Of a DNA stretch of 64,000 nucleotides, positions 1-64,000 are shown piece by piece. The position numbers and the translations under genes are program-made. Origin of the DNA: Nocardioides pocheonensis (GTDB lineage: Bacteria; Actinomycetota; Actinomycetes; Propionibacteriales; Nocardioidaceae); the NCBI RefSeq assembly GCF_003725535.1, contig NZ_RJSF01000044.1:148419-212418 (forward strand), written 5' to 3'. Numbering within the stretch: position 1 is the stretch's first letter; each line of letters begins with the position of its first letter. Under the pieces are notes generated by a model. The model searched no databases, was not told the DNA's origin, and saw nothing but the letters and a program-made list of their open reading frames with translations.

Positions 1-7
1 GGCGCGC

Positions 8-1321
8 TCACCGCAGCAACCTCGGCAGCTTCCGCCCGCACCACAGCTCTCCGTCGCGCTGGTGGAGCGGGAGCCGGACGTCGACCACCCAGTCCTCTCC
101 CTCGGGCCCCGCCACCAGGGTCGCGCCGAGCTGCTCGGCCCGGGCGCGCATGCCGGCCAGGCCGGAGCCGCCGGCGTCGATGGGCACGTCGGCGTGCCCG
201 GCGCGGCTGGGGAGCAGGTTGCGCACGCTGAGCCGGGCCCGTCGCGGGCTGACGCTGAACCGCACGCGCGCCGTCGCCTGCGGCGCGTGCTTGGCCACGT
301 TCGCCAGCGACTCCTGGGCGATCCGGTAGAGGCCCAGACCGGTGCCGTGCGCGAGCATGCCCGGGTCGCCGTCCTCGGCGTACTCGACCGGCATGCCGGC
401 CAGCTGCATCTGTGCGACCAGTCCGCAGATGTCGGCCGCGCCGGGCAGCGCCTGGGTCGCCGACGGCCCGTCGGTGAGGGTGCTCACGGTCTGCCGGATG
501 TCGGCCATGGCCTGACGGCCGACCTTCTCGGCGTCGGCGAGGGCCGCGTCGACCTCGGCCACGTCGAAGCCCGCCCCCTCGTGCTCGTCGGCGTCGCGCA
601 GCGCGTGCCGCGCGCCCGTGATGTGCAGCAGGGTCACGCTCAACGAGTGGGCGACCAGGTCGTGGATCTCCCGGGCGATCCGCTCGCGCTCGGCGAGGGT
701 GGCCCGCTCGCGCTCCCCGGCGCGGGCGGCGCGCTCGGCCGTGAGGGCGCGCATCTGGGCACGCAGCATGCCGCCGATCACGAAGCCGAGCAGCACGTCG
801 ACCATGTGCACGGGGCCGCCACTGAGCTTGCCGGCCTCGGCGGCCACGGTGATCGCCGCCAGGGACAGGAGCCCGGCGACCAGCCCGAGGCGGACGCCCT
901 CGCGGGCCACCGTCTCGGCGGTGAGCAGGGCGAGCAGTGCGGGCGCGGTGTCCACGGTGAGCGTCGACGTGGAGGCGCCGGCGACCGGGTCGGACAGCAG
1001 CCAGGCCGTCGCCGCGACGACGCTCGCCGCCTCGAGCCACCACGGCACGAGGCGCCCGATCACCAGCTGGAAGACGCTCGGCCACAGCACCAGCACGCCG
1101 GTCAGGACCAGCAGGTCAACGGGCCAGACGGCGTCGCGCAGGACGAGGGCGATCACCACGCAGGTGAGCTGGCCGAGGGTCGAGATCAGCGGCACCCACC
1201 ACGGGTAGGCCAGGCCGTGGGCCGCGATGTTCGCCTCGATCCGTGCGCGCAGCAGCGCCGGAGCCCCCCGCAGCGCTCCGGCCCAGCGGTCGGTCCGGCC
1301 GTCGGTCGGCGCGGCGTACAT
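8..1321 (-). CDS. Membrane sensor histidine kinase (HisKA_3 type)
   Basis: Two-component sensor kinase of the class that pairs with NarL/LuxR-type response regulators; the partner would be expected just past the left edge. Roughly residues 40-190 hold several hydrophobic segments. The phospho-acceptor motif REIHDLVAHS puts the histidine near residue 220, followed by an N box (RIAQESLANVAKHA) and a G box (GSGLAGMRAR). About 437 aa, normal for the class. The ATG at 1321 is preferred to an in-frame start 36 bases upstream because a TACGCT -10 element lies 7 bases before it, the leaderless pattern common in this window. The signal sensed cannot be inferred. Confidence 0.88.
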   Translation of the reverse strand: MYAAPTDGRTDRWAGALRGAPALLRARIEANIAAHGLAYPWWVPLISTLGQLTCVVIALVLRDAVWPVDLLVLTGVLVLWPSVFQLVIGRLVPWWLEAASVVAATAWLLSDPVAGASTSTLTVDTAPALLALLTAETVAREGVRLGLVAGLLSLAAITVAAEAGKLSGGPVHMVDVLLGFVIGGMLRAQMRALTAERAARAGERERATLAERERIAREIHDLVAHSLSVTLLHITGARHALRDADEHEGAGFDVAEVDAALADAEKVGRQAMADIRQTVSTLTDGPSATQALPGAADICGLVAQMQLAGMPVEYAEDGDPGMLAHGTGLGLYRIAQESLANVAKHAPQATARVRFSVSPRRARLSVRNLLPSRAGHADVPIDAGGSGLAGMRARAEQLGATLVAGPEGEDWVVDVRLPLHQRDGELWCGRKLPRLLR

Positions 1322-1328
1322 GCCCACC

Positions 1329-1334
1329 AGCGTA
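1329..1334 (-). promoter_or_regulatory. -10 element of a leaderless promoter (sensor kinase)
   Basis: TACGCT on the minus strand, 7 bases before the kinase ATG. The transcript would start at or next to the start codon. It decides the start at 1321. Confidence 0.5.
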
Positions 1335-1496
1335 GGGAGCGGCAGCCGGCTCGGCATCCCCCCGCGGTCGCGCGCGGACTCCTACCAGGGTCGGAGACCG
1401 AAGGGTCCCGCGGCGCGATGTCGCGACCCGTCCGGATCCGTAGGTTCGAGAGCACGAACGACGCCCACGACCTGGGCGAGGACGAGAGGCCCGACG

Positions 1497-1826
1497 ATGA
1501 CCTGGACCGAGACCCACCGGCGCTGGCAGGCACTGCAGGAGATCGAGACCCGGGCGAACGCCGCCCTGGCCGCCGGCACTCCGCTCGACGAATTCCCCTG
1601 GACGGCCGAGTACGCCGCGATCTTCGGCGACCGCGACGCGCTCGCCTCCGCGCTGAGCCACCGCTGGCGTCAGGCCCGGCGCGCGCAGCTCGACACCCAC
1701 CTTCCCGAGGCGGTCCTCGACCAGCAGTGGCGCCGGTTGCAGGCCCGGCACGCCGGCGTGCTGCGCCTGCTCGCCCTCCACGAGCAGGGTGGCGCGGGCT
1801 GTCCGGAGGACCGCGTGCCCGCCTGA
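1497..1826 (+). CDS. Small conserved hypothetical protein (109 aa)
   Basis: Soluble, mostly helical, charged 109-residue protein rich in Arg, Ala, Leu and Trp (starts MTWTETHRRWQALQEIE). No signal peptide, membrane segment or catalytic motif is visible. The ATG at 1497 follows a purine-rich GAGAGG ribosome site and the codon third positions are almost all G or C, so it looks genuinely coded. It is divergent from the sensor kinase. Function unknown; I know of similar uncharacterised small proteins in actinobacteria but cannot name a family. Confidence 0.6.
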   Translation: MTWTETHRRWQALQEIETRANAALAAGTPLDEFPWTAEYAAIFGDRDALASALSHRWRQARRAQLDTHLPEAVLDQQWRRLQARHAGVLRLLALHEQGGAGCPEDRVPA

Positions 1827-1923
1827 ACCTCCGCCACGCAGGGACCTTCGGCCCCGTTTGGTGACCGGCGGCGCGGGGTATGGGGCAGGAGACCGGAAGT
1901 GCACCCGACCGGAAGTCCCTCCC

Positions 1924-2736
1924 ATGCAGCACGTCACGGCAGCCCTTGCCGCACCTCAGGTGCTGCGGCATGCCCGGCGTGCCCTGCTCCTGGTGGGCGC
2001 CGCATTCGCGTGGTGGCTGCTCTTCTCCGGCGGCTCCGCGGACGCGGCGAGCGCCTCCTCCGGCGACTCGCTGCCCAGGCCGGTCGTCCACGCCCAGCCC
2101 AAGCCGCTCGGGCAGACGACCCAGACGGTGATGACTCGAACGACCACCACCGCGACCACCACGCTCCGTAGCGCGCCACGCAGGTTGACCGACTCGGTCA
2201 CGCGGGCGACGAGCACTGCTCCGGAGCCGGTGCGGTCGACGATCCGCACCGTGACGACGGCCCTCGAGCCGAGCCTGACGAAGACCACGACCGCGGTCGC
2301 CGACACCCTCGACCACACCGTCCGGACCGTGCAGACCGCCGTCCAGCCGACGCTCGGCGTCGTCACCCCGCAGGCCGCTCCGACGGCCACCGCGGTGGCC
2401 GAAACGCCTGTGCAGCAAGGGATTCGGGCCCTGCAGCACGTCCACTCCGCCGCGTCCGCCGACCACCAGCAGGCGGCGTCGTACGCCGTCGCCGACACCG
2501 CGTCGGCCGACCATTCAGCCGGCCCGTCCCGGGCGCCCGGCAGCGACCGTCCGGGAGTCCCGGCCGGCCCGAGCGCTCCGGTCCTTCCCGGCACCGGCAG
2601 CGCGCCCGCCGGCTCGCTGGCCGCCCTGGGCGGGCTCCTGCTCCTCCCCACGACCGCACTGCGGCGCCGTCGTGTCCTCGACCGCGCCGCGCTCCGCCCC
2701 GACCCGGTCTACCCGCCCGGCTGCTCTCCGGATTGA
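1924..2736 (+). CDS. Secreted Thr/Ala-rich protein with LPxTG-like anchor
   Basis: About 270 aa. The N-terminus (roughly residues 18-40: RRALLLVGAAFAWWLL, then small residues and ADAA) is a signal peptide. The middle is low-complexity, Thr-rich (MTRTTTTATTTL) with repeated T-V-x-T-A-V segments. The C-terminus has LPGTG, a hydrophobic stretch (LAALGGLLLLPTTAL) and RRRR, the layout of a sortase substrate. The ATG at 1924 was chosen because only it begins a signal peptide; the frame opens earlier. It precedes a second sortase-type surface protein, so both may coat the cell. No sortase gene is in the window. Confidence 0.65.
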   Translation: MQHVTAALAAPQVLRHARRALLLVGAAFAWWLLFSGGSADAASASSGDSLPRPVVHAQPKPLGQTTQTVMTRTTTTATTTLRSAPRRLTDSVTRATSTAPEPVRSTIRTVTTALEPSLTKTTTAVADTLDHTVRTVQTAVQPTLGVVTPQAAPTATAVAETPVQQGIRALQHVHSAASADHQQAASYAVADTASADHSAGPSRAPGSDRPGVPAGPSAPVLPGTGSAPAGSLAALGGLLLLPTTALRRRRVLDRAALRPDPVYPPGCSPD

Positions 2737-2739
2737 GGT

Positions 2740-2768
2740 CCGCCCGCTCGCACCGACGGTGCGGGCGG
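2740..2768 (+). terminator. Hairpin after the first LPxTG-like protein
   Basis: Outer arms CCGCCC/GGGCGG and inner arms GCACC/GGTGC around a GAC loop, 3 bases after the stop codon. Strong GC stem with no clear T tract, as is usual in actinobacteria. Confidence 0.5.
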
Positions 2769-2823
2769 CACGACCCCGCGCCACCGGCGCGGGCGCTCGA
2801 ATCCTCAATCACCAGGAGAACTC

Positions 2824-4338
2824 ATGAATGCATGGCTACGCCGCGCGTTGTGCGCGGTCGGAATCACCGGGGGCATCGTGCTCCTCGGCATCGGGCTCTC
2901 GGAGGCGGCTTCCGCCGACGGCAGTGGCCCCACCACCACCGGACAGAACGGCATCCTGTCCGGCAACCAGACCGGGGCCGACGTCCAGGCCCCGATCAAC
3001 CTGTCCGGCAACCAGATCACCGTGATCGGGCAGCGCAACCACACCACGTCCACCAGCGCGTCCTCGAGCACGTCGGGCGGCGGCTCCGGCAGCTCGTCCG
3101 GCAGTCCGACGACCTCGGGCCAGGGCGGCATCGGGTCCGGCAACCAGACCGGCCTCTCGGTGCACGCACCGGTGAACGCGACCGGCAACCAGGTGACCGT
3201 CGTCGGGCAGGACAACACCACCCACGCGACGGGAGCGAGCACGACCCACAGCACACCGCCGGGTCACCCGACGACCTCGGGGCAGTCGGGCATCGGCTCG
3301 GGCAACCAGACCGGGGTCGGCGTCCAGGCGCCGGTCAACGTCTCCGGCAACCAGGTGACCGTGATCGGGCAGCACAACACCACCCAGTCCGTCGCCGGTA
3401 CGTCGAGCGGCAGTGGGACGGCGGGCACGGGCTCATCGGCCGGCTCGCCGACGACCACCGGGTTCGGCGGGATCCTGTCGGGCAACCAGACCGCGGTCGG
3501 CGTCCAGGCGCCGATCAACGTCTCCGGCAACCAGGTGACCGTGATCGGTCAGGACAACACGCTGAGCTCGCTCGGCGGCTCGACCACGGCTCCCACCTCG
3601 GGAGCCGGTAGCGCGGGTGCACCGACCACCTCCGGGCAGTCCGGCATCGGCTCGGGCAACCAGACCGCCCTCGGCGTCCAGGCCCCGATCAACGCCTCCG
3701 GCAACCAGGTGACCGTGATCGGCCAGGACAACACGCTCACGTCGATCGGCGGCTCCACCACGGGCGGCCGCGGTAGCTCGACGGGGGCTCCGACCACCTC
3801 CGGGCAGAACGCCATCCTGTCGGGCAACCAGACCGGCATCGGTGTCGCGGCGCCGATCGCCGCGACCGGCAACCAGGTCACGGTCATCGGGCAGGACAAC
3901 ACCCTCACCTCGACCGGTGGATCGAGCACCGGTGGTGGCGGCAGCACCGGTGGGACCACGACCGGGGCCGGCGGCATCGGCTCGGGCAACCAGACCCCGA
4001 TCGACGTGCAGGTGCCGGTCGACACCTCCGGCAACCAGGTCACCGTGGTCGGGCAGGGCAACACCGACACCTCGACCAGCGGATCGAGCAGCGGCGGCAC
4101 CTCCGGCGGTACGCCGGGCACGGGTGTCGTCTCGCCGCCCACCGGTGGCGTCGTGAGCGGGCCGGCCGGTGGCCCGGCGACCAACGTGTCGCAGGGCGTC
4201 TCCGGCCCGGGAGCGACGGTGCTGCCGAGCACGGGTCTCTCGGGGGCCCTCCTCTGGCTGGCGCTGCTCGGCCTGCTCCTGCTCGGGCTCGGCACGGTGC
4301 TGACCCAGAGGAGGCCCGCGCTGGTCCGCGTGTCCTGA
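2824..4338 (+). CDS. Chaplin-like repeat surface protein with LPSTG anchor
   Basis: Secreted, probably wall-anchored protein of 504 aa. A signal peptide (about 1-32, ending EAASADG) is followed by seven repeats of about 33 residues at about 42-74, 101-133, 155-187, 215-247, 273-305, 329-361 and 383-415. Each has the pattern G-I-x-SGNQT...APxxxxGNQVTVIGQ-x-N. This resembles the chaplin core (GN...VPVN..GN.V.VVG..N) but lacks the chaplin cysteines. Repeats are joined by Ser/Thr/Gly linkers. LPSTG, a 20-residue hydrophobic segment and QRR end the protein, as in long, sortase-anchored chaplins. Amyloid or hydrophobic-coat formation is an inference. Preceded by an AGGAGAA ribosome site. Confidence 0.8.
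   Translation: MNAWLRRALCAVGITGGIVLLGIGLSEAASADGSGPTTTGQNGILSGNQTGADVQAPINLSGNQITVIGQRNHTTSTSASSSTSGGGSGSSSGSPTTSGQGGIGSGNQTGLSVHAPVNATGNQVTVVGQDNTTHATGASTTHSTPPGHPTTSGQSGIGSGNQTGVGVQAPVNVSGNQVTVIGQHNTTQSVAGTSSGSGTAGTGSSAGSPTTTGFGGILSGNQTAVGVQAPINVSGNQVTVIGQDNTLSSLGGSTTAPTSGAGSAGAPTTSGQSGIGSGNQTALGVQAPINASGNQVTVIGQDNTLTSIGGSTTGGRGSSTGAPTTSGQNAILSGNQTGIGVAAPIAATGNQVTVIGQDNTLTSTGGSSTGGGGSTGGTTTGAGGIGSGNQTPIDVQVPVDTSGNQVTVVGQGNTDTSTSGSSSGGTSGGTPGTGVVSPPTGGVVSGPAGGPATNVSQGVSGPGATVLPSTGLSGALLWLALLGLLLLGLGTVLTQRRPALVRVS
2947..4068 (+). repeat. Seven in-gene repeats of the chaplin-like domain
   Basis: Units of about 99 bases coding for the SGNQT...GNQVTVIGQ module recur with 54-87-base Ser/Thr/Gly linkers inside the surface protein gene. 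Within a unit the DNA is highly similar (for example CCGGCAACCAGGTGACCGT recurs), so the array may be prone to recombination and copy-number change. Confidence 0.8.
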
Positions 4339-4381
4339 CCTCCGGATCGCGGCCGCCGCTCGGGGCGGCCGCGCCCGGAGG
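4339..4381 (+). terminator. Strong hairpin terminator after the chaplin-like gene
   Basis: Nested stems directly after the stop codon: CCTCCGG pairs with CCGGAGG (4339-4345 with 4375-4381) and GCGGCCGCC pairs with GGCGGCCGC inside. It separates the surface protein from the nickel permease promoter. Confidence 0.65.
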
Positions 4382-4410
4382 TCTCCGGGCACACCCACCG
4401 AGGACGCTTG

Positions 4411-4427
4411 TTGCGAATGGTTTGCAA
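4411..4427 (+). promoter_or_regulatory. Nur-box-like operator before the nickel/cobalt permease
   Basis: TTGCGA-ATGGT-TTGCAA matches the published Nur (nickel-responsive Fur family) consensus tTGCaa-N5-ttGCAA at all but one position, and G4410/C4428 extend the symmetry. It lies 31 bases before the permease start, where bound regulator would block the promoter. Regulation by nickel-bound Nur is inferred from this match and from the gene's function. Confidence 0.6.
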
Positions 4428-4445
4428 CTAGCGCCGCGGCCCAAC

Positions 4446-4451
4446 TAGGGT
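4446..4451 (+). promoter_or_regulatory. -10 element of a leaderless promoter (nickel permease)
   Basis: TAGGGT, 7 bases before the GTG start at 4459 and just downstream of the Nur-like box. The transcript is probably leaderless. Confidence 0.5.
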
Positions 4452-4458
4452 CGATCGC

Positions 4459-5556
4459 GTGACCCAGCAGCGTGAGCAGTCGGCCGCCCCCGGCCGCACC
4501 CGGGTCACGCGCGAGCAACGCGTCGCCCTCTGGCGCTGCCTCGCTTTCGTCGCCCTGCTCCACGCCGTGGGCTGGGGCCTCCTGCTCGGCGTGGTCGCCC
4601 CCGGTGGCTACGAGGTCGGGGGCCGCGTGCTCGGCGTCGGGCTGGGCCTCACGGCGTACACCCTCGGCATGCGGCACGCCTTCGACGCCGACCACATCGC
4701 CGCGATCGACAACACCACGCGCAAGCTGATGAGCGACGGGCAGCGGCCGATGAGCGTCGGCTTCTGGTTCAGCCTCGGCCACAGCTCGGTGGTGTTCGTG
4801 ATGGTCCTCGGCATCGCGCTCGGCGTGCGGGCGCTCGCCAGCGGCGTGCAGGACCAGCACTCCACGCTCCACCAGTTCGCGGACGTCTGGGGCCCCTCGA
4901 TCAGCGGCGTCTTCCTGGTCGCGATCGGGCTGGTCAACCTGGCCGCGCTGGTCGGCATCCTCCGGGTCTTCCGGCACATGCGCCGCGGCCACTTCGACGA
5001 GGCCGAGCTCGAGCGCCGGCTCGACAGCCGCGGCTTCCTCAACCGGGTCCTCGGCACGGTCACCAAGGCCGTGCGCAAGCCGTGGCACATGTACCCCACC
5101 GGCTTCCTCTTCGGCCTCGGCTTCGACACGGTCACCGAGATCGGCCTGCTGGTGATCGCCGGCGGGGCGGTCGCCGCCGAGCTGCCGTGGTGGGCGGTGA
5201 CCACGCTGCCGGTGCTGTTCGCGGCCGGGATGTCCCTGCTGGACACCCTCGACGGGGCGTTCATGAACATCGCCTACGGCTGGGCGTTCTCGCGGCCGGT
5301 GCGCAAGGTGTACTACAACATCACGGTCACCGCACTCTCGGTCGCGGTGGCGCTGATCATCGGCCTGGCCACGCTCGGCGGCCTGATCAGCGAGCGGCTC
5401 GGCCTGCACTCCGGGCCGATCGCCTGGCTGGCGGGGCTCGACATGGAGCACCTCGGCTACGGGATCGTCGCGCTGTTCGTGGCGGCCTGGGCGGTCTCCG
5501 TCGCGATCTGGAAGTACGCCCGGATCGAGGAGCGCTGGTCGGCGGACCTGCGGTGA
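4459..5556 (+). CDS. NiCoT-family nickel/cobalt permease
   Basis: Integral membrane uptake permease of the HoxN/NixA (NiCoT) family, 365 aa with about eight hydrophobic segments. The family signature HAFDADHIAAIDNTTRK (about residues 73-89) and a second one, GFWFSLGHSSVVF (about 101-113), hold the metal-selective histidines and aspartates; LGFDTVTEI follows near residue 220. It would supply Ni2+ to enzymes such as urease, hydrogenase or Ni-superoxide dismutase, none of which is in the window. GTG start, no leader. A Nur-like operator upstream predicts repression when nickel is plentiful, which favours nickel over cobalt as substrate. Confidence 0.9.
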   Translation: MTQQREQSAAPGRTRVTREQRVALWRCLAFVALLHAVGWGLLLGVVAPGGYEVGGRVLGVGLGLTAYTLGMRHAFDADHIAAIDNTTRKLMSDGQRPMSVGFWFSLGHSSVVFVMVLGIALGVRALASGVQDQHSTLHQFADVWGPSISGVFLVAIGLVNLAALVGILRVFRHMRRGHFDEAELERRLDSRGFLNRVLGTVTKAVRKPWHMYPTGFLFGLGFDTVTEIGLLVIAGGAVAAELPWWAVTTLPVLFAAGMSLLDTLDGAFMNIAYGWAFSRPVRKVYYNITVTALSVAVALIIGLATLGGLISERLGLHSGPIAWLAGLDMEHLGYGIVALFVAAWAVSVAIWKYARIEERWSADLR

Positions 5557-5604
5557 CTTCCGGGCAGTTTCCTCGTTCAATTCTGCGTGGGCGAATTGTT
5601 CAGA

Positions 5605-5610
5605 TATCGT
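5605..5610 (+). promoter_or_regulatory. -10 element of a leaderless promoter (EEP protein)
   Basis: TATCGT 6 bases before the GTG at 5617. It favours that start over the GTG at 5587. Confidence 0.4.
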
Positions 5611-5616
5611 AACGCG

Positions 5617-6777
5617 GTGGTTGGGAAGCTGGCACTGATCGGCGGCGTCGCTGCGGCGTGGCTGCTGACGTTCGTGCTCATGGGAGGCGACGTCGTGCCC
5701 GCCCTGACCGGCCACCACACCGAGGCCGCCGGCAAGCCGGGCTCGTCCGCCCCGGCCGCGAAGGTGCCCGCCGCCCGGTTCTCCTCCGGATCCTCCTCGG
5801 CGTCCCCGTCGGCGACGCCGACGACCGGTACGTCGCCCAGTTCTGCCACCGGCCCCACCGACGGTCCCGGCCAGGCCGCTGCGGCCGCCGAGCAGCTCGC
5901 CGAGGCCACCCCGGTCGCCGGCCAGGTGCTGGTCGACCGGCCGAACCCTCGCCGCGCCGCGCCCCCGGTGCTCACGTTCCGGATGGCGACCTTCAACGCA
6001 CTCGGCAGCTCGCACACCCACAAGGGCGGGCGCCGCAAGCAGAAGGCCCCGGGGTCGGCCCGGACCGCCCGCGCCGGGCAGTACGTCATGGACAACAACA
6101 TCGACCTGATCGGCTTCCAGGAGATGCAGGGCGACCAGCGCGGCGCGTTCATGAACGCGACCGGCGGCCGCTACGCGCTCTACCCCGGCAACGAGCTGCG
6201 CAGCGGCGACGGCGAGAACTCCATCGCCTACCGGCTCGACACCTGGGAGCTGGTCAAGGCCGACACGATCTCGATCCCCTACTTCGGCGGCAACCCGCGC
6301 AACATGCCGATCCTGCTGCTGCGCAACAAGCAGACCGGGATCACGGCGTACTTCACCAACTTCCACAACCCCGCCGACACCGCCGAGTTCGGCAAGCAGG
6401 GCCGCTGGCGGGCAGCCGCGACCGACCTCGAGGTCGGGCTGTTCAGCCAGCTGAAGAACGACGGCTACCCGATCTTCGTGACCGGCGACATGAACGACCG
6501 GGGCCCGTGGTTCTGCTCGGTCGCCCCGGCCGGTGACCTCGTCGCCGCGGCCGCGACCGCGTTCGGCGGCTCCGGCTGCTCGATCCCCGGCTTCCGGATC
6601 GACTGGATCGCCGGCTCCCAGGGCGTGCAGTTCAGCAACTACCACGAGGACCGCAGCGGCCTCGTGGCCTGGATGACCGACCACCCCGTGGTGATCACCG
6701 ACGCCACCATCGACGCGGCGAGCTTCCCGAAGTCGGTCTCCGACCCCACCGCCCCGGCGACGGCCGCGGCGAACTAG
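5617..6777 (+). CDS. Secreted/anchored endonuclease-exonuclease-phosphatase fold protein
   Basis: About 386 aa. An N-terminal hydrophobic segment (about residues 5-22) is followed by a Ser/Pro/Ala-rich linker to about residue 115, so the catalytic domain lies outside the membrane. The EEP-superfamily elements are visible: MATFNALGS (Asn), IGFQEMQ (metal-binding Glu), VTGDMND (Asp/Asn) and TDHPVV (catalytic Asp-His). These support a metal-dependent phosphodiesterase or phosphatase; the substrate (DNA, lipid or other) is unknown. Start set at 5617 from the TATCGT element; 5587 is the in-frame alternative, adding ten residues. It ends 31 bases from the convergent penicillin-binding protein gene. 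Confidence 0.75.
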   Translation: MVGKLALIGGVAAAWLLTFVLMGGDVVPALTGHHTEAAGKPGSSAPAAKVPAARFSSGSSSASPSATPTTGTSPSSATGPTDGPGQAAAAAEQLAEATPVAGQVLVDRPNPRRAAPPVLTFRMATFNALGSSHTHKGGRRKQKAPGSARTARAGQYVMDNNIDLIGFQEMQGDQRGAFMNATGGRYALYPGNELRSGDGENSIAYRLDTWELVKADTISIPYFGGNPRNMPILLLRNKQTGITAYFTNFHNPADTAEFGKQGRWRAAATDLEVGLFSQLKNDGYPIFVTGDMNDRGPWFCSVAPAGDLVAAAATAFGGSGCSIPGFRIDWIAGSQGVQFSNYHEDRSGLVAWMTDHPVVITDATIDAASFPKSVSDPTAPATAAAN

Positions 6778-6787
6778 CCCCGGGGCG

Positions 6788-6804
6788 GACCCGGACGCCG
6801 GGTC
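6788..6804. terminator. Shared hairpin between convergent genes
   Basis: GACCCGG-ACG-CCGGGTC perfect 7-base stem in the 31-base gap between the EEP protein and the penicillin-binding protein. It can serve both directions. Confidence 0.5.
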
Positions 6805-6808
6805 GGGG

Positions 6809-8785
6809 TCAGCCCTTCGCGGCCTGCAGGAACGCCTTGAGGATGGGGCCTGCCGTGTGCGAGCCCGACTCACCGGTGTCGACGAACACCGCGACCGCGA
6901 GGTCGCCCTGGGCGGCGATCATCCAGGCATGGGTGGGCAGGGAGCCACCGGGGCCGGGGCTGCCGTACTCCGCCGTGCCGGTCTTCGCGATCACCGCCGG
7001 CGGCTGGAGCGGTTGCAGCAGCGTGCCCGACCCCACGGCCACGACGGCCCGCATCATGCCCCGAAGCTGCTCGGCCTCGGCAGCGGTCAGCGGGTGCGCC
7101 GGGGCTACGGAGGGGCTGGAGCCCGTGCTCGCGCCGGGGCTGCCGCTCGGGCTCGCGCTCGGCGTGGCCAGGCCGTGCTCGGCGGTGCCGGTGACCAGCT
7201 TCGGCGTGACGGTCTCGCCCTTGGCGACGCTGGCCACCACGGCGGCCATCGCCATCGGCGACGCGAGCACCTTGCCCTGGCCGATCATGTCGGCGGCGCC
7301 CTCGGTCTCACTGGCCGGCGGCGGCACCTGGCCGAAGAACGCCGGGAAGCCGAGGTCGTGGTCGATGCCGACGCCGAGGGCCGCGGCCGCGTCGGCGAGG
7401 TCGCTGCCCTGCAGCTTGGTGTGCTGGGAGATGAAGCCGGTGTTGCACGAGTTGGCGAGCGCGTCGCGCAGGCTGATCCGGCCGAGTCGGTCGGCCGGGT
7501 AGTCGGAGTAGTTCTTGAACTTCTTGCCGTCGACGACGAGCGTCGGCGTGCAGGAGACCGGCGAGGCCGGGGTGAGCCCCGCCCGGAGCAGGGCGAGTGC
7601 GCTGACCACCTTGAACGTCGACCCGGGGGCGTAGCGGCCGAAGGTCGCGGAGTTGTAGCCCTTCGAGCCGGGGCCGCTGGCGGCGGCGAGGATCGCTCCG
7701 GTCGACGGCTGGATCGCCACCACGGCGCTGGCCGGGGCGACGCCGGCGAGGAGGTCGTCGGCCTTCTGCTGCAGCCTCGGGTCGAGGGTGGTGTGCAGGT
7801 CCTGTCCGCGCACCGGGTCGACCTCGTAGAGCGTGCGCGGCTCGCCGGCCTGCTCCCCGGCCTTCGCCGTGGCAGGTACGGCGGACACCTTCACCCCGGA
7901 CGTCCCGCCGAGCTGCGCGTCGTACCGGAGCTGGAGGCCGGAGAGGCCGGCGTCGTCGCCGGCGCGCAGCCGCCCGTCGCTCTTGTCGATCAGCTCCTTG
8001 GTGGCCGGGCCGACGGTTCCGAGGATCGCGGCGGCGAACGCCTTGGTGGGCGCCAGCGGCAGCTGGTCGGCGATGCCGCGCGCTCCGGGGATCGCGCCGA
8101 CCTTGCCGAGCAGGTCGCTGGTCGAGCCGTCGCGACGCATCGCGATCGCCTGCACGAAGGCCTTCGGGCCGGCCTTGGTGACGGCTGCGACGTACGGGTC
8201 CGGGCTGACCCCGACGAGGGTGGCGAGCCGTCGCGCCGAGTCGGGGGCGGCGGCGGGGTCGACCTGGCTGCGGTCGATGCCGAACCGGATCACGTCCCGC
8301 GGGATCACCAGCGGGGTGTCGTCGCGGCCGAGGATGTTGCCGCGCTCGGCCTTGACCCGCGCGACCTGGAAGGTCTCCCCAGCGGCGAGCGACTTCTCGA
8401 GGATCGACGGTTTCCACTCGACCCGCCAGGCGCCGCCCTGGTCGAGCAGGCGGGCGTGGGTCTGGTGCTTCCAGGTCTGGCCGCCGAGGTCGACGCTCCA
8501 GTTCAGCCGGACGTCGGCCTTGTCGCCGGACCGGGTGACCTGGTCGACGCTGACCTTCGCGGGGTGGTCGAGCGTCTTGGCGACCGCGGCGTAGCTCTTC
8601 GCGGCGCCGGCGGAGGTGAACTTCACCGCGCTCACGTCACCCTTGTGCAGCGCGGTCGCGAGCTTCTCGGCGGCCTTGCGGGCATCGGCTCCCTTGTCGA
8701 AGAAGCCGCAGCCCGTGAGCAGCAGCCCGCCGACCAGCAGCAGGCTCAGCACGAGGTGGCGGGAGGACAGGGGCCGAGAGGTCAT
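6809..8785 (-). CDS. MecA-like class B penicillin-binding lipoprotein
   Basis: Transpeptidase that cross-links peptidoglycan outside the membrane. From the ATG at 8785 the 658-residue protein has a lipobox (LLTGC, Cys 26), a MecA_N/NTF2-like domain (about 30-135), a dimerisation-type region (about 145-320) and the transpeptidase. Active-site motifs are STFK (Ser 389), SCN (446-448) and KTG (601-603). A Pro/Ser/Ala-rich insert (about 540-565) sits before the KTG motif. MecA_N-type enzymes are typical in actinobacteria and are often low-affinity for beta-lactams; that property is not shown here. The frame extends upstream, but only this start yields a lipoprotein signal. Divergent from the MFS gene. 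Confidence 0.9.
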   Translation of the reverse strand: MTSRPLSSRHLVLSLLLVGGLLLTGCGFFDKGADARKAAEKLATALHKGDVSAVKFTSAGAAKSYAAVAKTLDHPAKVSVDQVTRSGDKADVRLNWSVDLGGQTWKHQTHARLLDQGGAWRVEWKPSILEKSLAAGETFQVARVKAERGNILGRDDTPLVIPRDVIRFGIDRSQVDPAAAPDSARRLATLVGVSPDPYVAAVTKAGPKAFVQAIAMRRDGSTSDLLGKVGAIPGARGIADQLPLAPTKAFAAAILGTVGPATKELIDKSDGRLRAGDDAGLSGLQLRYDAQLGGTSGVKVSAVPATAKAGEQAGEPRTLYEVDPVRGQDLHTTLDPRLQQKADDLLAGVAPASAVVAIQPSTGAILAAASGPGSKGYNSATFGRYAPGSTFKVVSALALLRAGLTPASPVSCTPTLVVDGKKFKNYSDYPADRLGRISLRDALANSCNTGFISQHTKLQGSDLADAAAALGVGIDHDLGFPAFFGQVPPPASETEGAADMIGQGKVLASPMAMAAVVASVAKGETVTPKLVTGTAEHGLATPSASPSGSPGASTGSSPSVAPAHPLTAAEAEQLRGMMRAVVAVGSGTLLQPLQPPAVIAKTGTAEYGSPGPGGSLPTHAWMIAAQGDLAVAVFVDTGESGSHTAGPILKAFLQAAKG

Positions 8786-8861
8786 GCGCCGATCCGACCA
8801 GACGGGGCACCCACGTTCAACTCGTCGCGGCACCGGCCGGACCACCGTCGGGGGCGAGGCG

Positions 8862-8867
8862 TAGCCT
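8862..8867 (+). promoter_or_regulatory. -10 element of a leaderless promoter (MFS transporter)
   Basis: TAGCCT 6 bases before the GTG at 8874, in the 88-base gap shared with the divergent penicillin-binding protein gene. Confidence 0.5.
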
Positions 8868-8873
8868 TCCCCG

Positions 8874-10145
8874 GTGCAGATCCGGGGCCTGTTGGCGGAC
8901 ACGACCCCGCTGCGCAACCCCTACTTCCGCCGGCTCTGGTCGGCGAACATCGTCACGGTCATCGGCGCCCAGCTGACCGTCGTCGCGGTGCCGGCGCAGA
9001 TCTACGCGCTCACCGGCTCCTCGGCGTACGTCGGCCTGACCGGGCTGTTCGGCCTGGTGCCGCTGGTCGTCTTCGGGCTCTGGGGCGGGGCGCTCGCCGA
9101 CGTGATGGACCGACGCACGATCCTCCAGTTCACGACCGCCGGGCTGATCGCGACCAGCGCGGGGTTCTGGCTCCAGGCCGCGCTGCACGTGGGCAGCGTG
9201 TGGCTGCTGCTCGGGCTCTTCTCGGTGCAGCAGGCGTTCTTCGCGGTGAACCAGCCGACCCGCAGCGCCGTGCTTCCCCGGCTGCTGCCGGTCACCCAGC
9301 TGCCGGCAGCGAACTCGCTGAACATGACCGTGATGCAGGCCGGTGCGATCGCCGGGCCGATGGTCGGCGGCGCGCTGATCCCGCTGGTCGGCTTCTCCTG
9401 GCTGTACCTCGCCGACACCCTCAGCCTCTTCGCCACCCTGTGGGCGGTGCTGCGCCTGCCCCGCCTGCCGATGGAGGGACCGGTCGGCACGCCCGGCCTG
9501 CGCGCGGTGGTCGACGGGCTGTCCTACCTGCGTGGCCACCCGGTGCTGCTGATGTCGTTCCTGGTCGACCTGATCGCGATGATCTTCGGCATGCCCCGGG
9601 CACTCTTCCCCGAGGTCGCGCACGTCGACTTCGGCGGGCCGGCCGGCGGCGGTCTGGCGTTCGCGCTGCTGTTCGCGGCGATCCCGATCGGCGCGGTCGT
9701 CGGCGGTGTCTTCTCCGGCTGGGTCTCCCGGGTCCAGCGCCAGGGCGTCGCGGTCGTCGTCGCGATCGTCGTCTGGGGCCTGGCCATCGTCGGCTTCGGC
9801 CTCGCCGTCGCGCTCGCGGACACCGGCCCGCACCTGATGCTGGCGCTGGCGGTGCTGATGCTGGTGATCGGCGGTGCCGCCGACATGGCGTCCGCGGCCT
9901 TCCGGATGAGCATGCTCCAGAGCGCGGCGTCGGACTCCGTGCGGGGCCGGCTCCAGGGCGTCTTCATCGTCGTCGTCGCCGGCGGCCCCCGCATCGCCGA
10001 CGTCGCCCACGGCGGGGTCGCGGCGATCGCGGGCACGGCGGCCACCGCGGCCGGTGGCGGCGTGCTCGTCGTGGTCCTCGTCGTCGCTGCTGCGCTGGCG
10101 GTTCCGGTGTTCGTCCGGTACCGGCTGGGCGAGCCGGTGGAGTAG
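8874..10145 (+). CDS. MFS exporter (EntS-like, MFS_3 group)
   Basis: Major-facilitator membrane transporter of 423 aa with about 12 hydrophobic segments. The loop after segment 2 (GGALADVMDRRTILQ) has the family's G-x-x-A-D-x-x-x-R-R pattern, and the N-terminus (LRNPYFRRLWSANIVTVIG) is typical of the EntS-like group that exports siderophores or small drugs. No biosynthetic genes are adjacent, so the cargo is unknown. Preceded by a TAGCCT -10 element and probably leaderless. The EstB-like hydrolase follows 47 bases downstream on the same strand and may be cotranscribed. Confidence 0.85.
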   Translation: MQIRGLLADTTPLRNPYFRRLWSANIVTVIGAQLTVVAVPAQIYALTGSSAYVGLTGLFGLVPLVVFGLWGGALADVMDRRTILQFTTAGLIATSAGFWLQAALHVGSVWLLLGLFSVQQAFFAVNQPTRSAVLPRLLPVTQLPAANSLNMTVMQAGAIAGPMVGGALIPLVGFSWLYLADTLSLFATLWAVLRLPRLPMEGPVGTPGLRAVVDGLSYLRGHPVLLMSFLVDLIAMIFGMPRALFPEVAHVDFGGPAGGGLAFALLFAAIPIGAVVGGVFSGWVSRVQRQGVAVVVAIVVWGLAIVGFGLAVALADTGPHLMLALAVLMLVIGGAADMASAAFRMSMLQSAASDSVRGRLQGVFIVVVAGGPRIADVAHGGVAAIAGTAATAAGGGVLVVVLVVAAALAVPVFVRYRLGEPVE

Positions 10146-10192
10146 CGGCGCAGTCGCTTGCGTCGGCGGCCGGCCTCTGGGTGGATGAAGCC

Positions 10193-11281
10193 GTGACCGA
10201 GCTCCAGGGCGTGTACGACGAGCGGTTCGCCGGAGTGGCGCAGGCACTGGCCGAGTCACTCGAGGGAGGCGACGCCGGCGGGTCGGCGGCCGTGTTCGTC
10301 GGCGGCGAGCCGGTGGTCGACGTCTGGGGCGGCTTCGCCGACCCGGGCCGCACCCGTGCGTGGGAGCGGGACACGCTCGTCAACGTCTTCTCGGTCACCA
10401 AGACGATGGCGGCGCTCTGCGCACTGGTCCTGGTGGACCGCGGGCTGCTGGACCCCGACGCCCCGGTGGCCGAGTACTGGCCGGAGTTCGCGGCGGGCAA
10501 GCAGGGCGTGCTGGTCCGGCACGTGCTCGCGCACACGGCCGGCCTGCCCGACTGGGAGGGCACCGTCGAGGAGCTCTACGACTGGACCGCGGCGACCGAC
10601 CGGCTCGCGGCCACCGCTCCGCAGTGGGAGCCCGGCACGGCGGTGGGCTACCACTCCCTCACCCAGGGATTCCTGGTCGGCGAGCTCGTCCGCCGGATCA
10701 CCGGCCACACCGTCGGCGACTTCTTCGCGGCCGAGATCGCCGCGCCCCTTGGTGCGGACTTCTGGATCGGCCTCCCGGCCGAGCTCGACGACCGGGTGGC
10801 GCCGACCATCCCGCCGACCGGTCGGGGCGAGGACTACACGGCCGGCTCGTCGGCGCCGGACGCCCCGCCGAGCAGAGGCACCGCGATGTCGGTCCGCGAC
10901 GCCAACAGCGTGCCCTGGCGCCGCTCGGAGATCCCGGCCGCCGGTGGCGTCGGCAACGCACGCTCGGTGGCACTGGTGCAGTCGGTGATGGCGTGCGGCG
11001 GCACCGTCGGGTCGGTGCGGCTGCTCGCGCCCGAGACCTGTGACCGCGCCTGGACCGAGCAGTCCTCCGGGGACGACCGGGTGCTCGGCATGCCGGTCAG
11101 CTGGGGGCTCGGCTGGGCCCGGCTCGGCGGCGCGTACGGCTGGGGCGGCTGGGGCGGCGCGCTGGTGATGATCGACCCGACGCAGCGGCTGGTCGTCGCC
11201 TATGCGACCAACCAGATGCGCGAACCGGCGTACGACGACCGCGGGATGCAGATCGCGATGGCCGCGCTCGCCGCCGGGTAG
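10193..11281 (+). CDS. Serine hydrolase of the beta-lactamase/EstB family
   Basis: Cytoplasmic (no signal peptide) 362-residue class C beta-lactamase-fold hydrolase. The nucleophile motif is SVTK (Ser 67, Lys 70), the tyrosine motif is YHS (Tyr 153) as in EstB-type esterases, HTAGLP (about 114-119) is typical of the family, and GWGGWGG near the C-terminus replaces the KTG box. An esterase or amidase role is more likely than antibiotic resistance. The GTG at 10193 gives the usual family N-terminus; another GTG at 10181 is possible. It follows the MFS gene closely and converges on the next gene with a 13-base gap. Confidence 0.85.
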   Translation: MTELQGVYDERFAGVAQALAESLEGGDAGGSAAVFVGGEPVVDVWGGFADPGRTRAWERDTLVNVFSVTKTMAALCALVLVDRGLLDPDAPVAEYWPEFAAGKQGVLVRHVLAHTAGLPDWEGTVEELYDWTAATDRLAATAPQWEPGTAVGYHSLTQGFLVGELVRRITGHTVGDFFAAEIAAPLGADFWIGLPAELDDRVAPTIPPTGRGEDYTAGSSAPDAPPSRGTAMSVRDANSVPWRRSEIPAAGGVGNARSVALVQSVMACGGTVGSVRLLAPETCDRAWTEQSSGDDRVLGMPVSWGLGWARLGGAYGWGGWGGALVMIDPTQRLVVAYATNQMREPAYDDRGMQIAMAALAAG

Positions 11282-11294
11282 CGCGACCGTTGGA

Positions 11295-11912
11295 TCAGGC
11301 CGGCTCGCGAGGGGCCTGGGTGTGCGCGCGCGACTGCCGGTCGGCGAGGACGAGGCCGGCAATCCATCCCGGAGCTCGGCCGCCGCGCGGGGGCGCGATC
11401 GCGTCCATGCGGTGGCCGGTGCGGGCGAGGGCCCAGGAGACGGCCGAGTTGGAGTTCCACATGTCCCCGGCGCCGAGCTCGTCGCGGCCCCAGGTCAGCG
11501 CCGGCACCTGGCGCAGCGCGTCGAGCACGGCCGCGACCGTGGCGGTGTCGTCGGTCAGGTGCACCGGGCTGTCGACGGCCTCGTCGACGTCCGGGATCCG
11601 CCCACCCGGCCAGCAGCGCAGCTCGTAGCGGAACGCGCGCAGACGGCCGAGCCGGCTCGACCCGACCGGCCCCTCGACCAGCACGCCGCGGTCGGTGTCG
11701 GGCACGTTCCAGACCGGGCCCATCTCGACGGCGTACGTCGTGCCGTCGAGGCCGACCATCAGCCCGGAGTGGTAGAGATCGGCGGGTGCGCGATGCTCAC
11801 GGCGCGCCGACCACAGCTCGTAGAGGCGGCTGCTCCGCCGCACGAACCAGCCGCCGGCCCCGACCGGGAGCCAGTAGAGGTCCACCCACGCCGTACGCCG
11901 TGATCCGTCCAT
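11295..11912 (-). CDS. Conserved hypothetical protein (205 aa)
   Basis: No signal peptide or membrane segment. It has Trp/Tyr-rich blocks: DLYWLPVGAGG, LYHSGLMVGLDG, EGPVGSSRLGRL and GAGDMWNSNSAVSWALARTG near the C-terminus. The H-S-G and N-S-N-S-A-V-S-W blocks vaguely recall permuted papain-fold (NlpC/PPPDE) proteins, but with Ser where a catalytic Cys would be, so no activity is claimed. The ATG at 11912 with a GAGGAG ribosome site is preferred to one 36 bases upstream. Divergent from the VOC gene at 12040. Confidence 0.65.
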   Translation of the reverse strand: MDGSRRTAWVDLYWLPVGAGGWFVRRSSRLYELWSARREHRAPADLYHSGLMVGLDGTTYAVEMGPVWNVPDTDRGVLVEGPVGSSRLGRLRAFRYELRCWPGGRIPDVDEAVDSPVHLTDDTATVAAVLDALRQVPALTWGRDELGAGDMWNSNSAVSWALARTGHRMDAIAPPRGGRAPGWIAGLVLADRQSRAHTQAPREPA

Positions 11913-12027
11913 GCTCCTCACCCCCGGCTCCTCGCCCCGCACCAGCACAGCACCCGCCCGCTCCCCGCGTCAGGGGCGAAGGTCACGGGCGGCCCGGCGG
12001 GACGGAAAACGACTGGCACCGGGGTCC

Positions 12028-12033
12028 TACGGT
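12028..12033 (+). promoter_or_regulatory. -10 element of a leaderless promoter (VOC protein)
   Basis: TACGGT 6 bases before the ATG at 12040. Confidence 0.45.
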
Positions 12034-12039
12034 GGGGCC

Positions 12040-12756
12040 ATGTACCTGGAGAACGTGGTCTTCGACGCACGCGAGCCGCAGCGGCTCGGCCGGTTCTGGG
12101 AGGAGGCGCTCGGCTGCGAGCCGCTCACCGACGAACCGGAGGGCTACGAGACGCGGCTGACCGTCGGGGACGGGCCCGTGCTCGACCTGTGCTTCCAGCG
12201 GGTGCCCGACCCGGCCACCGCTGCGCACCGGCTCCGGTTGGAGCTCGGTGACGGCGGTGGCGAGGCGGACCGGCTGCTCGGGCTGGGCGCGCGACGCCGC
12301 GACGCCGGTGCGGAGCCGGAGTCTGCGGAGCTGCTCGACGACCCCGAGGGGAACCCCTTCGGCCGGGGAGACGACGCGGCGTACGACGGCACGGGGCCGC
12401 TCGTGGCGCTGGCGCTCGACTCCGCCGACCCGGAGCGCGACGCGGAGTTCTGGGCCTGGCTGACCGGCTGGACCGTCACCGGGCGCGGCGCGACCGCGAC
12501 CCTGCGGCACCCCTCGCTGCGCGGCCCGGTGCTCGAGCTGCGCCGTCAGTCGGCGCCGAAGAGCGCGGCCAAGAACCGGATCCACCTCGACGTGCGCCTC
12601 GAGGCAGGGGAGGACGCCGACACGGTCGAGGCGGCCATCGCCGAGCACGGCGGTGCACGGGAGCACCATCCGGAGTGGGGCGAGCTCCCGTGGCGGTCCT
12701 ACACCGACCCGTCGGGCAACGACTTCTGCGTGCTGCCCCCGCCGCGCGAGGCCTGA
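12040..12756 (+). CDS. Two-domain VOC-superfamily protein
   Basis: 238-residue glyoxalase/bleomycin-resistance-fold protein with two betaalphabetabetabeta modules (about 1-110 and 125-235). The first begins MYLENVVFDAREPQRLGRFW and ends LLDDPEGNPF; the second contains ALDSADPERDAEFWAWLTGW and ends YTDPSGNDFCVL. Metal-binding His and Glu are poorly conserved, so this may be a binding rather than a catalytic protein. Substrate unknown. Third-position GC is strong and the start is fixed by a leaderless -10 element. Confidence 0.8.
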   Translation: MYLENVVFDAREPQRLGRFWEEALGCEPLTDEPEGYETRLTVGDGPVLDLCFQRVPDPATAAHRLRLELGDGGGEADRLLGLGARRRDAGAEPESAELLDDPEGNPFGRGDDAAYDGTGPLVALALDSADPERDAEFWAWLTGWTVTGRGATATLRHPSLRGPVLELRRQSAPKSAAKNRIHLDVRLEAGEDADTVEAAIAEHGGAREHHPEWGELPWRSYTDPSGNDFCVLPPPREA

Positions 12757-12801
12757 CGCGGGCAACCGACGATCGGGGCCCCCGTGGGGTTGACTGGTGC
12801 C

Positions 12802-13836
12802 GTGCCTGCACCGGAGCAGCGCCTGGGGACGGCGCACCTGCCCGGCGGCGGTCGCGTCGCGTACGCCGTGACGGGCAGCGGTCCGTTCCTGCTCGTGGCG
12901 CCCGGCTGGCTCAGCCACCTCGAGCTCGGCTGGGCGATCCCGGTGGAGCGGAGGTTCCACGAGGCGCTGGCGTCCGGACGGACGCTCGTGCGCTACGACC
13001 GGCCCGGCTGCGGCCTCTCCGACCCGTACGACGGACCGCGTGACCTGGCCCTCGAGCTCGCCACGATCGGCGCGGTGACCGAGGCGGTCGGGATGACCCG
13101 CTTCGACCTGCTGGGCTGGTCGCTGGGCGCGGCCGTGGCGGCGCAGTGGGCCGCCGACCGGCCCGAGACCGTCGACCGGTTGGTGCTCTACGGCGGGTGG
13201 GCCGAGGGCGCCGCGATCGGCGACGAGGACAGCCGACGCCACATCCTCGGCCTGCTCGCGACCCACTGGGGCCTGGGCTCCGACCTGCTCACCGACGTCT
13301 TCGCACCCGACGCCGATGCCGGCACGCGGGCCGCGATCGCGCGCTACCAGCGGGCAGCGTCGTCCGCCGAGACCGCGGTCGCGCTGCTCCGGCTCGCCTA
13401 CGCGCTCGACGTCCGAACCACGCTGCCGCGCATCCAGACGCCAACCCTCGTGCTCGCCAGGCGGGGAGACCGGGCCGCTCCACTCGCGCAGAGCCGCGTG
13501 CTCGCCGACGCGATCCCCTCCGCGGAGCTGGTCGAGCTCGACGGCCGCTCACACCTGCCCGCCATCGGCGACGCCGAGTCCGTGGTGGCCCAGATCCGCG
13601 GCTTCCTCGGCCTGCCGACGCTGAGGAGAGGCGTGCCCACCGGGCTCACTCCCCGGCAGGCCGAGGTCGCCGCGCTCGTGGCCGACGGCCTCACCAACCG
13701 CGAGATCGCCCAGCGGCTGGGCATCACCGAGCGGTCCGCCGAGTCGCACGTCGAACGGATCCGGCTGCGCCTGGGGTTCCGCTCGCGCTCCCAGGTCGCC
13801 GCCTGGCACGTCGCCACCCACCCCGAAGTGCGGTAG
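12802..13836 (+). CDS. Alpha/beta hydrolase fused to a LuxR-type DNA-binding domain
   Basis: About 344 aa. Residues 10-275 form an alpha/beta hydrolase with nucleophile elbow GWSLG (Ser near 107), a late aspartate in LARRGD and a catalytic histidine in GRSHLP. Residues about 283-340 (LTPRQAEVAALVADGLTNRE) are a complete LuxR helix-turn-helix. A hydrolase used as the sensor of a transcription factor is a known but uncommon actinobacterial layout. The ligand is unknown and the catalytic triad looks intact. GTG at 12802 chosen; an in-frame GTG at 12784 would add six residues. No obvious target besides its neighbours, the VOC and MddA-like genes. Confidence 0.82.
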   Translation: MPAPEQRLGTAHLPGGGRVAYAVTGSGPFLLVAPGWLSHLELGWAIPVERRFHEALASGRTLVRYDRPGCGLSDPYDGPRDLALELATIGAVTEAVGMTRFDLLGWSLGAAVAAQWAADRPETVDRLVLYGGWAEGAAIGDEDSRRHILGLLATHWGLGSDLLTDVFAPDADAGTRAAIARYQRAASSAETAVALLRLAYALDVRTTLPRIQTPTLVLARRGDRAAPLAQSRVLADAIPSAELVELDGRSHLPAIGDAESVVAQIRGFLGLPTLRRGVPTGLTPRQAEVAALVADGLTNREIAQRLGITERSAESHVERIRLRLGFRSRSQVAAWHVATHPEVR

Positions 13837-13880
13837 TTCCACGGCTGCGCGGTCCGCCCGCGCACGCCGACGATGGAGCC

Positions 13881-14654
13881 ATGTCCCGTCGCCCCACACA
13901 GCTCGCCCTCTCCGCCGTCGCCTGGGTCGGGTTCCTCGCCATCACGGCCTGGACGATCGCGTTCCTCGCCGGCGTCCTCGTCCCGAGGACGATCGACGGC
14001 CCGGTCCGCACGACCGCACCCCGAGCCGTGGTCGTCGACCTCGCCCTGCTGCTGCTGTTCGCGCTGCAGCACTCCGTCATGGCCCGGCGGCCGGTGAAGG
14101 CCTGGCTGGGCCGCCGCATCCCCGCGGCGCTGGGGCGCACGACGTACGTGCTCGCCACCGACGTCTGCCTCGTCCTCCTGCTCGCGTCCTGGGAGCCGTG
14201 GGGCGGCCGGGTCTGGCACGTCGGCGGCCCGGCCGGGGTGCTGCTCTGGGCGCTGTACGCCGCAGGGTGGCTGCTCGCGATCGTCTCGACGTACGCCGTC
14301 GACCACCTCGAGCTCGTCGGGCTGCGCCAGGCCGGCTGGGCAGCTCCCCGCGACGCGGGCGAGGATGCCCTTCAGGTCGGCGGGCTCCATGCGGTGGTGC
14401 GCCACCCGCTGATGACGGGGCTGTTGCTGGCGTTCTGGGCGACGCCCCGGATGAGCGCGTCACACCTGCTGTTCGCGGCGGCGTCCACCGGCTACGTCGC
14501 CGTCGGGATCGCCTTCGAGGAGCGCGACCTGCGACGCACGTTCGGCAGCGCCTACGACGCGTACGCCGCCCGCGTGCCCGCACTCGTGCCCGCGCTGCGG
14601 ATCCGGCGTGGCGTGGCTCCCGGGGCGGAGCCGTCGGAGTCGTCGGTGCGCTAG
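13881..14654 (+). CDS. MddA-like methanethiol S-methyltransferase / NnrU-ICMT fold membrane protein
   Basis: 257-residue integral membrane protein with about five to six segments. The blocks LQHSVMARRPVKAWL, GRTTYVL, STYAVDHLELVGLRQ, VRHPLMTGLLLAFWATP and FEERDLRRTFGSAYDAYAARVP match the arrangement of the MddA family, which methylates methanethiol to dimethyl sulfide with S-adenosylmethionine, within the wider isoprenylcysteine-methyltransferase/NnrU fold. The R-H-P and E-E-R-D-L motifs are the cofactor-binding core. Other substrates in this fold are possible, so the specific activity is an inference. ATG at 13881, 44 bases after the hydrolase-LuxR gene. Confidence 0.7.
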   Translation: MSRRPTQLALSAVAWVGFLAITAWTIAFLAGVLVPRTIDGPVRTTAPRAVVVDLALLLLFALQHSVMARRPVKAWLGRRIPAALGRTTYVLATDVCLVLLLASWEPWGGRVWHVGGPAGVLLWALYAAGWLLAIVSTYAVDHLELVGLRQAGWAAPRDAGEDALQVGGLHAVVRHPLMTGLLLAFWATPRMSASHLLFAAASTGYVAVGIAFEERDLRRTFGSAYDAYAARVPALVPALRIRRGVAPGAEPSESSVR

Positions 14655-14679
14655 GTCATCAGAGAGCGCCAGGTCACCG

Positions 14680-14762
14680 GGTTTCGAGGCGGTTGCTGCG
14701 CAACCGCACCTCAACCAGCCATCCCGCGGTGGTTGAGGTGCGAGCCGGCGAGCCTCGCAACC
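14680..14762. repeat. Folded intergenic repeat, copy A
   Basis: Ends are inverted (GGTTTCGAGGC and GCCTCGcAACC, one mismatch). Inside are a GGTTGC-TGC-GCAACC hairpin and a GCACCTCAACCA/TGGTTGAGGTGC hairpin. The whole can fold as a three-way junction. About 20 flanking bases on the right are also shared with copy B. Confidence 0.8.
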
Positions 14763-14803
14763 ACCCACGCCCGGTCCGAGCCGGGTCTGCATCGAGGTCA
14801 CCG

Positions 14804-14883
14804 GGTTTCGAGGCGGTTGCTGCGCAACCGCACCTCAACCAGCGATCCGGCGGTTGAGGTGCGAGCCTGCGAGCCTCGAAACC
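14804..14883. repeat. Folded intergenic repeat, copy B
   Basis: Starts 124 bases after copy A. Here the end repeats are perfect (GGTTTCGAGGC/GCCTCGAAACC) and the internal GGTTGC-TGC-GCAACC hairpin is identical. It is a tandem neighbour of copy A. Confidence 0.8.
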
Positions 14884-14913
14884 ACCCGCGCCCGATCCGA
14901 GCCGCGGTGTCGC

Positions 14914-14919
14914 TACACT
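14914..14919 (+). promoter_or_regulatory. -10 element of the fluoride operon
   Basis: TACACT. Initiation about 7 bases downstream would put the transcript's 5' end almost exactly at the first stem of the fluoride riboswitch. Confidence 0.4.
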
Positions 14920-14920
14920 C

Positions 14921-15011
14921 GGCCGCGATGGCGGTGGGGCTCGCCGACAACCGCAGCGCAGCTGCCAACAGTCCCTACCTCGTGAGGTCCGGTTGCGAAG
15001 GTAGGTGCACC
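14921..15011 (+). ncRNA. Fluoride (crcB-motif) riboswitch, predicted translational
   Basis: The leader fits the crcB-motif aptamer: GCGATGG start, P1 (14925-14928 with 14941-14944), ACAACCGC, P2 (GCAGC/GCTGC, 14953-14957 with 14961-14965) and a 3' CCCTACC. The pseudoknot pairs GGGGCU (14936-14941) with AGUCCC (14970-14975), six pairs with one wobble. The same 3' strand, CCTACCT (14974-14980), pairs perfectly with AGGTAGG (14999-15005), which is the Shine-Dalgarno region 6 bases before the crcB ATG. The two folds are exclusive, so fluoride would free the ribosome site. The downstream genes are fluoride exporters. Confidence 0.85.
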
Positions 15012-15557
15012 ATGTCCGATCCCCGCGCAGATTCCCGCGCAGACTCCCACCCGGCGCACGTGCCCGACCCGGTCGACCCCGACATCGACCTGCACGTGCG
15101 GGGCCAGCGCCGCGAGTGGACCGCCCACCGGTGGGTGCTGCCCGTGGTCGCGCTCGGCGGCATGCTCGGCGCGTCCGCCCGCCACGCCCTCGAGCTCACC
15201 TGGCCCGCCGGCCCGACGGCGCTGCCCTGGGCGACGCTGGTCACGAACGCCTCCGGGTGCCTGCTGATCGGCATGCTGATGGTGCAGGTCGTCGAGGTCG
15301 GCCGGGCGCACCCGCTGCTGCGTCCGTTCCTGGGCGTCGGTGTGCTCGGCGGCTACACCACCTTCTCGACGTACGCCGTGCAGACCCGCACCCTCTGGGC
15401 CCACGGCCGGCCGGGGCTGTCCCTGGTCTACCTCCTGCTCACGCCGGCCCTGGCCCTGGTGGCCGTCGCCCTCGGCGTGTTCACCGCCCGCGCCGGCCAT
15501 CGCGCGCGGGCCGCCCTGTCCCGTCGAGCGCGCTCCCGTCGCGCCGCGTCCCGTTGA
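15012..15557 (+). CDS. crcB: CrcB/FluC fluoride channel subunit, first copy
   Basis: Small membrane protein (181 aa) with four hydrophobic segments after a hydrophilic N-terminal extension of about 40 residues rich in Asp and Arg (unusual; FluC proteins are normally 110-130 aa). Family motifs: [29 protein letters not shown] and [16 protein letters not shown], which holds the fluoride-lining Phe and Thr/Ser. FluC works as a dual-topology dimer. The adjacent second crcB suggests a heterodimer. ATG at 15012 with an AAGGTAGG ribosome site that the riboswitch can mask. Confidence 0.93.
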
Positions 15558-15577
15558 GCCCAGCGAAAGGCAGCACG

Positions 15578-15928
15578 ATGACACTGACCGGAACCGCCCG
15601 TCGGCTGACCGTCTTCCTCGGCGAGGACGACACCTGGCACCACAAGCCGCTCTACACCGAGATCGTGCACCGGGCCCACCGGGCCGGGCTCGCCGGCGCC
15701 AGCGCGGTGCGCGGCATCGAGGGCTTCGGCGCAGGATCGCCCCGCGTCCACACCTCGCGGCTGCTCTCGCTGTCGGAGGACCTGCCCGTGGTGGTGGTCA
15801 TCATCGACACCCCCGAGCGGATCGACGCCTTCCTCCCGGAGATCGAGGAGGTGCTCGGCGACGGACTCGCCGTCGTCGACGACGTCGCGGTGGTCGCGCA
15901 CCGCTTCCGGCCGGCCGAGCAGCCGTGA
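15578..15928 (+). CDS. DUF190 protein in the fluoride operon
   Basis: 116-residue soluble protein of the DUF190 family (PII-like fold). It begins [18 protein letters not shown] and contains [12 protein letters not shown] and [16 protein letters not shown]190 genes are often next to crcB, so a role in regulating or assisting the fluoride channel is likely, but none is proven. It starts 20 bases after crcB and overlaps the second crcB by 4 bases (GTGA), so the three genes form one transcript under the fluoride riboswitch. Confidence 0.88.
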
Positions 15929-16302
15929 GCGACCCCGCGGCGTTCGCCTGGGTGTGTCTGGGCGCGGCCGTCGGCGCGCCGGCCCGCTACCTCACTGACC
16001 GGTTCGTGCAGGCGCGCCACGACTCGGTGATGCCCTGGGGCACGCTGACGGTCAACGTGGTCGGCTCCCTCGTGCTCGGCGTCCTGGTCGGGCTCGGCGG
16101 TCACGTGCCGGCGCAGGTGAGCCTCGCGGTCGGCACCGGGCTGTGCGGTGCGCTGACCACCTACAGCACGTTCAGCTACGAGACGCTCCGCCTGTTCGAG
16201 GAGCGTGCCCGCGGCTTCGCGGCGGCCAACGTGGTGATCAGCCTGGTCGCCGGGGTAGGCGCCGCGCTCGCCGGGTTCGGCCTCGCGTCCGTCCTGGCGT
16301 AG
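15925..16302 (+). CDS. crcB: CrcB/FluC fluoride channel subunit, second copy
   Basis: 125 aa with four membrane segments, the normal FluC length. Motifs [32 protein letters not shown] and [16 protein letters not shown] carry the conserved Asn, Thr and Phe residues of the fluoride pathway. The GTG start overlaps the DUF190 stop (GTGA), indicating translational coupling. Together with the first copy it probably forms a heterodimeric channel that lets toxic fluoride leave the cell. Confidence 0.93.
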
Positions 16303-16308
16303 CGGCCC

Positions 16309-16851
16309 TCAGTCGGCCGGGCGGAAGCAGTGGTGGACGACGCCGTTGTCGTAGACGTCGGTCGCCGTCAGCGTCAGCCTGGTCCGCTGGTCGGCGAACA
16401 GGCGCTCGCCGGCACCGAGCGCGACGGGGTAGACGAACAGGTGCAGCTCGTCGAGCAGGCCGTCGGCGATCAGGCCGCGCACGAGCCGGCCGCTGCCCGA
16501 GATGTAGATCGAGCCCTCGCGCGAGTCCTTGAGCTCACGGAGCCGGTCGGCGTCGTACGCGCCGAAGCGGGTGGTGTGGGCCCACTCCTCGCTCGGCTGC
16601 TGGGCGCCCACCACGATCTTCTCGGTGTCGTTGAAGAACGGCGCCCCGGGGTCGTCCTCCACGGTGCGGTCGCGCCAGGCCGGGGCGAACATCTCGTACG
16701 TCGTGCGGCCGAGCAGGATCGTGTCGCAGTCTCCGGTGACCGCGGCGAGGGTCTCGCCCATCGCGGGGTCGAAGCCGAACTCGGCGGTCCAGGACGGTGA
16801 CTCGAAGACGCCGTCGAGGGAGATGAACTCGTGGGCTCGGATGGTGGCCAT
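16309..16851 (-). CDS. Dihydrofolate-reductase-fold (RibD C-terminal) protein
   Basis: 180-residue member of the RibD C-terminal/DHFR-like family, presumably an NADPH-dependent reductase; the true substrate is not known. Typical blocks are EFISLDGVFESP at the start, DTILLGRTTYEMFAPAW, IYISGSGRLVRGLIADGLLDE and PVALGAGERLF. ATG at 16851 is preceded by GGAAGGAT, a good ribosome site; upstream codons in frame are not family-like. Convergent with crcB, 6 bases apart. Confidence 0.87.
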   Translation of the reverse strand: MATIRAHEFISLDGVFESPSWTAEFGFDPAMGETLAAVTGDCDTILLGRTTYEMFAPAWRDRTVEDDPGAPFFNDTEKIVVGAQQPSEEWAHTTRFGAYDADRLRELKDSREGSIYISGSGRLVRGLIADGLLDELHLFVYPVALGAGERLFADQRTRLTLTATDVYDNGVVHHCFRPAD

Positions 16852-16948
16852 GGTGGAGATCCTTCCGGGTCGTGGTGCGGTCTGTGACCTCTCCACGAAC
16901 GCGACCGGCGGGACACGACAACGCGGCCGGAGGAATCTCCTGCTCGGC

Positions 16949-17407
16949 TCAGGCCGCGGTCGTCTCACCCATGGCCCGGGCGCGGACCAGGACCGACACC
17001 GCGACCACCACCGCGATCAGCTCGGCGGCGAGCGCGGGGAAGGACAGCGGCTCGAGCCAGCTGCCGACGTCGTCGCCGAGGCGTGGCAGGGCGACGGTGC
17101 GGGTGACGACGTAGGCGGTGATCGCGAGCACCTCGAGCACCACGACGCCGGCCCAGACCGCGACGGTGTCGTGCCCTGCCACGACGACGGCCAGGGCGAG
17201 GCTGGCGACGGTGAAGATCACGAAGGCGACGCCGGCGTACCGGGCCTCCTGCCAGTGCGCGGGGATCAGCGGGACGTGTGCGCCGGCACCGACCAGGAGG
17301 CAGACGACCGCGAGCCCGCGGTCTCCTGTGCGCAGGGGTCGCGAGCCGACGCCCCGCAGGTGGGGGGCACGAGTGCGTGGGGGCGGGCCGGCGGCGACGG
17401 CGGTCAT
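16949..17407 (-). CDS. Four-segment membrane protein, hypothetical
   Basis: 152 aa with a basic, Pro/Arg-rich N-terminus (about 1-30) and four hydrophobic segments (about 32-48, 58-78, 83-102 and 120-143). No signature motif is seen. It starts 66 bases downstream of the secreted protein gene at 17474-18151 on the same strand, so the two are probably one operon. Function unknown. Confidence 0.65.
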   Translation of the reverse strand: MTAVAAGPPPRTRAPHLRGVGSRPLRTGDRGLAVVCLLVGAGAHVPLIPAHWQEARYAGVAFVIFTVASLALAVVVAGHDTVAVWAGVVVLEVLAITAYVVTRTVALPRLGDDVGSWLEPLSFPALAAELIAVVVAVSVLVRARAMGETTAA

Positions 17408-17473
17408 GGTGGTGCTCCTCGGGGGTCTCGGCCGGGTGGCGGAGGCGGGCCGGCACGGCCCGCCTCCGTCAGG

Positions 17474-18151
17474 TCAGCGCACGGAGAAGAACAGGAAGAG
17501 GTTGGTCCGCAGGACCGGCGTGGTCTTGCCGGCCTTGACCTGCTTGAGCAGGTACGACGTCGACTGGCTCTTCAGGATCCGGTGGTACTCGGCCTTGTCG
17601 GTCACACCGACGACCCGCACGTCCCACCACTCGGCGCGACCCTGGTTGGTGGTCGTGATGAAGTGGTTGTGGCCGGGCGTCTGGAAGTTCTTCAGCGCGT
17701 CCGTGAGCTGCGCGTCGGTCAGGCTGGGGTAGAGCGGCTTGAGGGCCGGCTCGATCCGGGTCATGTCCAGGGTGCCCGGGTGGTCGACGCAGACCAGCTT
17801 CGCGGGGCACTCCATGCGCATCTGCTTCACCGTGAAGCCGAGCGGCACCACGACGTACAGGGGGTCGAAGTCCTTCGCGGGGGCGTTGACGAACTTCGCG
17901 CCGACCTCACAGCCGCTGGAGGACTGGGCGGACACCGCGGTGTCGCAGAAGAAGCCCTTGGTGTAGCGGAAGTTGACGGTGTCGCCCTTGAAGTTGGCGT
18001 GGGTCAGGCCGAACTCGGGGACGCCGCGCCCCATGCTCATCGCGTTGCTCGACGGGTTGGACGCCGCGACGGCGACGCCGACGCTGCCGGCGACCAGGAG
18101 GGCGGCGACTCCCGCGACGAACCGGGCTCGTGTGCTGCGGAACAGTTTCAT
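17474..18151 (-). CDS. Secreted hypothetical protein (225 aa)
   Basis: Signal peptide at about residues 1-31 (KLFRSTRARFVAGVAALLV, cleavage near AVAAS). The mature part has four Cys (FFCDTA, SGCEVG, MECPAK, LVCVDH) that could form two disulfides, and hydrophobic core blocks DPLYVVVPLGF and FITTTNQGRAEWWDVRVVGV. No catalytic motif is recognised. ATG at 18151 is the only start that yields a signal peptide. Probably cotranscribed with the downstream membrane protein; divergent from the small gene at 18313. Confidence 0.68.
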   Translation of the reverse strand: MKLFRSTRARFVAGVAALLVAGSVGVAVAASNPSSNAMSMGRGVPEFGLTHANFKGDTVNFRYTKGFFCDTAVSAQSSSGCEVGAKFVNAPAKDFDPLYVVVPLGFTVKQMRMECPAKLVCVDHPGTLDMTRIEPALKPLYPSLTDAQLTDALKNFQTPGHNHFITTTNQGRAEWWDVRVVGVTDKAEYHRILKSQSTSYLLKQVKAGKTTPVLRTNLFLFFSVR

Positions 18152-18312
18152 CCTTGGCTCCTGAGTGAGGGCGGCCGGGATGGCCACCACCTCAGGGGAT
18201 TCGGCACCGGGCCGCTCACGGATTGCGCACGATCGACGCGGAAGGCTCACACCACGGCGCCACCGGCCGATAGGTCCAGTACGGACCAGCCCGCCACCCA
18301 CCGGAGCACCCC

Positions 18313-18534
18313 ATGCCGTACGCCGCACAGCCGACCAGGCACCTCGTCTGCACCCTGCAGCGGCACCCCACCGGCGGCTACACCCCGACCGTGCACCCCG
18401 TCGGCACGATGGCGCCGGTGCCGACGCCCTGGGCGGTCACCTTCCCGACCACGACCGACGCCCTGCGGTGGGTGCGCAACCGCTACGGCACGCTGTCGGT
18501 CGAGCTCGTCACGGGACGTCGCCCGGCCGCCTGA
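18313..18534 (+). CDS. Small hypothetical protein (73 aa)
   Basis: MPYAAQPTRHLVCTLQRHPT..., soluble, Pro/Thr-rich, with no known motif. It is supported by near-universal G or C at third codon positions and by its own intergenic space, between a divergent secreted protein gene and a convergent nuclease gene. Function unknown. Confidence 0.45.
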   Translation: MPYAAQPTRHLVCTLQRHPTGGYTPTVHPVGTMAPVPTPWAVTFPTTTDALRWVRNRYGTLSVELVTGRRPAA

Positions 18535-18568
18535 TCCGGCGCCTGGTCCTGGGCCTGGTCCTGGGCCG

Positions 18569-19564
18569 CTACTCGCAGCCGACCCCGTCGCCGTCGCGGT
18601 CGAGCCGGCGGCTGTAGCCGGGATCGCCGACGTGGATCGGCGCGGCACCGGCGGCGCGGACGGCGTCGCAGTTGGCGTAGTACGTCGAGCCGCCGACCAG
18701 CGCGCGCGGACTCGCGGCCGCGGCCGGAGCCGGCTCCTCGACCTTCTGGTCGACCCGGGTCGGCGCGTGCGTGACGTCCGCCGGCACCTGGCGGCCCGGG
18801 CAGGAAGCGAGCACACGAGACATCGCCGCTCGCTCGGCCGGGGTGACCCAGAGGCCGTACTTCGCCTTCACCGCGATCTGGCGGGCGACGTACGCGCACC
18901 GGAACGGCTTGTACGGCGGCAGCCAGGTGGCCGCGTCGCCGTCGCCCTTGGACCGGTTGGTGTGCAGGTCGACGGCGAGGAGGCCCAGCGGGTCGTTCGC
19001 CAGGGCCGCGCGCGTGCGGATGTCGAACCGCGCCGCGCCGGTGGCCCAGGCGTTGCCGAGCGCGACCACGTGGTCGATGTCGACCTCGTCGCCGGCGCCG
19101 CGCCGGAACGGCACGTCCCGGCCGAGGTAGGGGTCGGGCAGCACGCCCGTGAGCACCACGCAGCCGTGGGTGCGGGGGTCGAGCACGGCGGATCGCACGT
19201 CACGGCGCAGGATGTCGTTGCGGGTGTCGCAGCCGTTGCGATCGGCGTCGAGCCAGGCCTGGCCGAACTCCTCGCGGCGGTAGCCGGTCATCGGCGCGCG
19301 GCCCTTGACCGGCAGCGTGGCCAGCACCGCGAGCGCCGTCCCGGGAGCCACCCTGGTCGGCCGCGTGGTCGCGGTCGGCGTACCGGCGCGTGACGGGTGG
19401 GCCGACGGCGAGGTGGCAGACGGGCTCGCCGGGGACTCCGCGGCGGCGGTCGGGCTCGGGTTCGCTGCGGAGCCCGCGGTCGGGTGCTGCTGGGCGGCCC
19501 GGCCGATCACCCAGAGCAGCACGAACGCGCCGATGACGGCGGTGAGCTTGCGGTGTCCGGGCAC
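18569..19564 (-). CDS. Secreted HNH-type nuclease with Excalibur domain
   Basis: 331 aa. An N-terminal hydrophobic segment (about 8-24) and a Ser/Pro/Thr linker (to about 75) export a DUF1524-like HNH domain: DIDHVVALGNAW (about 162-173) and NRSKGD (about 203-208) hold the catalytic histidine and metal ligands. A C-terminal Excalibur calcium-binding motif (DRDGDGVGCE, about 322-331) follows a flexible linker. This fits an extracellular or wall-associated DNase for nutrient scavenging. GTG start; no immunity gene is adjacent, so a toxin role is unlikely. Confidence 0.85.
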   Translation of the reverse strand: MPGHRKLTAVIGAFVLLWVIGRAAQQHPTAGSAANPSPTAAAESPASPSATSPSAHPSRAGTPTATTRPTRVAPGTALAVLATLPVKGRAPMTGYRREEFGQAWLDADRNGCDTRNDILRRDVRSAVLDPRTHGCVVLTGVLPDPYLGRDVPFRRGAGDEVDIDHVVALGNAWATGAARFDIRTRAALANDPLGLLAVDLHTNRSKGDGDAATWLPPYKPFRCAYVARQIAVKAKYGLWVTPAERAAMSRVLASCPGRQVPADVTHAPTRVDQKVEEPAPAAAASPRALVGGSTYYANCDAVRAAGAAPIHVGDPGYSRRLDRDGDGVGCE

Positions 19565-19637
19565 ACCCGAAGGGGATCACGCCGGCTTCGGCGGCGTCCG
19601 GGAAACCCGGTGACGCAGGACGAAGGTCAGGTCCGGC

Positions 19638-20018
19638 TCAGAGGTAGAGGTTCACCCGACGGCGCTCGCGCTGGGGCGGCACCACGCGCACCCGGACGTC
19701 CTGGATCCGGACGTCCTCGACCACGACCTCCTCGACCCGGGGCTCGGGACGGCGCTGCGGCGAGACCGGCGCCCGACGACCGACGGCACGGCCGAAGAGG
19801 ATCACGTAGGCGCCCTCGTCGCCGGCGGTGGCGTTGCGCATCACCCAGCCGCGCTGCACCGAGCCGTCCTCGAACCGCAGCATCACGTCGTCGCCGGGCG
19901 AGAGCACCCGCACCCGGTCGCCGCGGCCACGCTGCTGGGCGGCCAGCTGGTGCCAGGGCAGCCACACCGCGCCGGTACGACGCTGCAGCGGCGTGAGGGT
20001 CACGTCGACGAGCTGCAT
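19638..20018 (-). CDS. Hypothetical protein with small beta-barrel-like region
   Basis: 126 aa. The first part (MQLVDVTLTPLQRRTGAVWLP) and the block VLSPGDDVMLRFEDGSVQRGWVMRNA look like a compact beta-rich domain. The C-terminal third is a charged Arg/Glu/Val tail (VEEVVVEDVRIQDVRVRVV). A strong AAGGAGG ribosome site precedes the ATG at 20018. Function unknown. Confidence 0.6.
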   Translation of the reverse strand: MQLVDVTLTPLQRRTGAVWLPWHQLAAQQRGRGDRVRVLSPGDDVMLRFEDGSVQRGWVMRNATAGDEGAYVILFGRAVGRRAPVSPQRRPEPRVEEVVVEDVRIQDVRVRVVPPQRERRRVNLYL

Positions 20019-20228
20019 GGCTGCCTCCTTCGGGTGGGTCGGACACCGAGGTCAACGAGGCAGCACCGCCCCGGATACGGTCAATTCGGAAAAATCGTGC
20101 ACCCTGGGCGTCGTCCCCGCGCGTCGATTGTGCGCCGGAACGAGCGTGAGCGGGCCGGACCGCCCCACGACGAGCCAGCTGGTCTGGTCCGATCGCCGGC
20201 GCCTGCTTGACCGTTCGGGAGGTCGGAC

Positions 20229-21026
20229 CTAGCGGCCTTTCCAGACCGGGTCGCGCTTCTCGGCGAACGCCAACGGCCCCTCGAGGGCGTCCTCGCTGGA
20301 CATCAGCGCCACGATCTCGCGGTCGCTGGCCGCCCAGGCGTCGGCCTCCCGCGGCACCGACCCGTCGCGGATGCCCTGGGCGACGCGCTTGCTGGCCTGC
20401 ACCGCCAGCGGGGCGTTGGCCGCGATCTGGTGCGCGAGCCCGAGCGCCGACTCCAGCAGGCTGTCGACCGGCACGACGTCGTTGACCAGCCCCCACCGCA
20501 GCGCGGTCGCGGCGTCGATCGGCGCACCGGTCAGGATCATCCGCATCGCCACCTTGCGCGGCAGCTGGTCGGGCAGCCGGACGAGCCCGCCGGCCGCGGC
20601 GATCAGCCCCCGGCGTACCTCGGGCAGGCCGAAGGTGGCGGTCTCGGCGGCGATCGCGAGATCCGCCGCGAGCACCAGCTCGGTGCCGCCGCCGAAGGCA
20701 GTGCCGTTGACCGCGGCGACCACCGGCTTGCTGATCGGGTGGTTCACCACCCCGGCGAACCCCCAGGCCTCCGTGCCCGGCGGGTTGAGGCTCTCCCCGC
20801 GGGCGATCGCCTTGAGGTCCGCGCCGGCGCAGAACGACACCTGCCCGGCGCCCGTGAGCACGACCGCGCGGATCTCGGGGTCCTGCTCGGCCTCCTCGAA
20901 CGCCGTCCCGAGCGCCTGGGTGAGCGGCCCGTTCACCGCGTTGCGTGCCTCGGGACGGTTGAGACTGACCAGCAGGACGTGGTCGTCGCGGACGACGAGG
21001 ACGGGGCTGTCGGCGGTGTCGCTCAT
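20229..21026 (-). CDS. Enoyl-CoA hydratase/isomerase (crotonase) family protein
   Basis: 265-residue crotonase-fold enzyme acting on acyl-CoA, probably in fatty-acid or amino-acid breakdown. Typical blocks: LNRPEARNAVNG, oxyanion-hole loop CAGADLKAI (about 65-73) and AAVNGTAFGGGTELVLAADLAIAA (about 105-128; second oxyanion residue in GGG). The catalytic glutamate expected in hydratases lies in the LPEVRRGLIAAAGG block (Glu present), so hydratase activity is plausible. ATG at 21026 chosen; an ATG three codons upstream is possible. Confidence 0.9.
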   Translation of the reverse strand: MSDTADSPVLVVRDDHVLLVSLNRPEARNAVNGPLTQALGTAFEEAEQDPEIRAVVLTGAGQVSFCAGADLKAIARGESLNPPGTEAWGFAGVVNHPISKPVVAAVNGTAFGGGTELVLAADLAIAAETATFGLPEVRRGLIAAAGGLVRLPDQLPRKVAMRMILTGAPIDAATALRWGLVNDVVPVDSLLESALGLAHQIAANAPLAVQASKRVAQGIRDGSVPREADAWAASDREIVALMSSEDALEGPLAFAEKRDPVWKGR

Positions 21027-21356
21027 GGAAGGCATCATGCCCGGCCCGGGCGGGCGGCTCTCGGGTGGACGGGGACGGGGGCGCCCGCGAGCCGTGGATG
21101 GGCCTGGCCTCCGTGCAGCCGGTCCTCCCCGAGGAGCGTGCGACGAGGGCAGGACCGGCGCAACGGGTGGTCGGCTCGTGGGCGCACCCGGCACCGGCCA
21201 CCCCCGATCAGCTGCCCGGCGAACACCCTGACCCGGTGCCACGAAGCCCGCCGCAGGCTGAGGTTTCGGCCCGCCGTCGCGGGTTCGCGAGCTCACCCGC
21301 GGGCTTGCTCAACCTCTTCGCGTCGCCGGTCCGCTCGTTCCTCGCGGTCCGGCGGC
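21027..21356. other. Gene-free stretch with a GC hairpin
   Basis: About 330 bases between the crotonase start and the end of the NmrA-type gene. No frame with coding character. A CGCGGGT/ACCCGCG stem with a 10-base loop (21278-21301) could end the upstream transcript. Otherwise nothing recognised. Confidence 0.5.
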
Positions 21357-22115
21357 TCAGACCTCCGCGGTCTCCAGCCAGCTGGCGAAGGTGGGGCCGG
21401 CCAGGATCGCGGCCGGTCCGGGCAGGAGGGCGTCGCGGTCCGCCGCGGCGTACGGGTCGTGCTCGGGCGGGGCCAGCTCGACCTTGGTCGGCCGGCCGCG
21501 CTTCGCCGCGAGCAGCGTCGCCGCGTCGATGAACTCCTCGGGTCGCGGCCCGCCGATCTCCAGCGCCGGACCGTCCTGGGCCGACCAGCCCGGCATCGTG
21601 ATCAGGTTGACCATCGCCTCCGCGACGCTCCGCGCCGCGACCAGCTGGGTGCGCATCGCCGGCACGTAGCCGACCTCGCCGTCCGTGGCCCAGTCGAGCA
21701 GCTGCCCCACGAACTCGTGGAACTGCGTGGCGCGCAGGATCCGGGTCGGCACCGGGCCGGCGAGCGCGGCTCGCTCGTGCGCGAGCTTCGCCTTGCCGTA
21801 GCCGTCGGACCAGTCGTCGATGCCGACGATCGACACCACGAGCATCCGCTCGACGCCAGCCAGCTCGCCGGCCTCGTGCAGGTTGCGGCTCGCGGTCGTG
21901 AAGAACGCGGTGGCCTCGGCCTCGTCAGGGGTCGGCGACGTGGCCGCGTCGATGATCCCGTCGACCCCCTTGAGCGCCCGCTCCAGCCCGACCCCGGTGG
22001 TGAGGTCGAGGCCGTGCGTCCGCGAGATCGGTACGACGCCGTGCCCCCGCTCCTCCAGCACCTCGACGAGGTGGCTGCCGAGCCGGCCGGTCGCGCCTGC
22101 TACTGCGATCAACAT
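21357..22115 (-). CDS. NAD(P)-binding NmrA/SDR-type oxidoreductase (ECF41 partner)
   Basis: 252-residue atypical short-chain dehydrogenase with a Rossmann motif GATGRLGSHL at about 7-16 and the family block LVVSIVGIDDWSDGYGKAKLAHE. No canonical Tyr-x-x-x-Lys dyad is clear (YGKAK is nearest), as in NmrA-like proteins. It lies divergent from an ECF41 sigma factor. Conserved partners of ECF41 are carboxymuconolactone decarboxylases, oxidoreductases or epimerases, so it is the likely regulated target. Substrate unknown. AGGAG ribosome site before the ATG. Confidence 0.85.
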   Translation of the reverse strand: MLIAVAGATGRLGSHLVEVLEERGHGVVPISRTHGLDLTTGVGLERALKGVDGIIDAATSPTPDEAEATAFFTTASRNLHEAGELAGVERMLVVSIVGIDDWSDGYGKAKLAHERAALAGPVPTRILRATQFHEFVGQLLDWATDGEVGYVPAMRTQLVAARSVAEAMVNLITMPGWSAQDGPALEIGGPRPEEFIDAATLLAAKRGRPTKVELAPPEHDPYAAADRDALLPGPAAILAGPTFASWLETAEV

Positions 22116-22133
22116 GGGTGTCTCCTCCGGTCG

Positions 22134-22160
22134 TGTTACGACGGTCAGGTTGAGTTCGTC
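22134..22160 (+). promoter_or_regulatory. Predicted ECF41-type promoter
   Basis: TGTTACG, then exactly 16 bases, then CGTC. The described ECF41 promoter is TGTCACA-N16-CGTC. It lies 37 bases before the sigma gene start and faces it, suggesting autoregulation. Confidence 0.5.
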
Positions 22161-22197
22161 GTAGGGGTGACGGGACGCGACGGCGAAAGGTAACCAG

Positions 22198-23061
22198 GTG
22201 CGGGAACTTCGAGAGGAAGCGCTGGCCGAGGAGTTCGAGGCGCGCAGGGGACGGCTCCGCGCGGTGGCCTACCGGATGCTCGGCTCGTTCAGCGAGGCCG
22301 ACGACGCCGTCCAGGAGGCTTGGCTCCGGCTGAGCCGCAGCGACGCCGCCGAGATCGACAACCTGACCGCCTGGCTGACCACCGTGGTCTCACGGATCTG
22401 CCTGGACCACCTGCGCAGCCGGGAGGCCAGGCGCGAAGACCCGCTGGAGGCACGGTTCCCCGACCCGGCCGTGCGCGAAGTCGACGGCGGTGACCCGGAG
22501 CACGAGGCCTTCCTCGCGGACTCGATCGGGCTGGCGATGCTCGTCGTCCTCGACGAGCTGTCGCCCGCCGAGCGGCTCGCGTTCGTGCTGCACGACCTGT
22601 TCGTGCTGCCGTTCGCCGACATCGCGCCGATCGTGGAGCGCTCGGTCGACGCGACCAAGATGCTGGCGAGCCGGGCCCGGCGGCGGGTGCAGGGGGCGCG
22701 CGTCGTACCGGACGCCGACCTCGCGCGGCAGCGGGTCGCGGTGGACGCGTTCCAGGCGGCGGCGCGCGCGGGCGACTTCGAGGCCCTGCTGCGCGTGCTC
22801 GACCCGGACGTCGTGCTGCGCAACGCGTCGGCCGAGGGCCTGCGCGTCGTTCGCGGCGCGGCAGCGGTCGCCTCCGGCGCGGTCGTGTTCCAGCGGATGG
22901 CACTGGCCGCGAGGCCGGTCGTCGTCAACGGCGTCGCCGGGGTCACCGCCACGGCCGACGGCGCGACCTACTCGGTCGCGTCCTTCACGGTGGTCGAGGG
23001 CCGGATCGTCTCGATCGACATCCTCACCGACCCCGAGCGGTTGCGCGCGCTGCCGGGCTGA
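22198..23061 (+). CDS. sigJ: ECF41-type sigma factor (SigJ-like)
   Basis: RNA polymerase sigma factor of 287 aa. Region 2 (YRMLGSFSEADDAVQEAWLR, about 25-44) and region 4 (LDELSPAERLAFVLHDLFVLPF, about 116-137) are followed by a SnoaL-like C-terminal domain (about 185-285) that in ECF41 factors controls activity instead of a separate anti-sigma factor. A divergent NmrA-type oxidoreductase is the usual genomic partner. GTG start. Its 3' end overlaps the convergent monooxygenase gene by 38 bases. Confidence 0.9.
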   Translation: MRELREEALAEEFEARRGRLRAVAYRMLGSFSEADDAVQEAWLRLSRSDAAEIDNLTAWLTTVVSRICLDHLRSREARREDPLEARFPDPAVREVDGGDPEHEAFLADSIGLAMLVVLDELSPAERLAFVLHDLFVLPFADIAPIVERSVDATKMLASRARRRVQGARVVPDADLARQRVAVDAFQAAARAGDFEALLRVLDPDVVLRNASAEGLRVVRGAAAVASGAVVFQRMALAARPVVVNGVAGVTATADGATYSVASFTVVEGRIVSIDILTDPERLRALPG

Positions 23062-24568
23062 CCGCGCGCGCCGGCGACGCGCTCCCGGGTACCGGCGCGA
23101 AGCGCAGCGTCCGGCCGAGGTCGCGGCGCAGCGTCAGCGCGGCGTCCAGCAGGTAGTTCTGCCGCACGCGCCACGGCCCGCGGTCGCCCTGCTGGGGGAA
23201 CTGCTCCTGCGCGCGCCGGATGTAGCCCGACGAGAGCGGCAGCAGCGGTTGCGGTCGCAGCGGACCGTCCGGCACCGGGACCACCGACGCGGCGCCGCGA
23301 CGGTCCATCTCGCCGAGCACCTTGCACACCAGCCGGGAGGTCAGGTCCGCGCGCAACGTCCAGGACGCGTTGACGTAGCCGACCGCGACCGCGAAGTTGG
23401 GGACCCCGGTGAGCATCGCTCCCTGCCACACGAACCTCTCGTGCAGGTCCACGGGCTCGCCGTCCACGGTGAGCGGGATGCCGCCGAAGGGGACCATCCG
23501 CAGGCCGGTCGCCGTCACGACCACGTCCGCCTCCAGCACCCGCCCGCTCGCCAGCCGGATCCCTTCGGGCACGAACCGGTCGACGTGGTCGGTGACCATC
23601 TCCACCCGGCCGCGCCGGATGGCGCGGAAGAAGTCGCCGTCCGGGGCCACGCAGAAGCGCTGCTCCCAGGGGTCGTACGCCGGGGTGAAGTGCGTCTCCA
23701 CCAGGGTCGGGTCGACCGCCTTCGCGGTGAGGCCGAGCAGGAGCCGACGGGCCAGGCCGGGCCAGCGGGTGCAGAACGCGTAGACCGCCTGCTGCCGCAC
23801 GATGTTCTTGCCCCGGATCACGCGATGCGCGAGACCGGCGGGGAGGACGCGGCGGATCCGGTCGGCCAGGGCGTCCTCGGCCGGGACCGCGCCGATCCAG
23901 GACGGGCTGCGCTGCAGCACGGTGACGTGACCGGCGGTGCCGGCCAGCGACGGCGCGAGCGTCACCGCGGTCGCACCGCTGCCGATGATCACGACCCGGC
24001 GCCCGGTGACGTCGAGGTCGTCGGGCCAGAACTGCGGGACCACCACGGTGCCGGCGAAGTCCGACTGCCCGGGGAAGTCGGGCTGGTGGGCGCGGTCGTA
24101 GTCGTAGTAGCCGGCGCACGCGTAGAGGAACGAGCAGGTCATCGTGGATGCCCGGGTGCTGCCGTCGGCCGCGGTCTTCTGCAGGGTCAGCGTCCAGCAG
24201 GCTCGCTCGCCCGACCAGGCCGCCCCGACCACCGACGTCTGGAACCGGATGTGCCGGTCGATGCCGTGCTCGCGGGCCGTGTCCGCGACGTACCGGCGGA
24301 TCTGCTCGCCCTCGACGATCGACCCCCGCCCGCTCCACGGGCGGAAGGGGTAGCTGAGCGTGAAGAAGTCGGAGTCCGACCGGATGCCGGGGTAGCGGAA
24401 GAGGTCCCAGGTGCCGCCGATCGCGTCGCGCGCCTCGAGCACGGCGTACGTGCGGCCGGGGCACTCGGTCTCGAGCCGGTACGCCGCCCCGATGCCGGAC
24501 AGGCCCGCGCCCACCACCACGACGTCGACGTGCGGGCCGGCCGGCACCGCTTCCGTCGGCTCAGGCAC
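23024..24568 (-). CDS. EthA-like flavin monooxygenase with altered BVMO motif
   Basis: 514-residue FAD- and NADPH-dependent monooxygenase of the EthA/Baeyer-Villiger group. FAD motif GAGLSGIGAAYRLE (about 21-34), NADPH motif GSGATAVTLAPSL (about 197-209) and YACAGYYDY are clear. The Baeyer-Villiger fingerprint F-x-G-x-x-x-H-x-x-x-W reads FAGTVVVPQFW, so the histidine is valine (codons checked on the minus strand). Activity may be altered. The GTG start overlaps the stop of the upstream PhnB-like gene by 8 bases, so the two are translated together. Substrate unknown. Confidence 0.88.
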   Translation of the reverse strand: MPEPTEAVPAGPHVDVVVVGAGLSGIGAAYRLETECPGRTYAVLEARDAIGGTWDLFRYPGIRSDSDFFTLSYPFRPWSGRGSIVEGEQIRRYVADTAREHGIDRHIRFQTSVVGAAWSGERACWTLTLQKTAADGSTRASTMTCSFLYACAGYYDYDRAHQPDFPGQSDFAGTVVVPQFWPDDLDVTGRRVVIIGSGATAVTLAPSLAGTAGHVTVLQRSPSWIGAVPAEDALADRIRRVLPAGLAHRVIRGKNIVRQQAVYAFCTRWPGLARRLLLGLTAKAVDPTLVETHFTPAYDPWEQRFCVAPDGDFFRAIRRGRVEMVTDHVDRFVPEGIRLASGRVLEADVVVTATGLRMVPFGGIPLTVDGEPVDLHERFVWQGAMLTGVPNFAVAVGYVNASWTLRADLTSRLVCKVLGEMDRRGAASVVPVPDGPLRPQPLLPLSSGYIRRAQEQFPQQGDRGPWRVRQNYLLDAALTLRRDLGRTLRFAPVPGSASPARAVSPAARATARGR

Positions 24569-24968
24569 CGGAGATGTTCACCAGCCAGCCGATCCCGAAG
24601 CGGTCGGTCAGCTGACCGAACACGTCGCCCCACATCTGCTTGTCCAGCGGCACGTCGACCGTGCCTCCCTCGGCGAGCCCGTGGAACCGGCTGCGCAGGA
24701 GGTCGTCGTCGTCACCGCTCAGGCTGATCGTGATGTTGTTGCCGACCGTGCGAGACATCCCCGGAGGGCTGTCGGAGCCCATCAGCGTGAGGCCGTCCTC
24801 GGTCTCCAGGACCGCGTGCATGACCAGGTCGGCGAACGGCTCGTCGCCGGCGCCGTACTCCCCGAAGGTGTGCAGGTCGAGCGTGCCGCCGAGGACCTGC
24901 TGGTAGAAGGTCATCGCCTCGCGGGCGTTGTCACCGAAGCTCACGTACGGGTTCAGTCGGGTCGTCAT
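24561..24968 (-). CDS. PhnB-like VOC-superfamily protein
   Basis: 135-residue PhnB/3-demethylubiquinone-methyltransferase-like glyoxalase-fold protein: LNPYVSFGDNAREAMTFYQQ at the start, then MHAVLETEDGLTLMGSD and a C-terminal DKQMWGDVFGQLTDRFGIGW, all typical of the family. Most relatives have no known activity. First gene of a two-gene operon with the monooxygenase. GGAGGCGACC before the ATG is the ribosome site. Confidence 0.88.
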   Translation of the reverse strand: MTTRLNPYVSFGDNAREAMTFYQQVLGGTLDLHTFGEYGAGDEPFADLVMHAVLETEDGLTLMGSDSPPGMSRTVGNNITISLSGDDDDLLRSRFHGLAEGGTVDVPLDKQMWGDVFGQLTDRFGIGWLVNISGA

Positions 24969-25068
24969 GGTCGCCTCCGTGGCGGCGGCCGGCCGGTCCG
25001 GCCGCCACCACGAGCCTAGAACGACGTCGCCCCGGCTGATCAGGGACGGGCTGGTCAGGACGGGCTGG

Positions 25069-25533
25069 TCAGCAGCAGGCCGGCTCAGCCGCGGCCTCGG
25101 CCGCCGGCTCGGTCGTCTGGTCCGAGCAGCACGCGGGACCGGACTCGTCCGCGGGGCCGAAGGTCTCGCTGTCCGCGAGCACCGTGTAGATCTCCCAGCG
25201 CTCGCCGTTGGGGGCGCCCTCGACCCAGAACTTGTCCTGCTTGGCGTAGCAGCAGGTGGTGCCGCGCTCGTCGACCGAGGACAGGCCGGACGCGGCGAGC
25301 CGCGTCTGCTCGGCGTCGACGGTGTCCACGTCGGCCACCTCGACGCCCAGGTGGTTGAGGGTGCCGCCCTGGCCCGGGCTCTCGATCAGCACGAGCTTCA
25401 GCGGCGGCTCGGCGATCGCGAAGTTGGCGTAGCCGGGGCGGACCTTGGCCGGCTCGGTGCCGAACAGCGAGCGGTAGAAGGCGACGGAGGTGTCGAGGTC
25501 GTCGACGTTGAGGGCGAGCTGGATGCGTGACAT
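25069..25533 (-). CDS. arsI: ArsI/CadI-family metalloenzyme
   Basis: 154-residue VOC-fold protein of the ArsI/CadI family. ArsI members are Fe-dependent C-As lyases that demethylate trivalent organoarsenicals. The vicinal pair CC at residues 94-95 (TTCCYAKQDKFWV) that binds As(III) is present, as are His 61 and Glu 114 as metal ligands; the first ligand position is Gln 5 rather than His. Two extra CC pairs lie in the tail (about 135-136 and 153-154). It is divergent from arsR-acr3-arsC. CadI-type cadmium induction cannot be excluded. AGGAG ribosome site. Confidence 0.87.
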   Translation of the reverse strand: MSRIQLALNVDDLDTSVAFYRSLFGTEPAKVRPGYANFAIAEPPLKLVLIESPGQGGTLNHLGVEVADVDTVDAEQTRLAASGLSSVDERGTTCCYAKQDKFWVEGAPNGERWEIYTVLADSETFGPADESGPACCSDQTTEPAAEAAAEPACC

Positions 25534-25615
25534 CGGAACTCCTAGATATCGATGGGTGTCTATGTCTTCCGTTGTCGAGATTGCCACGGACATCGACGTA
25601 TGTCAATATTGAGGG
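25534..25615. promoter_or_regulatory. Divergent ars control region
   Basis: 82-base AT-richer gap between arsI and arsR. It holds the perfect palindrome TCAATATTGA just before the arsR GTG, and ATATCGAT close to the arsI start, both in the style of ArsR operators. Binding by the adjacent ArsR is inferred. Confidence 0.5.
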
Positions 25616-25975
25616 GTGTCGAAGTCAACGCTGACCCTCACCCCCGTCGATGCGGTCGCCTGCTGCTCCCCGCTCATGGCCGAGCCGCTGAGCTCCGAGC
25701 AGGCCGGCCAGCTGGCACCGCTGATGAAGGCGCTGGCCGATCCCGTCCGGCTGCGCCTGCTCTCCCTGGTCGCGGCACACGCCGACGGCGAAGCCTGTGT
25801 CTGCGACCTGAACGATGCCTTCGACCTCTCCCAGCCCACGATCAGCCACCACCTCAAGGTGCTGCACGAGGCCGGCCTGCTGGACCGCAGCAAGCGCGGC
25901 ACCTGGGTCTACTACCGGATCAAGGCCGACGTGCTCGCCGGGGTCGCGGGCCTGCTCGGCGGCGTCGGCCGGTGA
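25616..25975 (+). CDS. arsR: ArsR-family arsenic-responsive repressor
   Basis: 119-residue winged-helix repressor. Helix-turn-helix: DLSQPTISHHLKVLHEAGLL (about 70-89), with the wing RGTWVYYRI after it. Sensing cysteines: Cys 61 and Cys 63 (ACVCDL) in the recognition region and a vicinal pair Cys 16-Cys 17 at the N-terminus, giving a three-coordinate As(III) site variant. GTG start next to the palindrome TCAATATTGA. The stop overlaps the start of acr3 (GTGA), so the ars genes form one operon. Confidence 0.93.
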   Translation: MSKSTLTLTPVDAVACCSPLMAEPLSSEQAGQLAPLMKALADPVRLRLLSLVAAHADGEACVCDLNDAFDLSQPTISHHLKVLHEAGLLDRSKRGTWVYYRIKADVLAGVAGLLGGVGR

Positions 25976-27084
25976 CCGCCACCACCGACCACGAGGCCGA
26001 GGTGCTCGGTCGCCTGTCCGTGCTCGACCGGTTCCTGCCGGTCTGGATCGGGGTGGCGATGGTCGCCGGGCTGACCCTCGGGCGCACCGTCGGCGGCCTG
26101 GACGACGCCCTCTCGAAGGTCGAGGTCGGCTCGGTCTCGCTGCCGATCGCGCTCGGCCTGCTGGTGATGATGTACCCGGTCCTGGCCAAGGTCCGGTACG
26201 ACGAGCTGGGCCATGTCACCGCGGACCGCACCATGCTGGTGTCCTCGATCGTGCTGAACTGGGTGATCGGGCCGGCGCTGATGTTCGCACTGGCGTGGCT
26301 GCTGCTGCCGGACCTGCCCGAGTACCGCACCGGCCTGATCATCGTCGGCCTCGCGCGCTGCATCGCGATGGTGCTGATCTGGAACGACCTGGCCTGCGGA
26401 GACCGGGAGGCGGCGGCGATCCTGGTGGCGCTCAACGCGGTGTTCCAGGTCGTGGCGTTCGCGGCGCTCGGCTGGTTCTACCTCCAGGTGCTCCCCGGAT
26501 GGCTGGGCCTGGACACCTCGACGCTGCACGTGTCGATGTGGGAGATCGCGCGCAGCGTGCTCGTGTTCCTGGGCGTCCCGCTCGCCGCCGGCTACCTCAG
26601 CCGGCTCCTCGGCGAGCGCACCCGGGGACGCGCGTGGTACGAGACCGCCTTCCTCCCCAAAGTGGGGCCGCTGGCGCTGTACGGGTTGCTGTTCACCGTG
26701 GTCGTGCTGTTCGCCCTCCAGGGAGACACGATCACGAGCCGCCCGCTCGACGTCGGTCGAATCGCCCTCCCGCTGCTGGCGTACTTCGCGCTGATGTGGG
26801 TCGGCGCCTTCGCGCTCGGCCACCGGCTGCGGATGGACTACCCCCGCGCCACGACCCTCGCCTTCACCGCGGCCGGCAACAACTTCGAGCTCGCGATCGC
26901 GGTGGCGATCGGCGTCTTCGGTGTGACCTCCGGGCAGGCGCTCGCCGGTGTCGTCGGACCGCTCATCGAGGTGCCCGCGCTCGTCGGTCTCGTGTACGTC
27001 GCACTCTGGGCCCGGCGCAACTTCTACCCCGCCGACGCACCCAATGACGGCGGCCGTCCCGACCCCACGAGGAGAACCGCGTGA
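25972..27084 (+). CDS. acr3: ACR3-family arsenite efflux permease
   Basis: 370-residue membrane exporter of arsenite with ten hydrophobic segments. The essential cysteine lies in GLARCIAMVLIWNDLACGD and the conserved glutamate in VGPLIEVP, both hallmarks of ACR3. It overlaps arsR (GTGA) upstream and arsC (GTGA) downstream. It expels As(III) made by the arsenate reductase encoded next. Confidence 0.95.
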   Translation: MTATTDHEAEVLGRLSVLDRFLPVWIGVAMVAGLTLGRTVGGLDDALSKVEVGSVSLPIALGLLVMMYPVLAKVRYDELGHVTADRTMLVSSIVLNWVIGPALMFALAWLLLPDLPEYRTGLIIVGLARCIAMVLIWNDLACGDREAAAILVALNAVFQVVAFAALGWFYLQVLPGWLGLDTSTLHVSMWEIARSVLVFLGVPLAAGYLSRLLGERTRGRAWYETAFLPKVGPLALYGLLFTVVVLFALQGDTITSRPLDVGRIALPLLAYFALMWVGAFALGHRLRMDYPRATTLAFTAAGNNFELAIAVAIGVFGVTSGQALAGVVGPLIEVPALVGLVYVALWARRNFYPADAPNDGGRPDPTRRTA

Positions 27085-27497
27085 CTGCCCTCCCCACCGT
27101 CCTGTTCGTCTGCGTGCACAACGCGGGCCGTTCGCAGATGGCCGCCGGCTACCTGCGCGCGCTCGGCGGTGACGCGGTGCGCGTGCTGTCGGCGGGCTCG
27201 GCACCCGCCGACCGGATCAACCCGGTGGCCGTCGCGGCGATGGCCGAGGAGGGCATCGACATCACCGCCGAGGTGCCGAGCATCCTCACCACCGAGTCGG
27301 TCGCCGAGTCCGACGTCGTGATCACGATGGGGTGCGGTGACGCGTGCCCGATCTTCCCCGGCAAGCGCTACGAGGACTGGGTGCTCGACGACCCGGCCGG
27401 TGGCGACCTCGAGCTCGTGCGCCGCGTGCGCGACGAGATCAGGGAGCGCGTCACGGCCCTGATCGCGGAGCTCGGGGCGGGGCGCTCGTTAGGCTGA
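27081..27497 (+). CDS. arsC: Arsenate reductase, LMW-phosphatase type
   Basis: 138-residue arsenate reductase. P-loop CVHNAGRS (Cys 11, Arg 17) at the N-terminus, second and third cysteines in MGCGDACP (Cys 85, Cys 89), and the Asp in VLDDP. The three-Cys layout is that of the low-molecular-weight phosphatase class, coupled to thioredoxin or, in actinobacteria, possibly mycothiol. Reduces As(V) to As(III) for export by ACR3. GTG start overlaps the acr3 stop. Confidence 0.94.
   Translation: MTALPTVLFVCVHNAGRSQMAAGYLRALGGDAVRVLSAGSAPADRINPVAVAAMAEEGIDITAEVPSILTTESVAESDVVITMGCGDACPIFPGKRYEDWVLDDPAGGDLELVRRVRDEIRERVTALIAELGAGRSLG
27490..27495 (+). promoter_or_regulatory. -10 element of a leaderless promoter (DevR-like regulator)
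   Basis: TAGGCT inside the 3' end of arsC, 7 bases before the ATG at 27503. Confidence 0.5.
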
Positions 27498-27502
27498 CCC
27501 CC

Positions 27503-28168
27503 ATGAGCGATGACGGACCGATCCGCGTGTACCTCCTCGACGACCACGAGGTCGTCCGTCAGGGGCTGAAGGCACTGCTGGAGAGCGCGGGCGGGATCGA
27601 GGTCGTGGGTGAGTCCGGCTCCGCGGTCGAGGCGACCAGCCGCATCCCCGCGTGCAAGCCCCACGTGGCCGTGCTGGACGCCCGCCTGCCCGACGGCTCC
27701 GGCATCGAGGTCTGCCGCAGCGTGCGCAGCGTCGACGACTCGATCCAGGCGCTGATCCTCACGTCGTACGACGACGACGAGGCTCTGTTCGCCGCGATCA
27801 TGGCCGGCGCCGCGGGCTACGTGCTCAAGGAGATCCGGGGCAGCGACCTCGTCGACGGCATCCGCCGGGTGGCCGCGGGCCAGTCGCTGATCGACCCCGC
27901 GCTCACCGCGAAGGTGCTCGAGCGGGTGCGCAAGGGGCCGAGCGTGGCGCCCGAGCTCGCCGAGCTCACCGACCAGGAGCGCAAGCTGCTCGGCCTGATC
28001 GCCGAGGGCCTCACCAACCGGCAGATCGGCGAGCAGATGTTCCTCGCCGAGAAGACGGTCAAGAACTACGTGTCCAGCATCCTCGCCAAGCTCGGTCTCG
28101 AGCGGCGCACCCAGGCGGCGGTGCTGGCCTCGAAGCTGCTCGACCGCCCGCCGGGCCAGGGCGGCTGA
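27503..28168 (+). CDS. devR: DevR/DosR-like response regulator
   Basis: 221-residue NarL/LuxR-type response regulator. The receiver has acidic residues Asp 13-Asp 14, phospho-acceptor Asp 59 (VAVLDARLP), a switch Thr/Ser in ILTSYDD and Lys in YVLKE. The C-terminal domain (LTDQERKLLGLIAEGLTNRQ) is a LuxR helix-turn-helix. It is nearly collinear with mycobacterial DevR (DosR), and the DevS/DosT-like kinase lies 670 bases away on the opposite strand. Expected role: transcription of a dormancy/low-oxygen regulon. Leaderless start; does not share the ars operon promoter. Confidence 0.88.
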   Translation: MSDDGPIRVYLLDDHEVVRQGLKALLESAGGIEVVGESGSAVEATSRIPACKPHVAVLDARLPDGSGIEVCRSVRSVDDSIQALILTSYDDDEALFAAIMAGAAGYVLKEIRGSDLVDGIRRVAAGQSLIDPALTAKVLERVRKGPSVAPELAELTDQERKLLGLIAEGLTNRQIGEQMFLAEKTVKNYVSSILAKLGLERRTQAAVLASKLLDRPPGQGG

Positions 28169-28186
28169 GCGGTCCTCCCCTCGACC

Positions 28187-28207
28187 GGCCGGGCGTGCGT
28201 CCCGGCC
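28187..28207 (+). terminator. Hairpin after the DevR-like gene
   Basis: GGCCGGG-CGTGCGT-CCCGGCC, a perfect 7-base stem 19 bases after the stop. Confidence 0.5.
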
Positions 28208-28278
28208 AGCGAACGGGACATCGGGCGGGACATCGAACGGGACACGATCGGGACAGCCGGCTCTGGTCGGCCGGGACA
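28199..28278 (+). promoter_or_regulatory. Phased CGGGACA array upstream of a secreted protein gene
   Basis: CGGGACA occurs at 28214, 28226, 28238, 28249 and 28272 (intervals 12, 12, 11 and 23 bases, about one or two helical turns), with an inverted GTCCCG at 28199. The array ends 75 bases before the ATG at 28353. GGGAC is also the half-site of the mycobacterial DosR box, so the neighbouring DevR-like regulator is the first candidate to bind. Confidence 0.5.
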
Positions 28279-28352
28279 CGGGCGCGGAAACGTCGGCGAC
28301 GACAACCGGTGGTCGTCGACCACCACTCCGCAAACCCGAGAGGAACCCCGTC

Positions 28353-28754
28353 ATGAACCGCACCGCCCGCACGCTGATCACGCTCACCGTCCCGCTCGCC
28401 CTCGGCATCGCCGCGGCCGGCCCCGCGTCGGCGTACGACTGCTACAACGCCAGCCGCTCCGCGCAGGGCAACACCGGCGCCTCCACGTCGAGGGTCTGGT
28501 ACTCCGTGCCGGAGTTCCTCGCCGCCGTGGGCCTGACCCAGGCCCAGATCGACGCCGCCATGCCGGTCATCAAGGCCGACGCACGCGTGCCGGCCGGCTT
28601 CACCGTGTTCTTCAACGACACGCACATCGCGGAGCTCGCGTCGAAGATGCGCGAGGACCTCGCGACGAACGGGCGGGGGATCGACCACTCCGACGACTAC
28701 GGCACGCCGGTGTTCGACGCGATCTTCGAGGACGTCATGAGCGTGCTCTCCTGA
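28353..28754 (+). CDS. Small secreted hypothetical protein (133 aa)
   Basis: Signal peptide at about residues 1-27 (LITLTVPLALGIAAAGPASA, then YDCYN). The mature part is about 106 residues with a single Cys, helical segments and an acidic C-terminus (DAIFEDVMSVLS). No known domain. It stands alone behind the phased CGGGACA array and next to the DevR-like/DevS pair, which suggests control by that system. Preceded by an AGAGGAA ribosome site. Confidence 0.65.
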   Translation: MNRTARTLITLTVPLALGIAAAGPASAYDCYNASRSAQGNTGASTSRVWYSVPEFLAAVGLTQAQIDAAMPVIKADARVPAGFTVFFNDTHIAELASKMREDLATNGRGIDHSDDYGTPVFDAIFEDVMSVLS

Positions 28755-28841
28755 GCCCGCGCGAGCGCACCGGACCGACGTCCGCACACCGGGAGGGCCT
28801 GACCGCGACAGCGTGGTCGGGCCCTCTCGTCGTACGTCGGG

Positions 28842-31051
<2,210 letters not shown>

Positions 31052-31140
31052 GGCTCTCGTCCCCCCACTCGCTCTCTCGATCTCCGTCCGGACCGCCGCC
31101 CGTTTCACTCAAGGATGCGTTCCGCCCCTGCTGCTCAGCA

Positions 31141-31154
31141 GGGTCGATGGTCCT
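31141..31154. promoter_or_regulatory. Weak DevR-box-like site in a divergent promoter
   Basis: GGGTCGATGGTCCT matches 9-10 of 14 positions of the mycobacterial DosR core GGGACT-WW-AGTCCC. It lies between the split-barrel and universal stress genes. Suggestive only. Confidence 0.25.
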
Positions 31155-31256
31155 GACCTCGCGGCCCTGCGGCCCTGATCTGCGGGCTGCCCGGGAGGAG
31201 AGGCTGGAAGCAGGACGGGGGCCACCCGTCGGAGGAGCCCGAGGAGGTGGGCGAAG

Positions 31257-31763
31257 ATGACCGAGCGCTACGAGCGTGCCGTCGACAAGCGGGCGATCGT
31301 CGTCGGTGTGGACGGAAGCCCTGGCTCGAAGGCGGCTCTCGCCTTCGCGCTGAACGAGGGGTTGGTCCGTGGCTCGACGGTGGAGGTGGTGACCACCTGG
31401 CTGCTCGGGCCGGCGATCAGCGACATCGCCACGGCGACCAGCTTCGAGGAGGAGCACGAGAAGGCCGAGGCGTGCCAGGAGGCGGCGCTGAGCGAGGTGC
31501 TGGCGACGATGGACGCCCAGCCCGTGATCTCGCGCGTGGTGCTGCAGAGCTACGGCGGCCACGCCCTGGTCGAGGCGGCACACGACGCGGCGCTCCTGGT
31601 GGTGGGCAGCGGGCGCAAGAGCGTGCTGGTGCGGGCCCTGCTGGGCTCGGTCAGCGAGTACTGCGTGCGGCATGCACGCGTGCCCGTGGTCGTCGTGCCC
31701 GACCCGACCCGCCTCGAGGAGGAGAAGGTCCACGAGGAGGTCGTCGAGGCGGCCGCCCACTGA
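31257..31763 (+). CDS. Universal stress protein (UspA family)
   Basis: 168-residue single-domain Usp. VVGVDGSPGSKAAL at the start and GSGRKSVLVRALLGSVSEY near the end form the ATP-binding signature (G-x2-G-x9-G-S/T). Usp genes are typical members of DevR regulons, and this one sits beside the DevR/DevS-like pair. AGGAGGTG ribosome site 7 bases before the ATG. Followed by a strong hairpin. Confidence 0.9.
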   Translation: MTERYERAVDKRAIVVGVDGSPGSKAALAFALNEGLVRGSTVEVVTTWLLGPAISDIATATSFEEEHEKAEACQEAALSEVLATMDAQPVISRVVLQSYGGHALVEAAHDAALLVVGSGRKSVLVRALLGSVSEYCVRHARVPVVVVPDPTRLEEEKVHEEVVEAAAH

Positions 31764-31774
31764 ATCATCGGTGC

Positions 31775-31794
31775 GGCCCGGACAGGTCCGGGCC
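31775..31794. terminator. Shared hairpin terminator
   Basis: GGCCCGGAC-AG-GTCCGGGCC, 9-base arms with a tight 2-base loop (at least one inner pair must open), between the convergent universal stress and AhpD-like genes. Confidence 0.6.
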
Positions 31795-31815
31795 CGAGGT
31801 CGGGCTCGGACCCGG

Positions 31816-32322
31816 TCAGGTCGCGGCCTTCTGCGGGTGCGAGGGCAGCACGCACGCCACGTCGAGGCCGAGCACCCGGTTGAGCCGGCCGAAGGCCAGC
31901 CACGACCCCAGGCACATGGTGAGCTCGACGACCTCCCGCTGGGAGTACGCCGCGAAGAACCGCTCCCAGAACTCCGGGTCGACGCCGGGCTCGAGACCGT
32001 GGTGGTCCTCGGCGTACCGCTCGGCGTACTCCGCGGCCAGGCGCTCGCGCTCGGTGAGGTCGCTGGTCCGCCAGTCGCGCACGGCGTCCTCGAACCCGTC
32101 CTCGACCCGGACGCCGTCGCGCTCGGTGCGCCAGTCCTGGCAGAAGACGCAGCCGTTGGACTGCGCGATCCGCAGCCGTGCCGCCTCGAACTCGCGCAGC
32201 CCGAGGGTCGTGTGCTCGTAGACCGCGCCGGAGAACCGCGCGGCGGCCGGGCCGATGTGCGGCACCAGCTCGCCCCAGACGTAGGTGATCGGGTCCTTGC
32301 CGTCCGGCACGTCGATCAGCAT
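31816..32322 (-). CDS. AhpD/carboxymuconolactone decarboxylase-like protein
   Basis: 168-residue AhpD-like protein. The redox motif C-V-F-C (about residues 57-60 in AQSNGCVFCQDWRTE) is the CxxC of AhpD alkylhydroperoxidases, and the helix TLGLREFEAARLRIA precedes it. A peroxide-reducing role is likely, electron donor unknown. Neighbours are redox/hypoxia genes. ATG at 32322, with -10-like CACACT 6 bases upstream. Confidence 0.85.
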   Translation of the reverse strand: MLIDVPDGKDPITYVWGELVPHIGPAAARFSGAVYEHTTLGLREFEAARLRIAQSNGCVFCQDWRTERDGVRVEDGFEDAVRDWRTSDLTERERLAAEYAERYAEDHHGLEPGVDPEFWERFFAAYSQREVVELTMCLGSWLAFGRLNRVLGLDVACVLPSHPQKAAT

Positions 32323-32366
32323 GGGACCAGTGTGCCCGCCCGGACGCCGGAAGACCAGAATTCGTT

Positions 32367-34502
32367 TCAGTCTTGTCGCGCGTCCGACCGGGCGACCTCG
32401 GGCACGTCGTCGGGCAGGGCACCTGACCACGGCGGCAGCTCGACGCAGACCCGGCTGCCGCCGGACGGGGACGGCTCGATCCAGATCCGGCCGCCGTGCC
32501 GCTCCGCGACCCGGCGGCAGATCGCCAGCCCGATCCCGGTCCCGGGCACCCCGGCGGTCCCGCTGCCGCGCTGGAACATCTCGAAGACCCGCTCGCGCTC
32601 GTCCTCGGCGAAGCCGGCGCCGTTGTCGCTCACGCGCAGGATGCAGCGGTCCTCCGCCACCTCGACGAGCGCGTCGACCACCACCTCCGGGGTGCGGTCC
32701 GCGGGCACGTACTTGATCGCGTTGCCGACCAGGTTGGCGACCAGCTGCCGGAGCTGGGCCTCGTCGCCGGCCACGACGGGCAGGCGGGCGACGCTGCACG
32801 CCGCCGGGCGGCCCGCCGAGCCGAGCTGGGCGTCCACCACGTCACGGGCCAGTGCATCCAGGTGGACCGGTCGGGGCGGGTGCGCCTCCCGGCCGATGCT
32901 CACGTAGGACAGCAGGTCGTCGATGAGCAGCACCCCGCGGTCGGCAGTCTGGCCGATCCGCTGGATCCAGTGCCGGGTCTCCTCCGGCCCCCAGTCGGAG
33001 GTCTCCAGCTCGGCCAGGACCAGATCGGACTGCATCTGGATCGTGGTCAGCGGCGAGCGCAGGTCGTGCGCGGCGATCGCGGCGAACTCCGCCAGGTCGG
33101 CGTTGAGCCGCCGCAGGTTCTGCTCGGCGCGCTTGCGCGCGGTGATGTCGCGCACGAAGGCGTGGAAGCCCGTGCCGCCCTCCTCCTGGTCGGCCCACAC
33201 GGTCAGCTCCACGGGGATCCGCGCGCCGGAGCGGTTCAGGGCCTCGAGCTCGAGCTGCTGGCCCAGGATCGGCGCCTCCCCGGTGCGCAGGTAGCGGGTG
33301 AGCCCGGCCTGGTGCGCAGCGGCGTGGCTCGGCGGGATGATCAGGTTCTCCAGGAACTCCCCGACGGCCTCGTTGCGTGACCAGCCGAAGACCCCGGCGG
33401 CCGCGTCGTTCCAGTCGGTGACCCGCCCCTCGGTGTCGATCGCGATGTAGGCGTCGGCAGCGGTCGCGAGGATCTGCCGGGTACGCCGCACGCTGGCCGC
33501 CAGCTCGGCCTCGATCCGGGCACGGTCGGCGAGCACCTCCTGGGCCATCCGGAGCGCGTCCTCGGCTCCGCCGCGTCGCAGGTCGACGTCGCGCAGGTGC
33601 TCGCCCTGGAACCACACCAGGGCGGCGCCGACGTTGGCCACCACGGTCACGAAGATGGCCAGGGCGACCCGGCCGTCGTAGAGCCCGTGGCGGAGGCCGG
33701 CCACGATCACGCCGCCCGCGGCGTACGGGAGGAGCAGCGCCCAGGGCAGCACCTGGCGCATGATCACGCCGCCCGCGGTGTTGCCGACGACGACCGCGAC
33801 GTAGCCGCTGCAGGGGCGCAGGAAGAGCACGCCCAGACCGGACACGACCATCGCGACCGCCGTGTGCACGGCCATCGTGTTGAACGGCCCGACGCCGTAC
33901 AGGCCGCGGACGCCGTAGGTGTAGCCGACGACCGCGGTCATGCCGATCGTCGCTGCCAGGACCGCCAGGCTCTGCGCGCTGCGCACCATCCGACGGGCGC
34001 TGAGCAGCACCGCGGTGGACAGCGCGATCAGGCTCACCGCGGTCATCTGGGCCATCCGGCCCGGCACCGGGGAGAGGGGGTCGCCGGGGTCGAGCCCGAA
34101 GGGGTTGTCCGTCGGCAGCTGGAGCCCGAAGACCTGCTCGATCCCGGTGACCAGCGCCACGGCGAGCACCAGCCCGGCGAGCACGGCGCCGACCTGCAGG
34201 CCTCGGCGGTTCCCGCTGAGCTGGGCGGCGGCGGAGGCGGTGATCGCCGCGCCGAGGGCGGTCAGACAGACCGCGGTCGTGAACTTCATCGTCACCAGGT
34301 CGGGCGCGATCCGGGTCAGCGCCGGAAGCCCGAGGACCCAGCCGGCGATCACGACGATCCCGGTCGCGGAGACGAGGACTCCCGCGACGCCGGCACCACG
34401 CACCAGGAACTGCACCCGGGCGGCGCTCGGACGACTGTTGCGACCGCAGTCGGCGACGGCGCGCGTCAGCGTCACAGCGCGCTCGGCGCGCGGCTCGCTC
34501 AT
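32367..34502 (-). CDS. Membrane PAS-domain sensor histidine kinase
   Basis: 711 aa. The N-terminal half (about 30-330) has about eight membrane segments with no known ligand pocket. A PAS domain (about 345-465, AYIAIDTEGRVTDWNDAAAG) is followed by HisKA (IAAHDLRSPLTTI, phospho-acceptor His near 485) and a full HATPase domain (NLVGNAIKYV, DNGAGF, GTGIGLAI). The kinase looks complete, but no response regulator is adjacent, so it is an orphan. ATG at 34502 after GGAGGCGAC. The N-terminal signal is unknown. Confidence 0.85.
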   Translation of the reverse strand: MSEPRAERAVTLTRAVADCGRNSRPSAARVQFLVRGAGVAGVLVSATGIVVIAGWVLGLPALTRIAPDLVTMKFTTAVCLTALGAAITASAAAQLSGNRRGLQVGAVLAGLVLAVALVTGIEQVFGLQLPTDNPFGLDPGDPLSPVPGRMAQMTAVSLIALSTAVLLSARRMVRSAQSLAVLAATIGMTAVVGYTYGVRGLYGVGPFNTMAVHTAVAMVVSGLGVLFLRPCSGYVAVVVGNTAGGVIMRQVLPWALLLPYAAGGVIVAGLRHGLYDGRVALAIFVTVVANVGAALVWFQGEHLRDVDLRRGGAEDALRMAQEVLADRARIEAELAASVRRTRQILATAADAYIAIDTEGRVTDWNDAAAGVFGWSRNEAVGEFLENLIIPPSHAAAHQAGLTRYLRTGEAPILGQQLELEALNRSGARIPVELTVWADQEEGGTGFHAFVRDITARKRAEQNLRRLNADLAEFAAIAAHDLRSPLTTIQMQSDLVLAELETSDWGPEETRHWIQRIGQTADRGVLLIDDLLSYVSIGREAHPPRPVHLDALARDVVDAQLGSAGRPAACSVARLPVVAGDEAQLRQLVANLVGNAIKYVPADRTPEVVVDALVEVAEDRCILRVSDNGAGFAEDERERVFEMFQRGSGTAGVPGTGIGLAICRRVAERHGGRIWIEPSPSGGSRVCVELPPWSGALPDDVPEVARSDARQD

Positions 34503-34684
34503 GTCGCCTCCGTCCGGCTCGGCGCGTTGAGGGAGCGGGGCGGAGACCGGCTCCGGCGCCGGGCTCCCACCACGCTCCCGGGACGACGTGCCTTGTGACA
34601 CCAACATCGGCAGGGACCTGCCGTACCTGACCGATTCTCGACGTTCTCCCTCGGCGCGGGCAGGGGCCAAGGACCCCGATCGGG

Positions 34685-35527
34685 TCACCGCTCGCGCAGC
34701 CACCCCAACGCGTCGCCCGCCGCGTCGAGGACCGAGACGTGCCCGTCACCGGCCCGGATCCGCAGGTCCGCGCCCGGGATGTGCGCCGCCAGCCACCGGG
34801 CGTGCCCGCTGGGCACGACGGGGTCGGCCGCACCGTGGAGCAGCAGGGTCGGCGCCGCGATGTCGGCGGGGTCGAACCCCCACGGGGACACGAAGGCGAC
34901 CTCGTCGTCGACCAGTCCCTCGAGCCCCGCACCGGCCTCGGGGCCGGTCACGGTCTCCAGCCAGCGCCACCGCCCGGCCAGGGCTCGGCGGTCGGCCGCC
35001 ACCGGCTCGGTCTCGGGGGCGGGCTCGGGCGGGCCCGACCCGGCCTGCTCGTGGGCGATCCGGGCGTCCCGGCCGGCCTCGGCGGCCCGCAGCGAGGCGA
35101 CGTCGGCGGGGCCCATGCCGGCGTACCAGTCGAGGCCGCGGGCGTCCCGCGGGGCGAGTCCGGAGATGCAGATCGTCGCCGTCACCCGGCCGGTCAGCAG
35201 GGCCGCGCAGGCGAGGGCGTGCGGGCCACCGCCGGAGTGGCCGGCGACGGCGAACCGGTCGAGCCCGAGCGCGTCGGCGACCGCGGCGACGTCGGCGGCC
35301 ACCGAGGCGACGTCCCGGCCGGGGCGCGGCGTCGAGCCGCCGTAGCCGGGGCGGTCGTGGCCGATCCAGCGCAGGCCCACGCGCTCCGAGGCGGCCGCCC
35401 AGGGTGCGGGCGGCGTGCCGATGTTGGGGGTGCCGTGCTGCCAGAGCACGGCCAGGGCACCGCGCCCACCCGTGTCGCGCACGCGCAGCGTCCGGCCGTC
35501 GTCCAGGCGCAGGTCTCGCTCGAGCAC
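34685..35527 (-). CDS. Alpha/beta hydrolase
   Basis: 280-residue cytosolic hydrolase. Nucleophile motif GHSGGG (about 96-101), aspartate in LLLHGAADPVV (about 226-236) and histidine in GDGHVSVL (near 261) make a normal triad; the HGTPN loop near residue 32 supplies the oxyanion hole. Substrate unknown. GTG start with CAGGAT 6 bases upstream. Downstream of the nitronate monooxygenase on the same strand, 40 bases away, so possibly cotranscribed. Confidence 0.85.
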   Translation of the reverse strand: MLERDLRLDDGRTLRVRDTGGRGALAVLWQHGTPNIGTPPAPWAAASERVGLRWIGHDRPGYGGSTPRPGRDVASVAADVAAVADALGLDRFAVAGHSGGGPHALACAALLTGRVTATICISGLAPRDARGLDWYAGMGPADVASLRAAEAGRDARIAHEQAGSGPPEPAPETEPVAADRRALAGRWRWLETVTGPEAGAGLEGLVDDEVAFVSPWGFDPADIAAPTLLLHGAADPVVPSGHARWLAAHIPGADLRIRAGDGHVSVLDAAGDALGWLRER

Positions 35528-35567
35528 GTGCCCATCCTGACGCGGTCGGGTGCTGCCGCCCCAGGTC

Positions 35568-37019
35568 TCAGCCGGCGGTGAGCCAGGCGACCACGTCGGC
35601 GCCCGACCAGCCCCGCGGGTGCGCCTCGGCCAGCTGCCGGACCCCGGCCAGGTCGGAGCCGAGGGTCACGAGGGCCGGCTCGGTGTAGCCGTCGCGCCGG
35701 GTCTGCGCGAGGCCGACGTCCGCGGTGAGCGCGTTGCACAGGCACGCGCGACCCGTCGTGTCGGCAGGGTCGCCTCCCTTGCGGACGTACATGTGCACCG
35801 GTTCCCCGGGACAGCGGTAGCCGAGGCCGCCGTCGTCGGTGCGGTACGGCGTGCGCAGGTAGCTCAGGTCGCAGAGCCGCTGGCGCGCGTCGTACACCTG
35901 CGCGTCGGCGAGCGTGCCGGGCAGCCGGGCGACCTTGAACGGGAAGCCGGTCGGGGAGGCCAGCAGGTCCGTGTGCACCTCGATGGTCCCGGCGACCGCG
36001 CGGGAGCGGAGGCCGTCGCGCAGCGCCGGCGTCAGTCCGGACTCCTCGGCCAGCGCGAACGCGGTGCCGACCTGGACGCCGGCGGCGCCGGCGGCCAGCG
36101 CCTCCGCGAGTCGCGCCGGGCTGCCGTGGCTGCCGGCCAGCCAGAACGGCAGGCCCAGGGCGGCGAGCTTCTCCAGGTCGACCTCGTCGCGCGGCCCGTA
36201 GACGGGCTCGCCGTGCTCGTCGACCTCGATCCGCCCACGGGGCGGGGCGTTGTGGCCGCCGGCCCGGGGTCCCTCGACGACGAAGCCGTCCGGGCGGGTC
36301 GCCCCGTCACGGGCCAGGTAGGCCGCGAGCACCGTGGCCGAGACGATGGCCAGGAAGCTCGGGCGCCGCAGCGTGGGCAGCGCGTCCCCGAGCAGGGCGC
36401 GCGGGTCCACCTCGACCCGGTGCGGGTGGTCGGCGCCGTGCACGTCGACGCCCACGCCACCGGGACGGCCCGCGGCGAGGTCGGTGAGCAGCCCGGGGAT
36501 CTCGCGGGGCACGCCCGCGCCCATGAGGACCGCGTCGACACCGGCCAGCATCGCCCCCAAGGCTGCGGCCGGCGTGGCCATCTGCACCTTCTCGAGGAAG
36601 TTCACGCCGACCCTGCCGTCGTGGCCCTCGCGTGCCAGCCAGACCTCGACGAAGTTCCCCACCACGGCGAGCTCCTGCTGCTCGGGGGTCTGGCGCAGCG
36701 TGAGCTTCGGGACCGGCCGGTACGGGCGCAGGGTCCCCTCGGCGGTGAGCGGTCGCCCCTCCGGCTGGAAGTAGTGGTCCAGCACCCGGCCCGCCATGGC
36801 CCGGTCGGGGAAGGCCGCGAGCGCCCGGCGGGCGTGGCCGTCCGGGTCGCCGTCCTGGAGACGCCGGGCGAGGACGAGGTCCAGGGCCGTGCCCGACACG
36901 ACGCCCAGCCCGCCGGCTCGGGAGACCGACCGTGCCAGCTGCCACGAGGACACTCCGACGCCCATGCCTCCCTGGATCACCGCGGGCAGCCGATCCGCTG
37001 CCGGCCTCGGATTCGCCAC
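35568..37019 (-). CDS. Nitronate monooxygenase-like flavoprotein
   Basis: 483-residue FMN-dependent TIM-barrel enzyme of the nitronate monooxygenase/PfaD-like family. Key blocks: VIQGGMGVGVSSWQLARSVS (substrate face), GVNFLEKVQ, GPRAGGHNAPP (catalytic His region) and AAGAAGVQVGTAFALAEESG (phosphate binding). The C-terminal third is longer than in simple nitronate monooxygenases and ends with a Cys block (ACLCNAL). GTG at 37019 has an AGGAGG site 9 bases upstream. An 18-base palindrome lies in the promoter. Confidence 0.82.
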   Translation of the reverse strand: MANPRPAADRLPAVIQGGMGVGVSSWQLARSVSRAGGLGVVSGTALDLVLARRLQDGDPDGHARRALAAFPDRAMAGRVLDHYFQPEGRPLTAEGTLRPYRPVPKLTLRQTPEQQELAVVGNFVEVWLAREGHDGRVGVNFLEKVQMATPAAALGAMLAGVDAVLMGAGVPREIPGLLTDLAAGRPGGVGVDVHGADHPHRVEVDPRALLGDALPTLRRPSFLAIVSATVLAAYLARDGATRPDGFVVEGPRAGGHNAPPRGRIEVDEHGEPVYGPRDEVDLEKLAALGLPFWLAGSHGSPARLAEALAAGAAGVQVGTAFALAEESGLTPALRDGLRSRAVAGTIEVHTDLLASPTGFPFKVARLPGTLADAQVYDARQRLCDLSYLRTPYRTDDGGLGYRCPGEPVHMYVRKGGDPADTTGRACLCNALTADVGLAQTRRDGYTEPALVTLGSDLAGVRQLAEAHPRGWSGADVVAWLTAG

Positions 37020-37047
37020 GATCTCCGCCCTCCTGTGCACCACCACT

Positions 37048-37065
37048 ACCTACGGTTCCGTAGGT
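37048..37065. promoter_or_regulatory. 18-base palindromic operator, TetR-like
   Basis: ACCTACGG-TT-CCGTAGGT, perfect 8-base arms, about 29 bases upstream of the nitronate monooxygenase start, overlapping its promoter. The form is typical of TetR-family operators. No TetR gene is adjacent. Confidence 0.5.
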
Positions 37066-37267
37066 TCGCACGGCGGACGCACGGGTCACAGGGACCTAAG
37101 ACCCCTCTTCGCCGGGACGCGTCCGAACCAGCAGACAGGGTGCGGGAACCCGCGCGGCACTGAAGCCGGGCGCGCCGCCCGGCTGCTCGGTTATCGCGGT
37201 CGCCGAGCGGGTACGGCGAGTCAGCGGGTGCCGCCCCGGCTGCCCGCAGGCACGGAAGGACTGCGTC

Positions 37268-37792
37268 ATGGAGAGCAAGGCCAAGGCACTGGGCCACCCG
37301 GTCCACCAGATGCTGATCGTGTTCCCGCTCGGGCTGCTGGCCACGGCGGTGGTCTTCGACATCCTCCGGCTGATCACCGGCAACGCCGACTTCTCGGTGG
37401 CCTCGGCGTACGCCATCGCCGCCGGGGTGATCGGCGGCCTGGTCGCCGCGACGTTCGGGCTCATCGACTGGCTCGCGATCCCCACCGGCACGCGGGCCAA
37501 GCGGGTCGGGCTGTGGCACGGAGCCGGCAACGCCGTGGTCGTGGTGCTCTTCGCGCTGAGCTGGCTGCTCCGGGCCGCCGCGGACCAGTGGCATCCGAAC
37601 GCACTCGCGCTGATCCTGGGCTTCGCCGGCGCCGCGATCGCCGGGGTCACCGGGTGGCTGGGTGGCGAGCTCGTCGACCGGCTCGGCGTGGGCGTGCACG
37701 CAGGCGCCGACCTGGACGCCCCGAGCTCGCTGGGCTGGCAGAAGCACGAGCGCCGGACCTGGCACACGCCGCACTTCCGTCCCAGCGCGTGA
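37268..37792 (+). CDS. DUF2231 four-segment membrane protein
   Basis: 174 aa with four membrane segments (about 12-32, 45-68, 85-102 and 112-130). DUF2231 hallmarks are HPVHQMLIVFPLGLL at the start and LWHGAGNAVVVVLF. Histidines in these blocks could bind haem or metal, but the family's function is unknown. GGAAGGA ribosome site. The CDF gene follows 44 bases downstream, so the two are likely one transcript, which suggests metal homeostasis. Confidence 0.85.
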   Translation: MESKAKALGHPVHQMLIVFPLGLLATAVVFDILRLITGNADFSVASAYAIAAGVIGGLVAATFGLIDWLAIPTGTRAKRVGLWHGAGNAVVVVLFALSWLLRAAADQWHPNALALILGFAGAAIAGVTGWLGGELVDRLGVGVHAGADLDAPSSLGWQKHERRTWHTPHFRPSA

Positions 37793-37835
37793 GCCGGCCC
37801 CCTTCGACCGTGCCCGCGGTCCGACCCGCGAGCCC

Positions 37836-38840
37836 GTGAACGAACCGACCGAGCAGGGCGAGGGCACCGCTCCCGGCGCGGAGCGGAGCGCCGAGGCCGG
37901 CCTGCTCACCGTGCTCGTCGCCCTGGCGGCGAACGCGCTGGTCGCGACCGCCAAGACGGTGGCCGCGGTGCTCACCGGGTCGGCCTCGATGGTCGCCGAG
38001 TCGGCCCACTCGTGGGCCGACACCGGCAACGAGGTGTTCCTGCTGCTCGCCGAGCGCCGAGGCGGCCGCCCGGCCGACCCCGGCCACCCGCGCGGCCACG
38101 GCCGGGAGACCTATGTCTGGACGATGTTCGCGGCCGTGGGGCTGCTCGTGGCGGGAAGCGCGCTGTCGGTGTGGCACGGCATCACCGAGCTCCTCGACGG
38201 GCACGCGAGCGGCCACTTCGCGGTGAGCTGGGTGGTGCTCGGCGCCGCGTTCGTCTTCGAGAGCGTCTCGTTCACCCAGGCCGCCCGCCAGGCCCGCGGG
38301 CGCGGACGGCACTTCGGGATGCGCCCGCTGCGGTTCGTGATGGCCACCTCGGACGCCACGCTGCGCGCGGTGTTCCTCGAGGACCTCGCCGCGCTGGCCG
38401 GGCTCGTCCTGGCCGCGCTCGGCATCGGCCTGCACCAGGCCACCGGAGACCCCGCCTGGGACGCGCTCGGCTCGGTGGCCGTCGGGCTGCTGCTCGGGGC
38501 GGTCGCGATCGTGCTGATCGTGCGCAACCACGACTTCCTGGTGGGTCAGACCGTCCCACCCGGACTGTGGGACGAGACCCTCGCCCTCCTGCTGGGGCAC
38601 GACGAGATCGACCGGGTCACCTACCTGCACATCGAGTACGTCGGCCCGATGCGGTTCTTCGTCGTGGCCGCCGTCGACCTCGTCGGCGACGAGCAGGAGT
38701 CCGCGGTCGCCGTCCGGCTGCGCCGGATCGAGACCGACATCGAGCGTCACGAGCCGGTGGTCGACGCGGTGCTGACCCTGTCCACGCCCGACGAGGCGAG
38801 CCTGGCCCTGCATGCCGAGCGCGTGCGGCCCTCCCGTTAA
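37836..38840 (+). CDS. Cation diffusion facilitator (CDF) exporter
   Basis: 334-residue divalent-metal/proton antiporter with six membrane segments and a C-terminal cytosolic domain (about 240-334). Metal site residues lie in VAESAHSWADTGNE (His and Asp, about 53-66) and in FLEDLAALAG (Glu/Asp). A His/Gly-rich loop (GHPRGHGRETYVW) is usual for Zn/Mn/Co types. Substrate metal cannot be fixed. GTG start. Confidence 0.9.
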   Translation: MNEPTEQGEGTAPGAERSAEAGLLTVLVALAANALVATAKTVAAVLTGSASMVAESAHSWADTGNEVFLLLAERRGGRPADPGHPRGHGRETYVWTMFAAVGLLVAGSALSVWHGITELLDGHASGHFAVSWVVLGAAFVFESVSFTQAARQARGRGRHFGMRPLRFVMATSDATLRAVFLEDLAALAGLVLAALGIGLHQATGDPAWDALGSVAVGLLLGAVAIVLIVRNHDFLVGQTVPPGLWDETLALLLGHDEIDRVTYLHIEYVGPMRFFVVAAVDLVGDEQESAVAVRLRRIETDIERHEPVVDAVLTLSTPDEASLALHAERVRPSR

Positions 38841-38919
38841 TTCGGACATTTCCTACTATTTCCGGCGGATTCGTTCGATGATGGAGCCGACCTGACTCCG
38901 CTCGTCTGGACGGCTCCCC

Positions 38920-40098
38920 GTGTCGAAGCTCCTGCTCCGCTCCCCGTCGGCCTCTGCCCGCGCCGCTGCGCTGCGTCCCGCAACCTGGGCCCCGGTCACG
39001 CTCGCCGGCCTGCTGCTGCTCGCGCTCGTGGCGGGGCTGACCGTCCAGCTGTCCCCGCGGGCGGGCGCGATCGGGATCTCGACGACCGTCGACGCGCCGG
39101 CGCCCTACGAGGGCCAGACCACCTGCACCACGGCGCCCCGCCCGGGCACCGTCGCCCTGGCGGCCTGGCTGATGAAGACCTACCCGGTGACCGGGTCGCT
39201 GGGGATGATGCGCGCCTGCAGCGTCGGCGGCCGCAGCGAGCACAAGGACGGGCGCGCCTTCGACTGGAAGGCCGACGTCGCGAAGAAGCGGACCCGCCGG
39301 GCGGCGTACGACTTCATCACCAAGGCGCTGGCCACCGACGACCAGGGCAACGCCCACGCCCTCGCGCGCCGGATGGGCATCATGTACATCATCTACAACG
39401 ACACGATCTGGTCGTCGTACTACGACTTCAAGCCGCGCCCGTACCTCCACGCCGGCTGCAAGAAGCGCCGGAAGTGCTCGCGCACGCTGCGGCACCTCGA
39501 CCACGTGCACATCTCGCTCGGGTACGCCGGGGCGGCGGCCCAGACCTCGTGGTACCGCGAGCGCGGCGTCGCCTCCGAGCCGGTGCTGCACCCGGGCACC
39601 GACGAGCTGGACGCCAACGAGACCGCGGTGACGGCGCTGACCGTGCCGGCGAACGGCACCACGACCACGTCGCCCTTCGAGCTCCGCGCCGGGGTGACCT
39701 ACCGGCTGGTCGTCACCGGGACGGCCCAGTTCGACCCCACCGGCCAGGGCGACGCGAACTGCACCACGGCCCCCGACGGCACGGCGGCACCGACCGGCCG
39801 TGGCCCGCTGACCCCGTCGCTGCCGATCTTCGGCACGGGCGTGTGGGGCGAGGGCAGCCGGCACACCCCGAGCCCGTACGCCGCTCCGACGGTCGACACC
39901 CACGGGGTGCTGGTCAACGGTGCGCTGCGCTGGGAGGGCGGCTGCCAGGCGGACCACGCCTACGAGACCTGGCTCCGCCCGGACACCAAGCAGCCGCTGC
40001 AGCTCCAGTACGCCGACGCGGTGCCCGGCGACGACACCGGGTCGTTCACCGTCTACGTCGCGCGCGACGACATCCTGCGGTCCTCGCTCGTCGGATGA
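38920..40098 (+). CDS. Secreted M15-like (ARB_07466-type) peptidase-fold protein
   Basis: 392 aa. N-terminal signal/anchor (about 22-50) and Ala-rich cleavage area. The Zn-binding pattern S-E-H-K-D-G-R-A-F-D (about 106-115) and H-V-H-I-S (about 194-198) match the M15/D-Ala-D-Ala-carboxypeptidase-like fold, so peptidoglycan is the probable target. A C-terminal beta-rich domain (about 220-390) with two Cys (ANCTTAP, GGCQADHA) is unassigned. GTG start at 38920; the preceding AT-rich TTAATTCGGACATTT stretch probably holds the promoter. Confidence 0.75.
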   Translation: MSKLLLRSPSASARAAALRPATWAPVTLAGLLLLALVAGLTVQLSPRAGAIGISTTVDAPAPYEGQTTCTTAPRPGTVALAAWLMKTYPVTGSLGMMRACSVGGRSEHKDGRAFDWKADVAKKRTRRAAYDFITKALATDDQGNAHALARRMGIMYIIYNDTIWSSYYDFKPRPYLHAGCKKRRKCSRTLRHLDHVHISLGYAGAAAQTSWYRERGVASEPVLHPGTDELDANETAVTALTVPANGTTTTSPFELRAGVTYRLVVTGTAQFDPTGQGDANCTTAPDGTAAPTGRGPLTPSLPIFGTGVWGEGSRHTPSPYAAPTVDTHGVLVNGALRWEGGCQADHAYETWLRPDTKQPLQLQYADAVPGDDTGSFTVYVARDDILRSSLVG

Positions 40099-40116
40099 GC
40101 CGGACGGCGCCGGCGC

Positions 40117-40590
40117 TCAGTCGACCAGCCAGCGCCCGTCGCGCATGAGCGCGCGCCCGGGGATCTCGTCGGCCTCGCGCCACGCCTGGATCCGACGCGG
40201 GCGGAGCACGAAGAACACGTAGCCCGAGGCGGCCCGCGGGTCCCAGTCGGCCTGGCGCAGGTACTGGCGGACCAGGTCGTCCGGCGCCTCCGCGACGTCG
40301 TGCTCCTCCTCGGCGACCGCCTCGATCATCACCACGTCGCGGGTCGGGCCGACGGCGAGGCGTGCGGCCGGCTGCGCCCGCAGGTCGCGGGCCGTCCGCG
40401 ACCGCGCCTGGATCGCGATCGCTGCCCGGTCGTCGTCCAGCCAGGCGAGGCTGACCGGGACGAGGTGCGGCCAGGGCGTCGCGTCCTCGACCGACGCTGT
40501 GGCCACCCACACGTCGATGGCGTCGCGCCGCAGCAGGTCGAGGCTGTCGGCCTTGCGCTGAGGACCACTCCGCGGCTGAGGTGTGCTCAC
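40117..40590 (-). CDS. Split-barrel F420/FMN-type oxidoreductase-like protein
   Basis: 157-residue pyridoxamine-oxidase-like protein: DAIDVWVATASVEDATPWPH, PVSLAWLDDDRAAIAIQARS, then VVMIEAVAEEEHDVAEAPDD and VFFVLRPRRIQAWREADE. The arrangement is that of F420-binding TIGR03618-type split barrels common in actinobacteria. Cofactor and substrate unproved. GTG start with GGAGGAG site. Divergent from the VOC gene at 40646. Confidence 0.78.
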   Translation of the reverse strand: MSTPQPRSGPQRKADSLDLLRRDAIDVWVATASVEDATPWPHLVPVSLAWLDDDRAAIAIQARSRTARDLRAQPAARLAVGPTRDVVMIEAVAEEEHDVAEAPDDLVRQYLRQADWDPRAASGYVFFVLRPRRIQAWREADEIPGRALMRDGRWLVD

Positions 40591-40645
40591 GAGATCTCCT
40601 CCGTGCGTCCTTGGGGCTGTCGGTGTCGGGATGCAGGATGTCGCC

Positions 40646-41359
40646 ATGACTGTGACAGGACGACTCGGCGCCGTCATCTTCGACGCTCCCGACATCGACG
40701 CACTCGCCGACTTCTACGCCGAGCTCACCGGCTGGGAGGTCGACCGACGCGAGCCCGACTGGGTCACGCTCCACACCGACGCCGGCCAGGAGCTGGCCTT
40801 CCAGCTCGCGCCCGACCACGTGCCACCGCAGTGGCCGTCCCCCGACCACCCGCAGCAGGCCCACCTCGACCTGCTCGTCGAGGGTCGGGAGGCCGCGGCG
40901 GAGCGTGCCGTCGGGCTGGGTGCGACCCGGCTGGCCGAGGGCGCCAGCTGGATCACCCTGGCCGACCCGGCCGGCCACCCGTTCGACGTCTGCGAGAAGG
41001 AGGGGGTCGGCCCCGGCATGCAGCTCTACGCCACCACGTTCGACACGGCCGACGCCTCCGGCCTCGCCCGGTTCTATGCCGGCCTGCTCGGCATGGAGGT
41101 GGCCTACGACGGACCCGAGGGCGCGCTCGTCGCCGGCGGCGGCCACAGCCTCATGTTCCAGCAGGTCGAGGACCACCGACCGCCGGCCTGGCCCGACCCC
41201 GCCCGGCCGCAACAGGCCCACCTGGACATCTTCGTCGACGACCTCGACGACTCCGAGGCCCTGGCGACCGAGCTCGGCGCGACCCGGCTGCCGGCCGGCG
41301 ACGAGAAATTCCGGGTGTTCGCCGACCCGTCCGGTCACCCGTTCTGCCTGTGCCTGTGA
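40646..41359 (+). CDS. Two-domain VOC-superfamily protein
   Basis: 237 aa, two tandem VOC modules (about 1-115 and 120-237). Both contain F-Y-A-x-L-x-G/L and end in D-P-A-G-H-P-F and D-P-S-G-H-P-F. The QAHLD histidines (HPQQAHLD and RPQQAHLD) are candidate metal ligands. Substrate unknown. It may have arisen by duplication. The YcaQ-type glycosylase starts 13 bases after its stop. Confidence 0.85.
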   Translation: MTVTGRLGAVIFDAPDIDALADFYAELTGWEVDRREPDWVTLHTDAGQELAFQLAPDHVPPQWPSPDHPQQAHLDLLVEGREAAAERAVGLGATRLAEGASWITLADPAGHPFDVCEKEGVGPGMQLYATTFDTADASGLARFYAGLLGMEVAYDGPEGALVAGGGHSLMFQQVEDHRPPAWPDPARPQQAHLDIFVDDLDDSEALATELGATRLPAGDEKFRVFADPSGHPFCLCL

Positions 41360-41372
41360 GGGGTCCGGGCCT

Positions 41373-42485
41373 GTGACGGGACCGGGATCGAAGGTGCTCC
41401 GGCTGACCCGGGCCCAGGCGCGCCGGATCGCGGTGCGGGCGCAGCTGCTCGAGGCCGAGCGGCCGACCGACCTGGTCGCGACGGTCCGGCACCTCACCCT
41501 GCTCCAGCTCGACCCGACCGCGGCGATCGCACCCAGCGCCGACCTGGTCGCCTGGAGCCGGCTCGGGTCGACGTACCGGCCCGCGCAGCTGCGCGGCGCG
41601 CTGGAGGTGGACCGCACGCTCTTCGAGCACAACGCCCTGGTGCGGCCGATGTCCGACGTCGGCCTCTACCTCGCGGGGGCGGCCGACTGGCCGCCGTGGG
41701 AGAAGGCCCGCCGGTGGCTCGCCGACAACGACCGGTTCCGGCACGACGTGCTCGACCGGCTCGGCGAGGCCGGGCCCCTCACGTCCCGCGAGATCCCCGA
41801 CACCGCGGCGGTCCCGTGGTCCTCCACGGGCTGGACCCACCAGCGCAACGTCACCCAGATGCTGGAGTTCCTGATGATGCGCGGCGAGGTCGCGGTCTCC
41901 GGCAGGGTCGGTCGCGAGCGGGTCTGGGACCTCGCTGCCCGGGTCTACCCACCCGGCGTCGAGGTGCCGTCCGTGGATGCCGCCGAGCGGGTCAAGAACG
42001 AGCGGCGGCTGCGGTCCCTCGGCATCGCACGGGCGACCGGCACCGCCACCCCGGTGGAGCCGTCGATCGTCGGAGACGTCGGCGAGCGCGCCGTCGTGGA
42101 GGGCGTCCCGGGCGAATGGCGGGTCGACCCGGGTGCCCTCGAGACCGTCGACGAGGAGCTCGCCGGGCGCACGGCCCTGCTCTCCCCGTTCGACCGGCTC
42201 GTGCACAACCGCACCCGTGCGCTCGAGCTCTTCGACTTCGACTACACCCTGGAGATGTACAAGCCCGCGGCGAAGCGGCGCTGGGGCTACTACGCGCTGC
42301 CCGTGCTGCACCACGACCGGCTCGTGGGCAAGGTCGACGCGCGCGCCGACGCGAAGGCCGGGGTGCTCCGGGTCGACGCCGTGCACGAGGACGTCCCCGT
42401 CGGCGCGGCGGTGCGGCGGGCGATCCACGCCGAGATCGAGGACCTCGCCGCCTGGCTGGGCCTCGACCGGGTCGACCTCGCGTGA
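41373..42485 (+). CDS. AlkX/YcaQ-type (HTH_42) DNA glycosylase
   Basis: 370-residue winged-helix protein of the HTH_42/YcaQ-AlkZ superfamily, which unhooks DNA crosslinks or bulky alkyl adducts. The catalytic segment reads Q-L-D in LTLLQLDPTAAIAPS (about 42-56), the Q-phi-D form of YcaQ/AlkX rather than the Q-phi-Q of AlkZ. Further blocks LLSPFDRLVHNRTRALELFDF and RRWGYYALPVLHHDRLVGK are family hallmarks. Repair role is inferred. GTG start, 13 bases after the VOC gene; an in-frame GTG at 41394 is possible. Confidence 0.88.
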   Translation: MTGPGSKVLRLTRAQARRIAVRAQLLEAERPTDLVATVRHLTLLQLDPTAAIAPSADLVAWSRLGSTYRPAQLRGALEVDRTLFEHNALVRPMSDVGLYLAGAADWPPWEKARRWLADNDRFRHDVLDRLGEAGPLTSREIPDTAAVPWSSTGWTHQRNVTQMLEFLMMRGEVAVSGRVGRERVWDLAARVYPPGVEVPSVDAAERVKNERRLRSLGIARATGTATPVEPSIVGDVGERAVVEGVPGEWRVDPGALETVDEELAGRTALLSPFDRLVHNRTRALELFDFDYTLEMYKPAAKRRWGYYALPVLHHDRLVGKVDARADAKAGVLRVDAVHEDVPVGAAVRRAIHAEIEDLAAWLGLDRVDLA

Positions 42486-42494
42486 GACCCGCCG

Positions 42495-42989
42495 CTACGC
42501 CGGTTCGCGCCGGCCGTCCCGCTGGCCCTCCCGCTGGGCGTCGACGCGGACGCCCTGGAGCCAGCGGCGGGTCAGCCGCCGGTGCGCACCCGACCCGATC
42601 ACGAGCGCCCGGTAGCCGCGGCCGCGCAGCCCGGGGAAGCGCGCCTCGGTGCGGGCCACCAGCACGACGTCGCGCTCGCGTGGCTCGAGGCTGAACGTCA
42701 GCCGGTAGACGGAGAACCGGTGCCGCCCGGCCAGCACGAGCTCGCGGCCCGGCAGCGCCGCGTGCACGCCGAAACCGGGCACCGCCGAGTCCGCGACCAG
42801 CGGGTCGCCGTGCGCCCGGGCAGGCTCGGCGCCGAGCAGGCGGGCGCCGGTGCGGGCGATCGCTCCGTGCGGCAGCGACCGGCCGAGCGCCTGCCAGACC
42901 GCGTCCGCGTCGGCATGCACGAGCACGCGGTGCTCGTCGACGAACGACAGCGCACCGGTCGAGGTGTCCCGCGGCGAGGGCCGGTCCAT
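42495..42989 (-). CDS. SRPBCC-type (START-like) protein, hypothetical
   Basis: 164 aa. Helix-grip-like pattern: FVDEHRVLVHADADAVWQAL at the start, YRLTFSLEPRERDVVLVART and ARFPGLRGRGYRALVIGSGA. I recognise the SRPBCC shape but no specific family or ligand. Start ATG at 42989 with a TAGCGT -10 element 7 bases upstream whose TAG is the stop codon of the preceding gene. Confidence 0.7.
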   Translation of the reverse strand: MDRPSPRDTSTGALSFVDEHRVLVHADADAVWQALGRSLPHGAIARTGARLLGAEPARAHGDPLVADSAVPGFGVHAALPGRELVLAGRHRFSVYRLTFSLEPRERDVVLVARTEARFPGLRGRGYRALVIGSGAHRRLTRRWLQGVRVDAQREGQRDGRREPA

Positions 42990-42996
42990 GGGACCG

Positions 42997-43002
42997 ACGC
43001 TA
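42997..43002 (-). promoter_or_regulatory. -10 element sharing a stop codon
   Basis: TAGCGT on the minus strand, 7 bases before the ATG at 42989. Its TAG (43000-43002) is the stop codon of the upstream GyrI-like gene. Confidence 0.5.
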
Positions 43003-43620
43003 GCGGGTTGCTCCGGCGGCGTACGGCTGGCGGATGATCGTGCGCAGCCGCTCCGGCGCAGCCCGGCGCGGGTCTCCGAGGTAGATCTCGTGGTGCTTCC
43101 CCCGCAGCGTGAAGCCGTGGTCGCGGATGAAGTCGTGCAGCGTCGCGATCGTGGGGCCCTCGGCGGCGTACGGGCCGACGTGGAGCACCTGCGCCGCGGG
43201 GCCCTCCTCGAAGACCTCGAGCCGCAGCTGCCGGGCCGCGGTGAGCGACTTCTTCGTCGCGACCTGGTCCACGCACCGCTCGACCGTCTCGGGCGTCACG
43301 CTGTCGGGCTGGCGGATCATCATGGTCCAGTCCCAGTCCGACTTCTGCCCGGCGAGGAAGGCGCCCGGATCAGCCGCCCACCACAGCCCCTCGAGCGGCG
43401 CGACCCTGAAGTCCTCGCCGCCTGCCTTCTTGATCGCGAACTTCGCGGTGAAGGACACCGCGTACAGCGCCCCGAGGGCGTCGGCGTACGCGGGGTTCGT
43501 GTTCGGGTCACCGTGCCCGTCGATGCACAGGAACGACAGGGCGGGCACCACGACGAGCTCGGGGCTCGTCCGGGCCCGGTAGAGCCGCTCGACGGGCGTG
43601 AGCACCACGCTGGTCATCAT
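43000..43620 (-). CDS. GyrI-like small-molecule-binding protein
   Basis: 206-residue stand-alone GyrI-like (SOUL/BmrR-type) effector-binding domain. Visible blocks: VVPALSFLCIDGHGDPNT, LYAVSFTAKFAIKK, VAPLEGLWWAADP, WTMMIRQPDSV and LHVGPYAAEGPTIATLHDF. Acts as a ligand-binding domain, usually of transcription factors or as a cyclopropanoid-hydrolase-like protein; here no DNA-binding part is present. GGAGGTGAGG precedes ATGATG (start at 43620 or 43617). Confidence 0.82.
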   Translation of the reverse strand: MMTSVVLTPVERLYRARTSPELVVVPALSFLCIDGHGDPNTNPAYADALGALYAVSFTAKFAIKKAGGEDFRVAPLEGLWWAADPGAFLAGQKSDWDWTMMIRQPDSVTPETVERCVDQVATKKSLTAARQLRLEVFEEGPAAQVLHVGPYAAEGPTIATLHDFIRDHGFTLRGKHHEIYLGDPRRAAPERLRTIIRQPYAAGATR

Positions 43621-43718
43621 CCTCACCTCCGGCTTCAGCATGGAGCGGGCCGGTGGCGACGGCCAGAGGCGGACGTCCCTGGGGGCGGGTCCAGGAACGT
43701 CCGCCTCGGCCTGGTCCC

Positions 43719-44129
43719 TCAGGGCTCGTCGCGCCGCCGGCGCGTGAGCCTTCGGGCCAGGATGGCGGACCCGCTGCAGCCAGGGGTAGCTGCGCCGGGT
43801 CCGCCGGCCAGGGGGGCGAAATTGACGACGAGCACCGGTGTGCGGGCGCCCTGCTCGTGCTTGCTCAGGATCAGCTGCTCGTCCGCGGTGAGGTGGCGGA
43901 GGTCGGGGATGAGGAGCCCGCGCACGTTCTCGTCGCGCTCCAGCTCCTCGATCAGCGCGTGGAACGCGCCCGGGGCCTCGCCGCGGTCGACGAAGACGGT
44001 GCCGAGGCTGAACTCCTCGCGCGTCACGAAGTCCTCCAGCTGCACCTCCAGGCGGCGGATCTCCGCAGGCGTCGAGGCCAGGTGGGCCCGGATGTACCCG
44101 AGGAGAAGCGGGCGCGGGCGGTGGGACAT
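43719..44129 (-). CDS. Stand-alone resolvase-like domain lacking the catalytic serine
   Basis: 136-residue protein with a serine-recombinase N-terminal-like fold: LLLGYIRAHLAS, then LEVQLEDFVTREEF, FVDRGEAPGAFHALIEELER and VRGLLIPDLRHL. In true recombinases the start reads GYxRxS; here the aligned residue is His, and the later Arg of the R-L-D-R-L block is not conserved. No DNA-binding domain follows. It is therefore probably not a recombinase but a recruited regulatory or binding domain. GAGGAGA ribosome site. Confidence 0.6.
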   Translation of the reverse strand: MSHRPRPLLLGYIRAHLASTPAEIRRLEVQLEDFVTREEFSLGTVFVDRGEAPGAFHALIEELERDENVRGLLIPDLRHLTADEQLILSKHEQGARTPVLVVNFAPLAGGPGAATPGCSGSAILARRLTRRRRDEP

Positions 44130-44340
44130 GGAGTCTCCTCGAAGGAGGACCAGGCGGCGCCCGGTCCGGCTCGCCGACCGTCGAGGAGTCTGGCGTCCGC
44201 CCGCTCCGCCCGGCACCGCGGTGAAGCGGGGGGTGGCGATCGGCTGGACGGACATTGAGCACCTCGGGTCGGGAGACAGCGTGTGCCTCCACGGTGCCCC
44301 GCGGTGGGCACCCGCTGCATCAGTAGGGCTACCGGAGGTA

Positions 44341-44363
44341 GTACGTAGTTTCGGCCTACGTAC
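44341..44363. promoter_or_regulatory. 8-base-arm inverted repeat
   Basis: GTACGTAG-TTTCGGC-CTACGTAC in the 277-base gap between the STAND-LuxR gene and the resolvase-like gene. No T tract, so it could be either an operator or the terminator of the LuxR gene. The rest of the gap shows nothing recognisable. Confidence 0.4.
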
Positions 44364-44406
44364 GTCGGACGCCCGTAGTCAGGAACCCGTGGTCAGCCGT
44401 CCGGGG

Positions 44407-46746
44407 TCACCTGCCGTGGTGCTCGGCCACCCAGCTCGCCACCAGCGCGCGGGACGTGAGCCCGAGCTTGCCGAGGATGTGGTCGACGTGGGTCTCGGCG
44501 GTGCGCAGCGAGATCACCAGACGGTCGGCGATCTCGCGGTTCGAGAGCCCCTCGGCGAGCAGCATGGCGACCTCGCGCTCCCTGCGGGTCAGGCTTCCGG
44601 CTCCCGTCGCGGACGCCTGTGGCGCGGCAGCCGCCTCGGCCTTCTCGGCCGCGCCACCCTCACCCAGGGCCAGCGCGACCGCCTGGTCGAACGAGTACGA
44701 CGCCCCCTCCGCGAAGGCCTGGTCGAAGGCCGCCTCGCCGAGCGCCTCGCGAACGGCGTCCTCGGCCCTGGTGTCGAACATGCCGTAGGCGTTGGTCTCG
44801 TCCACCTTCGCGCCGCTGGTCCGCCAGGCCGCCTGGGAGGCGCCGAGCAACCGGGCCGCCCCGACGTCGGGTGAGGCGAACGCCGCGCACCACGACAGTG
44901 CCTGGATGCCGAAGCTGATCCCGGTCAGGTCCTGCATCGGCAGGAAGAGCCGGACCGACTCGCGCAGCGACGCGGTCGCCGCCCGCAGGTCGCCGCCGCG
45001 CCACTGCGCAACGCCCAGGCTCCAGAGGCCGTAGGCCTTGGAGGACAGCGCGCCGTGGCGGTCGGCGAGCTCGTAGGCCTGCCGGGCGAAGTCATCGATC
45101 CGCGGGTCCTCCGTGAACAGTGCCGCCGCGGTGAGCAGGATCAGTGTGTCGAACTCGCCGAGCCCGTCCCCGATCGCCCGGAACTCGGCGCACGCCTGCT
45201 CCAGCAGGGCGACGGCGCCGGGCAGGTCGCCCTGGTACAGGGTGGCGTGGCCGCGGCACTCCTTGATCCGGGCGTCGAGCAGCGGGTCGTCGAGGCCGGC
45301 GGCGATCTCTTCGCACTCCGCGATCATGGCGGCCTCCCGGTCGAACTCCGTGGCGAACATGGCCAGGTAGCTGGCCGCCCAGAGCGCGCGGGCCCGCGCG
45401 TGCGTCTGCGCCGGAGCCAGCTCGAGGGCACGGAGCAGGAACCGGTAGCCCTCCCGCAGGAACCCTGCGAACCAGAAGTTCCAGATCGGCGCGGCGATGT
45501 CGAAGGCGTACGCCGCGGAGCCCGGGTGCTCCAGGCAGAAGTCCAGCGAGGCACGCAGGTTGCCGTGCTCGCGGCGCAGCCGGATGAACCAGTCCCCCTG
45601 CTCCGGGCCGAACGACTCCGCCTCGTACCGGGCGGCCAGCGCCCGGTAGTGGTCGCGGTGCCGGTTGCGCAGCCGCAGCACCTCCTCGGGGCCTTCGAGC
45701 TGCGCGGAGCCGTACTGCCGCACGGTCTCGAGCATCTGGTACCACGCGGTGGTGTGCTCGGTCGCCTGGTGCCGGATCACCACCGACTTGTTGACCAGGC
45801 TCGCGATCACGTTGAGCACCTCGTCGCGCGCGATCCCGTCGCCGTCGCAGACCTGCTCGGCCCCCTCGAGGTCGAAGCCGGCGGAGAACACCGACAGGCG
45901 GGCCCACATCAGCTGCTCCGCCGGGGAGCACAGGTCGTAGCTCCAGCCGACGGTCGCGTCCAGGGCCTGCTGGCGTGCGGGGCCGGCCCGTCGCCCGCTG
46001 CTCAGCAGCCGGAACCGGTCGGCGAGGCGGTCGAGGATCTGGGCCGGGGAGAGGGTCCGGAGCCAGACCGCCGACAGCTCGATCGCCAGTGGGATGCCGT
46101 CGAGCCGTCGGCACAGCTCGACCACCGCGGCCCGGTTCGCGTCGGTGATCGCGAAGTCGGGCGACACCGCCGACGCGCGGTCGAGGAACAGCTGCACCGC
46201 CTCGTAGTGGCTGGCGTCGCCGGCGCGCACCTCCTCGTCGGGTGTCGACAGCGGAGGCACCGCCAGGATCTGCTCACCCTCGACGCCGAGCACGTGCCGG
46301 CTCGTCGCCAGGATGGTCAGCCCCGGAGCGGCCGCGAGCAGCTTGCTCGAGAGGATCGCGCAGGCGTCGCTCAGGTGCTCGCAGTTGTCCAGCACCAGCA
46401 GCAGCTCGAGGTCCTCCAGGTACGTCGCCAGGTCGGCCGCCGGGTTCGCCGAGACCTGGCGGAGCTCGAGGGTGTTCGCGACCGTGTGCGGCAGCAGCTG
46501 GGGGTCGTGCAGCGAGGTGAGGTCGACGAACCACACGCCGTCGGCGAACGTGCGCCGCAGCTCCGTGGCGACCTTCATCGCCAGCCGGGTCTTCCCGACC
46601 CCGCCGAACCCGGTGAGCGTGAGCATCCGGCCCTGCGCCAGCAGCCGGCGGGTCTCGGCCAGCTCGCGGCGGCGGCCGACGAAGCTCGTGAGCTCGGCGG
46701 GCAGCACGCCGCGCCCCGCCCGCACCGGTTTCGTGGTCGTCGTCAT
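44407..46746 (-). CDS. STAND-type ATPase LuxR transcription regulator
   Basis: 779 aa. P-loop GFGGVGKTRLA (about 46-56) and LLVLDNCEHL (about 115-124) define a STAND/NB-ARC ATPase; a helical repeat (TPR-like) region spans about 380-680; a LuxR helix-turn-helix (LTRREREVAMLLAEGLSNRE) ends the protein. Such regulators, related to AfsR/MalT, sense an unknown ligand and control nearby or distant genes. GTG/ATG context normal. Divergent from the VOC-AraC pair. Confidence 0.88.
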   Translation of the reverse strand: MTTTTKPVRAGRGVLPAELTSFVGRRRELAETRRLLAQGRMLTLTGFGGVGKTRLAMKVATELRRTFADGVWFVDLTSLHDPQLLPHTVANTLELRQVSANPAADLATYLEDLELLLVLDNCEHLSDACAILSSKLLAAAPGLTILATSRHVLGVEGEQILAVPPLSTPDEEVRAGDASHYEAVQLFLDRASAVSPDFAITDANRAAVVELCRRLDGIPLAIELSAVWLRTLSPAQILDRLADRFRLLSSGRRAGPARQQALDATVGWSYDLCSPAEQLMWARLSVFSAGFDLEGAEQVCDGDGIARDEVLNVIASLVNKSVVIRHQATEHTTAWYQMLETVRQYGSAQLEGPEEVLRLRNRHRDHYRALAARYEAESFGPEQGDWFIRLRREHGNLRASLDFCLEHPGSAAYAFDIAAPIWNFWFAGFLREGYRFLLRALELAPAQTHARARALWAASYLAMFATEFDREAAMIAECEEIAAGLDDPLLDARIKECRGHATLYQGDLPGAVALLEQACAEFRAIGDGLGEFDTLILLTAAALFTEDPRIDDFARQAYELADRHGALSSKAYGLWSLGVAQWRGGDLRAATASLRESVRLFLPMQDLTGISFGIQALSWCAAFASPDVGAARLLGASQAAWRTSGAKVDETNAYGMFDTRAEDAVREALGEAAFDQAFAEGASYSFDQAVALALGEGGAAEKAEAAAAPQASATGAGSLTRREREVAMLLAEGLSNREIADRLVISLRTAETHVDHILGKLGLTSRALVASWVAEHHGR

Positions 46747-46903
46747 CGCGCACCCCTTGCCGTCTCCGCGAGACAGCCCAGGGTCGCCGCCTCCCCACGA
46801 GGTGGAGGCCCTGACGTCTCAGTGTAGGACCGGCGACGGACGCGGTGGCGACCTTCGGGACAGCCGGTCAGGAATCGAGAAGCACCGGCCCCGGCGGCGT
46901 CCG

Positions 46904-46909
46904 TAGCGT
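46904..46909 (+). promoter_or_regulatory. -10 element of a leaderless promoter (VOC protein)
   Basis: TAGCGT 7 bases before the ATG at 46917. Confidence 0.45.
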
Positions 46910-46916
46910 CGCTGCC

Positions 46917-47558
46917 ATGAACTCACTCACGTCACTGGTCCTCGAGGTCGACGACCTCGCCGCCGCCGAGCGCTTCTACGCCGACGCCTTCGACCTCGGT
47001 GGCTCCCTGGACCTCCGCGCATCGAAGGCACCCACGTCCGGGTTCCGAGGCTTCACGCTCTCGCTCCTGGTCTCCCAGCCCGCCGACGTCCGCCGGCTCG
47101 TCGACGCCGCAGCCGCGGCCGGTGCCACCGTGCTCAAGCCGGCCACGAAGTCGCTGTGGGGGCACGGCGGCGTCGTGCAGGCCCCCGACGGGACCATCTG
47201 GAAGGTCGCGACGTCGGCCCGGAAGGACACCGGTCCGGCCACCGGCCGAATCGAGTCGGTGGTGCTGCTCCTCGGAGTGGCCGACGTGGCTGCGACCAAG
47301 CGGTTCCACCTCGACCACGGCTTCGCCGTCGGGAAGAGCTTCGGCAGCCGGTACGTCGAGTTCGAAGCCGCCCCGGGCACGCCCACGCTCGCGCTCTACC
47401 GGCGTCGCGCCCTCGCCAAGGACGCCGGCGTGGCGCCGGACGGGTCCGGCTCGCACCGGCTGGTGATCCGTGCCGAGAGCACGACGGCGCCGTTCGCCGA
47501 CCCGGACGGGTTCACCTGGGAGCCGGCCGCCCACGAGGTCGCCGACGGGGCCGCCTGA
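46917..47558 (+). CDS. VOC-superfamily protein (two modules)
   Basis: 213 aa. MNSLTSLVLEVDDLAAAERF at the start and a second module beginning RIESVVLLLGVADVAATKRF. Metal ligands are not conserved. The stop overlaps the ATG of the AraC gene (TGATG), so the two are coupled and the VOC protein may be that regulator's ligand-related partner or target. Substrate unknown. Confidence 0.82.
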   Translation: MNSLTSLVLEVDDLAAAERFYADAFDLGGSLDLRASKAPTSGFRGFTLSLLVSQPADVRRLVDAAAAAGATVLKPATKSLWGHGGVVQAPDGTIWKVATSARKDTGPATGRIESVVLLLGVADVAATKRFHLDHGFAVGKSFGSRYVEFEAAPGTPTLALYRRRALAKDAGVAPDGSGSHRLVIRAESTTAPFADPDGFTWEPAAHEVADGAA

Positions 47559-48028
47559 TGTGCCGTCCCTCGTGGGGCCGCGCCCTGGCCGACGCCCACC
47601 GCCTGGACGACCTGGCCCGGCTGCGCCGGGTGCGCGACCGGATCGACCGCGAGTACGCCCAGCCGCTGGACGTCGAGGCACTGGCGCGCGGCGTCCACGT
47701 CTCCGCCGGGCACCTGAGCCGCCAGTTCCGCCTCGCGTACGGCGAGTCGCCGTACTCCTACCTGATGACCCGCCGGATCGAGCGCGCCATGGCCCTGCTG
47801 CGCCGCGGCGACCTGTCGGTCACCGACGTCTGCTTCACCGTCGGCTGCTCCTCGCTCGGCACGTTCAGCACCCGCTTCACCGAGCTGGTCGGCATGCCCC
47901 CCAGCGCCTACCGGAGATCGGTGGTGCCGAGCGCGCCGGAGCCACCGGCGTGCGTGGTGCGGCAGGTGACCCGACCGCTGCGGGGCCGGGCAGCAGCGGC
48001 CGAGCTGCGCGTCGGGGTACCGGCCTAG
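47558..48028 (+). CDS. AraC-family transcription regulator, short form
   Basis: 156 aa, mainly the DNA-binding part: RLRRVRDRIDREYAQPLDVEA, ARGVHVSAGHLSRQFRLAYG, RIERAMALLRRGDLSVTDVC and FSTRFTELVGMPPSAYR form the two helix-turn-helix motifs of AraC proteins. There is no sensor domain, so it may act constitutively or through a partner. The start overlaps the VOC stop. The stop overlaps the convergent MerR gene by 4 bases (CTAG). Confidence 0.88.
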   Translation: MCRPSWGRALADAHRLDDLARLRRVRDRIDREYAQPLDVEALARGVHVSAGHLSRQFRLAYGESPYSYLMTRRIERAMALLRRGDLSVTDVCFTVGCSSLGTFSTRFTELVGMPPSAYRRSVVPSAPEPPACVVRQVTRPLRGRAAAAELRVGVPA

Positions 48029-48840
48029 CTGCCTGCCTCGCTGCCCGCTCGGGCGCGCCGCTCGACCCGCTCCATCTTCACCAGGCCGCTCCACCCGCGC
48101 TCGACCATCAGCTCCAGCAGCCGGTCACGCAGCCGCACCATCCGCGGGCCGGCGGTCAGCACCAGGGTGTCCAGCAAGTCGGCGAAGGAGCCGTCCGGCA
48201 GGGCGTCGTCCTGCCGGTCGAGCTCGCCCCGGGCGGCCGCCTGCTCGGCCATCTCGACCACGAGGTCGGCGGTCTCCTCGAGCCGGGCCTCGCTCTCGTC
48301 CTCGCCGCTGATCAGGTCGCCGAGCAGCCGGAACAGCCGCACCATCAGCGGGTCGTCGAGCTGGCCCTGCTTGTCGACCATGAACTCCTCGATGCGCTCG
48401 GGCATCTGCGCGGCGATGAGGATCCAGGCGTCCCGCTCCATCTGCACCATCAGCTCGTGGACGCCCATCGCGCGCATCCGGTCGAGGTAGGCGGTCACCG
48501 ACTCAGGCAGGGCGAGGCTGTCGCCCGCGGCGAGGCGGGCGATCCGGCGCCGGTGCTCCTGGAGCTGGCGGATCTCGGCGCGCAGCCGCTGGTCGATGTC
48601 GGCCACCGCCCGGGTGAACCCCTCCTCGTCCGCCGCGAGGAGCTCCTGCACCCGCGCGAGCGGCACCCCCGCCTCGGCGAGGGTCCTGATCCGGATCAGC
48701 CGGACGACGTCGGGGCCGGTGTAGCTGCGGTAGCCGGCGGCGTCACGCTCCGGCTCGGGCAGCAACCCGATCTGGTGGTAGTGCCGCACGGCACGGGTCG
48801 TGACGCCGGCGTACGCCGCCAGCTGGCCGATCGTCAGCAC
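48025..48840 (-). CDS. MerR-family regulator
   Basis: 271 aa. N-terminal winged helix (LTIGQLAAYAGVTTRAVRHY, wing YRSYTGPDVVRLIRI) and a long alpha-helical C-terminal region without known metal ligands. Starts 4 bases after the ABC permease stop, so it is the third gene of an exporter operon and is its likely regulator. A typical MerR operator lies before the operon. Ligand: probably a drug or toxin. Confidence 0.9.
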   Translation of the reverse strand: MLTIGQLAAYAGVTTRAVRHYHQIGLLPEPERDAAGYRSYTGPDVVRLIRIRTLAEAGVPLARVQELLAADEEGFTRAVADIDQRLRAEIRQLQEHRRRIARLAAGDSLALPESVTAYLDRMRAMGVHELMVQMERDAWILIAAQMPERIEEFMVDKQGQLDDPLMVRLFRLLGDLISGEDESEARLEETADLVVEMAEQAAARGELDRQDDALPDGSFADLLDTLVLTAGPRMVRLRDRLLELMVERGWSGLVKMERVERRARAGSEAGS

Positions 48841-48844
48841 GGCC

Positions 48845-49678
48845 TCAGCCTGCCCGAGTCGCCGCGAACAGGCGACGTGCCCACGCGTACGACGCGCCCG
48901 CGATCAGCAGGCACCACCCGGCCGCCCACCAGCCGGCCGAGCCCGGCGACGTGCCCGCCAGGCAGGCGCGCAGCGTGTCGATGACCGGCGTGAACGGCTG
49001 GTTCTCCGCGATCCAGGCCAGTCCGGAGGGCATCGAGTCGGTGGGGACGAACCCGCTGGAGATGAACGGCATGATCATCAGGAACATCGGGCTGTTGCTC
49101 GCGGTCTCCACGCTGCCCGCAGCGAGGCCGAGGGCCAGGCAGAGCCAGGTCAGCGCGATCGCCAAGAGCAGCAGCACGCCGACCGCTCCGAGCCACCCGG
49201 TCACGCCGGCGCCGGGGCGGTAGCCGAGCAGCAGGGTGACGGCCAGCACGGCGACCACCGCGGCGGCGGTCTGCAGCAGCGCGGCGAGCACGTGCCCGGT
49301 GAGCACCGAGGCCTTGGCGATCGGCATCGTCCGGAACCGGTCGATGATCCCCTCGGTGGCGTCCTTGGCGATGTAGATCGCCGTGCTGAGCGCGACCGAC
49401 GCGACCGTCATGATCAGGATCGCCGGCGCGATGTAGGCCAGGTAGTCGGCCCGTCCCTGTCCGGCGCCCACGTCGCCCGACCCGCCGGGCAGGCCGGCGC
49501 CCATGGTGCCTCCGAAGACGTACACGAACAGCAGCAGGAACAGGATCGGCTGCCCGATCAGCATCAGGGTCAGGGACGGGTAGCGCACCATGTGCCGCAG
49601 GTTGCGGCCCAGCATCGTGGCGGAGTCACGGACCCCGTCGGACAGGGCGGTCGTGATCGTGGGGGTCGTCGTGCTCAT
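48845..49678 (-). CDS. ABC-2 type permease (DrrB-like)
   Basis: 277-residue permease with six membrane segments. Blocks LMLIGQPILFLLLFVYVFGG, DRFRTMPIAKASVLTGHVL and PFISSGFVPTDSMP are typical of DrrB/ABC-2 drug exporters. ATG overlaps the ATPase stop by 4 bases (ATGA). Pairs with the ATPase and with the MerR regulator. Confidence 0.92.
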   Translation of the reverse strand: MSTTTPTITTALSDGVRDSATMLGRNLRHMVRYPSLTLMLIGQPILFLLLFVYVFGGTMGAGLPGGSGDVGAGQGRADYLAYIAPAILIMTVASVALSTAIYIAKDATEGIIDRFRTMPIAKASVLTGHVLAALLQTAAAVVAVLAVTLLLGYRPGAGVTGWLGAVGVLLLLAIALTWLCLALGLAAGSVETASNSPMFLMIMPFISSGFVPTDSMPSGLAWIAENQPFTPVIDTLRACLAGTSPGSAGWWAAGWCLLIAGASYAWARRLFAATRAG

Positions 49679-50466
49679 CGGATCTCCTCCAGCTCGTCGT
49701 CGGCGGTCGCGTCGTCGGACGCGGGGGTGGCGGGGTGCCCGGTGAGGGCGAGGAACACGTCGTCGAGGGTCTCGCCACCGGCGAGCGCCTTGAGCTCCGC
49801 GGGCGTGCCCTCGGCGACCAGGCGGCCCTCGTCGAGGAGCCCGACCCGGTCGGCCAGCTGGTCGGCCTCCTCGAGGTACTGCGTGGTGAGGAAGATCGTC
49901 ACGCCGTCGGCGAGCAGCTCTCGGACCATCTCCCACACGCTGCGGCGGCTGCGCGGGTCGAGCCCGGTCGTCGGCTCGTCGAGGAAGATCAGCCGCGGCC
50001 GGCTGACCAGCGTCATCGCGAGGTCCAGCCGGCGCTTCATGCCCCCCGAGTACGTCGCGGCCCGACGGTCGGCCGCGTCGACCAGGTCGAAGCGGTCCAG
50101 CAGCTCGTCGACCCGCGCCCGCCCCTCCGGCTTGCCGAGGTGGGCGAGGTCGGCCATCAGGCGCAGGTTCTCCCGACCGGTCAGCAGCTCGTCGATCGCC
50201 GAGAACTGGCCGGTCACGCCGATGGCGCGCCGGACCCCGTCGGCGTCGCGGCGGACGTCGTGGCCGGCGACCGCGGCGTCGCCCGCGTCGGCGGCGGTCA
50301 GCGTCGAGAGGATGCGCACCATCGTGGTCTTCCCGGCGCCGTTGGGGCCGAGCAGCGCGTAGACGGTCCCGGTCGGCACGGTCAGGTCGATGCCGCGCAG
50401 GACGGCGTGGTCGGCGTACGACTTGGTCAACCCGGTGACCTCGATCGCAGTGGTGTGGTTGCTCAT
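49675..50466 (-). CDS. ABC transporter ATP-binding protein (DrrA-like)
   Basis: 263-residue ATPase. Walker A GPNGAGKTT, ABC signature YSGGMKRRL, Walker B LIFLDEPTTGLD. The C-terminal extension (ELKALAGGETLDDVFLALTG) is of the daunorubicin-exporter DrrA type. Drives a drug or lipid exporter with the downstream permease. First gene of a three-gene operon. Confidence 0.94.
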   Translation of the reverse strand: MSNHTTAIEVTGLTKSYADHAVLRGIDLTVPTGTVYALLGPNGAGKTTMVRILSTLTAADAGDAAVAGHDVRRDADGVRRAIGVTGQFSAIDELLTGRENLRLMADLAHLGKPEGRARVDELLDRFDLVDAADRRAATYSGGMKRRLDLAMTLVSRPRLIFLDEPTTGLDPRSRRSVWEMVRELLADGVTIFLTTQYLEEADQLADRVGLLDEGRLVAEGTPAELKALAGGETLDDVFLALTGHPATPASDDATADDELEEIR

Positions 50467-50483
50467 GACGCCAGCGTGCAGGG

Positions 50484-50498
50484 TTGACGCTGCGTCAA
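50484..50498. promoter_or_regulatory. MerR-type palindrome before the exporter operon
   Basis: TTGACGC-T-GCGTCAA, 7-base arms, 18 bases upstream of the ATPase ATG. On the minus strand TTGACC adjoins it as a -35-like box. Suits a MerR regulator acting on a long-spacer promoter, though no good -10 was found. Confidence 0.45.
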
Positions 50499-50578
50499 GG
50501 TCAAGCCCGTTCTCGGGAGGCGCCGACCGGCGGAAAACCGGCAGACAGTGACGACCGCCACGGCCGAGAATGGCCGCG

Positions 50579-51967
50579 ATGACCACCACCCTCTCGGGCA
50601 CGCGGCGGGGCTTCTTCCGCCGCCTGATCCCACCCACGCCGATGTCGCGCCGGCTCGCGACCCAGTCGATGCTGTTCTCCACCGGCGAGGGTGCGTTCAA
50701 CACCGGCAGCGCGGTGTTCCTGACCCAGGTGGTCGGGATGTCCGCCGCCCGCGTGGGCCTGGCGCTGACCATCACCGGGGTGGCGGAGTTCCTGATGGCC
50801 TACCCGGCGGGCCGGTTCGTCGACCGGTTCGGGCCGAAGCGGGTCTGGTCGCTGGCGACGTGGGGGCGGGCGGCCTGCTTCCTGGCGCTGCCGTTCGTCG
50901 GGAGCTTCGGTGAGTACCTGGTGGTCGGGCTGCTGTTCGCGCTCGCGGCCTCCTCCGGCCACTCCAGCTACCAGTCCTACGTGCTCGACGCGCTGCCGAC
51001 CGAGGAGCGGATCGACACCCAGGCCTACATGTACTCCGCGCTCAACGTCGGCTTCACCTTCGGCGCGATCCTGGGCGGGGTGGCGCTGGCCTTCGACAAC
51101 CTCACGGTCGTGCGCTGGACGCCGTGGTTCGCGGCTGTGCTGATGGCGTTCACCGCCTGGTGGATCTCCCGGCTGCCGCAGGCACCCCACGACCTGCGCG
51201 TGGCGAGCGGCGAGGCGCGCGTCCGGCCGCCCGGCCCCGGTGCGCTGCGCAACCCCGGCTGGATGCTGGTCACCTTCTTCAACGGCACGCTGTGGACCAA
51301 CCAGGTGCTGCTCAACGTGGTCATCCCGCTCTGGCTGGTGGAGGCGACCGACGCTCCGCACGTGCTGCTCGCCTGGCTGTTCGGCACCAACACGGTGCTG
51401 TGCATCTTCCTGCCGGCGTACACCTCCAAGGGGGTCCGCGACCTGCGCGACGCCGTCCGCTACGTGCGGATCTCCTCCGCGTTCTTCGTGGCGTCCTGCC
51501 TGATCACGATGGTGACCCACTCGACCGTCGGCCTGGTCACGGTGCTGCTGGTGTGGCTCGGCCACGTGACGGTCACCGGTGCGGAGCTGTTCATCTCGGG
51601 AGCGAGCTGGTCGTTCCAGGCCGAGCTGATGGACCCGCGCCGGCGCGGGGAGTACCAGGGCGTCCAGGACGTCAGCCGCACGCTCGGGTCGATGTGGGCG
51701 CCCGCGCTCTACACCTACCTCGCGATGTCCCGGGGCGACCAGGGCTGGCTGGCGATCGCCGGGATCATCGTGGTCGCGACCGTCGCGATCGGCCCGTCGG
51801 TGCGCCTGGCCGAACGTTTCGCGGTTCGCCACTTCCCGGCCGACCAGGTCGATCGCGACGCGGGCGACGACGCGCTGCCGGAGACGCTGGAGGACACCGG
51901 CCAGTACGCCGTGCCCGAGCCCGCGCCGCCGGCCGCGTCGAGCACCCAGGGCCTGGACCTGACCTGA
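50579..51967 (+). CDS. MFS transporter, first of a tandem pair
   Basis: About 462 aa, 12 membrane segments. Loop motif GRFVDRFGPKRVW follows segment 2. It shares long blocks with the next gene, for example NVVIPLWLVEATDAPHVLLA and LAWLFGTNTV, and the pair clearly arose by duplication. Cargo unknown; actinobacterial relatives are exporters. ATG at 50579 has GAGAAT 7 bases upstream; an ATG at 50570 would add three residues. Stop overlaps the next ATG (TGATG). Confidence 0.88.
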   Translation: MTTTLSGTRRGFFRRLIPPTPMSRRLATQSMLFSTGEGAFNTGSAVFLTQVVGMSAARVGLALTITGVAEFLMAYPAGRFVDRFGPKRVWSLATWGRAACFLALPFVGSFGEYLVVGLLFALAASSGHSSYQSYVLDALPTEERIDTQAYMYSALNVGFTFGAILGGVALAFDNLTVVRWTPWFAAVLMAFTAWWISRLPQAPHDLRVASGEARVRPPGPGALRNPGWMLVTFFNGTLWTNQVLLNVVIPLWLVEATDAPHVLLAWLFGTNTVLCIFLPAYTSKGVRDLRDAVRYVRISSAFFVASCLITMVTHSTVGLVTVLLVWLGHVTVTGAELFISGASWSFQAELMDPRRRGEYQGVQDVSRTLGSMWAPALYTYLAMSRGDQGWLAIAGIIVVATVAIGPSVRLAERFAVRHFPADQVDRDAGDDALPETLEDTGQYAVPEPAPPAASSTQGLDLT

Positions 51968-53238
51968 TGGCGCCGTCCCTGCCGCCTCGGCTGCTGCGCC
52001 TCGCCGGCCCCACCCCCCTGATCCGGCGCCTGTCGGTCCAGTCCGTGCTCTCGGCGTTCGGCGACGGGGTCTTCCTCACGGGCAGCGCGGTGTTCTTCAC
52101 CCAGATCGTCGGCCTCTCCGCCGCCCAGGTCGGCCTCGGGCTGTCGATCGCCGGCGTGGTCACCTTCTGCCTCGCCGTACCGCTGGGCAAGCTCAGCGAC
52201 CGGTTCGGCGCCAAGCGGGTGTGGGCGCTCGCCTCCCTGGTCGAGGCGCTGCTCTACCTGGTGTGGTGGACGGTCGGCAGCATGGCGACGTTCGTCGCGA
52301 TGCTGGTGGTCCTCGAGCTGGTCTCGACGGCCAGCCGCTCGGCGCGCAACGCCTACCGTTTCGACATCTTCCCCCGCGAGGAGCGGGTCGCCTCCAACGC
52401 CTACTTCCGGGCCGCCCGCAACGTCGGCTACACCCTGGGTGCTTTGCTCGCCGGCGTCGCACTGGCCACCAACAGCAACGACGCCGTCCGCGCCGTACCC
52501 CTGGCCACGGCTGCCCTGCTCCTCCTCAACGCCGCCCTCGTCTCCCGCCTGCCGGGCGTCGCCCTCCACGTCGAGCACGACTCCCCGCTCGAGGTCGCGG
52601 CTCACGCGCATGACCGTGGCAGCGCGCTGCGCAACCGCGGCTACGTGCTGATGTCGGTCTTCGACGGCGTGCTCGCCACCCACCAGGTCCTGCTCAACGT
52701 GGTGATCCCGCTGTGGCTCGTGGAGGAGACCGACGCGCCCCGGGTGCTGCTCGCCTGGCTGTTCGGCACCAACACCGTGATGGCGGTGCTGCTGCAGGTG
52801 GTCGCCGCGCGCGGGGTCGTCACCGTTGCCGACTCGCTGCGCGCGCAGCGCCGCGGCGCGTTCTTCTTCGTGCTGTCCTGCGGCATCGTGCTGGTCACCC
52901 ACGACACCGTCGGCTGGGTGACCATCGTGCTCGTCTGGCTCGGCCACGTCACCGTGACCGGGGCCGAGCTGTTCAACTCCGCCGGTGACTGGGGCCTGCA
53001 GGCCGAGCTCTCCGACCCCGCCCGCCGCGGCGAGTACCAGGGCGTCTCCCAGCTCGGTTACACCCTGGGCACGGTCTGGGCGCCCGCGGCGTACACGTTC
53101 CTCGCGATGCAGTGGGGCACGCCGGGGTGGCTGGTCATCGCCGCGATCGTGCTGCTGGCCGCGATCGGCATCCACCCGGCCGCCCGCGCCGCCGAGCGAC
53201 ACCTGGCGCGCGAGCCCGAGGCTGCGCCGGCGGCCTGA
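51967..53238 (+). CDS. MFS transporter, second of a tandem pair
   Basis: 423 aa, 12 membrane segments. Loop motif GKLSDRFGAKRVWAL. Its mid-region NVVIPLWLVEETDAPRVLLA and GEYQGVSQLGYTLGTVWAP match the first copy. Start coupled by TGATG overlap, so a heterodimer or two related specificities are possible. Convergent with dnaB, 34 bases apart. Confidence 0.88.
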   Translation: MAPSLPPRLLRLAGPTPLIRRLSVQSVLSAFGDGVFLTGSAVFFTQIVGLSAAQVGLGLSIAGVVTFCLAVPLGKLSDRFGAKRVWALASLVEALLYLVWWTVGSMATFVAMLVVLELVSTASRSARNAYRFDIFPREERVASNAYFRAARNVGYTLGALLAGVALATNSNDAVRAVPLATAALLLLNAALVSRLPGVALHVEHDSPLEVAAHAHDRGSALRNRGYVLMSVFDGVLATHQVLLNVVIPLWLVEETDAPRVLLAWLFGTNTVMAVLLQVVAARGVVTVADSLRAQRRGAFFFVLSCGIVLVTHDTVGWVTIVLVWLGHVTVTGAELFNSAGDWGLQAELSDPARRGEYQGVSQLGYTLGTVWAPAAYTFLAMQWGTPGWLVIAAIVLLAAIGIHPAARAAERHLAREPEAAPAA

Positions 53239-53272
53239 GCGCCGACGCACCCGAGGGGCGCACCGTGAGAGG

Positions 53273-54685
53273 TCAGTGCGCCATGTCCACGAACCGCGAG
53301 TAGTGGCCCTGGAAGAGGACCGTGACGTCGCGGGTGGGGCCGTTGCGGTGCTTGCCGACGATGATGTCGGCCTCGCCCGGGCGGGCGGACTCCTTCTCGT
53401 ACTGGTCCTCGCGGTGCACCAGCATGACGATGTCGGCGTCCTGCTCCAGCGAGCCGGACTCACGCAGGTCGGAGACCATCGGCTTCTTGTCCGCACGCTG
53501 CTCGGAGCCACGGTTGAGCTGCGCCAGCGCCACGATCGGCACCTCGAGCTCCTTGGCGAGCAGCTTGATCTGCCGGGAGAACTCCGAGACCTCGACCTGG
53601 CGGGACTCGACCTTCTTGCCCGAGGTCATCAGCTGCAGGTAGTCGATCACGATCAGCTTGAGGTCGTGGCGCTGCTTGAGCCGGCGGGCCTTCGCGCGGA
53701 TCTCCATCATCGTCATGTTCGGGCTGTCGTCGATGAACATCGGCGCGCTCGAGACCTCGCCCATCTTGCGGGCCAGCTTCGACCAGTCGTCGTCGCTCAT
53801 CGGCCCGTTGCGGATGTGGTTCAGCGGCACCTTCGCCTCCGCGGAGAGCAGCCGCATCGTGATCTCCGAGCGGGACATCTCCAGGCTGAAGATCACGCTG
53901 GTCAGGTTGTTGTGGATCGAGGCGGCCCGGCAGAAGTCCAGGCCGAGCGTGGACTTGCCCATGCCGGGGCGGCCGGCGACGATCACCATCTGGCCCGGAT
54001 GGAGCCCGTTGGTCAGCTCGTCGAGGTCGGCGAACCCGGTGGGTACGCCGACCAGGCCGGCGCCGCGGTTGGAGATCGCCTCGATCTCGTCGAGCGTGGA
54101 CTCCATGATCTCGCTGAGCGGCGCGTAGTCCTCCGAGGCCCGCTTCTCGGTGATCGCGTAGATCTCCGCCTGCGCCCGGTCGACGGTGTCGTCGACCTGG
54201 CCCTCGCCGGAGTAGCCCATCTGCGCGATCTTGGTGCCGGCGTCGACCAGCCGGCGCAGGATCGCCTTCTCGCGCACGATGTCGGCGTAGTAGCCCGCGT
54301 TCGCGGCGATCGGCACGCTCGCCGAGAGCGTGTGGAGGTACGGCGCTCCCCCGACCCGCTGCAGGTCGCCGCGACGCTGCAGCTCCGCGGACACGGTCAC
54401 CGGGTCGGCCGGCTCGCCCCGGGAGTACAGGTCGGTGATCGCGTCGAAGATGGTCTCGTGCGCCGGACGGTAGAAGTCCTGCGCGCGGGTCACCTCGAGC
54501 ACGTCGGCGATCGCGTCCTTCGAGATCAGCATCGACCCGAGGACGCTCTGCTCCGCGTCGGTGTCCTGGGGCGGCATCCGGCCCGACCACTGCTCCTGGG
54601 AGCCGTGGTGCTCGAAACCCGGGTCGCCGCGGTAGTCGCCGAAGCCCTCGGTCTGACCGATCCCGGCGGACTCCGTCATGCTCAT
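53273..54685 (-). CDS. dnaB: Replicative DNA helicase
   Basis: 470-residue hexameric 5'-3' helicase of the replisome. N-terminal domain (about 38-145, PPQDTDAEQSVLGSMLIS) and RecA-like motor with Walker A GRPGMGKST (about 238-246), Walker B LIVIDYLQLM and the DLRESGSLEQDAD loop. Normal length and no intein, unlike mycobacterial DnaB. GGGGAG ribosome site 8 bases before the ATG at 54685; ATG two codons in is an alternative. The region upstream holds DnaA-box-like sites. Confidence 0.97.
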   Translation of the reverse strand: MSMTESAGIGQTEGFGDYRGDPGFEHHGSQEQWSGRMPPQDTDAEQSVLGSMLISKDAIADVLEVTRAQDFYRPAHETIFDAITDLYSRGEPADPVTVSAELQRRGDLQRVGGAPYLHTLSASVPIAANAGYYADIVREKAILRRLVDAGTKIAQMGYSGEGQVDDTVDRAQAEIYAITEKRASEDYAPLSEIMESTLDEIEAISNRGAGLVGVPTGFADLDELTNGLHPGQMVIVAGRPGMGKSTLGLDFCRAASIHNNLTSVIFSLEMSRSEITMRLLSAEAKVPLNHIRNGPMSDDDWSKLARKMGEVSSAPMFIDDSPNMTMMEIRAKARRLKQRHDLKLIVIDYLQLMTSGKKVESRQVEVSEFSRQIKLLAKELEVPIVALAQLNRGSEQRADKKPMVSDLRESGSLEQDADIVMLVHREDQYEKESARPGEADIIVGKHRNGPTRDVTVLFQGHYSRFVDMAH

Positions 54686-55178
54686 CGCGGCGACTCCCCT
54701 TCCCGTGCGGTGCGGCCGTTCCGACCGTAGCGGCGGGCCCCGACATCACCCCGGCAGGACCCGCCCCGCCGGCCGCCCGACCCGGCCGGACTGCGCGAGG
54801 CTATGTCCTGCGCGGCGCCCGGCAAAGCGCGCCGTCCACACCCCCCTGTGGAAAACCCTGTGGGTCGTGTGGAACACCTGCCAAAAGGTGTGCACAGGCT
54901 GTTGGGGACACTGTGGACGGCCGCGGCCCGATTCGGGTGAATACGCCCCTGACCTGCGGTTTCGTCGGTCCACCGGGTGTGGAGGAAAGTTTCCGGGCAG
55001 GTTTTCGTTCACCGTTTCGTCATTCGGGACGCGCCTGTTGCCATGTCGACAAATCGGTCGTCGCCGACGGTTACCCACAGATGCGGCGGGTTTTCAACAG
55101 GCACGGAGGGGCTGTTTCGGGATGGCCCGAACGGACTATGCCGCGCTCCTCCGAACAGTCAGCCGACGGCGGCTCTGC
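54686..55178. promoter_or_regulatory. Gene-free region with a cluster of DnaA-box-like sites
   Basis: 493 bases upstream of dnaB with a lower GC content than the neighbours. Sites close to TTGTCCACA/TTATCCACA: CCGTCCACA 54832-54840, TTTTCCACA 54847-54855 (minus), TGTTCCACA 54868-54876 (minus), CCGTCCACA 54912-54920 (minus), TTACCCACA 55071-55079 and TTTTCAACA 55091-55099. Scores are 7-8 of 9. Between them lies the AT-richer stretch GTTTTCGTTCACCGTTTCGT. dnaA and dnaN are not adjacent, so this is not the usual origin; it may bind DnaA to control dnaB or timing. Confidence 0.5.
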
Positions 55179-56912
55179 TCAGTCGACCGGGTGGACGTCG
55201 TGGCCGCGGCTGGCCATCCAGAGCCGGCGGCTGGCGGCGCGCTGCTTCTTGCCGCTCGAGGTCTTCGGCACCGTGTACGGCGGCACCAGCAGCACGTCGC
55301 TGACCCGCAGCTCGTACTCGCGCAGCACCGCCCGGCTGATCGCCTCCACGACCTCCGCCTCGACCGGCTCGCCGTCGACCTCGGCGACCAGGACCAGGGT
55401 CTCCATGGTCTCCCCGGACTCGTCCTCCACCGCGAACGCCGCGCTGCCGCCGAGCCGGACCGCCTCGTGCGAGAGCTCCGCGGTCACCTCGATGTCCTGC
55501 GGGTAGAGGTTGCGCCCACGGATCACGATGAGGTCCTTCGCGCGGCCGCAGACCACGATCTCGCCGCCGTCGAGGAAGGCCAGGTCGCCGGTGCACAGGA
55601 AGGGCCCGCCGTCGTCACCGGCCAGGCGGCCGCCGAAGTACTCGCCGGTCGCCTCCTCACGACGCCAGTAGCCCGGACTGACGCTGGGACCCCGCAGCCA
55701 GAGCTCGCCGACCTCGTCGGCCGGCAGCTCGACGCCGGTGGCCGGGTCGACGATGCGCACGTCGTACTGCGCGGACGGCCGGCCGTCGACGCACAGCTCG
55801 CGGGCGCCGGCATCGCCCTTGTCGCGGAAGACCACCCGGTGCTGCTCGAGCGCCTCCCCGTCGACCCACAGCACCCGACCCGGGTCGTCCGTGGCCGCCG
55901 CCGACACCAGCACGGTCGCCTCGGCGAGACCGTAGCCCGGGGTGTGCGCCTCCGGCCGGACGCCGGCCACCGCGAACGCGTCGAGGAACCGGTCGCGGGT
56001 GAGCCGCCGGACCGGCTCGGCGCCGTTGATCAGCGCCTTGACCCCCGACAGGTCGAGCGACTCGCGCTCCTCGGCGGTCGACCGGTCGACCAGGAGGTCG
56101 TAGCCGAAGTTCGGGGAGTACCCGTGCGTGCCGCCGTACGCCGACATCGCCCGCATCCACGTCATCGGGCGGCGGATGAACGCGCCGGGGGGCATCAGCA
56201 CCGACAGCATGCCGAACCACGCCGACGGCAGCGCCCCCATGACCAGGCCCATGTCGTGGGTCAGCGGGCACCAGGAGACGTTCACCGACGTCTCGTCCAC
56301 GCCGACCAGCTCGCGGCACGCCTCGAGGTTGGCGACCAGGTTGGCGTGGGTGACGATCACGCCGCGCGGCTCGCTGGTGGACCCCGAGGTGTACTGCAGG
56401 TAGGCGACCTCACGCTCCACGACCGGGGCGGGCTGCGCGGCGGCGCTGCGGTCGCCGGTGGCGATCACCGGCACCGTGCCCTGGGTGAGCAGGTCGAGCA
56501 CGTCGATCTCCGCCTGGCCCTGCGGCGTCGCGGCCACCACGGCGACCGCCCCGGCGTTGGCGCGCACCGGCTCCAGGCGCGACTCCACGTGCTCGGGACG
56601 CCGGGGGAACGAGACCGGGGCGGCGATGACGCCCGCCCACATGCAGCCGAACAGGCCGACCAGGAACTCCAGCGGCGGGGTCGCGATCAGCAGGGCCACG
56701 TCGCCGGGCCGCAGGCCACGCGCGGTGAGCGTGCCGGCCAGGGCCGCGGCCTGGTCGCGGAGCTCGCCGGCGGTGAGCCGGGCGGACTCGTGCACGCCGT
56801 CGAGCAGCTCGAGGTAGAGCAGCCGCCCGGGGTCGGTGTCGGCGAGCTCGACGAGCCGGTCGAGGAGGTCGCCGTCGGGCACGGTCCACCTGGGTGCGGT
56901 CGAAGAGGCCAC
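55179..56912 (-). CDS. Fatty-acyl-AMP ligase (FAAL)-type AMP-binding enzyme
   Basis: 577-residue acyl-adenylating enzyme. P-loop YTSGSTSEPRGV, WCPLTHDMGL, and a helical region with the FAAL-type insertion before GLAEATVLVSA; the C-terminal Lys in VPKTSSGKKQR. FAALs make acyl-AMP for transfer to acyl-carrier proteins of polyketide or lipid assembly, and differ from acyl-CoA ligases by that insertion. No carrier protein or polyketide synthase is nearby, so it stands alone. GTG start, divergent from the MATE gene. Confidence 0.82.
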   Translation of the reverse strand: MASSTAPRWTVPDGDLLDRLVELADTDPGRLLYLELLDGVHESARLTAGELRDQAAALAGTLTARGLRPGDVALLIATPPLEFLVGLFGCMWAGVIAAPVSFPRRPEHVESRLEPVRANAGAVAVVAATPQGQAEIDVLDLLTQGTVPVIATGDRSAAAQPAPVVEREVAYLQYTSGSTSEPRGVIVTHANLVANLEACRELVGVDETSVNVSWCPLTHDMGLVMGALPSAWFGMLSVLMPPGAFIRRPMTWMRAMSAYGGTHGYSPNFGYDLLVDRSTAEERESLDLSGVKALINGAEPVRRLTRDRFLDAFAVAGVRPEAHTPGYGLAEATVLVSAAATDDPGRVLWVDGEALEQHRVVFRDKGDAGARELCVDGRPSAQYDVRIVDPATGVELPADEVGELWLRGPSVSPGYWRREEATGEYFGGRLAGDDGGPFLCTGDLAFLDGGEIVVCGRAKDLIVIRGRNLYPQDIEVTAELSHEAVRLGGSAAFAVEDESGETMETLVLVAEVDGEPVEAEVVEAISRAVLREYELRVSDVLLVPPYTVPKTSSGKKQRAASRRLWMASRGHDVHPVD

Positions 56913-57027
56913 GGAGCTCTGCTCTCTGTCTCGGCGATCCGGTCCCGATCGGACCGGATACTGGCATCTGGGGAACGACCCCGACGCCCATTTGGTCACG
57001 TCCGGCCGCACCGTCGTACGGGTGGCC

Positions 57028-57033
57028 TAGCCT
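57028..57033 (+). promoter_or_regulatory. -10 element of a leaderless promoter (MATE exporter)
   Basis: TAGCCT 7 bases before the GTG at 57041. Confidence 0.5.
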
Positions 57034-57040
57034 GCCTCTC

Positions 57041-58354
57041 GTGGCCGCCCGCATCCGCCAGGAGGACCGCGAGATCCTCCGGCTGGCCGGACCGGCGTTC
57101 CTCGCGCTCGTCGCCGAGCCGCTCTTCCTGCTCGCCGACTCCGCGATCGTCGGCCACCTCGGCACCCGCCAGCTGGCCGGCCTCGGCATCGCCGGCGCCG
57201 TGCTGTCGACGTTGATCAGCGTGTGCATCTTCCTCGCCTACGGCACCACGGCCTCGGTGGCGCGGCGGATCGGCGCGGGCGACCTCCGGGCCGCGCTGAC
57301 CCAGGGCCTGCACGGGATCTGGCTGGCGATCGTGATCGGCGTCGCGACCACGGCGCTGGGCATTCCGCTCACCCCGGTGCTGGTCGGCCTCTTCAAGCCG
57401 GGCAGCGGGGTCGCGCACGAGGCCGAGACCTACCTGCGGATCGGGCTCGTCGGCGCCGTCCCGCTGCTCGTGGCGCTCGCCACCACCGGGATCCTCCGCG
57501 GGCTCCAGGACACGCGCACCCCGCTCGTGGTCGCGGTCGCCGGCAACCTGGCCAACGTCGGCCTCAACCTCTGGCTGGTCTACGGCCTCGACCTCGGCAT
57601 CGCCGGCTCGGCCCTCGGCACCGTGCTCGCCCAGTCCGCCTCCGCCGCCGCGCTCCTCGTGGTCGTGGTCCGCGCCGCCCGGCGCCACGAGGCACCGCTC
57701 CGGCCCTCGCTGTCCGGCATCCGGGGCGCGGGGTCCGCCGGCGTCCCGCTCCTGCTGCGCACGCTGACGCTCCGGGCCAGCCTGCTGGTGATGACGTACG
57801 CCGCGACGGCACTCGGGCCGACCGACCTCGCCGCGATGCAGGTCGCGATGACCGTGTGGACCTTCCTGGCCTTCGCGCTCGACGCGATCGCGATCGCCGC
57901 GCAGGCGATCACCGGCCGCCACCTCGGCGCCGGCGACCGGGAGCGCACCCGCGCGATCACCACCCGGATGCTGCGCTGGGGCGTCCTGAGCGGCGTGGTG
58001 ACGGGACTTGCGCTGGCCGCAGCCGCTCCCTGGCTCGGTGGCCTGTTCACCGACGACGCCGGGGTGCGCGATCTGCTCGTGCCGGTGCTCCTCGTCGCCG
58101 CGATCACGCAGCCCCTGGCCGGGATCGTCTTCGTGCTCGACGGCGTCCTCATCGGGGCCGGGGACGGCCGCTACCTGGCCTGGGCCGGTCTCCTCGTGCT
58201 CGTCGTGTTCGCCCCGGCGGCCTGGCTCGCGGTCTCCGCCGGAGGCACGCTCACCTGGCTCTGGGTGGCGTTCGCGCTGGCGTTCATGGGCGGCCGGGGA
58301 GCCGTGCTGCTCGGTCGCGCCGCGACGGACCGCTGGATGCGCCTCGGCGCGTGA
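57041..58354 (+). CDS. MATE-family (DinF-like) efflux protein
   Basis: 437 aa with 12 membrane segments. Repeated half structure: PAFLALVAEPLFLLADSAIVG at the start and GVPLLLRTLTLRASLLVMTY at the middle, both MATE half-starts. DinF-type exporters use H+ or Na+ to expel drugs or oxidised metabolites. Leaderless GTG start. Confidence 0.92.
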   Translation: MAARIRQEDREILRLAGPAFLALVAEPLFLLADSAIVGHLGTRQLAGLGIAGAVLSTLISVCIFLAYGTTASVARRIGAGDLRAALTQGLHGIWLAIVIGVATTALGIPLTPVLVGLFKPGSGVAHEAETYLRIGLVGAVPLLVALATTGILRGLQDTRTPLVVAVAGNLANVGLNLWLVYGLDLGIAGSALGTVLAQSASAAALLVVVVRAARRHEAPLRPSLSGIRGAGSAGVPLLLRTLTLRASLLVMTYAATALGPTDLAAMQVAMTVWTFLAFALDAIAIAAQAITGRHLGAGDRERTRAITTRMLRWGVLSGVVTGLALAAAAPWLGGLFTDDAGVRDLLVPVLLVAAITQPLAGIVFVLDGVLIGAGDGRYLAWAGLLVLVVFAPAAWLAVSAGGTLTWLWVAFALAFMGGRGAVLLGRAATDRWMRLGA

Positions 58355-58357
58355 TCC

Positions 58358-59308
58358 TCACGCCGGCAGCAGCGTCGGCAGCCCCAGCAGCCCGAACGGC
58401 TGCGGCCCGAACGTCGTGATCTCCGCGATCACGCCGTCCTCCACCCGCAGCACGTCGACCTTGAAGGCGCGGAACGCCGAGTCACCGGGCCGGCGCAGGT
58501 AGCTGGCCGCTGCCGGCATCCGGTTCAGCGCGGTCGGGAGCAGCCGCCAGTCGCCCTCGCGCTCCTCGCCGAACGCTCGCTCCAGGAGCGGCGCCACCGC
58601 GTCGCGGCCGTCGAAGCACACCGGCAGCGGCGGCATGGTCACCCGCAGGTCGGTCGCCGCGACCGCCAGCGCTGCCGCCGCGTCGCACCGCTCGTGGGCG
58701 TCGATGAACGCCGCGAGCAGCTCGCTCTCCTCCGCGCTGGCCGGACGGGCCTGCCAGTCGGTGCGGTGCGAGGGCAGGTGTCGGCGCATCGTCTCCCGCG
58801 CCCGCTGCAGCGCGCTGTTCGCCGCGGGGACGGTCGTCCCGATCAGCGCGGCGGTCTCGGCCGCGGTCATGCCGAGCACCTCGCGGGCCAGCAGGGCGGC
58901 CCGCTGCCGCGGCGGCAGCACCTGCAGCGCCGCCAGGAACGCCAGCTCGATCGTCTCCCGCGACACCGCCACCGAGTCCGGGCCCTCCTCGGTGGCGGGC
59001 AGCTCGTCGAGCACGGTGTCGGGGTACGGCGTCAGCCAGCTGACCTCGGCGTACGAGCGCATCGCGGAGAGCCGGCGCGCCTGGGCGCGCTGCCGGTCGA
59101 TGCACACGTTCGTGGCGATCCGGTAGAGCCAGGCGCGCAGGTGCGGCGGCTCGAAGCCCTCCCGGCTGCGCCAGGCCCGCAGGTAGGTGTCGCCCACGGC
59201 GTCCTCGGCCTCGTCGTACGACGCGAGCATGCGGTAGCAGTGCACGTGCAGCTCGCGGCGGTAGCGCTCGGCCTCGGCCGCGAAGTCCTCCTCCACCAGC
59301 GAGGTCAC
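58358..59308 (-). CDS. sigG: SigG-like ECF sigma factor (TIGR02960-type)
   Basis: 316 aa. Region 2 (YRMLASYDEAEDAVGDTYLRAW, about 25-46), region 4 (LPPRQRAALLAREVLGM) and a SnoaL-like C-terminal domain (about 200-316). Such SigG/SigJ-like factors lack a conventional anti-sigma factor. The VOC gene ends just 4 bases upstream, so the two are coupled, which suggests a methylglyoxal or related stress response. Confidence 0.88.
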   Translation of the reverse strand: MTSLVEEDFAAEAERYRRELHVHCYRMLASYDEAEDAVGDTYLRAWRSREGFEPPHLRAWLYRIATNVCIDRQRAQARRLSAMRSYAEVSWLTPYPDTVLDELPATEEGPDSVAVSRETIELAFLAALQVLPPRQRAALLAREVLGMTAAETAALIGTTVPAANSALQRARETMRRHLPSHRTDWQARPASAEESELLAAFIDAHERCDAAAALAVAATDLRVTMPPLPVCFDGRDAVAPLLERAFGEEREGDWRLLPTALNRMPAAASYLRRPGDSAFRAFKVDVLRVEDGVIAEITTFGPQPFGLLGLPTLLPA

Positions 59309-59312
59309 GGTG

Positions 59313-59732
59313 TCACCGCAGGTGCTGCTTGATCTCCTGGATCGCCCAGGAGTTGCCGTCGGGGTCGTCGAAGTACACGAAGGTGCCGTAGTCCGCGCGG
59401 TCCGGCTCGAGTCCGGGTGTCTGCACGCCGTTCAGGAAGTGCACCGGGCCGCTGTTCTGGACGCCCTTCTCCTCCAGCAGCGCGAGCGCCTCCTCGATGT
59501 CCTCGACCACGAGGTGCGCACCCTTGAGCGAACCCGGCGCGACGCCACCCCCGAGGCCGGTGCCGAACACGATCGAGCACCCGGAACCCGGCGGGGTCAC
59601 CTGGATCACCCGGAAGCTCTTGTTGGGGGCGAAGTCGGTGTCCAGCCGGAACCCGAGCTTGTCCACGTAGAACTCCCGCGCCCGCTCGACGTCCGAGACC
59701 GGCGCGATGACCACTTCGAGCTTCCAGTCCAT
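59313..59732 (-). CDS. VOC-superfamily glyoxalase-like protein
   Basis: 139 aa. VIAPVSDVERAREFYVDKLGF, then TPPGSGCSIVFGTGL, AHLVVEDIEEALALLEEKG and FVYFDDPDGNSWAIQEI. His in GAHLVVED and Glu in IQEI are plausible metal ligands. First gene of an operon with the SigG-like factor. AGGAGAG ribosome site. Confidence 0.88.
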   Translation of the reverse strand: MDWKLEVVIAPVSDVERAREFYVDKLGFRLDTDFAPNKSFRVIQVTPPGSGCSIVFGTGLGGGVAPGSLKGAHLVVEDIEEALALLEEKGVQNSGPVHFLNGVQTPGLEPDRADYGTFVYFDDPDGNSWAIQEIKQHLR

Positions 59733-59865
59733 CTCGTTCTCTCCTCTGCTCGACGACCGCTCGGTGCGGCCGTTCGACAGGTGGAACGTCACAGGCACCG
59801 CGGACTCATCGGTGGATCGATGATCTTTTTCGCGCACGGCCCGAAGGACCGTTCCGGACCGACCC

Positions 59866-59871
59866 TAGGCT
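59866..59871 (+). promoter_or_regulatory. -10 element of a leaderless promoter (membrane protein)
   Basis: TAGGCT 6 bases before the ATG at 59878. Confidence 0.5.
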
Positions 59872-59877
59872 GTCGCC

Positions 59878-60480
59878 ATGTCGCCGCTGCAGAGGATCGC
59901 GATGGGGCTGGTGATCGTGTTCCTCCCGGCGAACTTCCCCCACCACCCGCACCCGGCGTGGGCCTTCTACGACGCGCTGCCCGACCCGGTCGGGTGGCTG
60001 CTGGTGGTCACCGGCGTACGTCGCCTGCGGCCCCACCTCGACGTCGACGTGCTCACCTGGCTCGCCTGGGTCTCGTTCGCGATCAGCGTGCCGCTGTGGT
60101 TCCCGCAGCTGAACCACCTGCTGGTCCCGGAGTACAACGACAGCATCGACGTGTCGCTGCAGTGGTTCCTGTCGCTCCCGCAGACGGTGTTCAGCCTGGC
60201 CCTGGCCCGCACGATCGGCCGCACCGCGGAGCTGCAGGAGCCGCGGGACACCTTCGTCGCCGGCCGGTTCGGCGTGCTCACCTGGGGGTTCGCGGCGCTG
60301 GTCGTGCTGCCCGCGATCGCGTACGGCGGCGGGGTGGACGCCCTGGTCGACCCGACCCTGCTCGGCATCGGCCTGGTCAACGTCGCCTTCATCTACTACC
60401 TGTTCCGGGTGCACCGGCGGGAGTGGCTCGGCGGCCCGGGACCCTTGGAGATCCACCCGCGGGCGCGCGAGGACCGGTGA
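59878..60480 (+). CDS. Hypothetical membrane protein (200 aa)
   Basis: About four to five hydrophobic segments (about 5-20, 35-50, 62-80, 130-150 and 155-175). A His-rich early loop (ANFPHHPHPAWAF) and a proline-rich loop are notable. No family recognised. Leaderless ATG; followed by a strong bidirectional terminator before the convergent rplI. Confidence 0.65.
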   Translation: MSPLQRIAMGLVIVFLPANFPHHPHPAWAFYDALPDPVGWLLVVTGVRRLRPHLDVDVLTWLAWVSFAISVPLWFPQLNHLLVPEYNDSIDVSLQWFLSLPQTVFSLALARTIGRTAELQEPRDTFVAGRFGVLTWGFAALVVLPAIAYGGGVDALVDPTLLGIGLVNVAFIYYLFRVHRREWLGGPGPLEIHPRAREDR

Positions 60481-60486
60481 ACGCAC

Positions 60487-60534
60487 GAAACCGCCGCTTC
60501 CCGCACAGGATTCCGTGGGGGAAGCGGCGGTTTC
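60487..60534. terminator. Bidirectional terminator between membrane gene and rplI
   Basis: GAAACCGCCGCTTCCC pairs with GGGAAGCGGCGGTTTC around a loop of about 16 bases; the flanking A and T runs give the U-rich tail in both directions. Confidence 0.85.
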
Positions 60535-60555
60535 ACAACCTGGGTTGCGAATTCG

Positions 60556-60999
60556 TCAGCCGGGCACCACGTTGAGGCTGACCTGCGCCTCGACGTCGTC
60601 GTGCAGCTTGACCTTGACGGTGTGGGCGCCGAGCGACTTGATCGGGTTGGCCACCACGATCGTGCGCTTGTCGACCTCCGCGCCGCCGTCGACGATCGCC
60701 GAGGCGATGTCGGCGGTGGTGACGGCGCCGAAGAGGCGGCCGCCCTCGCCGGCGCGGACCTTGACCTGGAACGTCGAGCCCTCGAGCTTGGACTTGATCT
60801 CGGCGGCGTGGTCGGCGTCGCGCACAGCGCGGGCGTCACGGGCCTTCTTGATCGACTCGATGGTCTTCTCGCCGCCGCGGGTCCAGACGATCGCCAGGCC
60901 GCGGGGGACCAGGTAGTTGCGGCCGTACCCGTCCTTGACCTCGACGACGTCGCCGGGCGCACCGAGACCGGTGACCTCCTGGGTGAGGATCAGCTTCAT
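60556..60999 (-). CDS. rplI: 50S ribosomal protein L9
   Basis: 147 aa. [20 protein letters not shown] at the start and the [14 protein letters not shown] block are the L9 signature; the C-terminal domain (about 75-147) binds 23S rRNA. Part of the rpsF-ssb-rpsR-rplI operon; 14 bases after rpsR. AGGAGCAGGAGATG-like ribosome site. Confidence 0.98.
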
Positions 61000-61013
61000 C
61001 TCCTGCTCCTCTC

Positions 61014-61250
61014 TCAGCGAGCCGTGGACGTGTACGGAAGGAGCGCGACCTCACGAGCGTTCTTGACCGCCGTGGCGACGTCACGCTGGTGCTGCACGCA
61101 GTTGCCGGTCACCCGACGCGCGCGGATCTTGCCGCGGTCGGAGATGAACTTGCGCAGCAGGTTCGTGTCCTTGTAGTCGACATAGGACGTCTTGTCCTTG
61201 CAGAACTGGCAAACCTTCTTCTTGGGCTTGCGCATCACTGCCTTGGCCAT
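61014..61250 (-). CDS. rpsR: 30S ribosomal protein S18
   Basis: 78 aa. CQFCKDK (Cys pair near 14-17) and a third Cys in TGNCVQHQ indicate the zinc-type (C+) form; a zinc-independent second S18 may exist elsewhere. [19 protein letters not shown] is the S18 core. Pairs with S6. Third gene of the operon. Confidence 0.97.
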
Positions 61251-61333
61251 TGTGGTGCTCCCTTTCAGTGAGCCCGGCTCACGCCGGAATGGTGGCTTGG
61301 TTGGTGTGCTGGTGGATCAGGTGGATCAGGTGG

Positions 61334-61921
61334 TCAGAACGGAGGCTCTTCGGTGCCGCCGGGCACCGCCCACGGGTCCTGGCCGCCCTGGGGAGCGCCG
61401 CCCCCCTGAGGGGCACCGCCGCCTTGCTGGCCGCCCCAGGCGCCCTGGCCGCCGCCCTGCGGGGCACCGCCGCCCTGGCCGCCACCCTGGGGAGCGGCTG
61501 GCTGGCTGGCCCACGGGTCGTCGCCGCCGCCGAAGCCACCGCCGCCGCCACTGCCGCGCGTGACGCGGGTGACCTTGGCCGTGGCGTACTTCAGGCTCGG
61601 TCCGACCTCTTCGACGTCGAGCTCCATGACCGTGCGCTTCTCGCCCTCACGGGTCTCGTAGGAGCGCGCCTTCAGGCGGCCCTGCGCGACCACGCGCATC
61701 CCCTTCTGCAGGGACTCGGCGACGTTCTCCGCGGCCTGGCGCCAGATCGAGCAGTTGAGGAACAGCGTGTCGCCGTCCTTCCACTCGTTGGTCTGCCGGT
61801 CGAAGTTGCGCGGGGTCGACGCGATCGTGAAGTTCGCGACGGCCGCACCCGACGGGGTGAACCGGAGCTCCGGGTCGCCGGTCAGGTTGCCGATGACGGT
61901 GATGACGGTCTCGCCAGCCAT
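61334..61921 (-). CDS. ssb: Single-stranded DNA-binding protein
   Basis: 195 aa. OB-fold (about 4-112, [20 protein letters not shown] and [20 protein letters not shown]) and a long Gly/Gln/Pro-rich linker ending in an acidic tail EEPPF, a variant of the usual DDDIPF that docks DNA-repair partners. Second gene of the operon. Confidence 0.97.
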
Positions 61922-61964
61922 GCTGATCCTCCTGGATCTCCTGCTCGTACGCCGCGTCGCCGGG

Positions 61965-62255
61965 TCAGCGAGCGTCGGGACGAATGACCTTAGTGCGAAG
62001 CACCGACTCGTTCAGCGTGAGCTGGCGGTCGAGCTCCTTGACGGTGGCCGGCTCGGCCTGCAGCGTCACGACGGCGTAGATGCCCTCGGCGTTCTTGTTG
62101 ATCTCGTAGGCCAGGCGACGACGGCCCCAGATGTCGACGTTCTCCACGGTGCCACCATCGGTGCGCACGACGTTGAGGTACGTGTCGAGGGACGGGGCGA
62201 CGGTGCGCTCCTCGAGATCGGGGTCGAGGATGACCATCAGTTCGTAGGCACGCAA
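61965..62255 (-). CDS. rpsF: 30S ribosomal protein S6
   Basis: 96 aa, normal for S6. [20 protein letters not shown] at the start and [20 protein letters not shown] in the core. The start codon is TTG at 62255, placed 8 bases after AAGGAGG; no other start in frame gives the right length. First gene of the operon. Confidence 0.95.
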
Positions 62256-62307
62256 ACTGCCTACCTCCTTCGGACTCAGCGGCCACGGACGTTCCGTGAC
62301 AGGAGGA

Positions 62308-62325
62308 GCTCCCCGAGCGGGGAGC
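62308..62325 (-). promoter_or_regulatory. rpsF operon leader hairpin
   Basis: GCTCCCC-GCTC-GGGGAGC (minus strand) in the roughly 70-base leader between a TACCCT -10 element (62334-62339) and the TTG start. A CCG-bearing stem (ACGGAACGTCCGT) follows it, where S6:S18 autoregulation of this operon might act in other bacteria. The regulatory role is speculative. Confidence 0.35.
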
Positions 62326-62423
62326 GACGGGCAAGGGTAACAACGCCACCGGCCCGCAGGGAAATCGTCCTCCACAGGGTCGCCGGGCGTCCGGCCCGGG
62401 TGCTCGTTGTCGTACGCCGCTCC

Positions 62424-62429
62424 TAGGCT
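62424..62429 (+). promoter_or_regulatory. -10 element of a leaderless promoter (endonuclease IV)
   Basis: TAGGCT 6 bases before the ATG at 62436. Confidence 0.5.
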
Positions 62430-62435
62430 GGCCGC

Positions 62436-63245
62436 ATGACGCCAGGCAGCACGACGATCCGCATCGGAGCCCACGTCGCCCAGGACGACCCGATCGCCGA
62501 GGCGAAGGCGCGCGACACCACGCTCGTGCAGTTCTTCCTCGGCGACCCGCAGGGCTACAAGGGCCCCGAGGTCCGGTACGCCGGCGGCGCCGCCGGGCTC
62601 AAGGCCGATGCCGAGGCCGCGGGCGTCGACCTCTACGTGCACGCGCCGTACATCGTCAACGTCGCCACCACGAACAACCGGATCCGGATCCCCAGCCGCA
62701 AGCTGCTCCAGCAGCACGTCGACGCCGCGGCCGAGATCGGCGCGAAGGGCCTGATCGTCCACGGCGGCCACGTGAACAAGGACGACGACCCGGACAAGGG
62801 CTTCGACAACTGGCGCAAGGCGGTCGAGGCGACCGACCTCAAGGTCCCGGTGCTGATCGAGAACACCGCCGGCGGCGACAACGCGATGACCCGCCACCTC
62901 GACCGCATCGCCCGGGTCTGGGAGGCGATCTCGCAGGCCGAGGGGCACGAGTCGGTCGGGTTCTGCCTGGACACCTGCCACGCCTGGGCCAGCGGCATCG
63001 ACCTGACCGACGCGGTCGACCAGATCCGTGCGCTCACCGGTCGGATCGACCTGGTGCACGCCAACGACAGCCGCGACGCGTTCGGGTCGGGTGCCGACCG
63101 GCACACCAGCTTCGGCAACGGCGAGATCGACCCCGACCAGCTCGCCGGGGTGGTCCGCGCGGCCGGCGCCCCGGTGATCTGCGAGACCCCCGGCGGGCCC
63201 GACGAGCACCGGGCCGACTTCGACTGGCTGCGCGAGCGGCTCTGA
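62436..63245 (+). CDS. nfo: Endonuclease IV (AP endonuclease)
   Basis: 269-residue Zn-dependent AP endonuclease of base-excision repair. Metal ligands are seen in [46 protein letters not shown] and ICETPG. TIM-barrel length normal. It is divergent from rpsF. Leaderless ATG. Confidence 0.95.
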
Positions 63246-63260
63246 CCTGCCGCCTCACCG

Positions 63261-63393
63261 GGTTTCGAGGCGGTTGCTGCGCAACCGCAACTCAACCACC
63301 AGCTGGTCGAGGTGCGAGCACCCGCGCAGGGCGGTGGTGGAGGTGCGAGCGCCAGCGAGCCCTTCGGGCAGGCTCAGGAACCACCTCGAAACC
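63261..63393. repeat. Folded intergenic repeat, copy C
   Basis: Ends GGTTTCGAGG/CCTCGAAACC with the same internal GGTTGC-TGC-GCAACC hairpin and CTCAACCACC; the interior is longer (133 bases) than in copies A and B, with a more diverged middle. Confidence 0.75.
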
Positions 63394-63418
63394 TCCGGCC
63401 GGCCCTGCCGCCTCACCG

Positions 63419-63459
63419 GGTTTCGACGCGGTTGCCGCGCAACCGCACCTCAACCACCG
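63419..63459. repeat. Folded intergenic repeat, copy D (5' half)
   Basis: GGTTTCGACGC then GGTTGC-CGC-GCAACC and CACCTCAACCACC, then diverges. Only the left half of the element is present. It is next to the Fem-type gene start. Confidence 0.65.
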
Positions 63460-63485
63460 GCAGGTGGCCGCGCACCCGGCCCCGT

Positions 63486-63491
63486 TAGGCT
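63486..63491 (+). promoter_or_regulatory. -10 element of a leaderless promoter (Fem-type gene)
   Basis: TAGGCT 7 bases before the GTG at 63499. Confidence 0.5.
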
Positions 63492-63498
63492 CGCCGAC

Positions 63499-64000
63499 GT
63501 GACGACCCCCCTCGCCGTACGCACGATCTCCTCCGAGGAGCACCTGGCGTTCCTGAGGGCGCAGGACTCCGCCTCGTTCCTGCAGACGCCGCCCTGGGCG
63601 CAGGTCAAGCAGGAGTGGAAGGCGGAGTCGCTCGGCTGGTCGCTGCCCGGCTCGCCCGACGGCGAGCTGGTCGGGGTCGCGCTGGTCCTCTACCGCCAGC
63701 TGCCCAAGGTGCGCCGCTACCTCGCCTACCTGCCCGAGGGCCCGGTGATCGACTGGGACACCGACGACCTCGCCGCCTGGCTCGAGCCGATGGCCGTCCA
63801 CCTCAAGGCCAAGGGCGCCTTCGGGATCCGGATCGGTCCCCCGGTGATCACCCGGCGCTGGAGCGCGGCCCAGGTCAAGGACGGCATCGCCGACGACGCC
63901 GTCACCAGCCTCACCGAGCTCCCGCCCACCGAGCGCAGCCCGGCCGGCGCGAAGGTGGTCTCGCAGCTGCGCGAGCTCGGCTGGCGTGCCCAGCACGCCG
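63499..64000 (+). CDS. Fem-type peptidoglycan bridge transferase (partial, 3' end outside)
   Basis: The first 167 residues of a FemX/FemAB-like GNAT-fold enzyme, which adds amino acids to the peptidoglycan stem or bridge. SFLQTPPWAQVKQEWKAESLGW near the start and YLAYLPEGPVIDWDTDDLAAWL are typical of the N-terminal half. The gene runs off the right edge. Leaderless GTG start. Confidence 0.82.
   Translation, partial: MTTPLAVRTISSEEHLAFLRAQDSASFLQTPPWAQVKQEWKAESLGWSLPGSPDGELVGVALVLYRQLPKVRRYLAYLPEGPVIDWDTDDLAAWLEPMAVHLKAKGAFGIRIGPPVITRRWSAAQVKDGIADDAVTSLTELPPTERSPAGAKVVSQLRELGWRAQHA

Follow-up and report, generated by a model that had tools for sequence, protein, structure and literature searches.

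A lineage variant of the fluoride riboswitch aptamer with a jointly exchanged long-range base pair, predicted to control translation of a two-subunit fluoride channel operon in Actinomycetota

In the parts of the literature drawn on here, the aptamer of the crcB-motif fluoride riboswitches (Rfam RF01734) contains a reversed Watson-Crick pair, A6-U38, and a reversed Hoogsteen pair, A40-U48 (PMC11586693). The equivalent of A6-U38 is labelled A10-U38 in Bacillus cereus (PMC10687018), U48 is numbered as the 'linchpin' in PMC11586693 and PMC8752731, and the mutation U41A abolished the response of the B. cereus switch (PMC11077080). The stem that we call P2 is named P3 in some papers. A 2026 study of covariation in RF01734 names P1, the pseudoknot and P3 as the covarying regions, and the 6/38 pair is not among the regions named in its text (PMC13273304). 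The text of the same study describes translational fluoride riboswitches in Pseudomonas syringae and Burkholderia pseudomallei, and reports that transcriptional ones are nearly absent from Actinomycetota (PMC13273304). Here we describe an aptamer of this class from a 64-kb window, by which we mean the whole stretch of DNA analysed. On comparative sequence grounds, we consider it very likely that this aptamer is part of a fluoride-responsive translational ON riboswitch for the operon of a two-subunit fluoride channel. The riboswitch class is already known; the novelty lies in the variant and in the way its positions 6 and 38 are exchanged jointly.

An earlier note on this DNA had proposed a fluoride aptamer with a six-pair pseudoknot and a P2 stem, and all of these elements were found at the place claimed (Table 1). 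The window aptamer has the P1, P2/P3 and H-type pseudoknot of RF01734 as well as both linchpin nucleotides, A40 and U48, and one of its six pseudoknot pairs is a G-U. The search with RF01734 that had been suggested as a check gave a divided answer. The full-length alignment (14921-14984) scored 22.3 bits with an E value of 0.00027 in a 211-base stretch, which is under the gathering cut-off of 34 bits, but the same aptamer was the top RF01734 match across the 4.9 Mb genome (E 0.0015). No Rfam family reached its gathering score when the whole window was searched.

Table 1 Features of the leader and the operon in the window.
Feature	Position	Strand	Comment
-10-like element TACACT	14914-14919	+	10 nt upstream of P1
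crcB-motif aptamer, fluoride riboswitch class	14930-14978	+	upstream of crcB-DUF190-crcB
P1 stem-loop	14930-14945	+	GGCG 14930-14933 / CGCC 14942-14945; RF01734 alignment
Position 6: G, not A	14934	+	long-range partner 14966
Pseudoknot 5' strand GGGGCU, positions 8-13	14936-14941	+	partner 14970-14975
P2 stem-loop GCAGC-GCA-GCUGC	14953-14965	+	GCAGC 14953-14957 / GCUGC 14961-14965
Position 38: C, not U	14966	+	partner of 14934
A40, reversed Hoogsteen partner of U48	14968	+	present in window
Position 41: C, not U	14969	+	neighbour of A40
Pseudoknot 3' strand AGUCCC, positions 42-47	14970-14975	+	RF01734 alignment, A3
Anti-SD strand CCUACCU	14974-14980	+	complementary to 14999-15005
U48, 'linchpin' partner of A40	14976	+	also part of anti-SD strand; RF01734 alignment
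Shine-Dalgarno (SD) AGGUAGG	14999-15005	+	6 nt before crcB1 ATG
crcB1, Fluc subunit, 181 aa	15012-15557	+	ATG 15012; PF02537 89.2 bits
DUF190 gene, 116 aa	15578-15928	+	PF02641 124.3 bits
crcB2, second Fluc subunit, 125 aa	15925-16302	+	PF02537 100 bits; GTG start overlaps DUF190 stop

The position numbers are those of the Thermotoga petrophila aptamer, mapped onto the window. With this numbering, the window departs from the RF01734 consensus in four letters, A6 to G, U38 to C, G39 to A and U41 to C, so that the U41 of RF01734 is absent. Those at 6, 38 and 41, which make the aptamer a variant, had escaped the earlier note. Since A6 and U38 are partners in the literature, two of these changes sit on two paired positions. 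We attribute the low Rfam score to a lineage variant with G6-C38 in place of A6-U38 and C41 in place of U41.

The distribution of the variant was examined in related genomes. In the family, 30 of 341 genomes carry a strict variant pattern, with 31 copies in all, and the reversed pattern, used as a control, had no match. The free letters of the pattern were nearly constant among the copies while P2 varied with compensation. A covariance model, R1, was built from 24 pattern copies with the window's own included; within the order it matched 77 of 391 genomes at E ≤ 0.001, the weakest of which are doubtful and look false by eye, and 12 of 396 genomes of the phylum at E ≤ 1e-6 (eight with G6-C38 and four with A6-U38). 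RF01734 exceeded its cut-off in 37 of the 391 order genomes. When 40 loci chosen for the variant were scanned with RF01734, no G6-C38 aptamer attained the cut-off; the matches that passed it in L151 and L152 were other aptamers elsewhere in the locus, the one in L152 reading A6-U38. Among 20 pattern loci, RF01734 gave 18.0-25.7 bits in 19 and nothing in L101, and among 20 R1 loci it gave 17.3-22.5 bits in 14, while for the remaining six no match was listed where the variant lies. In the window's genus, three of 24 genomes (G000, G004 and G008) carry the strict pattern and R1 adds G003. A CrcB match is present in 22 of the 24, and the switch is therefore patchy in the genus. Viral contigs had no match to the variant pattern, and two (L265 and L266) of the five named crcB regions examined, out of seven records, contained no aptamer. 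The variant was also found in Embleya sp. NBC_00888, Streptomyces nigrescens and plasmid pFRL5 of Streptomyces sp. F8. In L122, a second variant aptamer (2599-2662) follows the first by about 1.1 kb and is apparently a second unit.

To follow individual positions, we used an alignment, A3, of 74 distinct rows from 73 loci of our own choosing, made with R1, which pairs P1 and P2 only and leaves both 6/38 and the pseudoknot columns unpaired. All five P2 pairs are altered on both sides somewhere in A3 (four of five in alignment A1). The third pair of P1 reads CG in 63 rows, UG in four and UA in three and is unpaired in four, and the fourth pair is GC in 73 and AU in one. The pseudoknot pair 13/42 is UA in 43 rows, UG in 26 and CG in five. 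At positions 6 and 38, which the model does not pair, there were 63 G-C rows, 11 A-U rows and no mixed row, such that none of the 74 rows leaves the long-range pair open and the window's copy of it is the G-C form. Thirteen of the rows lie at places found by the pattern search, where G6 and C38 were demanded; without them the counts are 50 G-C and 11 A-U in 61 rows. Shuffling the columns left 87.3% of rows paired on average, with 100% reached in none of 500 shuffles, and sliding the partner column by one to three positions from 38 gave at most 91.9% standard pairs. Since R1 was trained on G6-C38 only, single changes are cheaper for it than double ones; still, only double ones appear.

A separate parse that was blind to positions 6 and 38 led to the same picture. 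It yielded 97 unique parses, of which five that lay away from matches were dropped (L039, L041, two on the minus strand of L225 and one on the minus strand of L247); four of these five had other letters at 6/38, and they were the sole such parses among the 97. The 92 that were kept, which include pattern-search loci selected for G6 and C38, comprised 62 G-C, 30 A-U and no mixed parse. A40 was present in all 92, the parser having demanded both A40 and U48. The mutual information in this set was 0.91 bit for 6/38 compared with 0.65 for 6/39 and 0.63 for 6/41. As a control, the parser returned 10 parses in shuffled loci and three in reversed ones. Real-looking matches outside A3 (L149, L159, L187, L220, L037, L198, L200, L201, L203, L207 and L209) were read by eye as A-U in L149 and G-C in the others. 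A3 also omits weak matches that lack the pseudoknot and were taken as chance (L197, L204-L206, L210-L219 and all below 16 bits); in some of these, for example L197 and L205, positions 6/38 carry different letters.

The joint exchange was also traced on a tree of the CrcB proteins. On it, positions 6 and 38 each change seven times, and always along with the other. Six independent pairs of changes fall on branches with support, and the two positions agree in all six (sign test p 0.031). Some rows of the tree are doubtful, and since it has an odd long branch of 11 rows including L091, the count of six to seven changes is approximate. The final tree has 74 rows, after 12 rows without a CrcB signature, taken as wrong-frame translations, had been replaced (11) or dropped (one). 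The clearest case on the tree is that of L074 and L148 next to the window's own clade, and L074, L148 and L149 carry A6-U38 within an otherwise variant scaffold. These results suggest that the tertiary contact between positions 6 and 38 would be kept in the variant and that fluoride binding probably is as well.

The covariation also bears on another alternative, namely that the structure is a chance hairpin in a GC-rich leader and no riboswitch at all. The sub-threshold RF01734 score and the ordinary folding energy of the whole leader (z -0.60) would agree with such a hairpin, but the conservation and covariation over 74 sequences would not. We give this alternative practically no credence; the absence of reversed-pattern matches and the covariation in A3 rule it out.

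The exchange at 6/38 is accompanied by other letters. C41 is found in 63 of 63 G6-C38 rows of A3 as opposed to six of 11 A6-U38 rows, and in 62 of 62 G6-C38 parses as opposed to five of 30 A6-U38 ones. A39 occurs in 61 of the 63 G6-C38 rows of A3, and a G11-U44 wobble in 69 of all 74 rows. In the variant aptamers L167, L179, L191 and L199, an A replaces the U that almost all others have at position 7. A rule by which G6-C38 and U41 strictly exclude each other was considered and rejected because of L203 (1501-1553, minus strand), which reads G6, C38, A39, A40 and U41 and is short of one C between AA and P2. This aptamer scores 30.6 bits with R1 and 31.8 bits with RF01734 and is in neither counted set, having been missed by the parser and left out of A3. 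The link of C41 to G6-C38 is thus strong but not strict, and L203 is a possible link between the G6-C38/C41 and canonical forms. From the association of these letters we infer that C41 may favour the exchange of A-U for G-C at 6/38.

The genes downstream of the variant bear on what it may sense. A crcB gene follows 46 of 62 G6-C38 aptamers. Ten of the remaining 16 are followed by an enolase motif, one of them confirmed by Pfam, and two more precede MFS transporters (L150 by Pfam, L151 by likeness). Enolase is a target of fluoride, and this context of crcB and enolase genes leads us to read the ligand as probably fluoride. It is conceivable instead that the form with G6-C38 and C41 has lost or changed its ligand, that it senses another companion of fluoride stress or that it has a very different set point. 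Such a change would give a reason for both forms to be held side by side, as they are in at least nine genomes (G376, G457, G469, G472, G477, G479, G493, G528 and G533) and on pFRL5. On this plasmid, the variant precedes an annotated crcB-DUF190-crcB set, with 51.6 bits by R1 and no RF01734 match at E ≤ 1 at its place, and a canonical-looking aptamer (L263:499-577; RF01734 32.3 bits, below the cut-off) lies upstream before a DUF2180 gene. C41 moreover occupies the site at which U41A was fatal in B. cereus (PMC11077080). Against a changed ligand stand the crcB and enolase genes, the retained pseudoknot, A40 and U48, and the grading of the two forms into each other, with A6-U38 joined to C41 in six of 11 A3 rows and G6-C38 joined to U41 once, in L203. 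We judge a changed ligand or set point of this kind to be unlikely. A related and tentative proposal, to which we lend somewhat more weight while still doubting it, is that G6-C38, nearly always with C41, may constitute a separate functional subclass of fluoride riboswitches in Actinomycetota, kept beside the canonical A6-U38 form because it differs in its set point for fluoride, its dependence on Mg2+ or the ligand that it prefers. L203, with its G6-C38 and U41, lowers the odds of such a subclass. As a separate observation, RF01734 matched genome G477 at nine places with E ≤ 1e-4, and eight of these cluster in about 25 kb of a single contig, contig 14 (L152, L225), where they resemble a fluoride island.

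The earlier note had further claimed that CCTACCT pairs perfectly with an AGGTAGG Shine-Dalgarno (SD) sequence, and all seven pairs are indeed located as it said. In the unconstrained ensemble, the pair probability of this helix was 1.0 for six of the seven pairs and 0.5 for the seventh. That the aptamer and the helix exclude each other, as had been proposed, is true in part only: the overlap consists of 14974-14975 in the pseudoknot and the linchpin U at 14976. When 14936-14941 and 14970-14978 were barred from other pairing, only four of the seven SD positions became mostly unpaired and 15000-15002 paired elsewhere; as a rough proxy for the bound state, this constraint therefore opens the SD only partly. 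AGGTAGG occurs 14 times in the window compared with 1.6 expected, two of the 14 being in the window leader, and perhaps the excess reflects TAC-CTG codons on the other strand. Complementarity in one leader is therefore weak evidence alone, and it is the comparative evidence that carries the case.

Pairing between the anti-SD strand and the region upstream of the start codon was scored at the 46 crcB loci with G6-C38. The native mean was 7.14 as compared with 3.90 in shuffled DNA and 6.23 when the partners were swapped between loci (sd 0.11; maximum 6.51 of 200). The stem score was at least 6 in 40 of the 46 loci and at most 5.5 in six. Compensated SD stems were found in relatives as CCTACGTTG/CAACGTAGG, CCTACCAG/CTGGTAGG, CCTATCTC/GAGATAGG and CCTGTCTG/CAGACAGG, and in family f4 as CCTGTTGCGC/GCGCAATGGG and CCTGGTGCGT/ACGCATCAGG; no clear SD stem was seen in L168, L179 and L191. 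The leader has the layout of SD sequestration, in that the anti-SD strand overlaps the aptamer and the SD arm stands before the start codon. The masking of the crcB ribosome site that the earlier note suspected is backed by the relatives, both by the native score over the swapped one and by the compensated stems. On its main points, the note's reading stands.

If the fluoride-binding aptamer worked chiefly at the level of transcription, by way of Rho or a weak terminator, the SD pairing would be a by-product. The expression platform can indeed differ among relatives: at the f2 enolase loci, the partner arm GAGGTGGGG is followed by pyrimidines and lies far upstream of the start codon, and in L162, L163, L175 and L176 a variant aptamer stands before enolase with either GAGGTGGGG or GGTGGGG and pyrimidines as the arm. 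A transcriptional platform on a variant aptamer is possible at the f2 enolase loci. For the window, we regard predominant control of transcription as quite improbable, since the scan of its leader found no terminator-like site, the SD arm in crcB loci immediately precedes the start codon and varies with compensation, and the text of the 2026 study reports nearly no transcriptional fluoride variants in Actinomycetota (PMC13273304).

The start of the transcript was considered as well. The promoter scan of the window leader found no sigma-70 consensus promoter. The leader has a -10-like box (Table 1), and among 62 G6-C38 leaders, 39 have TAnnnT ending 5-14 nt upstream of P1 while shuffles averaged 2.4 with a maximum of 7. 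With such a box near P1, the transcript probably begins at or just before the aptamer. We propose that transcription would start at the aptamer and that, without fluoride, CCUACCU would pair with the SD AGGUAGG as it does in silico, a pairing that would block initiation. A rise in fluoride would then probably open the ribosome site. In this translational switch, G6-C38 with C41 would take the place of A6-U38, with positions 6 and 38 exchanged jointly, much like the two partners of the tRNA Levitt pair.

Downstream of the leader, two channel subunits and a DUF190 gene had been claimed, and the Pfam scores (Table 1) bear this out, both CrcB proteins exceeding the PF02537 cut-off of 32.9 bits. 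The split crcB-DUF190-crcB order is present as described but proved common in relatives. The annotations of Streptomyces sp. F8 and S. fungicidicus show it too, and we no longer treat it as unusual; DUF190 is found in 22 of 62 G6-C38 loci. Similarly, CrcB1 does have a hydrophilic N-terminal extension of about 40 residues, but its supposed rarity did not hold up because a DPDV-like motif is present in 32 of 50 CrcB proteins, the window's included. In CrcB1, this acidic motif reads like DPDIDL and is encoded at 15075-15092; the count of 32 is that of matches to a regular expression. The K+R-rich C-terminal tail of CrcB1 suggests an N-in/C-in topology, and the positive residues of CrcB2, in loops 1 and 3 with none N-terminal, suggest the opposite one.

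In the region just upstream of the switch (14671-14904), a repeat of about 120 bp with inverted arms is present twice. The 60-nt parts of the two copies are 97% alike and the 57-nt parts 91%, and the repeat resembles a repetitive intergenic element. The gene next upstream (13872-14654) resembles that for methanethiol S-methyltransferase MddA (NF045656 235 bits, cut-off 270).

The variant amounts to a set of naturally occurring double mutants in a long-range tertiary contact assigned by crystallography, and it explains why these fluoride switches have Rfam scores that are too low for a call. It also allows the roles of positions 6, 38 and 41 to be tested directly and offers a compact, predicted translational fluoride switch for Streptomyces-type hosts.

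Compared with RF01734, the window aptamer shares P1, P2, the six-pair pseudoknot, A40, U48 and a site before crcB, and the variant differs in G6-C38, C41, A39 and the G11-U44 wobble. Two-gene, hetero-oligomeric Fluc channels consist of subunits with opposite topologies. The window is like them in having two CrcB genes with opposite charge patterns and unlike them in the DUF190 gene that separates the two; a complex of the two proteins is putative. With the switches of P. syringae and B. pseudomallei, the likeness lies in presumed translational control; in the window, the aptamer's own 3' strand would serve as the anti-SD. The Levitt pair 15-48 of tRNA is usually a purine at 15 with a pyrimidine at 48 in reversed Watson-Crick geometry, in the part of the source drawn on here (PMC5372741). 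Although that pair belongs to another RNA, and the pair alone is compared with a presumed reversed geometry for G6-C38, the 6-38 pair is like it in being a long-range purine-pyrimidine pair that joins two domains.
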